From Chloroflexota bacterium (GTDB lineage: Bacteria; Chloroflexota; Anaerolineae; Aggregatilineales; Phototrophicaceae): 35,929 nt of DNA. The translations under genes were made by a program, and so were the position numbers. Where the stretch lies: contig JAPOYS010000074.1 in the NCBI GenBank assembly GCA_026706455.1, positions 1 to 35,929 of the forward strand. Reading direction: 5' to 3'. Under the pieces are notes generated by a model. The model saw only the letters and a list, made by a program, of their open reading frames with translations, had not been told where the DNA came from and did no database searches. Below, in pieces: positions 1-35,929 of the stretch. The stretch's first letter is position 1. Each line of letters opens with the position of its first letter.

Positions 1-1521
1 TTCGGCGCGCCGACCGTGACGCATGATGGCGTCACCGTCGCCAAAGAGATCGAACTGGAAGATCCCTACGAAAACATGGGCGCTCAGTTGCTCAAGGAAG
101 CGGCCACCAAAACCAACGATATCGCCGGCGACGGCACGACTACGGCGACAGTTCTGGCGCAAGCCATCGTCAGCGAGGGCTTGAAAAATGTGGCGGCCGG
201 CGCCAACCCGATGCTGCTGAAGCGCGGCATCATCCACGCGGCCGATGTCGTGGCTCGCAACATCTTGGATCAGTCTACGCCGATCGAGACGCGCGACGAG
301 ATCGCCAATGTCGCCAGCGTTTCGGCGCAAGACAAGGAAATCGGCGACCTGATTGCCGAAGTGATGGACAAGGTCGGCAAGGACGGCGTCGTCACCGTTG
401 AGGAGAGCCGGGGCTTGGAATTCGAAACCGAATACGTCGAAGGCATGCAATTCGACCGCGGTTACATCAGCCCCTATTTCGTCAGCAACAGCGAGTCGAT
501 GGAATCCAGCATTGAGGAACCCTACATTCTGATCCACGACAAGAAGGTCAGCGCGGCGCAGGACATCATTCCGATCCTGGAGAAGCTGCATCAGATCGGC
601 AAACGCGAGCTGGTCATCATCGCCGAGGATGTCGACGGCGAGGCGCTGGCGACCCTGGTCGTCAACAAGCTGCGCGGCGCCATCAACGTGCTGGGAGTCA
701 AGGCGCCTGGCTTCGGCGACCGGCGCAAAGCCATGTTGCGCGATATCGCCGTTCTGACCGGCGGCACCGTCATCAGCGAAGAGACGGGTCGCAAGCTGGA
801 CAGCGTCTCCGTTCAAGACTTGGGTCGAGCGGCCAAAGTCGTCAGCACCAAGGACGACACGGTGATCGTAGACGGCGCCGGTGAAGAGGGCGCGATCGCC
901 GGGCGCATTGAAGAGATCCGCCGTGAGATTGACGCCAGCACCAGCGACTATGATCGGGAAAAGCTGCAGGAACGCCTGGCGAAACTGAGCGGCGGCGTCG
1001 CCGTCATCCGCGTTGGCGCGGCGACCGAGACCGAGTTGAAAGAGAAGAAGCACCGGGTGGAAGACGCCTTGAGCGCGACGCGCGCCGCGGTCGAAGAGGG
1101 CATCGTGCCCGGCGGCGGCGTCGCCTTGATCAACGCGATGGCTTCGCTGGATGACGTGAGCATGGAAATCGGCGACGAGAATACCGGCGTCCGCATCATG
1201 CGCCGCGCGCTGGAGATGCCGATGCGCAAGATCGCCGCGAACGCCGGCGAAGATGGCGCGGTCATCATCCAAAACGTGCGCCGCGCCCAGCAAGAAGGCG
1301 ACAATCACCGCGTCGGCTTCAACGTCATGAACGGCGAATATGGCGACATGATCGACGCCGGCATCCCCGATCCCGCCAAAGTCACGCGTGGCGCGATTGA
1401 AAACTCCGCCTCGATCGCGGCCATGATTCTGACGACCGAAGCGCTGATTACGGACGTGCCGGAAGAAGCGCCCCCGCCGATGCCCGCTGGCGGCATGGAC
1501 GGCATGGGCGGCATGATGTAG
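1..1521 (+). CDS. groEL: 60 kDa chaperonin GroEL, 5' end outside the window
   Basis: ATP-driven folding chaperonin that forms the cytoplasmic double ring with GroES. The frame is open from base 1 ([17 protein letters not shown]), which corresponds to about residue 45 of a normal GroEL, so only the extreme N-terminus is missing. Visible hallmarks are the nucleotide-binding GDGTTTAT, the later GGGVAL and DAGIPDP motifs, and a C-terminal [10 protein letters not shown] tail typical of GroEL. The apical domain ([12 protein letters not shown] onward) is complete. No disruption is seen. A hairpin terminator follows 36 bases after the stop. An upstream groES or CIRCE element would lie outside the window, so regulation cannot be judged. 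Confidence 0.98.
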
Positions 1522-1556
1522 CCTCGCCCTGTCGGCCAGAAAACGTAACGCTTTCT

Positions 1557-1590
1557 GAGGACTGTCGATGGGCAGTCCTCTTCCGTTTCC
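1557..1590 (+). terminator. Intrinsic-type terminator after groEL
   Basis: A perfect 8-bp stem, GAGGACTG (1557-1564) and CAGTCCTC (1573-1580), encloses an 8-base loop and is followed by the T-rich run TTCCGTTTCCTTT. The position, 36 bases after the groEL stop, fits transcription termination. The T-tract is interrupted by Cs, so termination may be incomplete. Confidence 0.6.
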
Positions 1591-1752
1591 TTTGCCAGTC
1601 TGTGCCATGGCGTTTGCAGCGCCGAAAGAACCACTACAGAACACGCGAGTAAGCGCGCGCTCGCATTGGGCTTCTTATGCCCGATACCGTTTCTCCAGCA
1701 GCGCAACAATAGAAGTAGTTCCAAGTTTAGTCATGCGAAAGAAGCGGGCCTA

Positions 1753-1779
1753 GTAGGGGCGGCCAATCTGGTCGCCCGC
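1753..1779. repeat. GTAGGGGCG palindromic intergenic repeat, copy 1
   Basis: GTAGG precedes the imperfect inverted repeat GGGCGGCC (1757-1764) / GGTCGCCC (1770-1777), with a 5-base spacer and one G/T mismatch. It shares the GTAGGG(G/A)CG start with the elements at 1812-1848 and 9644-9668. Such REP-like elements are common between genes in some Chloroflexota and cyanobacteria (recalled, not searched). Confidence 0.55.
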
Positions 1780-1811
1780 TGCCGCTGCAACTTGTGGTTT
1801 TGGGCGACATG

Positions 1812-1848
1812 GTAGGGCGCGTAGACACAGCCCGCCTGTCGCCCCTAC
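1812..1848. repeat. GTAGGG palindromic intergenic repeat, copy 2
   Basis: GTAGGGCG at the left and CGCCCCTAC at the right form an inverted repeat with one bulged base. Read on the minus strand it starts GTAGGGGCGACAGG. It begins 26 bases beyond the stop of the truncated DUF6056-like gene at 1875, which makes it a candidate for the rearrangement that cut that gene short. Confidence 0.55.
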
Positions 1849-1874
1849 AAATCGTTGCTCTAGTGAAATTTGCA

Positions 1875-2306
1875 TTACTTTTTTGGTTCTACTGAAAACG
1901 CCACCAGCGTGACTCCAAGTACGATGATTTGCGCCCGCGTCGGCCTTTGCAAGCCCGCGAGACGGCGACCGGCGTCGACCAGCCAGACGAGACCGAATAG
2001 CCAGGCTGCGATGATAATGACAACGAAGGCGCTCGGCGCCAGCTCATCTAGCGGCGCGGTCAACCCATGTAGGAAATACCAGCTGAAACTGCCGTTATGC
2101 GAGTTTCGCCAAAACAGAACGCTTCCCCAGTGTCCGTACTCCAATCCCGCGGTCAAATGGCAAAAGTCATCGAACCACAACCGGCTGTGGCTGCCCAAAT
2201 AGATGAAAAGCGCCAAGGGCAGCAAAGCCAAAAACATGCCGAGCAGCGCGACAACTCTATGCGCGCCGCGCGGCTCTCTCACAGAAGCGTGCTGAGAAAT
2301 CTCCAT
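1875..2306 (-). pseudogene. Truncated DUF6056-like membrane protein (N-terminal part only)
   Basis: The 143-aa product is a clear shortened paralogue of the upstream 603-aa protein. Both start with a hydrophobic helix (LALLPLALFIYLG here, LLSLLPMSLFAFLG there). Both then carry a matched extracytoplasmic stretch with an acidic-Cys motif (WFDDFC versus MSDDYC), W-R-(x)n-GS and an L-P/PLDEL region, followed by another membrane helix (FVVIIIAAWLFGLVWLV). After a third helix start (IIVLGVTLVAFSV) the frame ends with EPKK and a stop, where the paralogue continues for about 480 residues. A palindromic repeat begins 26 bases further on. It may still be translated, but it lacks most of the membrane core, so I treat it as a gene fragment. 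The start is ATG 2306 without a clear ribosome-binding site. It lies 65 bp downstream of the paralogue in the same orientation. Confidence 0.6.
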
Positions 2307-2371
2307 CAGCTCACAATCAGCGCGGCGGCTCTGTCTCTACGGTTACGAGCGCAGCACAAAGGCGCGAAAGC

Positions 2372-4183
2372 TTAGGGCGCCTGGACTTCAATGTCATCTA
2401 TATCATAAAACAGCAACGGGCAGTCATTGCTCTGCAGGCGCGCGACTTTCAGATAACGCTCCAGATTGAAGGAAAGCGGCGCCACAGCAATCTGTCTGAT
2501 TCCGGCAGCGCGCTGCTCGATAATGCTGGCGTGGCGCGCGTCAAATTCGCTGGCGTATTGCTGAAACTTCGGCAGCAGCGCGACCTGATCCGCAACGATG
2601 CGGGCGCTGAGCGCCAGTACAACCACCAGTACGACGCCTTGCAGCCACCAGCGGACGCGCGCGCTTGCCGCCAAGTGGCCACTGGCGATTGCGTAGCCCA
2701 GAAACAGGCCCCAAGCCAAGCCTTGCCAGAGGGTCAGATGCGCGGCAAATGTGAAAGTCCGCGCCGTATCCGTCGGCGTAAAGTAGTGCCCGGCAAATGC
2801 GACCGCAGCGATCGCCGTCCAGTTCGCCAAGATCAAGCAGCCCATGCCGATGGTGAATCCGCGAACCTTGGCTGCCGGCAGTTGAGCTAGAAGAAGCCAT
2901 GCCAGCGCTAGCAGCAGGCTATAGCAGCTGATCCACAGATAGGCCTGCGCGCGCCAATGGACGCTGCGAAATTGCGTCAGCGCGAAGAGCAATAGAATGA
3001 TGCCCAGCGCGGCCGCCGGCGCCAGAATCCCCCGCTCACGCAAGAGGCCATTGATGCGCTCGCGCCGCCACAGGCACAGCGCCAGGCTCGCGATAAGCGC
3101 GGCATTGCCAAGAATGACCAGGAAATAAGCGGCGCTGAATCGACCGAGCAGGCTCGCATCCGCGCTCTGATGCTGCCAAATCATAGGCAGCAACAAGAGT
3201 TGCGCCAGCAGTCCGAAGCGCAGCGGATTGCGCTGAAGCCGGACTGAGTCGCCGCTGTCGGGCGCCGCTCTTTTGACCAGGGAGAGAGCCAAGAACATTC
3301 CCGCCGCCAAGAGTAAGGCAAAACTCGCCAACAGTTCAGGATCGCTAACGCGGTCAAACCAGGTCTGTACGGTCTGCGCCAAAAGCTGCTCGGGGGCGCG
3401 GCGCAAGAGCTCAGGGCTCCTGGCTCGCTCCCAAGCCACGCGATGAGCCACGCCAGGCGCCGTGACGATCACCAGCATGCCAGCGATTGTCGCCAGCCAG
3501 CCCGCGCCCGCTACTGCCAGTCGATTGCCCCCGCTGCGAGATCGGGTCAGCCAGAGCGCGCCCATAAGCCATGACAAGCAAACGAATTGAGCGATCGCGA
3601 CGGTCTCCGCGAAGCCAGCGCCGACAAAGCACAGCGCCGCAGCCGCGAGAGCCGGCAGCGCTAAATGCCGCCTTGATGACGCTTGGGCATCCACGCGCAA
3701 CAGGACCAGCATGAAAAGAGTAAGCGTGACGGCGGATACGCTGTAGCGCACGCTGGCTGCGTACCAGTAGAGCGCGTTTTTGCCGTACAAGCCGCTGCAG
3801 ATGGCCGCGACCAGCAAAGCCGATAGCGCAATAGCGATGGCTCGCCGCTGCCGCTCGATGATGTTTAGCAGTTGCAAGCCTCTCGCGACTAACATCGCCG
3901 TAACAAGGAACCAGCCACCAATTAGAATCGCCGGAAAGAGCGCCGCGACCTCGAAGCCCAGCGGACCGAGCATGTCTCGCAGCGCATAGTCTGAATAACT
4001 GCCGTCCCAGCGGTCGCGCCAGTAGAGTACGAATTCCAGCAAGGGCATCTCAGCCGATGTGTGAATATAACAATAGTCGTCGCTCATTGGCCGCGTGTGC
4101 AGCCCGAGGAAGGCGAAGAGCGACATTGGCAGCAGCGAAAGCAGTACAACCCCCGCCAGCGCCAGTTTGCGCGCTAGTTCCAT
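2372..4183 (-). CDS. DUF6056-like polytopic membrane protein, possible glycosyltransferase
   Basis: A 603-aa multi-spanning membrane protein with roughly a dozen hydrophobic segments separated by short basic loops. The first helix (LALAGVVLLSLLPMSLFAF) is followed by HTRPMSDDYCYIH. This placement of an acidic motif after TM1 is seen in DUF6056 and related GT-C-like membrane glycosyltransferases, where acidic residues in the first outer loop are often catalytic. The C-terminal ~80 residues (after the last helix, ALSARIVADQ) form a soluble tail. I chose ATG 4183, 37 bases after the clpC1 stop. An upstream TTG at 4237 would add 18 polar residues and overlap clpC1. Neither has a strong ribosome-binding site. 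It is probably the distal gene of the clpC1 transcript. Substrate is unknown. A shortened paralogue follows. Confidence 0.7.
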   Translation of the reverse strand: MELARKLALAGVVLLSLLPMSLFAFLGLHTRPMSDDYCYIHTSAEMPLLEFVLYWRDRWDGSYSDYALRDMLGPLGFEVAALFPAILIGGWFLVTAMLVARGLQLLNIIERQRRAIAIALSALLVAAICSGLYGKNALYWYAASVRYSVSAVTLTLFMLVLLRVDAQASSRRHLALPALAAAALCFVGAGFAETVAIAQFVCLSWLMGALWLTRSRSGGNRLAVAGAGWLATIAGMLVIVTAPGVAHRVAWERARSPELLRRAPEQLLAQTVQTWFDRVSDPELLASFALLLAAGMFLALSLVKRAAPDSGDSVRLQRNPLRFGLLAQLLLLPMIWQHQSADASLLGRFSAAYFLVILGNAALIASLALCLWRRERINGLLRERGILAPAAALGIILLLFALTQFRSVHWRAQAYLWISCYSLLLALAWLLLAQLPAAKVRGFTIGMGCLILANWTAIAAVAFAGHYFTPTDTARTFTFAAHLTLWQGLAWGLFLGYAIASGHLAASARVRWWLQGVVLVVVLALSARIVADQVALLPKFQQYASEFDARHASIIEQRAAGIRQIAVAPLSFNLERYLKVARLQSNDCPLLFYDIDDIEVQAP

Positions 4184-4220
4184 GAGGGATTTGCGAATTA
4201 GGGGGATCGGCGCTCTCGTC

Positions 4221-6719
4221 TCAGACGCGCGCCTCAAGCTCGTCAGCGACTACTTCTTCTTCAACGGTGTACATGCGTAAGCCGCCATCATCATCGACAT
4301 CAATGCGCACGACGCTGGCCAATCCAAACTCGCCGGAAAGAATGCCGTCGGAGAGGCGATCCTCGACTTCATTTTGGATGAGGCGGCGCAGGGGCCGGGC
4401 GCCAAACTCGGGATTGTAGCCATTATCCGAAAGCCAATCAATGCCGCCGTCCGACGCCTCCAGCGTGATGGCGTGTTCCAGCAGGCGTTCGCGCACCTTG
4501 TCCAATTCGAGATCGACAATCTGTCGGATCTCGTCGCGCGTTAACGAGCGGAAGATAATCGTTGCGTCTACGCGATTAAGGAATTCGGGCCGGAACATCC
4601 GCTGGAGCTTGTCAGTCACGTTGCGGCTCATGTCTTGATATTGTTCTTCGTCGAGCTTGCCCTCGTCGAAATGCGTATTGAAGCCCAAGCCGGAATTGGG
4701 TTTGATCAACTCGGCGCCGACGTTGCTGGTCATCACGATCATGGCGTTGCGGAAGTCGACGCGGCGGCCGCGCGCGTCGGTCAAGGTGCCTTCTTCCATG
4801 ACTTGCAGCAGCATATTGAATGCTTCCGGATGCGCTTTTTCCACCTCGTCAAAAACGATGATGCTATAGGGACGGCGGCGCACCGCTTCGGTCAACTGGC
4901 CCGCGTCCTCGTAACCGACATAGCCGGGCGGCGCGCCAACCAATCGCGCGACCGAGTGCCGCTCCATGAATTCACTCATATCAAGCTGGATCAAGGCGTC
5001 CTCGCTGCCGAAGAGGAACTCGGCCAGGGCTTTTGTCAATTCGGTTTTGCCGACGCCGGTGGGACCCAATAACATGAAGGAACCTATCGGGCGGCGCGGA
5101 TCTTTCAAGCCGGCGCGCGCGCGGCGCACGGCTTTACTAATGGAGACGATGGCTTCGTGCTGCCCGATGATGCGCTCATGCAGCTTGTCTTCCATCTCCA
5201 TGAGGCGCTCGCTCTCTTCGTTGGCGATGCGCGTGACCGGAATGCCCGTCCACATCGCCGCCACCTCGGAGATATCGTCGCCAATCAGACGCGGCTGCCC
5301 GGTCTCTTCATTCCAATTGAGGCGGATATCGCTCAGCTTGGCATCCAAGGACTCGCGGCGCAGCCGGAGCGAGTCGGCTTCTTCCGGTTCGCCGGCGTCT
5401 TCCGCCAATTCGATATCTTCATGAATCTCTTCCAACTCGTCCATCACCCGGCGCACGGCAGCGGCGTCCGGGCTCTTGTACATCCGCAGGCGCGCAGCCG
5501 CCTCGTCAATCAGGTCGATCGCTTTATCAGGCAGGAATCGGTCGGGGATGTAGCGAGCGGACAAGTTTGCCGCGGTTTCGATGGCGTCATCCGTGATTTC
5601 GACATTATGATGATCTTGATAAGGAAATTTGATGCCCTGCAGAATCTCAATCGTTTCTTCAATCGTAGGTTCCGCCACCTGAATCTGTTGGAAGCGGCGC
5701 TCAAGGGCGGCGTCGCTTTCGATATGCTTGCGATATTCGTCCAGCGTTGTGGCGCCGATACATTGGAGCTCGCCGCGCGCCAAAGCCGGCTTGAGAATAT
5801 TGGCGGCGTCGACGCTGCTGCCAGCCGAGCCCGCGCCCACTAGCATGTGCACTTCGTCGATGAACAGAATGGTATCCGAGGCTTTGAGTTCTTCGATTAC
5901 GCGCTTGAGGCGTTCTTCGAATTGCCCGCGGTACATCGTGCCTGCGACCAGGGAGCCGACATCCAGCTGCAGCACGCGCTTGCGAAGCAGGGGCTTCGGC
6001 GTGTCGCCCTCGACAATGCGCTGCGCCAAACCCTCGACGATCGCGGTCTTGCCGACGCCAGGTTCGCCGATGAGCGCCGGATTGTTCTTGCGCCGGCGGC
6101 TCAAGACTTGAATAACCCGTTCGATCTCCATTTCGCGCCCGACAACCGGGTCGAGCTTGCCGCTTTCCGCCAGGCTCGTCAGGTCGGTCGCCAATTGGTC
6201 AACGAGTGGCGTGCTGTCTTTGCGCGACTGCCTGCTCTGCGGGCGGTCATGCGTCTTCTGCGCCGACTGCACCGGGCTTTCCTGCAGCACTTTGCTGGTC
6301 TGTCTCCGCACTTCCTCCGGGCTTACGCCCAGCCGCCGCAGCACATCCAGCGCGATGCCTTCCTGCTGGCGGACCAAGCCCAGCAACAGATGCTCGGTCC
6401 CGATGTAGTGGTGGCCCATGCGGCGCGCTTCGTCTACCGCCAGTTCGAGCACTTTCTTGGTGCCCGGCGACAAATCCAGTTGCGTGTTCGATGTGCGCTC
6501 ATCGGCTGTGGACAAGCGCGACACAAGCTCTTCCACGCGGCGCGCGTCCAGTCCCAAATCGCGCAGGACGCGCCCGGCAACCCCGCCTTCTTCGCGCATC
6601 AAGCCAAGAAGCAGGTGCTCCGTTCCAATCTGATAATGCTGCAGGTGTTCCGCTTCTTCTTGCGCCAGGCTCAGCACACGCCGCGCTCGCTGCGTGAAGC
6701 GTTCCATTTTATTTGGCAC
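4221..6719 (-). CDS. clpC: ATP-dependent Clp protease ATP-binding subunit ClpC (ClpC1)
   Basis: A Hsp100 AAA+ unfoldase that feeds substrates to ClpP in the cytoplasm. The 832 aa contain two Clp-N repeats (about 5-70 and 82-145, each with TEHLLLGL), AAA1 with Walker A GEPGVGKT (218-225) and Walker B ILFIDEVH, a short middle domain (about 415-470) and AAA2 with Walker A GPTGVGKT (552-559). Walker [11 protein letters not shown] follows. GLGF at 677-680 matches the ClpP-docking loop ([LIV]GF) and argues against ClpB. The middle domain has only a degenerate UVR-like helix. The start is GTG 6719, chosen because GGAGG sits 8 bases upstream; the in-frame ATG at 6707 has no such site. An extended -10 promoter lies about 70 bp upstream. 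Two further Clp-family genes lie upstream on the same strand. Confidence 0.96.
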
Positions 6720-6727
6720 GGTTTATC

Positions 6728-6732
6728 CCTCC
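6728..6732 (-). promoter_or_regulatory. Ribosome-binding site that fixes the GTG start of clpC1
   Basis: GGAGG on the minus strand lies 8 bases before GTG 6719. It decides between GTG 6719 and ATG 6707, since the ATG is preceded only by A/T-rich bases. Confidence 0.7.
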
Positions 6733-6785
6733 AACTTCAGCAGCCCGAGATCTGGCAACCCTTCCGTAAGCGTAGCCTAGTTGCA

Positions 6786-6794
6786 ATTATACCA
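6786..6794 (-). promoter_or_regulatory. Extended -10 promoter for clpC1
   Basis: The minus strand reads TGGTATAAT, a perfect -10 TATAAT with the TG of an extended -10. No good -35 is seen at 16-18 bp. It predicts a start near 6779 and a leader of about 60 bases. I found no CtsR-type direct heptad repeat or CIRCE beside it. Confidence 0.65.
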
Positions 6795-6986
6795 GTAGTT
6801 GTTTCCCATCGTGATACGTCTTCTCGATTCTTCGGGACTTATATCCGCCTGGGCGTCGCGCTCCAACCGCTGCGCATATATTAGCGGATGCGCCCTGTAT
6901 TTTCAACGGAGAGTCAGCCGCATTGATCCACAGCGTCGGGTTAAAAGCAGTCTTAGAATACCCCGGCGGACATAGAATTCGCAGAA

Positions 6987-7751
6987 TTAGCCGTCGATGG
7001 GGCGGCGCAGCTTATGAATGATTTCGTCGGGGTCAATGCCCGTGTCAAGGAGGATGCGCCTGACAGCGCCCTCGCGATTCTGAAGCAGACCGAGAAGCAG
7101 ATGCCTCTCTTCCAGCCGTAGGAAGCCGGTATGCGCGATTTCCTTCAGCGCTTCTTCCAGCGCATCCTTGACCTCGATGGAGAGCTCCACTGGCAGGTGG
7201 CTGATTTGACCTGAGGATCGGCTTGTCGACCGCAGGAGAAAGTACTCGATGTTGCTCGAGAATACACGGCGAGAAGGTCCAGGCGCTTCACTTCGCGCTG
7301 TGGCCGCCGGCTGCTCTCGCATGAGGGTCGTGTATTGCCGCCGAATCTGATCAGGACTGACATCGAGTTTGCGCAAGATATTGAGCGCAGCGCCGTCTTC
7401 CAATCGCAGCAAGCCCAGCAGCAGGTGCTCGCTGCCGATGTAGTTGTGTCCCTGGCGCCGCGCCTCGTCGACCGCCAGCTCGAGCGTTGCCTTGGAGTCG
7501 GCAGACAGATCGATTTGGCCTGCGAGCGCCGGTTTCGCCTTGCTTTCGGCTCGTGCCAAGTCTTCAACCTGCGAGCCGTCGATTCCCGCCGCGCTAAGGA
7601 TTCGCGCCGCGATAGAATCCTCTTCGCTCATAAGACCTAAGAGCAGGTGTTCGGTATCTATTGAGGCGCTTTGCAACGATATTGCCGCTTCCTGCGCCAG
7701 GCCCAACACGCGGCGAGCCCGCTGCGTAAATCGTTCCATTTTGTTAGTCAA
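6987..7751 (-). CDS. ATPase-less ClpC N-domain protein with three Clp-N repeats
   Basis: A 254-aa protein made of Clp-N repeats with no AAA+ module. The first two repeats follow ClpC1 closely: [17 protein letters not shown] at the start, then TEHLLLGLM and SEHLLLGLL. After a linker of about 30 residues a third repeat appears (VELSIEVKDALEEALKEI, then ERHLLLGLL and GIDPDEIIHKL). ClpC has only two repeats. In ClpC this domain binds adaptors and substrates. Stand-alone copies such as plant ClpT stabilise the ClpP core, and similar orphan proteins occur in bacteria. A role as adaptor, decoy or ClpP-core partner is inferred. The start is uncertain: TTG 7751 aligns with the GTG of clpC1 four codons before the shared MERF, ATG 7739 is MERF itself, and GTG 7778 is also possible. 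It probably arose by duplication of the 5' part of clpC1, which lies 267 bp downstream. Confidence 0.85.
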   Translation of the reverse strand: MTNKMERFTQRARRVLGLAQEAAISLQSASIDTEHLLLGLMSEEDSIAARILSAAGIDGSQVEDLARAESKAKPALAGQIDLSADSKATLELAVDEARRQGHNYIGSEHLLLGLLRLEDGAALNILRKLDVSPDQIRRQYTTLMREQPAATARSEAPGPSRRVFSSNIEYFLLRSTSRSSGQISHLPVELSIEVKDALEEALKEIAHTGFLRLEERHLLLGLLQNREGAVRRILLDTGIDPDEIIHKLRRPIDG

Positions 7752-7900
7752 GTTCGATTTCTCGCGACCGCTGTCCACAACTCTATGGCAAACTCTATGT
7801 TAGGAACGGACAGAACAATTCAGAAATAACCGAGCAACGGCAGGCGATTAAGGACATCGGCGCGGATGCTCCCAACATCATACTCTGCGCTGCTTGCGCG

Positions 7901-9520
7901 TTAGCCGTCGCTTTCAGCCTCGGCGGATGCCTCCGGAGCATCGTCCGGCGCCGATTCGCCGCGCAGCCGGTCCGATTCCTGAATCGCCATCTCCCAATCC
8001 AAATCGAGGTATTCAGTCGAATTGACTGATTTCAAACTCAAGCCCAAGCGCCGGTCTTTGATGTCGATTTTTACGATGCGCAATACCAACTCATCGCCGC
8101 GATTGACAACCTCGCGCGGATGAGTGACGCGCGCGCCCGACAGCTCGGAAATATGAATCAGCCCCTCGATGGCGTCGTAGTCGGTCAGGCGGGCAAAGGC
8201 GCCAAATTTTGTCAGCTTGGTGATGCGGCCGCGCACCAGTTGGCCGCGTCGGAGGGCGGTCGCGACTTCGTCCCAGGGGTCGCGCAAGATGCGCCGCCGG
8301 CTCAGCCCGATGCGTTTCGCCTCGGGATTGATGCTGATGACTTCGACCTCAACTTCGTCGCCCACCTTGACCGCCTGGCGCGGATGCGTGATATGCCCCC
8401 AAGCCAACTCCGAGAGATGCACCAGCCCTTCGCCGCCGCCGATATCGACAAAGGCGCCGAAGTTTTCCAGGCTGACGACCACCCCTTGCCGGATATCGCC
8501 AACCTTCAACTCGGCGATGAGCGCTTCCTTGCGCGCTTGCCGAACATCGCGCAAAGCGGCGCGTTCGGACAGGATCAACCGATTGCGGTGGCGCTCGACT
8601 TCCATCACCTTGACGCCGATCGGCTGATTGACCATGGGCCCGTAGCGCTCTTCCGGCGTTTCGCCCGACATGCTTCGCGCCCGGTCTTCCGCCAACTGGC
8701 TCTGCGGCACGAAGCCGCGCAACCGCCCGAAGCGCACGATCAGCCCGCCTTTGTTGTAACCGCCGATTGACGCTTCATACACCGCTTTCGACTTGGCGTA
8801 ATCTTCGGCATTGCGCCAGTCCAGCTCTTCCAGGGCGTGATTAATTGACAGAATCGTTTCGCCGCGATGATTGCGCGGGTTGACGACGTACACATCGACT
8901 TCGGCGCCGACCACCAGCGATTCCAGCATTTTGCGCGTCATCAATTCCAATTCGCGGCCCGGCACGATCCCTTGATCGCCGTCGCCGAGGTCAATCTGCA
9001 CCGCCGTTGGCTTGGTGCTGCTGATGACGCCGCGACAAATCTGCCCGCGCCTGAATCTCGATTCTTCTTCAGCGGGTGGCTGTCGTTCCGCTTTCTTCGA
9101 TTCAGCGGCAGGCTGCGGCGCGTCCGATTCTTGGGCGGCTTCATCTGCCTCAATGGTGGATTCTGCCGCCGCTTCGCTGGCCTCAGCCGCGGGCGCCACA
9201 GAGCCATCGCCGGCAGCAGAGTCTTCAGCATCCGCGTCTTCAATCGCCGCCTGTGTCGATTGCATCGGCTCGCCAGCGATTGGGCTCTCGTCTTCGGCGG
9301 AAGACTCGCTTTCCATTGCCGCGTCCGCTGCTTCTTCGACCGCGCTCAGGCCGTCGACGGCAGCGCTTGCCTCGACCGTTTCCGGCTCTTCGTCCGTTGA
9401 TTCACTGCTGGCGGCCTCGTCGACCGCTTCAACTGGCTCAGCCTCTTTTGCTGGCTTCAACTCGGCGGACGAAGATTCCGCAGTCAGTTCCTCGTCTTTG
9501 CCGCGTTCCTCTACACTCAT
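7901..9520 (-). CDS. S1 RNA-binding domain protein (RpsA-like) with acidic N-terminal extension
   Basis: A 539-aa RNA-binding protein with four S1 domains at about 157-228, 245-320, 338-409 and 424-497. The last two are the most typical (VSLENFGAFVDIGGGEGLVH and LTKFGAFARLTD). The arrangement resembles the short ribosomal protein S1 of non-proteobacteria, which helps mRNA bind the 30S subunit. Ahead of it lies an unusual ~150-residue extension made almost only of Glu, Asp, Ala and Ser, and the C-terminus is also acidic. The extension is probably disordered and could limit non-specific RNA binding (inference). Start ATG 9520. A strong promoter (TTGACT, 16 bp, TATAAT) lies about 40 bp upstream, so it has its own transcription within the Clp region. 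Confidence 0.9.
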   Translation of the reverse strand: MSVEERGKDEELTAESSSAELKPAKEAEPVEAVDEAASSESTDEEPETVEASAAVDGLSAVEEAADAAMESESSAEDESPIAGEPMQSTQAAIEDADAEDSAAGDGSVAPAAEASEAAAESTIEADEAAQESDAPQPAAESKKAERQPPAEEESRFRRGQICRGVISSTKPTAVQIDLGDGDQGIVPGRELELMTRKMLESLVVGAEVDVYVVNPRNHRGETILSINHALEELDWRNAEDYAKSKAVYEASIGGYNKGGLIVRFGRLRGFVPQSQLAEDRARSMSGETPEERYGPMVNQPIGVKVMEVERHRNRLILSERAALRDVRQARKEALIAELKVGDIRQGVVVSLENFGAFVDIGGGEGLVHLSELAWGHITHPRQAVKVGDEVEVEVISINPEAKRIGLSRRRILRDPWDEVATALRRGQLVRGRITKLTKFGAFARLTDYDAIEGLIHISELSGARVTHPREVVNRGDELVLRIVKIDIKDRRLGLSLKSVNSTEYLDLDWEMAIQESDRLRGESAPDDAPEASAEAESDG

Positions 9521-9556
9521 GTCGATTTCCGTTTCAACCTCAAATTGCGCGAAACC

Positions 9557-9584
9557 ATTATAGCCATTGCGCTACGATAGTCAA
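9557..9584 (-). promoter_or_regulatory. Sigma-70-type promoter of the S1-domain gene
   Basis: On the minus strand, -35 TTGACT (9579-9584), a 16-bp spacer and -10 TATAAT (9557-9562). The expected start is near 9550, giving a leader of about 30 bases to ATG 9520. Confidence 0.75.
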
Positions 9585-9865
9585 ATGACAAATTGAAAGC
9601 GGGAGTGGCTAACTAGGTGGATATGTCTCTGCGTCGAGTGAGACGGGCGAGCCAAGGCTCGTCCCTACAGGCTCCAAAATAGGTAGAACACAGAAGGCGC
9701 AGAGATTTTTTAACAAGATCGTAGGCAGCTTAAATCCTCAACAATAGACACTCCCTTGAACGCGATGGACTGCTTTGCGCTGGTTTTGGGATGCGACGCC
9801 ATCGATCGGGGCCTTTACGGCTTAGCCGACGCGCCTAGGTTGCGCTCGCGCCTTCGAGGCCGGTT
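9585..9865. other. Intergenic region with one palindromic repeat
   Basis: This stretch lies between the S1-gene promoter and the clpC2 stop. Apart from the GTAGGG-type element at 9644-9668 it has an A/T-rich tract (GATTTTTTAAC near 9713) but no convincing terminator stem, RNA gene or coding frame. Confidence 0.5.
9644..9668. repeat. GTAGGGACG palindromic intergenic repeat, copy 3
   Basis: GGGCGAGCC (9645-9653), a 2-base loop and GGCTCGTCC (9656-9664) form a 9-bp stem with one G/T mismatch, followed by CTAC. On the minus strand it starts GTAGGGACGAGCC, matching the cores at 1753-1779 and 1812-1848 while the inner stem sequence differs. Confidence 0.55.
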
Positions 9866-12505
<2,640 letters not shown>

Positions 12506-12699
12506 TGGCCTTCCTTCATTGCCAAGTGAGAAGATTCAGAATCGCGTTTAGGTCATCATCTATTGTATAGCGGCCCGCGAAATCCGCATGGTTTGGCAGC
12601 AGAATAAGATGGGCGCGAGCGGCGCTCCGCATTGAAAATGGCCGCACGCGATTTCGTGAAGTCTCAAGTTTCCATTGTTCTCTGTCAGAGCGCCCGTCT

Positions 12700-13131
12700 T
12701 CAAGGTGAGTAACCGATGCAGTATGCAACAGTGGCCAATAGCAGCCGAAGCTGATCATTCGTGACCACTCCAATCCTATGTTGAAATCGCTCTCTTGATA
12801 CCGACTTCACTTGAAACGTGTCTGCGCCTGTATCGTTTGTCAGTTTATTCAACGTGTCCTTGTGCAAGCGCACTATCCAGAAATAGTTGTTTTTTTCGAA
12901 GCGCGACCTCCATCTGCGCAATGGGACAACAATGTGCAAATCTAATTCCCACGCTGCCGATACGTTCAATACGACTGCGGGGCGGGGCTTTGCTATCTCG
13001 TGACCCGTTGTTGGCCACTTAGAATTCGGGGAGCCCGGCGAGGGAGTTTGAGCACTGATTGGCGAATTGAAGTTGACAATCCAGATTTCTCCTCTATGCA
13101 GAATCTGCTGTTTTCGTGATCGTTTCGGCAT
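12700..13131 (-). CDS. PemK/MazF-family toxin-like protein
   Basis: A 143-aa protein with the conserved core of PemK/MazF endoribonucleases: RGEIWIVNF near the N-terminus, KPRPAVVLN (the usual KxRPaVV strand), HIVVPL, and the C-terminal RIGVVTNDQLRLLLATVAYCIGY helix. Family members cleave mRNA and are held in check by an antitoxin. I chose ATG 13131 because GAGG lies 6 bases upstream; ATG 13164 would add 11 residues without a site. The gene overlaps the stop of the XRE-ImmA gene by 38 bp, so the two are likely translationally coupled, and no MazE/PemI-like gene is present. The upstream protein is therefore the probable antitoxin or regulator (inference). Activity is not proven by the sequence. 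Confidence 0.8.
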   Translation of the reverse strand: MPKRSRKQQILHRGEIWIVNFNSPISAQTPSPGSPNSKWPTTGHEIAKPRPAVVLNVSAAWELDLHIVVPLRRWRSRFEKNNYFWIVRLHKDTLNKLTNDTGADTFQVKSVSRERFQHRIGVVTNDQLRLLLATVAYCIGYSP

Positions 13132-14311
13132 CGAAATCCTCGTCGTAGTCGTCAAATATTTCATTTGCTTCGAAAATCTCGAAGTCTTCTTCCGCCGCCA
13201 ACTCGAAGGCCCGCTCCATTACTGCCCGTCGTTCGTCTTCAGGCATTGCCAGCAAATCATACACGGTCAAATGCTCCGAGTCGGACTGTTCAAACTCTGG
13301 TTCCCAAACATCGACTCCGATCTGTGTCATTCGGTCAGGCGCAACCAGGCCCTCGGCGACAGCGCGTTGCGCCATCTGTTTGAGTCGCAGGGGCTCTTCG
13401 TCACCGAGATACTCAATCGGCTCGACCGTGCGCCATCCAAGCTTCGATCTCTCAATGTTGAGCGTCTCATAGCAACGCTCCGAAATAATCCTGAGGTCCC
13501 TTGCGCGTCGGGCCCACGCAGCCATGCTCAAGCCATACTTTCTTTTGAGCATCATCAATTCACCCCAATCGAGATGTCGCCGTTCGCGACCGAGTTCGTG
13601 AAAAGCGTGCTCGGCAGGGACTAAAAGCGCCGCGGCAAATCGGTGCGCGAGGCTTTCGTCGTCTACACCACTATAGGACGTATCCATGACCAAATGTCCA
13701 ATCTCGCGCGCCAAGTTGAATCGCTTGCGATCTGCGCTGCGGTTTGCATTTATTACGGTAACCGGATTTCCGCCGCACCAGCCGGACAGTCCATCAAATT
13801 GTCCGCTCTCATCGTCCCAGCCAATTACGATCACTCCGCGGTCCTCAGCGGTTTGCACAAGATTGTCCAGGGGGCGATTTCCGACTTCCCAGGCCGCCCG
13901 CACTTGCTTCGCAATCTCTTCAGCATCTTGGAAGTTTTGCGCCTTGACCGGCGCCGGCAGATCAGGCGGTGAATCGGGATACAATACAGAGTGCAATTCA
14001 ATCTGCAATTCCGCCAGATCGGCAGCGTATGCCATAACCGCTTCCTGCTTCTTTTTCCCGAATCCGCTCTGCCTTCTAAATGCAGTCCACTGAACTGCGG
14101 TTTCCGGTTGATGCAAGAGATACGATCCGGGCACACCGAGCACAGCACTCGCCAGCAACATGAACCGCGCCGTCGGAAAGCTCTTTTCCTTTTCATACTT
14201 TGAGATTGCCGCCGCCGTTACCTTGTAGCCGCTCTCGCACAATGCGCGAGCCAACTCCCGTTGCGTCATGCCCGCCAACAGCCGCGCCTGCTTAAGCCTC
14301 GCTCCTATCAT
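13094..14311 (-). CDS. XRE-family regulator fused to a degenerate ImmA/IrrE (DUF955) domain
   Basis: A 405-aa protein. Residues 1-65 are an XRE helix-turn-helix (RLKQARLLAGMTQRELA, ISKYEKEKSFPTARF). Residues about 130-270 are an ImmA/IrrE domain, followed by a third region with a very acidic C-terminal tail. ImmA/IrrE proteins are zinc proteases with HExxH that cut repressors. Here the motif reads REIGH (bases near 13706), a single CAC-to-CGC step from HEIGH, and the downstream E-A-N before FAA reads L-A-H. Metal binding is probably lost, leaving a sensor or antitoxin role. Start ATG 14311 follows GGGAGGTG. The -10 region upstream overlaps a palindrome, suggesting autorepression. The 3' end overlaps the PemK-like gene. 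Confidence 0.88.
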   Translation of the reverse strand: MIGARLKQARLLAGMTQRELARALCESGYKVTAAAISKYEKEKSFPTARFMLLASAVLGVPGSYLLHQPETAVQWTAFRRQSGFGKKKQEAVMAYAADLAELQIELHSVLYPDSPPDLPAPVKAQNFQDAEEIAKQVRAAWEVGNRPLDNLVQTAEDRGVIVIGWDDESGQFDGLSGWCGGNPVTVINANRSADRKRFNLAREIGHLVMDTSYSGVDDESLAHRFAAALLVPAEHAFHELGRERRHLDWGELMMLKRKYGLSMAAWARRARDLRIISERCYETLNIERSKLGWRTVEPIEYLGDEEPLRLKQMAQRAVAEGLVAPDRMTQIGVDVWEPEFEQSDSEHLTVYDLLAMPEDERRAVMERAFELAAEEDFEIFEANEIFDDYDEDFDAETITKTADSA

Positions 14312-14329
14312 GTCGGCACCTCCCTTCCG

Positions 14330-14363
14330 TTGACAAATATACTATTTCCAGTCAAAAAATCAA
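14330..14363 (-). promoter_or_regulatory. Promoter with overlapping operator-like palindrome for the XRE-PemK pair
   Basis: On the minus strand, -35 TTGATT (14358-14363), 16 bp, -10 TATATT (14336-14341). The same bases form nested inverted repeats: TTGAC/GTCAA (14330-14334 and 14351-14355) around AAATA-TAC-TATTT (14335-14347). An XRE protein bound here would cover the -10. Autoregulation is an inference. Confidence 0.6.
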
Positions 14364-14368
14364 CGCAG

Positions 14369-15577
14369 TCATTGCGCGACTACGGCTCTGTTGCTTCGCT
14401 GAGCAACGGCCAGATACACGCGCTCCAAGCGCTCCGCGATCGAATCCCAGGCATATCGCTCTTTCGCCAGCCGCCGCGCCTTCGCCCCCATCCGCCGACG
14501 CAATCCAGCGTCAGTCAGGAGCGTCCGCAGCTTTTCGGCGAAGGCGTCAACCTTTGCCTCAACTACGTAGCCAGCGCCGATTTCAGCCGCCGCATCCAGG
14601 TTGCAGCCGGGCGACAGCACAACCGGCAAGCCAGCCGCCAGCGCCTCCAGCGCCGCTATCGGCTGACCCTCGCCAGTGGCGGGCAGGGCGAAAATGTCGG
14701 CGGCCGCCAGCGCCCCCAGCCGGGCTGCTCCCTCGAGGTAGCCGGTGAATGTGACGCGCCGGTCGCCGCCAGTCAGGGCGTTCAAGGTCTGCAGCATACC
14801 GTCGTCGGGACCTACGATGAGCAGGCGCGCGTCGGCGACATCAGCCGCTTTGAAAGCTTTGATGAGGACATCGACGCCTTTGCGTTTGTGAAGGCGGCCC
14901 ATGAATAGCACCGCCGGCGCATCCGCCAGACCGAACTGCGCGTGAAAGTCGGCCGCCGCCTTAGTCCTGTCATAGTCTTCAAGCTGTACGCCATTGGGGA
15001 TGACGCTGAAACGGGTCGGTTGCTGTCGCGCGCCGAAGCGGCGCCACAGCGTCTTTGCTTCCGCGAGTTCCGATTCGCTCAGCGCGCTCACGTGATCAAT
15101 GCGCGCGGCGACGGCAGGGCTAAGTATCCGATCCCAGGCGGACTTCAAGCTGCCGCGACCGGTGGACAGGTTCAGCGTGCCATGCGGCGACAGTAGCATC
15201 GGTTTCACAAGTTGCCGCGCGACCGGCGTCACCAGCAGATTTTCCAGCGTGCGAAACTCGTGCAGGTGCACGATGTCAATGGCGGGCAGAATCACTTCCG
15301 CTGTCTTTTTCATGCTGCGCGGCGTCGACAGGTTCAAGCCTCCGCGCAGGCGCTGCGAGACGTTTGGCCGACGCAACACGCGGACGCCGTCGATCCTCTC
15401 GTCCAGCGGCCCGCGGTAGCGCCGCCGCTGATCAAGGGCGTCAGTCGTTAGTATCGTCACGTCATGCCCGCGCTCGACCAGTGCCATGGCCATCCCCTCG
15501 ACCGAGCGCACGACGCCGCCAAAGGCATAAGCGGGCTTGTAATAGGGCGTCACATGCAGAATGCGCACGGCGTCCAT
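14369..15577 (-). CDS. Glycosyltransferase family 4 protein
   Basis: A 402-aa GT-B enzyme that moves a sugar from a nucleotide-sugar to a glycan acceptor at the inner face of the membrane. The N-terminal half has HVTPYYKPAYAFGGVVRSV and IVHLHEF. The C-terminal half has the phosphate-binding FMGRLHKRKGVDVL and the retaining-GT4 EX7E motif (EGQPIAALE), followed by AAGLPVV. Length and order are normal for the family. The start ATG 15577 shares one base with the flippase stop (TGATG), so translation is coupled. A GTG one codon earlier is an alternative. Next to the flippase it points to an exopolysaccharide or surface glycan, though the sugar and linkage cannot be told. Confidence 0.92.
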   Translation of the reverse strand: MDAVRILHVTPYYKPAYAFGGVVRSVEGMAMALVERGHDVTILTTDALDQRRRYRGPLDERIDGVRVLRRPNVSQRLRGGLNLSTPRSMKKTAEVILPAIDIVHLHEFRTLENLLVTPVARQLVKPMLLSPHGTLNLSTGRGSLKSAWDRILSPAVAARIDHVSALSESELAEAKTLWRRFGARQQPTRFSVIPNGVQLEDYDRTKAAADFHAQFGLADAPAVLFMGRLHKRKGVDVLIKAFKAADVADARLLIVGPDDGMLQTLNALTGGDRRVTFTGYLEGAARLGALAAADIFALPATGEGQPIAALEALAAGLPVVLSPGCNLDAAAEIGAGYVVEAKVDAFAEKLRTLLTDAGLRRRMGAKARRLAKERYAWDSIAERLERVYLAVAQRSNRAVVAQ

Positions 15578-17103
15578 CACCAGTTGAATTCAACATCGCG
15601 CTGCCAGAAACGCCGCAGGAATCCGCCAGCGGGGAGCGACGCCGCCAGCTGATACAGGACATCCCAATCGTCCGGCTTTAGGACTCGCCCCAGCAGTACG
15701 CCGGTTGTATAGACGGCCGCTGCGCCAAGCAATGGCAAGAGGATGAATTGCTCGCGCAGCATGAGCATGGCGAGCGCAGTCGGAACCGCGACCACCATCA
15801 GGCGGATGGCGCAGCTGGCGACCTTGCTTCGCTTCCATCCGCAGCCCTGAAAACTCGTGAACAGCAGTCCGACGACCGCGACTTCGCCGATGATCGACGC
15901 GATGACGGCGCCGCGCGCGTCTCCCCAGCGGAAGAGTAACAGCGCAGTCAAAGCCACGTTGAGCGCCAAACCCGCGCCGCGAATCAGCAGAAGACGGCGC
16001 TGCTGATTTTGAATGAGCAAGCCTTTGCTGAACACGTTTCCAAACATAGTGATGGCGGTGTACCAAATCAGGAGCCGCAAAATGCCGGCCGAGGGCGCGT
16101 AGGCTTCGCCCAGCAGCGGAATCATGATTTTGTCCGCCAGAATGCTGATGCTCAGCGCCAGCGGCAAAGCAATGATCAGCATGTAGCGCGCGAGCTTTTC
16201 GATCATGCGCCCAAAGACCGGATTTTTTCCATCATCATAATAACGCGCGAGCAGCGGGTAAGCCGCCACCAAGACCGATGTGCTGAAGAGTTCGATCACG
16301 CCGAAGTTGATGACGAAGGCGGCCGTGAGGTAACCGGTGACCCGCTCGCCCAGAATCCCGGTCGTGAGCAGTTTATCCGAGTGTTGATATGCCAGCGTCA
16401 GAAAGGACGACAGCGCCAAGGGAGCGCTGTTGATGAACAAGGGGCGGGCGATGCGGCGGTCGAAGGGGAACTCGGGCTTGACGCCGGCGCGAAAATTGAG
16501 GCTGACCAGAACAACCGATCGCCCCAAGCCAGAGGCGATGGAGGCGCCATAAACGCCCAGCAGTCCCCAGCCGGCTGTCAGCGCCAGCAAAGCCAAGCCT
16601 ATGCGAATCATGATGTGGACGATCTCGACGAGCGAGGTCTTGGCCATGTCTTCCCGCGCCAGCAGCAGGTCGTAACCCATATTGCCGAAGAGATCAATGA
16701 AGAGATTGATGCCAGCCAGCGCGGCAAATGCGCGAACTGTTTCGCTGTAGCCGACGGCGACGCCGTTCATGCCGATGTAGGCGAATAGCGCCAGAATCGT
16801 CTGCATGAAGAGCATCGCTGTCCAGTATTTGCCGGCGCTTCTCGGCGCTCGCGCCACATCGCGGATGACGATCAGCCCCATGCCGAAGCTGGCGACAGCG
16901 GCCGCGTTCACCATCAGTCCGCCAACCGTGCCGTAGATCCCGTACTCGCTGGGACCCAGCCAGGGCGAAAGCACCAGTTGCCAGCAGTAAAGCGCGCCCT
17001 TGCTGATGACGCTGGCGATCATCAATACGCTGACGTTGCGCGCGGCGCGCCGGGCATCACCCCGTGAGACGGTTGCGGAGTCGGACATGCGCGGTCTCGT
17101 CAT
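15577..17103 (-). CDS. Polysaccharide flippase (MOP superfamily, Wzx/RfbX-like)
   Basis: A 508-aa membrane protein with the usual 12-14 helices of lipid-linked oligosaccharide flippases. The N-terminal pattern is typical: ARNVSVLMIASVISKGALY, then LGPSEYGIYG, where an LG-x-xEYG signature follows TM1. Later helices alternate with basic loops (ARYYDDGKNPVFGRMIEKLARY). It would move lipid-linked glycans across the cytoplasmic membrane. Start ATG 17103; an in-frame ATG at 17088 is also possible. It is the first gene of a two-gene unit with the GT4 enzyme. No polymerase (Wzy) or chain-length regulator lies nearby, so other genes must be elsewhere. Confidence 0.9.
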   Translation of the reverse strand: MTRPRMSDSATVSRGDARRAARNVSVLMIASVISKGALYCWQLVLSPWLGPSEYGIYGTVGGLMVNAAAVASFGMGLIVIRDVARAPRSAGKYWTAMLFMQTILALFAYIGMNGVAVGYSETVRAFAALAGINLFIDLFGNMGYDLLLAREDMAKTSLVEIVHIMIRIGLALLALTAGWGLLGVYGASIASGLGRSVVLVSLNFRAGVKPEFPFDRRIARPLFINSAPLALSSFLTLAYQHSDKLLTTGILGERVTGYLTAAFVINFGVIELFSTSVLVAAYPLLARYYDDGKNPVFGRMIEKLARYMLIIALPLALSISILADKIMIPLLGEAYAPSAGILRLLIWYTAITMFGNVFSKGLLIQNQQRRLLLIRGAGLALNVALTALLLFRWGDARGAVIASIIGEVAVVGLLFTSFQGCGWKRSKVASCAIRLMVVAVPTALAMLMLREQFILLPLLGAAAVYTTGVLLGRVLKPDDWDVLYQLAASLPAGGFLRRFWQRDVEFNW

Positions 17104-17265
17104 CCAGTCTACAGCAAGAATCTAGCCCAAAGGTCGGCCTAAACCTAGTGGGAATGGATTTGCCCAATCGGCGGACGCGCCGCCTGGGCCCCGATCGCGG
17201 CGGTCTAGGGAAGCGCGGCATCATTCGTTATGATTGACCTGACAGCGAAGGAAGCGCAGGTCATC

Positions 17266-18621
17266 ATGTTCGAATCGATGGACGCGGCGCTGGATTACAT
17301 CTTTGCGACTCGCCGACGGCTGGATGGGGCGCCGCGCGGGCTCGATGAATATACACGCGATATCAGTTTGACGCGCCGATTGCTTGAGCGGGCAAACCTG
17401 CTGGAAGTCGAGCGCGATTATGTGGTTGTCACCGGCAGCCGCGGCAAGGGCTCGGTCACGACCATCTTGGCGAAGCTGCTGCAAACGCTGGGGCGCCGCG
17501 TGGGCATGATCACCAGCCCGCATCTCGTGCGCTGGAATGAGCGCATACGCGTCGACGGGCGGATGATCCCGACTGACGATTTTCTGCGAATACTCTGCGG
17601 TCTGAAGCCGATCATCGACAGCATCACGGCTGAGTTGTCTCCCAGACAGTATCTCAGCCCGCAAGGCCTATTCCTGGCTATCGCGCTGCGCCATTTCCGC
17701 GAGCTGGATGTTGACGTTGCCGTCCTGGAGGTCGGGCGAGGCGGGCGCTTTGACGATAACGCCGTCGTTCCGAACAGGTTGGCGCTCTTCGCGCCGATCA
17801 TGTTGGAACACAAAGCGCTGCTCGGCGCCAGCCTCGAGCGGATCGCCTGGCATAAAGCCGGCATCATCAAAGCCGGCGCCGATGCTTTGTCCCTGCCGCA
17901 GGCGCAACCCGTGTTGCGCGCGCTCGCAGCCGAAGCCAAAGAGAAGCGCGCGAATCTCACTTGCCTGTCAGAGTCTGAATTGGCTCAACACTTGGCCGAT
18001 CGCCCCGAAGGGCTGATGATGCGCCTGCCTCCCTACGACGATCTATTCTTGCCGCTCCTCGGCCGCTATCAGATCGCCAACGCGACGCTGGCGATACGAG
18101 CCCTTGAACTGTTTCAGCGACGATCGGGCGCGCATACCACCGGTTCGCCTGCCTTCACTGACGCTGTGCAGCGGGGGCTGCGCGCGGTCAAGTGGCTGGG
18201 TCGCGTCCAAAAGTTGGGCGCCGAGCCGGCTGTCTATGTGGATGGCGCGATCACCGTAGCGTCGGCCAAGTCCTTTGTTGCCAGCGTGCGCGAGCGTCTG
18301 CGCGATCCAGTGGCGTCGATCCTTGGCGTTCCGCGCGACCGCGACTACGCCGGCGTCTATCGGGTGATGGCGGGCGTCAGCGAATCGCTGATCATCACGG
18401 AAACGGACATCAACCCAAACACACGCTTTCCGCCGCGGGGCGAGGCTTTGGCGGCTGCGCAAAGTTTGGATAAGCCGCTCTTCCATACGACGGATCTTCC
18501 CAGCGCGCTCGCGATTGCGCGCGAGCAAGCGGGCGCGTCCGGCACGATCCTATTGGCTGTGTCGCTTATGTTGGTCGGCGAGTGCATGCTGATCTGGGAT
18601 GTCGATACAAGCGTGATTTAG
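17266..18621 (+). CDS. FolC/Mur-ligase-like protein with altered active-site motifs
   Basis: A 451-aa protein related to folylpolyglutamate/dihydrofolate synthase, which adds glutamate to folates using ATP. Seen are the P-loop GSRGKGSVTT (normally GTNGKGSV), TSPHLVRWNERIRV, LEVGRGGRFDDNAVV, HKAGIIKAG and GRYQIANATLAI. Two departures stand out. The usual S-x-D-H step reads MLEH, and the C-domain signature DGAHNP reads DGAITV. The fold is clear, but the substrate is probably not standard folate (inference). I chose ATG 17266, which follows GAAGGAAGCGCAGG; ATG 17230 has no ribosome-binding site. It is transcribed alone, divergent from the flippase, with a small AAAGC-TGG-GCTTT hairpin plus T-run after the stop. 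Confidence 0.8.
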   Translation: MFESMDAALDYIFATRRRLDGAPRGLDEYTRDISLTRRLLERANLLEVERDYVVVTGSRGKGSVTTILAKLLQTLGRRVGMITSPHLVRWNERIRVDGRMIPTDDFLRILCGLKPIIDSITAELSPRQYLSPQGLFLAIALRHFRELDVDVAVLEVGRGGRFDDNAVVPNRLALFAPIMLEHKALLGASLERIAWHKAGIIKAGADALSLPQAQPVLRALAAEAKEKRANLTCLSESELAQHLADRPEGLMMRLPPYDDLFLPLLGRYQIANATLAIRALELFQRRSGAHTTGSPAFTDAVQRGLRAVKWLGRVQKLGAEPAVYVDGAITVASAKSFVASVRERLRDPVASILGVPRDRDYAGVYRVMAGVSESLIITETDINPNTRFPPRGEALAAAQSLDKPLFHTTDLPSALAIAREQAGASGTILLAVSLMLVGECMLIWDVDTSVI

Positions 18622-18664
18622 TTGAATTCTGGCTGGCTTGCCGCGCGCTCCGAATCGCCGCTGT

Positions 18665-18693
18665 TTGACAAAGCTGGGCTTTTTTTATAGGCT
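18665..18693 (+). promoter_or_regulatory. Candidate promoter of the cupin-MetE-HisD operon
   Basis: A perfect -35 TTGACA (18665-18670), 17 bp, then a poor -10 TAGGCT (18688-18693). The spacer holds AAAGC-TGG-GCTTTTTTT, a small hairpin with T-run that could terminate the preceding FolC-like gene. Terminator and promoter would overlap. Confidence 0.4.
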
Positions 18694-18741
18694 TTCGCTT
18701 ATTGCATCAGCAACTTCCGATTACTCATGGAGGGAAGCGCA

Positions 18742-19398
18742 ATGGAATATCCGAAACAGACGCAGGAGAGCATGGCGGCGCGCGTCATGCGCTTTGAAGA
18801 GCTTAAAGCCAAGGGCATTCCCATCATGTTCATCGACAGCATGCTGCCCGGGCACATGCGGATGAATTACGCCGTGATTGGCGATACCGCTTCTGAGAAT
18901 CCCGACTTCAGCATTCAGCGCGCGATCACCGAGCCGCATCGCTATCAGATCGGCATGGTGTGGGCGCCGCCCGGCTGCGGCCCAGCCTGGCATACGCATG
19001 ATTATGTCGAATCGTTTTTCATGCTCACCGGTCCCTGGACCTTCTACTGGGGCAATGAAGACGATCCGGAAAAAGTCGAAGGCGAGTTCGTCTTGAAGAC
19101 ATGGGACATGATCTCGCTGCCGCCGGGCATGTATCGCAGCTTCGAATACTCCGGCGACGAGATCGGCTGGATCTACGCCGTGCTCGAGTCGCATGAAGTC
19201 TTCGAGGGCAAAGATCCCTACTGGTCGCCGCAGATTGAACAGCAGGCGCAAGCCATCGGCTATGAAGCGGACGCTAAGGGCAAGATGGTGCATCCGCCCG
19301 ATTACGAGGCGCAGAAAGCCGCGCAAAACGAATATCTATTGAAGACCTTCCGCGATCGGACCGGGGTCGAATTGAAGGACTTCCGTCCGCCGCGCTAA
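18742..19398 (+). CDS. Cupin-domain protein, first gene of a catabolic-type operon
   Basis: A 218-aa protein with one cupin barrel at about 70-150. Motif 1 fits G(x5)HxH(x3)E(x6)G exactly (GCGPAWHTH, then ESFFMLTG), giving two His and one Glu as metal ligands. Motif 2 (LPPGMYRSFEY) has Arg where the fourth His ligand usually lies. It may be a metal-dependent isomerase, dioxygenase or a sensor; sequence alone does not decide. Start ATG 18742 is fixed by GGAGG 8 bases upstream; ATG 18727 lies before that site. The next gene starts 16 bases after the stop with its own GAGGTG, so the two are co-transcribed. Confidence 0.82.
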   Translation: MEYPKQTQESMAARVMRFEELKAKGIPIMFIDSMLPGHMRMNYAVIGDTASENPDFSIQRAITEPHRYQIGMVWAPPGCGPAWHTHDYVESFFMLTGPWTFYWGNEDDPEKVEGEFVLKTWDMISLPPGMYRSFEYSGDEIGWIYAVLESHEVFEGKDPYWSPQIEQQAQAIGYEADAKGKMVHPPDYEAQKAAQNEYLLKTFRDRTGVELKDFRPPR

Positions 19399-19414
19399 AG
19401 CGAGGTGTGAACCC

Positions 19415-20563
19415 ATGAAAACCAGCACGGATAGAATTCTGACGACCCACGTGGGCAGTATGCCGCGGCCGCAATATGTGGTTGATCAGTTGTTCGCGCA
19501 GGATCGAGACGAGCAATACGACCAGGCTGAATTCGACCGCGTGATGCGGCAGGCGGTGCGAGAAGTCGCGCAAAGGCAGGTGGAGGCCGGCGTCGATGTC
19601 ATCAGCGATGGCGAGATGAGCAAGATCAGCTACGTCACCTATATGCGGCATCGCTTCACTGGCTTCGAGATCGCCGATGTGCCGCGCGCCACGCCGCAAG
19701 ATCTGGACGACTTCCCCGCCTACAAGCAGCGCCTGGCTGAGGCCGGCGGCACGCCCAAGTACCACCGGCCCGTCGTTCGCGACGCGATTACGATCAAGGA
19801 TCTGGCGCCGCTGGAGAAGGACATCGACAATCTGCTGGCGGCGCAAGCGGCAGCCGGCGCGTCTGAAGCCTTTATGAATTCAGCCTCGCCCGGCGTGGTT
19901 TCGGGCTTCCAGCCCAACGAATACTACGCCACAACGGAAGAGTACCTCTGGGCGCTGGCTGAAGTGCTGAAGGTCGAGTACGAGAAGATCAACGAAGCCG
20001 GCTTGCTCCTGCAGGTGGACTGTCCCGATCTGGCGATGGGCTGGCATATCCTATTTCGTGATTTGGACATCGCTGCCTTCAAGAAGGCGGCGGCGGCCCA
20101 GGTCGAGGCGCTGAACTACGCGCTTTCAAATGTGCCCGCCGAGCGAGCGCGGCTGCATCTCTGCTGGGGCAATTACGAAGGTCCCCATCACCATGATGTC
20201 GACCTGGCGGAGATCGTCGATATCGTGCTTGCGGCCAAGCCGCAGGCGATTCAGTTCGAGGCGGCCAACCCCCGCCATCAGCACGAGTGGCAGGTTTGGG
20301 CGCAGGCTAATATCCCCGATGACAAGATTCTGATCCCCGGCGCGCTGGACACCACCACCAACTTCATCGAGCATCCGCGCTTGGTGGCTGAGCGCATTGA
20401 GCGTTTCGCGAACATCGTCGGCCGCGAGCGCGTCATCGCCGGCACCGATTGCGGCTTCGGCACCTTCGCCGGCTTCGGCGCGATACATCCGGATATCGCC
20501 TACGCCAAGCTGCGCTCATTGGCCGAAGGCGCGCGCATCGCCAGCGAGCGCCTCTGGAGTTGA
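19415..20563 (+). CDS. Core-MetE-like zinc methyltransferase/transferase
   Basis: A 382-aa protein corresponding to the C-terminal catalytic barrel of cobalamin-independent methionine synthase, without the N-terminal MetE half. Zinc ligands are visible: H-x-C in LHLCWGN, Glu in QFEAANPRH, Cys in AGTDCGFGT. The N-terminal TTHVGSMPRP is typical of the short YxjG/core-MetE group. That superfamily also includes epoxyalkane:coenzyme M transferase, so the name methionine synthase is not safe. All members use a zinc-activated thiol. Position between a cupin and a HisD/HpsN-like dehydrogenase suggests catabolism of a thiol or C3 compound (inference). Start ATG 19415 follows GAGGTG. Confidence 0.85.
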   Translation: MKTSTDRILTTHVGSMPRPQYVVDQLFAQDRDEQYDQAEFDRVMRQAVREVAQRQVEAGVDVISDGEMSKISYVTYMRHRFTGFEIADVPRATPQDLDDFPAYKQRLAEAGGTPKYHRPVVRDAITIKDLAPLEKDIDNLLAAQAAAGASEAFMNSASPGVVSGFQPNEYYATTEEYLWALAEVLKVEYEKINEAGLLLQVDCPDLAMGWHILFRDLDIAAFKKAAAAQVEALNYALSNVPAERARLHLCWGNYEGPHHHDVDLAEIVDIVLAAKPQAIQFEAANPRHQHEWQVWAQANIPDDKILIPGALDTTTNFIEHPRLVAERIERFANIVGRERVIAGTDCGFGTFAGFGAIHPDIAYAKLRSLAEGARIASERLWS

Positions 20564-20598
20564 GGCGCGCTCGCAAGGGCTGAAAGTCGAGGCATGTG

Positions 20599-21885
20599 AT
20601 GGCGATACGGTACATAAAGCGCGGCAAGACGATTGAACAGAAAGCCGATGCTGACGCCCAGGTGCAGGCGACGGTGCGCGGCATCCTGGCCGACATCGCG
20701 GCGCGCAAAGACGAGGCGGTGCGAGAACTATCGGTCAAGTTCGACCACTGGGATCCGCCCAGCTTCCGGCTGAGCGCTGACGAGATTCAGCAGGTCATCG
20801 GGACGCTGCCCGAACAGGCGATCACGGACATCCAGTTCGCGCAGGAACAGGTGCGCAATTTCGCCCTGGCGCAGCGGGCGGCGCTGCAAGACATCGAGGT
20901 GGAAACGCTGCCCGGCGTCGTCTTGGGGCACAAGAACATCCCCGTGAATCGCGTCGGCTGCTACGTGCCCGGCGGGCGCTACCCCATGGTGGCGTCGGCG
21001 CACATGAGCGTGGTTACGGCTAAGGCGGCTGGCGTCAAGGAAATCATCGCCTGTACGCCGCCGATCAAGGGTGAACTGCCGGCCGCCACCATCGCCGCCA
21101 TCCACTTCGGAGGCGCCGACGAGATCTACATCCTGGGCGGCGTGCAAGCGCTGGCCTCGATGGCTTATGGCGTCTTGGGCATGGAGCCGGTCGATATGCT
21201 CGTGGGACCGGGCAACGCATACGTCGCCGAAGCCAAGCGGCAACTCTTCGGTTTGGTGGGCATTGACCTGCTGGCGGGACCAACCGAAGTGCTGATCGTC
21301 GCCGATGACAGCGCCGACGCTGAAATGTGCGCCGTTGACCTGCTGGGGCAGGCTGAGCACGGTCCGACTTCGCCGGCTGTGCTGCTAACGACGAGCCAGG
21401 CGCTCGCCGAGAGCATCGAAGCCGAGATCGGCCGTCAACTGGAGCGCCTGCCGACGGCCGATTTGGCCGGCGTCGCCTGGCGCGATTATGGCGAGGTCAT
21501 CCTGGTTGATTCGGACGACGAGATGGCGCAGGTCGCCGATGAGATCGCCAGCGAGCACGTCCAGATTCTGACGCGCGACCCGGACTATTTTCTGGAGAAC
21601 ATGAGCAATTACGGCGCGCTCTTCCTCGGTCCGGAAACGAATGTCGCTTATGGCGACAAGATTATCGGCACCAATCACACGCTGCCGACGAAGAAAGCCG
21701 GTCGCTACACCGGCGGCTTGTGGGTGGGCAAGTTCATCAAGACGGTCACCTACCAGCGCGTGACCGAAGCAGCGAGCGTCGTCATCGGCGAGTACGGCAG
21801 CCGCCTCTGCGACCTCGAAGGTTTCATGGGGCACAAGGAACAGTGCGATCTGCGCCTGCGGCGGTATGGGGGTGGGGTCACGTAG
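20599..21885 (+). CDS. Histidinol-dehydrogenase-family protein, HpsN-like
   Basis: A 428-aa NAD-dependent alcohol/aldehyde dehydrogenase of the HisD family. Conserved are [50 protein letters not shown] and TNHTLPT. Several stretches resemble HpsN (sulfopropanediol 3-dehydrogenase) rather than biosynthetic HisD, as I recall them: [28 protein letters not shown] and [14 protein letters not shown]. No other his gene is nearby. It likely oxidises a small polyol or sulfonated alcohol twice to an acid. ATG 20599 follows GAGG; GTG 20596 is one codon earlier. The last 72 bp before the final codons (21801-21872) are repeated exactly at 22826-22897. Confidence 0.87.
21801..21872. repeat. 72-bp direct repeat, copy 1 (3' end of the HisD-like gene)
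   Basis: Identical at all 72 positions to 22826-22897, offset 1025 bp, starting CCGCCTCTGCGACC and ending GGTATGGGGG. Flanks differ at once on both sides (CAG versus TTA before, TGG versus GCT after). It encodes the HisD C-terminus from [11 protein letters not shown] on. It lies 51 bp from the stop of the first DUF5615 gene. Confidence 0.95.
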
Positions 21886-21923
21886 TGGCGTCTGTGACGT
21901 ACTTCCGTATCTGCAACCGCCGT

Positions 21924-22328
21924 TTAGTGTAGGCGACTAACGTATTCCACATGATTTCGCGCTTCGTCGGCAGTGAATACCCTAGCCATTAGTTCGAGAT
22001 ATCTAACAACGACGCCGATTTCGCTATGCTCGCTGGGGATGAATACGATTCCCGCGTGCTGTGCCCCTTCCGCTGCGAGATCGACGTAGTCGCTGTCCAT
22101 CGTGCAGAGCACGCGCCCAAGTTCAGTAGCCATTTGCAATTGAATTGGGTCGTCCTCGCCTTGAGTTTCAAGCGCTTGCACGGTGATCGTGTCAATGCCG
22201 AGTTGATTGAGCTGCCGAGCGATCTCTACGTCCAAATGCTCGTCGAGATAAAATCGAAGCGAATCCTCACTTAATGGTCTCTTCCACGTGCTCGGTAATG
22301 TCTGCTTTACTGCCAATTTCCGAGGCAT
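21924..22328 (-). CDS. DUF5615 PIN-like protein, cassette A
   Basis: A 134-aa protein of the DUF5615 (PIN-like, Mut7-C related) family. It is presumed to be the nuclease/toxin half of pairs with DUF433. The core LRFYLDEHLD carries the first acidic residues, followed by LGIDTITV, DDPIQLQMA, VLCTMDSDYVDLA (second acidic cluster) and HAGIVFIPS. It is complete compared with cassette B, ending ARNHVEYVSRLH. The start is uncertain: ATG 22328 overlaps the DUF433 gene by 62 bp, TTG 22316 by 50 bp, and the domain itself begins about 20 codons after the ATG. Coupled translation with DUF433 is likely. Toxicity is an inference. Confidence 0.75.
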   Translation of the reverse strand: MPRKLAVKQTLPSTWKRPLSEDSLRFYLDEHLDVEIARQLNQLGIDTITVQALETQGEDDPIQLQMATELGRVLCTMDSDYVDLAAEGAQHAGIVFIPSEHSEIGVVVRYLELMARVFTADEARNHVEYVSRLH

Positions 22329-22737
22329 CCATCTTCGTAAAGAGCGATTTGATAAGCTCCGGACGGTCGTCGTTTGAGGCCTCAGTCGCCTCTGATACTG
22401 CCAAACGAAAATCGTCGTCCTGCATGTAACGCTGCAAGCGTGAATATAGTGAGTTCTTGTCAGCAAGCACTTTTTCAGCGATCGCTTGGCTCTTGCGTTC
22501 GCTTTCGCGCATGTCGGCATCAATCTCGGCTTGATTGCAGTAATAGTAGGCGAGCGCCGCGTGAACCTGTGCGAGCGTAATCTGGAATGCTTCCGCCATC
22601 TGCTCTGGGTTGCGCCCGTTCCAGCGCATCGCGCTCACAAGATCCATCACGCGCAATCCGGTGCCGACGATGCAGGGTCGCCCACCCCGAATATTCGGAT
22701 TGCGATAGATAAGGTCAATGCTCTCAATCTTGTTCAT
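22267..22737 (-). CDS. DUF433 antitoxin-like protein, cassette A
   Basis: A 156-aa protein. Residues 1-75 are a DUF433 domain (IESIDLIYRNPNIRGGRPCIVGTG, then AFQITLAQVHAALAYYY), a helix-turn-helix fold found with DUF5615 partners and considered antitoxin-like. The C-terminal ~80 residues are helical and charged, longer than in many DUF433 proteins, and share almost nothing with cassette B. Start ATG 22737 follows AGGAG 7 bases upstream. The first 90 bp of the gene are nearly identical in DNA to cassette B. An extended -10 promoter lies about 45 bp upstream. Confidence 0.82.
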   Translation of the reverse strand: MNKIESIDLIYRNPNIRGGRPCIVGTGLRVMDLVSAMRWNGRNPEQMAEAFQITLAQVHAALAYYYCNQAEIDADMRESERKSQAIAEKVLADKNSLYSRLQRYMQDDDFRLAVSEATEASNDDRPELIKSLFTKMDASEIGSKADITEHVEETIK

Positions 22738-22739
22738 GG
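22646..22739. repeat. 94-bp near-identical block, copy A (start of DUF433)
   Basis: 90 of 94 bases match 23613-23706. The four differences are near 22681, 22717, 22727 and 22730. The block covers the first ~30 codons of DUF433. Outside it the two genes diverge sharply, so the pair is mosaic. Confidence 0.85.
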
Positions 22740-22781
22740 TCTGCTCCTGCAAAACTGCCTTGCGCCGCGACTGGCAATTGC

Positions 22782-22790
22782 ATTCTACCA
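22782..22790 (-). promoter_or_regulatory. Extended -10 promoter of cassette A
   Basis: The minus strand reads TGGTAGAAT, 44 bases before the DUF433 start. It matches the TGGTATAAT of clpC1 and the TGGTACAAC of cassette B. No good -35 is seen. Confidence 0.45.
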
Positions 22791-22825
22791 AGGAAGAAGC
22801 GGCGCAGTTAGCCCAAGACTGCTTA

Positions 22826-22897
22826 CCGCCTCTGCGACCTCGAAGGTTTCATGGGGCACAAGGAACAGTGCGATCTGCGCCTGCGGCGGTATGGGGG
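22826..22897. repeat. 72-bp direct repeat, copy 2 (orphan end of the HisD-like gene)
   Basis: An exact copy of 21801-21872 placed between the two DUF433-DUF5615 cassettes, with no remaining HisD reading frame before it. It still encodes [20 protein letters not shown] in one frame. Perfect identity implies a recent event. Confidence 0.95.
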
Positions 22898-22917
22898 GCT
22901 GCTCAAGCCGCCGCAGG
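22880..22917. repeat. Inverted repeat at the outer edge of the orphan HisD end
   Basis: CCTGCGGCGG (22880-22889) and CCGCCGCAGG (22908-22917) form a perfect 10-bp stem with an 18-base loop. The left arm lies inside the 72-bp repeat and the right arm outside, so copy 1 cannot form it. It could act as a terminator for cassette B, which ends at 22954 on the minus strand, or mark a recombination end. No T-run follows. Confidence 0.5.
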
Positions 22918-22953
22918 GACGGTGTCAGTCAGGGATAGTCGGGTAAAGATACT

Positions 22954-23289
22954 CTAGACGATTCTCCATATCGGCGGGCGAGTAAATCCGCTTGAATTCA
23001 ATAAAGTGCGCAGCAAGACTCCGTAGTCTCGATACACGCCGGGAATGAAAACAATACCGGCGTGACTTATGCCTTGGCTGGCCATGCGGATGTAGTCTTT
23101 GTCGTAGGTGCATAGGACGCGGCCGGAAGCCCTGGCAAAATCAAGCTGATTCGGATCGCTCTGCCCGAGCCGTTTCAGAGCCGGCGTCGTGACCGTGTCT
23201 ATTCCTAGTTTGTTCAACCGTTTAGCGACTGCGACTGGCATATTTTCGTCGAAGAAAAGGCGGATGTCGTTCTCAACCAATTTCGTCAT
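22954..23289 (-). pseudogene. DUF5615 PIN-like protein, cassette B, C-terminal frameshift
   Basis: A 111-aa product with an intact core: IRLFFDENMPVAVAKRL, LGIDTVTT, SDPNQLDFA, VLCTYDKDYIRMA and HAGIVFIPG. After GVLLRTLL the frame runs into unrelated NSSGFTRPPIWRIV and stops. In the next frame the expected ending appears (IEFKRIYSPADMENRLEYLYP, stop at 22925), matching RVFTADEARNHVEYV of cassette A. One missing base in the TTTATTGAA stretch (about 22999-23005) explains this. The catalytic core survives, so the product may still be active or may be inactive. Start ATG 23289 overlaps DUF433-B by 17 bp, so translation is coupled. Confidence 0.75.
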
Positions 23290-23704
23290 CCATTATGGCC
23301 AGGACTCGCTTTTCGAAATCGGCGCCTACGCCCGAGATAGCCTTTTGGCAGGCGCGCTGGAGCGAGGCCCGATATTTGCGAAGAGAATTGTCAAATGAGG
23401 ACCGCAACAGCCTGGATTTCTCTGGTCGGCCCCAGCCTTCCTTTGCCAACTCCAGCCCAATCCGAATATCCTCGCGAATGTCGGCGTCGATTTCAGCTTT
23501 ACTCTCGTAGTAATAGGCCAGGGCGGCATGCACTTGCGACAAGGAAATGTCGTAATCCTGAGCCAGTTGGTCGGGCTTTCTATCCGCGAAGTCCATCGCC
23601 ATAACAATGTCGATCACGCGCAATCCGGTGCCGACGATGCAGGGTCGCCCGCCCCGAATATTCGGATTGCGATAGATAAGGTCGATGCTCTCTATCGTGT
23701 TCAT
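23273..23704 (-). CDS. DUF433 antitoxin-like protein, cassette B
   Basis: A 143-aa DUF433 protein. The first ~30 residues are nearly the same as cassette A (MNTIESIDLIYRNPNIRGG), and the domain continues with DYDISLSQVHAALAYYY. The C-terminal ~70 residues (RPEKSRLLRSSF, ADFEKRVLAIMDDEIG) are charged, helical and unrelated to those of cassette A, so each may be matched to its own partner. Start ATG 23704 follows AGGAG. The RDD gene on the same strand ends 57 bp upstream. Confidence 0.82.
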   Translation of the reverse strand: MNTIESIDLIYRNPNIRGGRPCIVGTGLRVIDIVMAMDFADRKPDQLAQDYDISLSQVHAALAYYYESKAEIDADIREDIRIGLELAKEGWGRPEKSRLLRSSFDNSLRKYRASLQRACQKAISGVGADFEKRVLAIMDDEIG

Positions 23705-23706
23705 GG
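23613..23706. repeat. 94-bp near-identical block, copy B (start of DUF433)
   Basis: Partner of 22646-22739 with four mismatches in 94 bases. It forms the 5' anchor of cassette B, as the 72-bp repeat forms its 3' anchor. Confidence 0.85.
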
Positions 23707-23734
23707 CCGGCTCCTGGCTAAACTCTGTGCAAGA

Positions 23735-23743
23735 GTTGTACCA
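23735..23743 (-). promoter_or_regulatory. Extended -10-like element of cassette B
   Basis: The minus strand reads TGGTACAAC, 30 bases before ATG 23704. The -10 matches TATAAT at four of six positions and the TG is in place. This is weaker than at cassette A. Confidence 0.35.
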
Positions 23744-23761
23744 GAACATAAGCCCACGAGG

Positions 23762-24544
23762 TCAAGCCGAGACCGCCCGCCGCTCCTCCACCACGACCGT
23801 GCCCGCCATCTTGTCGTGCCATGCCTGCTTCTCACGATCAAATAGCGCCCAGAGGTAACCCAGCAGGAAGATCTGCGAAACGGTGTAACCGAAGACGTTG
23901 CGCAGCAGCGCGTCCAATATCTTGATGCGGCCGCCGCGTCTCTTGACTACGCGCAGGCGCAGCATCATCTTGCCCAGCGTCTGCCCATTGAAGCTTACCA
24001 TCAGCACAACATTGTAAACGGCGCTGACGATCAGATTGACCGTGATGGTAGTGGATTGGAATTGCGAGAAGGCGGCCGACACTGCCGCGCCATCCCCGCT
24101 GGCCATGGCGGCATCCAGCGGCGCCAGCGCCCCGCCCGCAATCAGCAGCAGCACTGTGGCGATGCCCACGATGAAGCCGTCAATGATGATCGCCAGCCAG
24201 CGCTTGCCGATGGACGCCAGCCGCATATTGGGCGCCGCTATTTCGTCTGCTTCACTTGCTTTGGCTTTGCCCGCTTCATCCGCTTCAGCAGCGACCGAGC
24301 GATTCACCTTTTCCATTGGCGCGAAGCCCGCCAACTCATCGACGGCGGCTTGATATCCGAGGTCAATCTCCAGCGCCTTCCGCAAGTAGGCGACGCGGTC
24401 GCCTTCGGTTCGCGCTGCTTGCGCCGCCAGGTAATAGGCGTCCGCGCTGGGGTTCTCCTTTAGCTCTTCCTTCACCAGCGCGCGCGCCTCGTCCCGGCGG
24501 AAATCATCAAGCGCCCGCTGGATGGTCGCCAATCTGTCGGTCAT
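23762..24544 (-). CDS. RDD-family membrane protein with helical N-terminal domain
   Basis: A 260-aa protein. Residues 1-80 are helical and TPR-like (IQRALDDFRRDEARALVKEEL, AAQAARTEGDRVAYLRKALEID). A charged linker leads to an RDD domain with three hydrophobic segments (LAIIIDGFIVGIATVLLLIAGG, TVNLIVSAVYNVVLMVSF and a C-terminal segment). The family signature residues are seen as GKRWLAIIIDG and NGQTLGKMMLRLRVVK. RDD proteins are membrane proteins of poorly known function, some linked to ion transport. I chose ATG 24544; TTG 24580 would add 12 residues. It ends just upstream of cassette B. Confidence 0.85.
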   Translation of the reverse strand: MTDRLATIQRALDDFRRDEARALVKEELKENPSADAYYLAAQAARTEGDRVAYLRKALEIDLGYQAAVDELAGFAPMEKVNRSVAAEADEAGKAKASEADEIAAPNMRLASIGKRWLAIIIDGFIVGIATVLLLIAGGALAPLDAAMASGDGAAVSAAFSQFQSTTITVNLIVSAVYNVVLMVSFNGQTLGKMMLRLRVVKRRGGRIKILDALLRNVFGYTVSQIFLLGYLWALFDREKQAWHDKMAGTVVVEERRAVSA

Positions 24545-24604
24545 GCGCCTGTACCGCCTTTCAAATGGGTCTTTCCGCAATGATACTTTATTTTGCCAGG
24601 CTTG

Positions 24605-24613
24605 TGCTATGAT
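24605..24613 (+). promoter_or_regulatory. Extended -10 promoter before the small protein-nadE pair
   Basis: TGCTATGAT has the TG of an extended -10 and a five-of-six match to TATAAT. It lies about 65 bp before ATG 24678. No clear -35. Confidence 0.4.
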
Positions 24614-24677
24614 TGGGCGCAGTCAGTGAAAGAAGGCGAGAAACGGTGACGCCGGGCGCGAACGCGAGTCTGGGACC

Positions 24678-25055
24678 ATGAGCAACCTCAAACAGAAAAT
24701 CGGCGCCAGCAAGGCGGGGCGGCGCTTCATCGCGCAGATGCGCCTCTACAACGAGGGCGACTTTTGGAAGCTGCGCGGTTATCTGCGCGCTGGCTACTAT
24801 GACCTGGCGCTACTGGAGAGCCCGGTCGAGCGGCGCCTGCTCGACTTGAAGGCGACCCGCCGCTTGCACGGCCGTCTGAAAGTCGATCATGTGGAAGTTA
24901 CCGACGATTACGGCATTCAGTTGCTCATGTCGGGCGAGAAAAACGGGTCTCGGCTGCGGCTGAAGATGAATGTAAATGGTAGCTACCCGCATCAGGTTAC
25001 GCATTATTCGCTTGAGCCCGTAGCTGGCGAGATTGCGGACGGCGATGAAAGCTAA
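24678..25055 (+). CDS. Small protein, possibly NTF2/SnoaL-like
   Basis: 125 aa, not firmly recognised. The order of an N-terminal helix (DFWKLRGYLRAGYYDLALLES) followed by beta-like strands (GRLKVDHVEVTDDYG, SRLRLKMNV) and a closing strand (PHQVTHYSLEPV) resembles the NTF2/SnoaL fold, which is only a suggestion. There are no cysteines, signal peptide or membrane segment. The start ATG 24678 has only GGGACC upstream. Its stop overlaps the nadE start (ATGAAAGCTAA), so the two are translationally coupled. Confidence 0.6.
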   Translation: MSNLKQKIGASKAGRRFIAQMRLYNEGDFWKLRGYLRAGYYDLALLESPVERRLLDLKATRRLHGRLKVDHVEVTDDYGIQLLMSGEKNGSRLRLKMNVNGSYPHQVTHYSLEPVAGEIADGDES

Positions 25056-25917
25056 CGAGGCCGGTCAAGTGACGTCTGTGCTGCCGCGCTTGAAGATCAA
25101 TACGGCGTTGGCGACGCGCATCCTCACCGGTTTCATTCGTGACAGCATTGAGAAAGCGGGCATGAGGCGGGCGGTGATCGGCTTGTCCGGCGGCATCGAC
25201 TCGGCTGTGTCCGCCTATCTGGCGGCGGAGGCGCTCGGTCGTGACAATGTGCTCGCTTTGCGCATGCCCTACACCACATCGTCGCCCGAGAGCCTGCGTG
25301 ACGCTGGCGCGGTGATCGAAGACTTGAGCCTGCCGCATCTTACCCTATCCATCAGCGAGATGGCCGATCCATTGATCGAGCGCTTCCCCGCGATGAGCAA
25401 ATTGCGCAAGGGCAACATCATGGCGCGCTTGCGCATGATCGCGCTTTATGATCAGTCGATGGCTTGGGGCGGGCTGGTCATGGGCACAAGCAATAAGACG
25501 GAGTTCCTGCTCGGGTACAGCACCATCTATGGAGACAGCGGCGTCGCCTTGCATCCGATCGCCGACCTCTACAAATGCCAGGTGCGCCAGCTGGCGCGCC
25601 ACTTGGGCCTGCCGGACGCGATCGTCCGCAAACCGCCATCGGCCGACTTATGGGTCGGGCAGACGGATGAAGACGAGCTAGGCTTCACCTATGACGAAGC
25701 CGACCAAGTCCTCTTCCTGCTGGTGGACGAGCGCTACACAGTCGATGAAGCGGCCGCGGAAGGCTTCGAGCGCGACTTCGTGGTCAAGATTTGGGAGCGC
25801 GTCAAAGCCAACCACTACAAGCGCACAATGCCCAATATCGCCAAGCTGAGCAAACGCAGCATCGGGCACGATTTCTTGTATTTGCGCGATTATACCGGGC
25901 GCGCCGGTCGGGTATGA
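25045..25917 (+). CDS. nadE: NH3-dependent NAD+ synthetase
   Basis: A 290-aa enzyme that amidates nicotinic acid adenine dinucleotide to NAD+ with ATP and ammonia, the last step of NAD synthesis. The PP-loop SGGIDSAVSAYLA is at about 45-57. GTSNKTEFLLGYSTIYGDSG and KPPSADLWVGQTDEDELG are the substrate-binding signatures of NadE. There is no N-terminal glutaminase domain, so free ammonia or a separate glutaminase is needed. Start ATG 25045 overlaps the upstream gene by 11 bp; TTG 25033 is an alternative. It ends 6 bp from the convergent PPOX gene. Confidence 0.96.
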   Translation: MKANEAGQVTSVLPRLKINTALATRILTGFIRDSIEKAGMRRAVIGLSGGIDSAVSAYLAAEALGRDNVLALRMPYTTSSPESLRDAGAVIEDLSLPHLTLSISEMADPLIERFPAMSKLRKGNIMARLRMIALYDQSMAWGGLVMGTSNKTEFLLGYSTIYGDSGVALHPIADLYKCQVRQLARHLGLPDAIVRKPPSADLWVGQTDEDELGFTYDEADQVLFLLVDERYTVDEAAAEGFERDFVVKIWERVKANHYKRTMPNIAKLSKRSIGHDFLYLRDYTGRAGRV

Positions 25918-25923
25918 CGGCGC

Positions 25924-26334
25924 CTACATCCCGTTGACTTTTGTCGGATTGATCTTGTAAATGACGCGCTGCTCCAAGCCTTTGCTCTCCGGATTAAACG
26001 AGTAGTAATCATCGTTGCCGGCGTACATGCCGGAGAGCTTGTTGATATGCGCCACCGCCGCGTCCGACTCATCGAATTCGACGACCTGGCCGCGGATCTC
26101 GACCCAATGGAAGGCGTTCTCGGGATCGAGCGCCATCACCGTCACTTTTGGATTGGCGCGGATATTGCGGTCCTTACGGCGCCCAACCGCGGAGTTGATC
26201 CAGACCTGGTCGCCTTCGAGGCTGGCCCAAACCGGGGTCACTTGAGGCTGCCCATCGGGGTTGCTGGTGGCGAAGGCGACGACGATCGGTCTTTCAAGCA
26301 GGTCTTTCACAGTGTCGGGGATTGTTGCTGGCAT
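25924..26334 (-). CDS. PPOX-class flavin/F420-dependent protein
   Basis: A 136-aa split-barrel protein of the pyridoxamine-phosphate-oxidase-like group. PIVVAFATSNPDGQPQVTPVW, NSAVGRRKDRNIRANPKVTVMA and VEIRGQVVEF follow the F420-dependent PPOX pattern (TIGR03618-like), and YKINPTKV closes the barrel. It probably reduces or oxidises a small molecule with F420 or FMN; the cofactor cannot be fixed here. Start ATG 26334 follows AGGAGAAGAGG. It starts inside the end of the CARDB-like gene (41-bp overlap), so it depends on that transcript. Confidence 0.87.
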   Translation of the reverse strand: MPATIPDTVKDLLERPIVVAFATSNPDGQPQVTPVWASLEGDQVWINSAVGRRKDRNIRANPKVTVMALDPENAFHWVEIRGQVVEFDESDAAVAHINKLSGMYAGNDDYYSFNPESKGLEQRVIYKINPTKVNGM

Positions 26335-27868
26335 GGTCCTCTTCTCCTTTTGGCAATTGATAATCGGTTGATTCGTGATTTGCATAGGCCTTTGAGCCCC
26401 TCTCATCCTCCAGTGCCGAGCGGGAATTCGCAACCGCTGGCTCTGGCAGCAGGTCCTTCAAGCCGAGCGCGCTATCGGCTTGTGGATCGGCGCCATCCGC
26501 CATCTGTTCTTGGTAAAACAAACTCGCCAATACATGCGCAATGTCCTCGCGCAGGCGCTGCTTGAGTTCGCTCTTGCTTTCGCCGGGCAATTGCCCATTT
26601 AACGTAAACGTGTATTGTTCTGGCGCCTGCCCGCCAGTCTGTCCCAATTCAGCATCCCAATGATCGACGAGGCGCCAGGCGCCGGCGCGATATTGATACA
26701 ACTCAAAGAGAATGCGCGTCTCGTCCGCTGGTCCCTCGAAACGAATCTCGAGCGCGATCGGCAGCATCAGGTTTTGACTCTCGATCGGGCCCAGCGCCCG
26801 CTTGCTTATGCGCTGCGCAATCGGCAGCATCGCCTTGCGCAATTCACCGCTGGTGTAGCCCGGCGCCCGCTGCAACGCACGATTGAGCATTCCGACGACC
26901 TTGTGCGGCATCCACACTTCGGTGCGATTGATGCGGCCGTATACGTCATATTGCACGGTGCGCAGCGCCTTGACCTTCCAGCCGCCCAGCACGGCGCCGC
27001 GCTTATCCAGCAGACGCTTGACAACCGCCACTTGGTCCGGCGCGCCTTGCGCTTCGATGCTGTTGTTTTGGGCATGGAACTGCCAGGCTTGGCGGCGCCC
27101 CGGCACCGAATTGGGGTCGTGCCAATTGTTCAGCGCGTATGGCGGCTGCCAGGCGCCGAAGCGCGGCGGCCGGCGGAAAACCAGGCGGAAGATCAGGCTG
27201 AGCAGCCAGAGGCAAAATAGCGCCAATGCCAGCATCGCGACGGCGCGCAGTATGTCGTCACCGGAGACATGGCCTTCATTCAGTTGGATCCCGCCCGGCA
27301 GGAAGTTGACGCCCAGGTTTACGATCGGGATGAAGATATCAAAGGCCGGCTGCGGCGGCTCGCTGGATTCGATTGACGCGTCGCTTTCCAGCGCCTCCAA
27401 CACGGCTGAGCGATCGATGTTTAGCAACTGGGAATTATCCCGCGCGATGGGGCTATTCGCCAACTCATATTCATCAAGTCCCGCTTCGATTTTGAAGGAG
27501 ATGATGCCTTCCGCCGGCAGCCTCCCTAGCGGCAACTGAATCGAGAATGCCCGCTCTTCACCGGCTGCTAATGCCGGCAGAATTTCTGTCCTCTCGACGC
27601 GACCCGATTGATATTCCGAGACGACAATCCGGGAAGATTCGGCCGCGTCGCCGCCTTGATTGGCTACCGTGAAGCTGACGATCGCGCTCCCGCCATCGGC
27701 TGTGTAGCTTACGGTCGGCGGCGAGATCGAGTAATTGCGCGGATCCGCCTGCGCAGCACTCACAATCGGGAAGAGCAAAAGCCAAAGCAGCAGGTTGCGC
27801 CGCGTCAATTTCCGACGGGTGACAGCGGCTTTTCCGCGCCTGGGGTGGTAGCGTTTCCGAGTCTCCAT
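26294..27868 (-). CDS. Exported, membrane-anchored protein with CARDB-like domain
   Basis: A 524-aa protein of unknown function. A signal-like N-terminus (basic region, then LLLWLLLFPIVSAAQA) precedes an Ig-like CARDB domain at about 45-150 (VSYTADGGSAIVSFTVANQGGD, LAAGEERAFSIQLPLG). A transmembrane helix follows (LRAVAMLALALFCLWLLSLIF), then a ~280-residue domain that should be cytoplasmic and that I do not recognise. This topology suits sensing or transport of an outside signal (inference). Start ATG 27868 has no ribosome-binding site, and the promoter places the transcript start within a few bases of it, so the message is probably leaderless. Confidence 0.72.
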   Translation of the reverse strand: METRKRYHPRRGKAAVTRRKLTRRNLLLWLLLFPIVSAAQADPRNYSISPPTVSYTADGGSAIVSFTVANQGGDAAESSRIVVSEYQSGRVERTEILPALAAGEERAFSIQLPLGRLPAEGIISFKIEAGLDEYELANSPIARDNSQLLNIDRSAVLEALESDASIESSEPPQPAFDIFIPIVNLGVNFLPGGIQLNEGHVSGDDILRAVAMLALALFCLWLLSLIFRLVFRRPPRFGAWQPPYALNNWHDPNSVPGRRQAWQFHAQNNSIEAQGAPDQVAVVKRLLDKRGAVLGGWKVKALRTVQYDVYGRINRTEVWMPHKVVGMLNRALQRAPGYTSGELRKAMLPIAQRISKRALGPIESQNLMLPIALEIRFEGPADETRILFELYQYRAGAWRLVDHWDAELGQTGGQAPEQYTFTLNGQLPGESKSELKQRLREDIAHVLASLFYQEQMADGADPQADSALGLKDLLPEPAVANSRSALEDERGSKAYANHESTDYQLPKGEEDHASNNPRHCERPA

Positions 27869-27877
27869 TGTGTTATT

Positions 27878-27906
27878 ACTATAGTGTTGATGTTTCGGAA
27901 TTCCAA
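27878..27906 (-). promoter_or_regulatory. Promoter giving a leaderless or near-leaderless transcript
   Basis: On the minus strand, -35 TTGGAA (27901-27906), 17 bp, -10 TATAGT (27878-27883). Only nine bases separate the -10 from ATG 27868, so the expected start is 0-4 bases before the codon. Confidence 0.6.
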
Positions 27907-28075
27907 GTCTTTCGGCATCTGCCCCTCCGCTGCCAATTGCCGGAGCGCAAATCCGTTTGTACGCTTGGGGCGACTCTGTAACTAGCCCGCCGCCGCCGCT
28001 ACAGGAGATCCCGCTTCCCAGCATCTTGCTTGTGACCGCTTAAACCGCCAGCCCGATTGAAGAAAGCGAAAGAGA

Positions 28076-28729
28076 TTGCCCTCAGACTCTCAGATTGACG
28101 CATTGATCCGCGATCTGTCATACGCAGATTGTTCCCCCGACGCCTACAACGAATACGCGCCAGGCGACGAGAACAACGCCGTCCGCCGGGCGAATCTGCG
28201 TCTCTATCTGCGAGCGATGTCGCATCGACGCTCGAACACGCTGCTGGTGATGGAGGCGCCGGGTTATCGCGGCTGCCGGCTAACGGGTGTGCCGGTGACG
28301 AGCCGAAAAGTTTTGCTGGAAGGCGTCCCCGCTCTACGCATGTTTGGCCGCGAAGCTGGTTACCGCAATGTCGACGATGCCGGCTTCGAGCGCGTTTACG
28401 GCGAGCAGTCGGCGACCATCGTCTGGAACGCGCTCTCCGCGCTGGCGGCGGCGCCGATGATTTGGAATACTTTTCCCTTTCATCCGCATATTGCCGGGCA
28501 GCCGCTGAGCAATCGGAAGCCGCGCGCGGACGAGATTAAACTGGGCGCCGTTTTCCTGGCTCGTGCGCTTAGCATTTGGGATTTCGAGCGGATAATCGCC
28601 GTCGGCAATGTCGCCTGCGATACGCTGCAAGACTTGGGTTTGGAATGCCAGAAAGTGCGGCATCCGGCGCATGGGGGCAAGCGTGACTTTATCGCCGGGC
28701 TAGCGGCGCTGCTCTCAGCCGGCGCTTGA
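28076..28729 (+). CDS. Uracil-DNA glycosylase superfamily protein
   Basis: A 217-aa protein of the UDG fold, which removes uracil or damaged bases from DNA. Visible are VMEAPGYRG (the GEAPG loop), WNTFPFHPH (the N-x-F-P-x-H region), FERIIAVGNVACDTL and the intercalation-loop region RHPAHGG in place of HPSPLS. No iron-sulfur cysteine set of families 4/5 is seen, so the family is not assigned. The start is uncertain. TTG 28076 after GAAAGAGA is the best available, as no ATG precedes the conserved region. The 3' end overlaps the convergent EthD-like gene by 15 bp. Confidence 0.8.
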   Translation: MPSDSQIDALIRDLSYADCSPDAYNEYAPGDENNAVRRANLRLYLRAMSHRRSNTLLVMEAPGYRGCRLTGVPVTSRKVLLEGVPALRMFGREAGYRNVDDAGFERVYGEQSATIVWNALSALAAAPMIWNTFPFHPHIAGQPLSNRKPRADEIKLGAVFLARALSIWDFERIIAVGNVACDTLQDLGLECQKVRHPAHGGKRDFIAGLAALLSAGA

Positions 28730-29110
28730 TGGCGCGTTGGAATCGGACAACGTTTCTTCCGCCCGATCGTCCGCTTTGCTTGTGGCTGGCTCGGGCGTGC
28801 TGCCGCCGCCTTCTTCGTAAACTTCGGCAAAGAGCAATTGCACCGACCCGCCGGGCAGGCGCGCGAGCTCGCCCCCGGCTTCCTGGCCCGCCGCGGACAT
28901 CAAAGCTTCCGTCTGCGTTTCTGTCGACTCAAAGTAGATTTCCAGTATCCGGTAAATCTCAGGCGATCCTTGCGGGCTGCCAGTCACATGCGCGACTTGT
29001 CGGCGCAGGATATTGGGCATGCGTTCGACCAGCGCCAGAAAGTCTTGATAGATGTTCTCGAAGCTGTCGGCGTTTTCCGGCTGGCCAAAGAGAATCATGA
29101 ACTTGATCAT
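28715..29110 (-). CDS. EthD-like dimeric barrel protein
   Basis: A 131-aa protein. The first ~100 residues match the EthD/dimeric alpha-beta barrel pattern: MIKFMILFGQPENADSF at the start, MPNILRRQVAHVTGSP, then YRILEIYFES and GGSVQLLFAEV. The last 30 residues are low-complexity and acidic. EthD proteins are small accessory or ring-modifying proteins, and the substrate is unknown. Start ATG 29110; ATG 29098 (MILFGQ) is an alternative. It is convergent with the UDG-like gene and divergent from the UxaA-family gene. Confidence 0.75.
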   Translation of the reverse strand: MIKFMILFGQPENADSFENIYQDFLALVERMPNILRRQVAHVTGSPQGSPEIYRILEIYFESTETQTEALMSAAGQEAGGELARLPGGSVQLLFAEVYEEGGGSTPEPATSKADDRAEETLSDSNAPSSAG

Positions 29111-29229
29111 CGCGCTGTCATTCTTTCTTGCGGCTCATAGGCGGATACGATAGGCGACATGTGCGCGATATGCAAGGGAATGGGGCGCCCAGTTCAGCAA
29201 AGGCGACCCGCGCCAGCCAGCGCGCGCGC

Positions 29230-29259
29230 TTGGAATATACTTTCGCGCTGTGGTACAGT
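29230..29259 (+). promoter_or_regulatory. Candidate promoter of the UxaA-family gene
   Basis: TTGGAA (29230-29235), 18 bp, TACAGT (29254-29259), preceded by TGG so that the -10 reads TGGTACAGT. The leader to ATG 29314 would be about 48 bases. Confidence 0.4.
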
Positions 29260-29313
29260 CAGCAACATGCGAGACAAAGCCCTTCCCGAAACGCATAGCT
29301 GAGGAAACATGCC

Positions 29314-31974
29314 ATGCCCGAACTGAAGGAAATCGGACGTCTGCCCGCCCCATCCGATAACTGCGCGATCGCAATTCGGGACTTGGAGGCCGGCACGATT
29401 GTCGAGCACGGAAGCGCGTCTTTCAGTTTATCGCATACGGTGCTAGAGGGGCATCGCTTCGCGATACGGGCCATCCCCCGAGGCGACCGGTTGACATCAT
29501 GGAGCCAGCGTTTTGGCGTCGCCACGCGCGATATCCGGGCGGGAGATTACGTCATCAACGAGGGCGTCCAAGTCGAATTGGCGCGGCGCGATCTCGACTT
29601 TGAGCTGCCGGCGCAACCGAACTTCGACAACATGATTTCGCCTTACGAGTTTGACGAAGCCGCCTTCAAGCCGGCGCCGCCCCTGCCGCGCCATGACGAC
29701 ATGCGCTATTTCCTCGGTTACCCGCGTGCTGGCGGCCGCGGCGTTGGCACGCGCAATATGATTGTCGTCTTAGGCACGTCGTCGCTGACGGCCGGCTTCG
29801 TGCGAACCCTGGCGCAACTGACGGCTGATATGGCGGACAAATACGCCAATGTCGATGGCATCGTGCCGGTCGCGCATACCGAGGGCGGGCACAGCGACCC
29901 CAACAATCGCGAGCTATTGCTGCGAACCCTGGCCGGCTTCGTCGTGCATCCCAATGTTGGCGCCATCGCCGCCATCGATTACGGCAGCGAGCCAGTCAAC
30001 AATGACGACCTGCGCGCATATCTGCTTCAAAACGACTATCCGCTCGCCGATGTCCCCCATCGCTTTTATTCGCTCAAACGCAGCTTCGAGGACAATGTCG
30101 CCTGGTTCAAGGACCTGCTGGCGGAATGGCTGCCGCTGGTGAACAGCTGCGAACGCAGCCCGCAGCCCCTCAGCCAATTGCGGATCGCCTTGCAATGCGG
30201 CGGATCTGACACCTTCTCGGGCGTCAGCGGCAACCCGCTGGCCGCCTGGGTGGCGAAGGAAGTCATTCGCTACGGCGGCTCGGCCAACTTGGGCGAAACC
30301 GATGAGTTGATCGGCGCCGAGTCTTACGTGCTGGACAAAGTCGAGCGCATCGAAAGCGCGCGCAAGTTCTTGACGATGGTGGAGCGCTTCAAAGAGCGGC
30401 TCGGCTGGCATGGACAAACGGCGGAGGGCAATCCCTCCGGCGGCAACAAATATCGCGGGCTTTACAATATCTATCTGAAGTCGCTGGGGGCGGCGGCCAA
30501 GCGCCACCCGGACGCGCCCCTGCACGATGTGATCGACTACAGCGAGCGCATGACCAGCGGCGGCTTCTACTTTATGGACAGCCCGGGCAACGACCTGGAG
30601 AGCGTGGCCGGGCAGGTCGCTAGCGGCAGCAACCTCATCTTCTTCATCACGGGCAATGGCTCGATCACCAATTTCCCCTTCGTGCCCACCATCAAGTTTG
30701 TGACGACAAGCGCGCGTTACCAACTGCTGCGGAACGAGATGGATGTGAACGCCGGCGAGTATATTGACGGGACGCCTATGGATGAGTTGGGCGCCCGCAC
30801 GCTTGATCTGACGGTTGATGTGGCGAGCGGGGGGCGATCGGCGGGGGAGAAAGCCGGGCATTACCAAGTGCAGATCTGGCGCGATTGGCAGCAGACCCGC
30901 CCGGCAAACGTGACTTGGATGGAGGAAACAAGTTATGCGGGCGCGCCGCTCTCTATTCCGCATGATGTAGAGGCGCCCCAGGTCCAGATTCCGGCCTACA
31001 ATGTGAAAGGACAGTGGACGACTGAGCAGATCGCGCTCGTCATGCCGACCAGCCTCTGCTCGGGGCAAATCGCCAAAATGACGACGGACTCGCTGAACGC
31101 TGAAGGGCTGGCGCAGGCGGCCGGGCTCTCGCGCTTCGCCACGCTCGTCCACACGGAAGGCTGCGGCGGCAGCGTCGTGCCTGAGTACAAAGATATGCAG
31201 ATCGGTTACCTGCAGCATCCCAAGCTGCGCCATGTCTTGCTGCTCGAGCACGGCTGCGAGATCACGCACAACAGCTATTTTCGCGGCTTGCTGGTTGAGC
31301 GGGGCCTCGACCCGGAGGATTACGGCTGGGCCAGCATTCAACTCGACGGCGGCATTGACGCGGTCATGCGCAAGATCGGGCGCTGGTTCAGCCAGCGGCT
31401 GCGCGACGATGAGCTGCCGTCACGTAAAGTGGCTGGCGCGGAAGCGATTCGCATTGGCTTGCTGACGCAGGGAGCGCCGCCCATGCACGCAGCGCGGGGC
31501 TTGGCGACGCTGTGCAAAACTATCGTCGCCGGCGGCGGCACGACTGTGGCATCGGACAAAGACGTCCTGTTTAGCGGACCCTTTGCGGAAGAACTGGGCA
31601 TCTCGGGCGCGCCGGACGCGACCCTGGGTTATGGCCAGCGAGCGAACTTGCCCGGCTTTCACATCATGGCAAACCCGCGCCAGCACTGGAGCGAGACGCT
31701 CGCCGGATTGGGCGCCAGCGGTATTGAGCTGATACTCGGCTATGTCGATGGCTATCTGCTCGCCGGGCATCCGCTGGTGCCCGTGCTCCAGGTCAGCGGC
31801 GGCGCTGCGTCGGCGAATGATTTGGACGCTGTGTTGTCCGAGAGCGATAATGTATCGGAGCGATTGTTTGATCTCATAGTTTCAACGTTAGAGGGCGACC
31901 ATCAGCCCCGGCATCAACTGATCGGCACGGAGGACTTCCAGGTGACGCGAGGCGTCCTCGGCGTTTCCTTTTGA
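29314..31974 (+). CDS. UxaA/GarD-family dehydratase with duplicated catalytic lobe
   Basis: An 886-aa protein of the altronate/galactarate dehydratase family, which eliminates water from sugar acids. Usual members are about 500 aa. Residues 10-95 are a SAF domain, 130-340 an UxaA lobe (GRGVGTRNM, ALQCGGSDTFSG), 375-530 the second domain (FFITGNGS, VDVASGGRSAGE), and 570-760 repeat the first lobe. The three cysteines expected for metal binding are absent in the first lobe (L158, G192, S225). They are present in the extra lobe: C582 in TSLCSGQ, C617 in HTEGCGG, C648 in HGCE. Catalysis probably needs both lobes. Substrate is likely an aldarate or aldonate (inference). Start ATG 29314 follows GAGGA. 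Confidence 0.87.
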   Translation: MPELKEIGRLPAPSDNCAIAIRDLEAGTIVEHGSASFSLSHTVLEGHRFAIRAIPRGDRLTSWSQRFGVATRDIRAGDYVINEGVQVELARRDLDFELPAQPNFDNMISPYEFDEAAFKPAPPLPRHDDMRYFLGYPRAGGRGVGTRNMIVVLGTSSLTAGFVRTLAQLTADMADKYANVDGIVPVAHTEGGHSDPNNRELLLRTLAGFVVHPNVGAIAAIDYGSEPVNNDDLRAYLLQNDYPLADVPHRFYSLKRSFEDNVAWFKDLLAEWLPLVNSCERSPQPLSQLRIALQCGGSDTFSGVSGNPLAAWVAKEVIRYGGSANLGETDELIGAESYVLDKVERIESARKFLTMVERFKERLGWHGQTAEGNPSGGNKYRGLYNIYLKSLGAAAKRHPDAPLHDVIDYSERMTSGGFYFMDSPGNDLESVAGQVASGSNLIFFITGNGSITNFPFVPTIKFVTTSARYQLLRNEMDVNAGEYIDGTPMDELGARTLDLTVDVASGGRSAGEKAGHYQVQIWRDWQQTRPANVTWMEETSYAGAPLSIPHDVEAPQVQIPAYNVKGQWTTEQIALVMPTSLCSGQIAKMTTDSLNAEGLAQAAGLSRFATLVHTEGCGGSVVPEYKDMQIGYLQHPKLRHVLLLEHGCEITHNSYFRGLLVERGLDPEDYGWASIQLDGGIDAVMRKIGRWFSQRLRDDELPSRKVAGAEAIRIGLLTQGAPPMHAARGLATLCKTIVAGGGTTVASDKDVLFSGPFAEELGISGAPDATLGYGQRANLPGFHIMANPRQHWSETLAGLGASGIELILGYVDGYLLAGHPLVPVLQVSGGAASANDLDAVLSESDNVSERLFDLIVSTLEGDHQPRHQLIGTEDFQVTRGVLGVSF

Positions 31975-32000
31975 GTAGTCGCGAGTCCCGCGGCGCCGCA

Positions 32001-32552
32001 TCAGCCGCGCCGAATGGCGAGCTCGCGCCAGAAGTTCACGATCCTCTCAATGAGTATCGCCTCGGTGATATAGGTCGCGTCAAATTCGACAACGTCCTCA
32101 ACGTCGCGGATCCGCCATTCCCGCTGCAACTCGCCGATCGCGCGCGCGCGCTCGACCGGATCATGGTAGCGCGCGCCGAGCGTGAGGTGGATGCGCCGCA
32201 GAATCGAATCGAGGGAGGCCACCAGGCAGACGATCACGCCGTTTCGCTGCAATTCCGCCAGATGCCCGCTATTCAGCAGCGTGCTGCCGGACACGCGGAT
32301 GCAGGCGCGGCGATGCAGAACAATCTCGTCCATGATCTGTGTCTCGATCGCCTTCATGCGGCGTTCGCCGTAGAGCTGTCGTATCTGCTCGATGGTGTCG
32401 CCCAGACGATCTTCAATCTCCCGTTCGACATCGATCATTTCCAAACCGAGCCGCAGCGCCAACTCGCGCGCGATCCTGGGTCGATTGGGTTCGAGATAAC
32501 CGGTGACGATCAAATTGAGATCGCCATGCAGGGGAAAGTCACGCGCCTCCAT
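32001..32552 (-). CDS. Shikimate-kinase-like protein without P-loop
   Basis: A 183-aa protein that follows the layout of shikimate kinase: strand LNLIVTG, helix RPRIARELALRLGLEMIDVEREIED, then GDTIEQIRQLYGERRMKAIETQIM, and a C-terminal LTLGARYHDPVERA lid-like region. Shikimate kinase needs GxxGxGKS to bind ATP, but here it reads GYLEPNRPR with no Lys. The substrate-binding GGG reads SGS. I infer loss of kinase activity, leaving a binding or regulatory role. Start ATG 32552 overlaps the HAD gene by 14 bp, so it is the last gene of a coupled three-gene operon. Confidence 0.7.
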   Translation of the reverse strand: MEARDFPLHGDLNLIVTGYLEPNRPRIARELALRLGLEMIDVEREIEDRLGDTIEQIRQLYGERRMKAIETQIMDEIVLHRRACIRVSGSTLLNSGHLAELQRNGVIVCLVASLDSILRRIHLTLGARYHDPVERARAIGELQREWRIRDVEDVVEFDATYITEAILIERIVNFWRELAIRRG

Positions 32553-33315
32553 CGCGCCAACCCGGATACCACCCGTCGAGGATCGCTGGCAATTCGTCCA
32601 GCGTGTCCAGGCGTTCTTGCGGCTGCGCCAGATCGCCGTTGTCGAAGGCGCGATCGGTGATTCGAAGTATCGCGCGCATCCCGACCGCCTGCGCGCCCGC
32701 AATATCCGCCTCCGGGTTGTCGCCTACGAATACCGTCTCGGCCGGCGCCGTGCCCATGCGCTCCAGAGCCGCATTGAATATGCGCGCGTGCGGCTTTATG
32801 TAGCCGACATCGGCCGCGGACAGGCGACAGTCAGGGAAGTACTCCAGCAGACCATGCGTCGCCAATTCGGCGTCGCGCATGAACATCGGCTGCGCGGCAT
32901 TGGTCACGATCCCTAGTTTGATGCCCGCGGCGCGCAGAACTCGCAGCGCCGGCGGCACATCGGGGAAGACGACAACGCCTGGCGCGACGTCCATGCGGTA
33001 TACCCGAATGAGCTCGTCGGCGTCCAGCAAACGCGCGGGGACGCCCAGCTCATCCAGTGACGACATGAGGATGCTCGGCATGTGAGGCGCGCGCAGGCTG
33101 ATGCGCGCTTTCGCCCAGGCTTCGCGCGTATTCTGGAGAAAGACCTCGACCAGCGCGTCGGTCTTAATCAAGCGGACGCGCTCGCTATGGCAAAGGTAGT
33201 CGGCGACGCGCGACAGCCGCGCCGATTCGATTTCTCGCCAGGGTAGCCGTACGCTGCTCCAGTCGACCAGCGTGTCATCAAAGTCGAAGAGCAGGCCCCC
33301 TAAGCGGACGCCCAT
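32539..33315 (-). CDS. HAD-family hydrolase (phosphatase-like)
   Basis: A 258-aa haloacid-dehalogenase-type hydrolase. All four motifs are present: I FDFDDTLVDW (nucleophile and acid Asp), II LGIVTNAAQ, III YIKPHARIF with Lys, IV VFVGDNPEADIAGA. A helical cap of about 80 residues lies between motifs I and II, as in subclass C1 enzymes such as phosphoglycolate phosphatase. The substrate is a small phosphate ester not identifiable from sequence. Start ATG 33315 follows GGAGG and lies 6 bp after the epimerase stop. Confidence 0.92.
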   Translation of the reverse strand: MGVRLGGLLFDFDDTLVDWSSVRLPWREIESARLSRVADYLCHSERVRLIKTDALVEVFLQNTREAWAKARISLRAPHMPSILMSSLDELGVPARLLDADELIRVYRMDVAPGVVVFPDVPPALRVLRAAGIKLGIVTNAAQPMFMRDAELATHGLLEYFPDCRLSAADVGYIKPHARIFNAALERMGTAPAETVFVGDNPEADIAGAQAVGMRAILRITDRAFDNGDLAQPQERLDTLDELPAILDGWYPGWRDGGA

Positions 33316-33321
33316 GTTTCG

Positions 33322-34551
33322 CTAGCCTCCGGCTCGCTGGGCGGCGCGTTTTGCCTTCCTTTCGAGGGCTTTGCGGCGGCGCTCTTCGCGCTTGGCTTCG
33401 TCTTCATTCCAAGGCGTGGGCCCAGCGGACGGCGGTGGCGCTTCTGCCTTGACCGGCGCCGGCTCGGTCGCTGCCACAGCCGGTTCAGCTTTCGGCTCCG
33501 GCGCGGCTTCGACCGGTTCAGGCAGCGCCGCATCGTAAGCGAATGACGCAATGGCGGCCGCCGCTTTGTCGTCGTAAATCTCATAGAAGTCTTCGGCAGC
33601 GACTGCGTCTTTCATGCGCCAAACCAGCGCCGTCGCTTCCAAGCCGCTTTCGATGCTGTCGTGCTTCGGCGTCCAGCCAAAGCGCTCCCGGATGGCGCTG
33701 CTGTCGACTGTGACTTCACGCCCCAGCAGCTTGTCGCGCAGCGACTTTTCACGCAGACTGGCCAGGAAGCCGGCTTTGGCAAAGCCCGGCGCCGCCAGCC
33801 CGAGCGCCTGACTCAGGGCGACGCAGAACTCGTCCGGCCTGCTGCGGCTCTCAGCCGCGACGTTGATCGTTTCTACGCCGGCGCGCAGGTCTTCAGATTC
33901 CAGCAAGGCGACGATCGCCGCTGCCAGATCATCTTCGTGAATCCAGGAGGCGGGCTGCGTCCCGGCGGGCAGCCGCCGCGAGCGCTTAATCGAATCAGCC
34001 AGGGCGGCCGTTTCGGCGCTGGCGCCGCCATAAATGTAGCCGCTGCGAATGATGAAACCGCTCAAGCCGCTCTCGCGAACCAGTGTCTCGGCCGCCAGCA
34101 TCGGCGCGTAGGCGCCCTCGTGTGTATCGGGATCGCCTTCTTTGGCGGCGCCGCGCGCGCTGTCATACAGATAGGCGAAGCTCAGCGAAATCATGCGTTC
34201 GATCTTGTGCCGCGCCGCCGCCACAAGGGCTGCGGTGAAGGCGCGCAACTGGTCGGCATTGTCGGCGAACTGGTCTCCATTGTGGGGCGCGCCGCCGTAG
34301 AATTGCGGACCGGCATGGACCAAGGCCTGGGCCTTCGTCATTTGCAGCGTGCTGAGAATCTCGCTCGCGCGGCCGAGGTCGGGGAAGACCGGCAGCGCCC
34401 CCGCCATGCGCAGCGCCAAGGCGCCCTCGGCATCGCAGGCGGTGGCCGCGACCTTGTGCCCGCGTTTAAGCAGCGCGCGGACCGTCGCCAAGCCCGCGCC
34501 CTCGGCGCCACCCGTGACCAACACGCTAAGTGTTTGATTTGCTTCCGCCAT
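33322..34551 (-). CDS. NAD-dependent epimerase/dehydratase (extended SDR) with basic C-terminal tail
   Basis: A 409-aa extended SDR-like protein. The Rossmann start VLVTGGAEGAGLATVRALL binds NAD(P). A typical YxxxK is not clear: the usual region reads FAYLYDSARGAAKEG, and APMLAAETLVRESG replaces the common YGxSK-x-xxE. FIIRSGYIYGG, WIHEDDLAAAIVALLE and ERFGWTPKHDS are family features. The last ~75 residues are a Pro/Ala/Glu linker ending in a strongly basic helix (KREERRRKALERKAKRAAQ), which could bind RNA, DNA or membranes. First gene of the unit with HAD and shikimate-kinase-like proteins. Start ATG 34551. Confidence 0.85.
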   Translation of the reverse strand: MAEANQTLSVLVTGGAEGAGLATVRALLKRGHKVAATACDAEGALALRMAGALPVFPDLGRASEILSTLQMTKAQALVHAGPQFYGGAPHNGDQFADNADQLRAFTAALVAAARHKIERMISLSFAYLYDSARGAAKEGDPDTHEGAYAPMLAAETLVRESGLSGFIIRSGYIYGGASAETAALADSIKRSRRLPAGTQPASWIHEDDLAAAIVALLESEDLRAGVETINVAAESRSRPDEFCVALSQALGLAAPGFAKAGFLASLREKSLRDKLLGREVTVDSSAIRERFGWTPKHDSIESGLEATALVWRMKDAVAAEDFYEIYDDKAAAAIASFAYDAALPEPVEAAPEPKAEPAVAATEPAPVKAEAPPPSAGPTPWNEDEAKREERRRKALERKAKRAAQRAGG

Positions 34552-34737
34552 CAGATCGACTTTCTCCAGTTGGGAAATCCCCCGCCATTATGCCACAGAT
34601 GCGCGGCGGCTGGCATGTCCGTTTGGCGCCTGTTTCGGAGGCCGTCGAATCCTGGAGGCAGCGCGTCCTTGAAGAAGCCGCGACCTGCCGCCTTCGTTGC
34701 AAACTTTTGATTGCCCTGGGCAACGACCGTGTATCCA

Positions 34738-34766
34738 TTGACAGCCTCCGGTATCGTCGGTAATAT
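34738..34766 (+). promoter_or_regulatory. Promoter of tRNA-Ala
   Basis: Perfect -35 TTGACA (34738-34743), 17 bp, -10 TAATAT (34761-34766). The expected start lies just ahead of the tRNA at 34780. This is one of the best promoters in the window. Confidence 0.75.
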
Positions 34767-34779
34767 ACCCGCGTTTAAG

Positions 34780-34852
34780 GGGCCTGTAGCTCAGTTGGGA
34801 GAGCGCCACAATGGCATTGTGGAAGTCAGGGGTTCGAGTCCCCTCAGGTCCA
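34780..34852 (+). tRNA. tRNA-Ala (anticodon GGC)
   Basis: A full cloverleaf: acceptor GGGCCTG/CAGGTCC, D-stem GCTC/GAGC, anticodon stem CCACA/TGTGG with loop ATGGCAT (34811-34817), T-arm AGGGG-TTCGAGT-CCCCT. The anticodon GGC reads GCC/GCU alanine codons. The acceptor has the G3-U70 wobble pair that identifies alanine tRNAs. The 3' CCA is not encoded. No terminator follows before the next small gene. Confidence 0.97.
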
Positions 34853-34897
34853 CTGACGAGCTTGATCTCTTAGCCGGATGCGGGAAAGGTCGGTTCC

Positions 34898-35062
34898 GTG
34901 GCGAGACAGAAACGCAGCGTTTGGGAAGAGATGCATGAAGTTGGTCGCCGTATCCTGAAAGAACTCGATGACTTCCTTGACCCCAAGGCGCGGCAGCCGC
35001 GCAAGCCGGCGCGCGTGCCCGTGCCGGTCCGTGAAGGGCGCGAACGGCCGCCGGACAAATAG
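34898..35062 (+). CDS. Small basic hypothetical protein (54 aa) downstream of tRNA-Ala
   Basis: A GTG-started frame of 54 residues: VARQKRSVWEEMHEVGRRIL, then KELDDFLDPKARQ and a Pro/Arg-rich tail RVPVPVREGRERPPDK. An amphipathic helix (WEEMHEVGRRILKELDDFL) followed by a basic disordered tail looks like a true small protein rather than a chance frame. AAAGG lies upstream of the GTG at a loose spacing. It starts 46 bases after the tRNA, and a strong terminator follows 29 bases after the stop, so it is probably on the tRNA transcript. Function unknown. Confidence 0.65.
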   Translation: MARQKRSVWEEMHEVGRRILKELDDFLDPKARQPRKPARVPVPVREGRERPPDK

Positions 35063-35090
35063 CCAGCCATCGCTCTAAATTGGATTTGCG

Positions 35091-35117
35091 GCGCAGTTAA
35101 TCGAACTGCGCTTTTTT
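35091..35117 (+). terminator. Strong Rho-independent terminator
   Basis: GCGCAGTT (35091-35098), a 5-base loop, AACTGCGC (35104-35111) and six Ts (35112-35117). It ends the tRNA-Ala/small protein transcript. Confidence 0.9.
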
Positions 35118-35214
35118 CTTGCTCTACGCAGCAGAAAGTTTTGCAGTTGCAACGCCGCGCGATAACTGACATCATCTAGCGACAATGGCATGCCTATGAG
35201 ACGGGAGGGCGATC

Positions 35215-35929
35215 ATGCCCGAATTCAAGATATTTGACGGACACAACGATACGCTTCTGCGCTTCTACCAGGACGACGACGTTACTTATCAAGACTTCTT
35301 TCGCGAGATGGATGGCGGCCATATCGACTTGGTTCGCGCGCGCAAGGGCGGTTTCGCTGGCGGCTTCTTCGCCGTATGGACGCCAAACAAGCAGCGTATC
35401 GCGCCCGACAGCATGCCCGATACATCCAAGCCCTTCGCGCCCGCTGCGGTTGACTTCGAGTTCGCGCAGAGCGCGGCGTTGCGGATGTCGGCCGACTTAT
35501 TCAGATTGGAGGCGGAGTCTGAGGGGCGGGTCAAAATCGTGCGCAGCGCCGCTGAATTACAGCATTGCATCGAGAATGACATCTTCGCCGCCATCCTGCA
35601 TTTTGAAGGCGCCGAGCCAATCGATGCGGATCTCAACGCGCTGGAAGTCTTTTATCAAGCCGGAATGCGTTCGCTCGGCATCGTTTGGAGCCGGCCCACC
35701 ATCTTCGCGCATGGCGTGCCGATCGCCTTTCCCTCTTCACCTGATATCGGTCCCGGCTTGACCGACGCTGGCAAACGGCTGGTGCGGCGCTGCAACGAAC
35801 TCGGCATCCTGATTGACCTGTCGCATATAAACGAGGCCGGCTTCTGGGATGTCGCCTCCATTAGCGACGCGCCCCTGGTCGCCACCCATTCCAACGTCCA
35901 TGCGCTCTGCCCGATCTCGCGCAACTTGA
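35215..35929 (+). CDS. Membrane-dipeptidase-like M19 metallopeptidase, 3' end outside the window
   Basis: The first 238 residues of a renal-dipeptidase-family (M19) enzyme, a binuclear zinc hydrolase of dipeptides. Metal ligands are visible in the right order: H and D in FDGHNDT (near residue 9), Glu in AILHFEGAEP, His in LIDLSHINE and His in ATHSNVHAL. There is no signal peptide, so the enzyme is probably cytoplasmic. Start ATG 35215 follows GGGAGGG at 6 bases. The reading frame is open to the last base, and only the C-terminal third is missing. Confidence 0.94.
   Translation, partial: MPEFKIFDGHNDTLLRFYQDDDVTYQDFFREMDGGHIDLVRARKGGFAGGFFAVWTPNKQRIAPDSMPDTSKPFAPAAVDFEFAQSAALRMSADLFRLEAESEGRVKIVRSAAELQHCIENDIFAAILHFEGAEPIDADLNALEVFYQAGMRSLGIVWSRPTIFAHGVPIAFPSSPDIGPGLTDAGKRLVRRCNELGILIDLSHINEAGFWDVASISDAPLVATHSNVHALCPISRNL

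Follow-up and report, generated by a model that had tools for sequence, protein, structure and literature searches.

How can two strongly diverged toxin-antitoxin gene pairs come to lie in tandem between nearly identical sequences, one of which is the end of a neighboring metabolic gene? The question is raised by the window analysed here, by which we mean the whole stretch of 35,929 bases. Its source genome (90.85% complete; G000 among the 34 compared) represents a group of probably sponge-dwelling, uncultured bacteria.

Layout of the locus

The slot is bounded on the left by a hisD-like gene and on the right by an RDD-family gene, which converge, and two DUF433–DUF5615 pairs lie between them (Table 1). 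The Pfam scores for DUF433 (50.0 and 48.7 bits) and DUF5615 (55.5 and 51.6 bits) all exceed the cut-off, those for Mut7-C and PIN_10 fall below it, and in both pairs the toxin and antitoxin frames overlap on the same strand. Judged by sequence, the pairs qualify as type II toxin-antitoxin genes of the DUF433/PIN kind, and a function of this type is predicted. None of the four proteins matched the anti-phage defence models of PADLOC-DB, and a PDB sequence search with one DUF433 protein and one toxin returned no match. The C-terminal end of the type B toxin in the window is unlike that of other B toxins, as its frame departs past approximately residue 94.

Table 1. Features of the array and its neighbors (positions in the window).
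Feature	Position	Strand	Remark
hisD-like gene (PF00815; TIGR00069)	20596..21885	+	left neighbor of array
72-nt hisD 3' anchor, native copy	21801..21872	+	72/72 nt same as internal copy
Type A toxin, DUF5615 (PIN/Mut7-C-like)	21924..22316	-	start codon uncertain
Type A antitoxin, DUF433	22267..22737	-	
Cassette A DUF433 5' anchor	22646..22739	-	90/94 nt same as cassette B
Internal linker	22738..22825	.	
hisD 3' anchor, internal copy	22826..22897	+	without remainder of gene
Type B toxin, DUF5615	22954..23289	-	
Type B antitoxin, DUF433	23273..23704	-	
Cassette B DUF433 5' anchor	23613..23706	-	
Terminal linker	23705..23761	.	adjoins RDD gene
RDD-family membrane protein gene	23762..24580	-	right neighbor, convergent with hisD

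The native and internal copies of the hisD 3' end are identical and form the longest exact direct repeat in the window; once both are removed, the longest remaining one measures 38 nt and lies within the DUF433 genes. The wider repeat on the DUF433 side (22627–22749 and 23594–23716) extends over 123 nt at 90% identity. Enclosed by these anchors are toxins of types A and B, which across the genus share 38–52% of their residues. Recomparison thus confirmed the original prediction of tandem cassettes with a perfect hisD-end copy and a well-conserved antitoxin 5' anchor around strongly diverged cores. An assembly collapse is an unlikely source of the repeats, because 72 nt is less than the length of usual short reads and because 10 further draft genomes contain comparable arrays whose repeats are not identical.

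Variation of the hisD–RDD interval within the genus

Across 34 genomes of the genus, all of them drafts, the interval holds zero to three pairs or other cargo, of which three proteins were scanned without a Pfam match above cut-off. In total, 31 DUF433 cassettes were found in 18 genomes (one in eight, two in seven, three in three), all oriented the same way. Toxin types were set by inspection and then verified by sequence identity; toxins of one type from different genomes are far closer to each other than toxins of differing types. The order of types varies as well, being A-B in the window, B-A in G032 and M-A-B in G014, or E-A'-M in G019 versus E-M-A' in G020. Relatives carrying zero, one, two or different cores between the same anchors had been anticipated, and arrays of three were found in addition; a constant pair of cassettes in all relatives, the pattern that would have spoken against the idea, is contradicted by the variation in number, type and order. 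In a survey beyond the genus with one query (E 1e-6), no tight DUF433 tandems were noticed by eye among the matches listed (81 genomes, 64 of them extra-generic), where the nearest DUF433 neighbors are approximately 1.6 and 2.2 kb apart.

The junction is empty in nine genomes, with a gap of -3 to 129 bp, and in five of these it is seamless, the stop codons of hisD and RDD overlapping. Such junctions are at odds with carriage of the entire array by a phage or plasmid, in which case the hisD pieces would be scars of repeated transfer. Toxin-antitoxin pairs have been described as mobile modules (PMC2701414, in the portions available), which would suit this scenario, but the array found no match in 72,556 plasmid records either and we regard whole-array transfer as exceedingly unlikely.

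In all ten genomes with at least two DUF433 cassettes, one of them with its array split over contigs, the number of internal hisD copies equals the number of cassettes minus one. Searches with blastn recovered 13 copies in 10 genomes, including one in the single-cassette genome G005; the copy in G011, whose array is divided between two contigs, was obtained with tblastn, and chance matches of 17 and 23 nt in G003 and G009 were left out of the count. Twelve of the 13 copies begin 74–87 nt before the native stop. This regularity, the uniform orientation of all cassettes and a repeat length close to that of an attC site would be expected if circular cassettes integrated at the hisD 3' end via an unseen recombinase, with the gene end restored at every insertion in the manner of islands at tRNA genes and integron cassettes at attI. 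The original prediction had listed insertion at this site among its explanations. It should, however, leave a second hisD end each time, and seven of the eight single-cassette genomes lack one (the exception is G005; the contig of G007 breaks at this point). Moreover, as had been noted, no integrase is in view: the only PF00589 (tyrosine integrase) match of the source genome is on contig C143, with none on C15 or C98. A second locus and a chimeric antitoxin, both described below, also conflict with site-specific insertion, which we consider improbable.

Slot position and toxin type

Sequence outside the anchors appears to track mainly the slot position, and sequence inside them the toxin type. 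For full linkers, the nearest neighbor in another genome was of the same slot kind in 31 of 31 cases (shuffle mean 15.2, highest 29 in 5000) and of the same type in six (shuffle mean 4.5). Length differs between the kinds, internal linkers being longer (mostly 70 nt versus 58). After trimming to 56 nt, the same kind was found in 25 of 31 cases (shuffle highest 27) and the same type in 11, a value reached by 44 of 5000 shuffles; after trimming to 40 nt, these numbers were 26 and 12. Along DUF433 (29 of the 31 slots), the fraction of same-type nearest neighbors rises from 0.20 in the first 60 nt to 0.91–0.97 from nt 240 on, and it reaches 0.96–1.00 in those toxin segments that comprise 25–26 rows, a segment with five rows (0.60) being left out. 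On the hisD side it climbs from 0.20 in the repeat (28 rows, including G027 with a misplaced repeat) to 0.85 in the following 50 nt (28 rows). The slot signal within DUF433 is weak, with 0.66 for the same kind even over the first 60 nt. Trees of 26 of the 31 slots required 5 type and 9 kind changes for the core, and 13 type and 4 kind changes for the linker plus 60 nt of DUF433; the toxin counts and trees omit five slots that have no toxin frame above 80 aa (both in G011, slot 2 of G017, slot 1 of G020 and slot 2 of G024).

The idea that the cassettes regenerate the hisD end survives only in a limited sense, in that the gene's final few codons together with its stop tend to arrive with the first cassette, as the rise on the hisD side indicates; in the window, positions 21873–21885, the hisD codons and stop past the native anchor, appear to be part of it. 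At the other end of the unit, the outer end of the window's internal linker (approximately 22808–22822) resembles the last 15 nt of the RDD gene (11 of 15 versus G025). The slot 1 junction of G014 shares 13 of 15 positions with the RDD end of G025, and its slot 2 junction has, by eye, 12 nt with one difference from its own RDD end. An RDD 3' remnant at every internal junction was rejected, as the common junction (G016 and others) matches at 8 of 12 positions at best and its median match to RDD ends is not above chance.

Probable recombination between tandem slots and between lineages

In slot 2 of G016 the antitoxin is chimeric. The linker and the first ~77–80 codons match slot 3 of G019, and the remainder of the antitoxin together with the toxin matches slot 2 of G019. 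A deletion that joined two tandem DUF433 genes explains this best, with a crossover inside DUF433 and not at the hisD end. The sequences further indicate that some cores have passed between lineages. The E toxin of G028 has 0.96 and 0.94 of its bases in common with those of G016 and G019, versus 0.79 for hisD, and an AU test rejected the E carriers as one hisD clade (p-AU 8e-07). A single hisD clade of G017, G019 and G020 was rejected as well, but that outcome is uninformative, as such a clade would separate G019 from G016, its sister genome, in which the 5' half of an M-type antitoxin persists. Of 53 same-type pairs compared at third positions, only 18 surpass hisD by over 0.1 and 13 fall below it, the hisD values being approximate as they were taken by column from a gapped alignment. 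Much of the type distribution may therefore reflect vertical descent with loss. Some internal copies match the native hisD of their own genome at least as well as any other native hisD, but others do not; the copy in G032 is far closer to another genome (0.91) than to its own (0.77). Conversion within genomes is thus not universal.

Plain tandem duplication followed by divergence, with anchors kept alike by selection on the N-terminal DNA-binding part and the hisD end, would account for the conservation of the DUF433 N-terminus in all types, and slot duplication is also part of the reading that we favor. Yet nothing of hisD beyond its end is present in the internal copies, some of which are decayed or contain a stop codon (G028, G020), whereas that in the window matches at 72 of 72 positions. 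The closeness of same-type toxins across genomes is equally hard to reconcile with this scenario, and both the chimera and the cross-lineage cores need recombination. Simple duplication, already judged a poor fit in the original prediction, is therefore very improbable.

The favored reading, occasional slot duplication followed by exchange of cores through homologous recombination, with hisD ends and DUF433 5' regions as its substrates, is very likely correct. The unequal recombination that had been proposed is backed by the chimeric antitoxin, by linkers that follow the slot while cores follow the type, and by cores shared across lineages. Duplication of a whole slot, including the last ~70–85 nt of hisD, would create tandem slots; the comparison of genomes shows the outcome, the joining event itself being inferred. 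Every array would then hold two kinds of repeat, the hisD 3' end and the DUF433 5' part, and recombination between them, within the chromosome or with DNA of relatives, could delete, add, reorder or replace cores. The exchanged core would run from the C-terminal half of the antitoxin through the toxin paired with it to the final few hisD codons, stop included. Toxin and antitoxin tail would thus move as one, with the promoter region and the antitoxin's N-terminal portion tending to remain with the slot. The recombination is presumably of the RecA type; RecA itself gave only a partial match at a contig edge.

The same plan recurs at a second, unrelated locus, in 7 of the 13 genomes that have several pairs at that place (one false match in G005 was not counted). 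The repeated piece there is the start of an unrelated gene that lies after the toxins. More tentatively, pieces of ~50–80 nt of the gene beyond the toxin might be working handles of an active, specificity-swapping cassette exchange, in which the antitoxin tail and toxin are replaced and the promoter and DNA-binding half are left in place; we consider this possible but doubtful. If true, it would describe a general evolutionary path for toxin-antitoxin arrays without their own recombinase, because the same plan occurs at two unrelated loci with similar handle lengths and several different junctions. Core exchange would give the diversification of toxin-antitoxin repertoires a route that can be traced, with recombination swapping a specificity module at fixed addresses without dedicated mobility genes and, as a by-product, rewriting the last codons of a metabolic gene. 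It predicts that antitoxin specificity resides after approximately codon 80 of DUF433, and it would allow toxin-antitoxin array turnover to be counted in these probable sponge symbionts.

Comparison with known systems

Literature searches, which left most subscription journals outside their reach, found no report that pairs DUF433 with DUF5615, none on unequal crossing or gene conversion in toxin-antitoxin arrays, and none on module hotspots with partial duplication of a flanking gene. Integron cassette arrays consist of cassettes in the same orientation with repeats of tens of bases between them. The present arrays share the uniform orientation and the short repeats, but the contig of the array in the window has no tyrosine integrase match, and the repeated gene ends vary from locus to locus.

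Makarova et al. (2009; PMC2701414) described PIN-COG2442 (DUF433) toxin-antitoxin pairs, islands of closely spaced pairs and the transfer of such cassettes. The pairs in the window resemble them in that a DUF433 antitoxin adjoins a PIN-like toxin, whereas the available portions of that account mention neither repeats of a bystander gene end, as seen in the present arrays, nor core exchange from anchor to anchor, as proposed for them. Another parallel is offered by the orphan toxin-immunity modules of CDI/Rhs systems, which are likewise arranged in tandem and whose conserved sequence allows swapping by homologous recombination (PMC4927057, in the portions available). According to the same portions, the sequence shared there comes from the upstream part of the toxin gene itself, and integrase or transposase genes are common. 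The present arrays give no sign that their products are delivered into other cells, and their modules carry a piece of hisD or of the gene that follows the toxins instead of one from an upstream toxin gene. One of the two anchors here is a piece of a metabolic bystander gene and the other is the 5' region of the antitoxin.

Cassette Content of the hisD Junction

The window comes from contig C15 of a 3.86 Mb draft genome (G000, 189 contigs). Between its hisD-like and RDD-family genes, the minus strand carries two DUF433-DUF5615 pairs, each with the toxin toward hisD and the antitoxin toward RDD; DUF5615 presumably corresponds to COG4634. A DNA query spanning this interval matched all 34 genomes of the genus, the window's own included, and the downstream region was taken from the other 33 and its genes mapped. 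The predicted variability among relatives was found, with zero, one, two or three DUF433 cassettes per genome across the 34: one cassette occurs in eight genomes, two in seven and three in three. The junction is empty in nine, where the hisD and RDD stops overlap (G001, G003, G018, G021, G029) or lie 7 bp (G006, G010), 41 bp (G015) or 129 bp (G009) apart, and six others (G008, G012, G013, G022, G023, G030) hold only other cargo or remnants. In G002, gene mapping of the fetched region found no RDD gene beside hisD. Arrays of G007 and G011 are split over contigs, and both contigs of each were treated as neighbours; contigs G007:C22 and G011:C51 terminate inside or right at the array, as strain differences within the sample would lead one to expect. 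In G027, G028 and G031 a duplicated fragment of the RDD 3' end lies next to the cassette, accompanied in G028 by a hisD-end copy and preceded in G027 and G028 by a small ORF resembling one of G008.

Coordinates of features in G000
Feature	Contig	Position	Strand	Remark
hisD-like gene	C15	20596-21885	+	left flank of array
Type B toxin	C15	22954-23289	-	frame departs after ~residue 94
RDD-family gene	C15	23762-24580	-	right flank of array
Open frame with two successive DUF433 domains	C93	13199-13756		adjoins DUF5615 gene

Six toxin types were distinguished in the 26 of 31 slots (array positions) compared, with toxin identities of 60-100% inside a type and 34-55% across types, except for A and A' (66-73%). 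Cassette order varies among close and distant relatives alike. The window's type B toxin departs from the frame of other B toxins near the C-terminus and may therefore be inactive; toxins are also lost or broken in G017 slot 2, G020 slot 1 and G024 slot 2.

Among named records, every one with a HisD identity of 75% or more bears the title Chloroflexi/Chloroflexota, Anaerolineae or Anaerolineales, and some isolate names suggest marine sponges as the source. Proteins of Proteobacteria and Bacilli share 58-68% identity with the window's HisD, which is closer than expected for biosynthetic HisD; the gene may encode a related dehydrogenase that acts in a different pathway.

Probable Slot Duplication and the Anchors

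Internal copies of the hisD end number 13 in 10 genomes by blastn, plus one in G011 by tblastn. In each of the ten genomes carrying more than one DUF433 cassette they equal the cassettes minus one, and no copy was found by blastn in the 15 genomes with an empty junction or other cargo only (two chance matches were discounted). These counts match what slot duplication predicts, and not what insertion into the gene end predicts. Such insertion, originally proposed as one route, predicts a second hisD end beside single cassettes as well, and this was seen in only one of eight such genomes, G005, where the copy is followed by ~740 bp without a recognised pair.

The genome G000 carries three further tandem pairs on contig C98, whose 5' ends are 83-98% alike over 180 nt and whose toxins are diverged. 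This second locus also varies across the genus, and its junctions were compared in G000 and 20 of the 33 other genomes. Of 24 internal junctions, 11 carry a copied beginning of the following gene; they come from 7 of the 13 genomes that have at least two pairs, and none was found in the other six, including G000. Seven copies are 51-77 nt long and 88-99% identical, and the remaining four, of which three belong to G012, are shorter or match less well. The copied gene is the one after the toxins and the piece lies on the toxin side, as at hisD, with end points that vary by genome. Since a flanking-gene piece occupies the toxin side here too, hisD is, on this sequence comparison, not special, and the gene beyond the toxin would supply the handle.

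In the window, the hisD-end repeat is exact and the antitoxin 5' anchors agree at 90 of 94 positions, both as originally reported. Over the first 31 codons of the two antitoxins, 5 of 93 bases differ, spread over five codons, three of them synonymous. The two anchors were probably made alike recently, because antitoxin starts of different types differ genus-wide in about a quarter of the first 60-90 bases.

Probable Position of Exchange within the Unit

The nearest neighbour in other genomes of each full linker (antitoxin start to next gene end) had the same slot kind, internal or terminal, in 31/31 cases and the same type in 6/31. After trimming to 56 nt these values were 25/31 (shuffle maximum 27) and 11/31, and thus part of the former agreement reflects linker length and some type signal exists near the antitoxin. 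Linker sequence follows slot position more closely than type, partly as a length effect. Even over the first 60 nt of DUF433 there is little slot signal (0.66); the type signal climbs through the gene, becoming almost complete from nt 240 onward and throughout the toxin. On the hisD side it appears immediately after the repeat, for which reason the last codons and stop of hisD tend to be part of the cassette.

A tree built from the linkers together with 60 nt of DUF433 unites nine internal rows from eight genomes in one branch (support 99). Because these genomes fall in distant clades of the hisD tree, their common internal junction is either old or has itself spread. The three G014 rows group together (support 98), and the G000 slot-1 row groups with the terminal rows of G007 and G025 (support 85), the outer end of its linker resembling an RDD 3' end. 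These separate groupings and the RDD-like end suggest more than one slot duplication.

Recombination between tandem antitoxin genes is suggested by G016 and G019, whose array regions are 93% alike across 3.1 kb and contain two and three cassettes, respectively. The linker and 5' half of the second G016 antitoxin are close to the third G019 cassette, and its 3' half and toxin to the second, with the changeover near GAGGACAT, at about codons 77-80. In the simplest reading, one cassette would have been deleted via recombination between two tandem DUF433 genes, yielding the G016 chimera; the change may also have run in the opposite direction. By eye, genome-specific bases are shared between the native hisD terminus and the first of its copies in these two genomes, a sign of gene conversion.

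Cores in Distant Lineages

Type E toxins of G028 and G016/G019 are 0.96 and 0.94 identical over all bases and 0.91 and 0.88 at third positions, against 0.79 (all bases) and 0.54 (third positions) for hisD between the carriers; the hisD third-position figures are approximate, as the alignment contains gaps. For M toxins of G014/G026, and of G017/G019/G020 compared with one another, third positions give 0.87-0.91 against 0.63-0.66 for hisD. On hisD, a single clade is rejected for the E carriers (p-AU 8e-07) and for G014 with G026 (p-AU 4e-07), the groups having been picked after the toxins were seen. These figures point to movement of some cores between lineages. Compared with hisD, same-type pairs were higher by >0.1 in 18 of 53 cases and below it in 13 of 53; vertical descent with loss would be enough for many of them.

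A search of G000 for tyrosine recombinases (PF00589) gave a single match, on another contig. A ComEC-type protein (PF03772) is present, as is RecA, the latter as a partial match at a contig edge. RecA would perform the exchange, and foreign cores would come from incoming DNA. In a sponge-microbiome study, COG4634 and COG2442 are listed among the functions enriched in sponge symbionts (PMC5649159). Literature searches, judged by listings, found no paper in which toxin-antitoxin arrays are anchored by the ends of bystander genes. For CDI/Rhs systems, recombination-driven swapping of toxin modules has been proposed or shown (PMC4927057).
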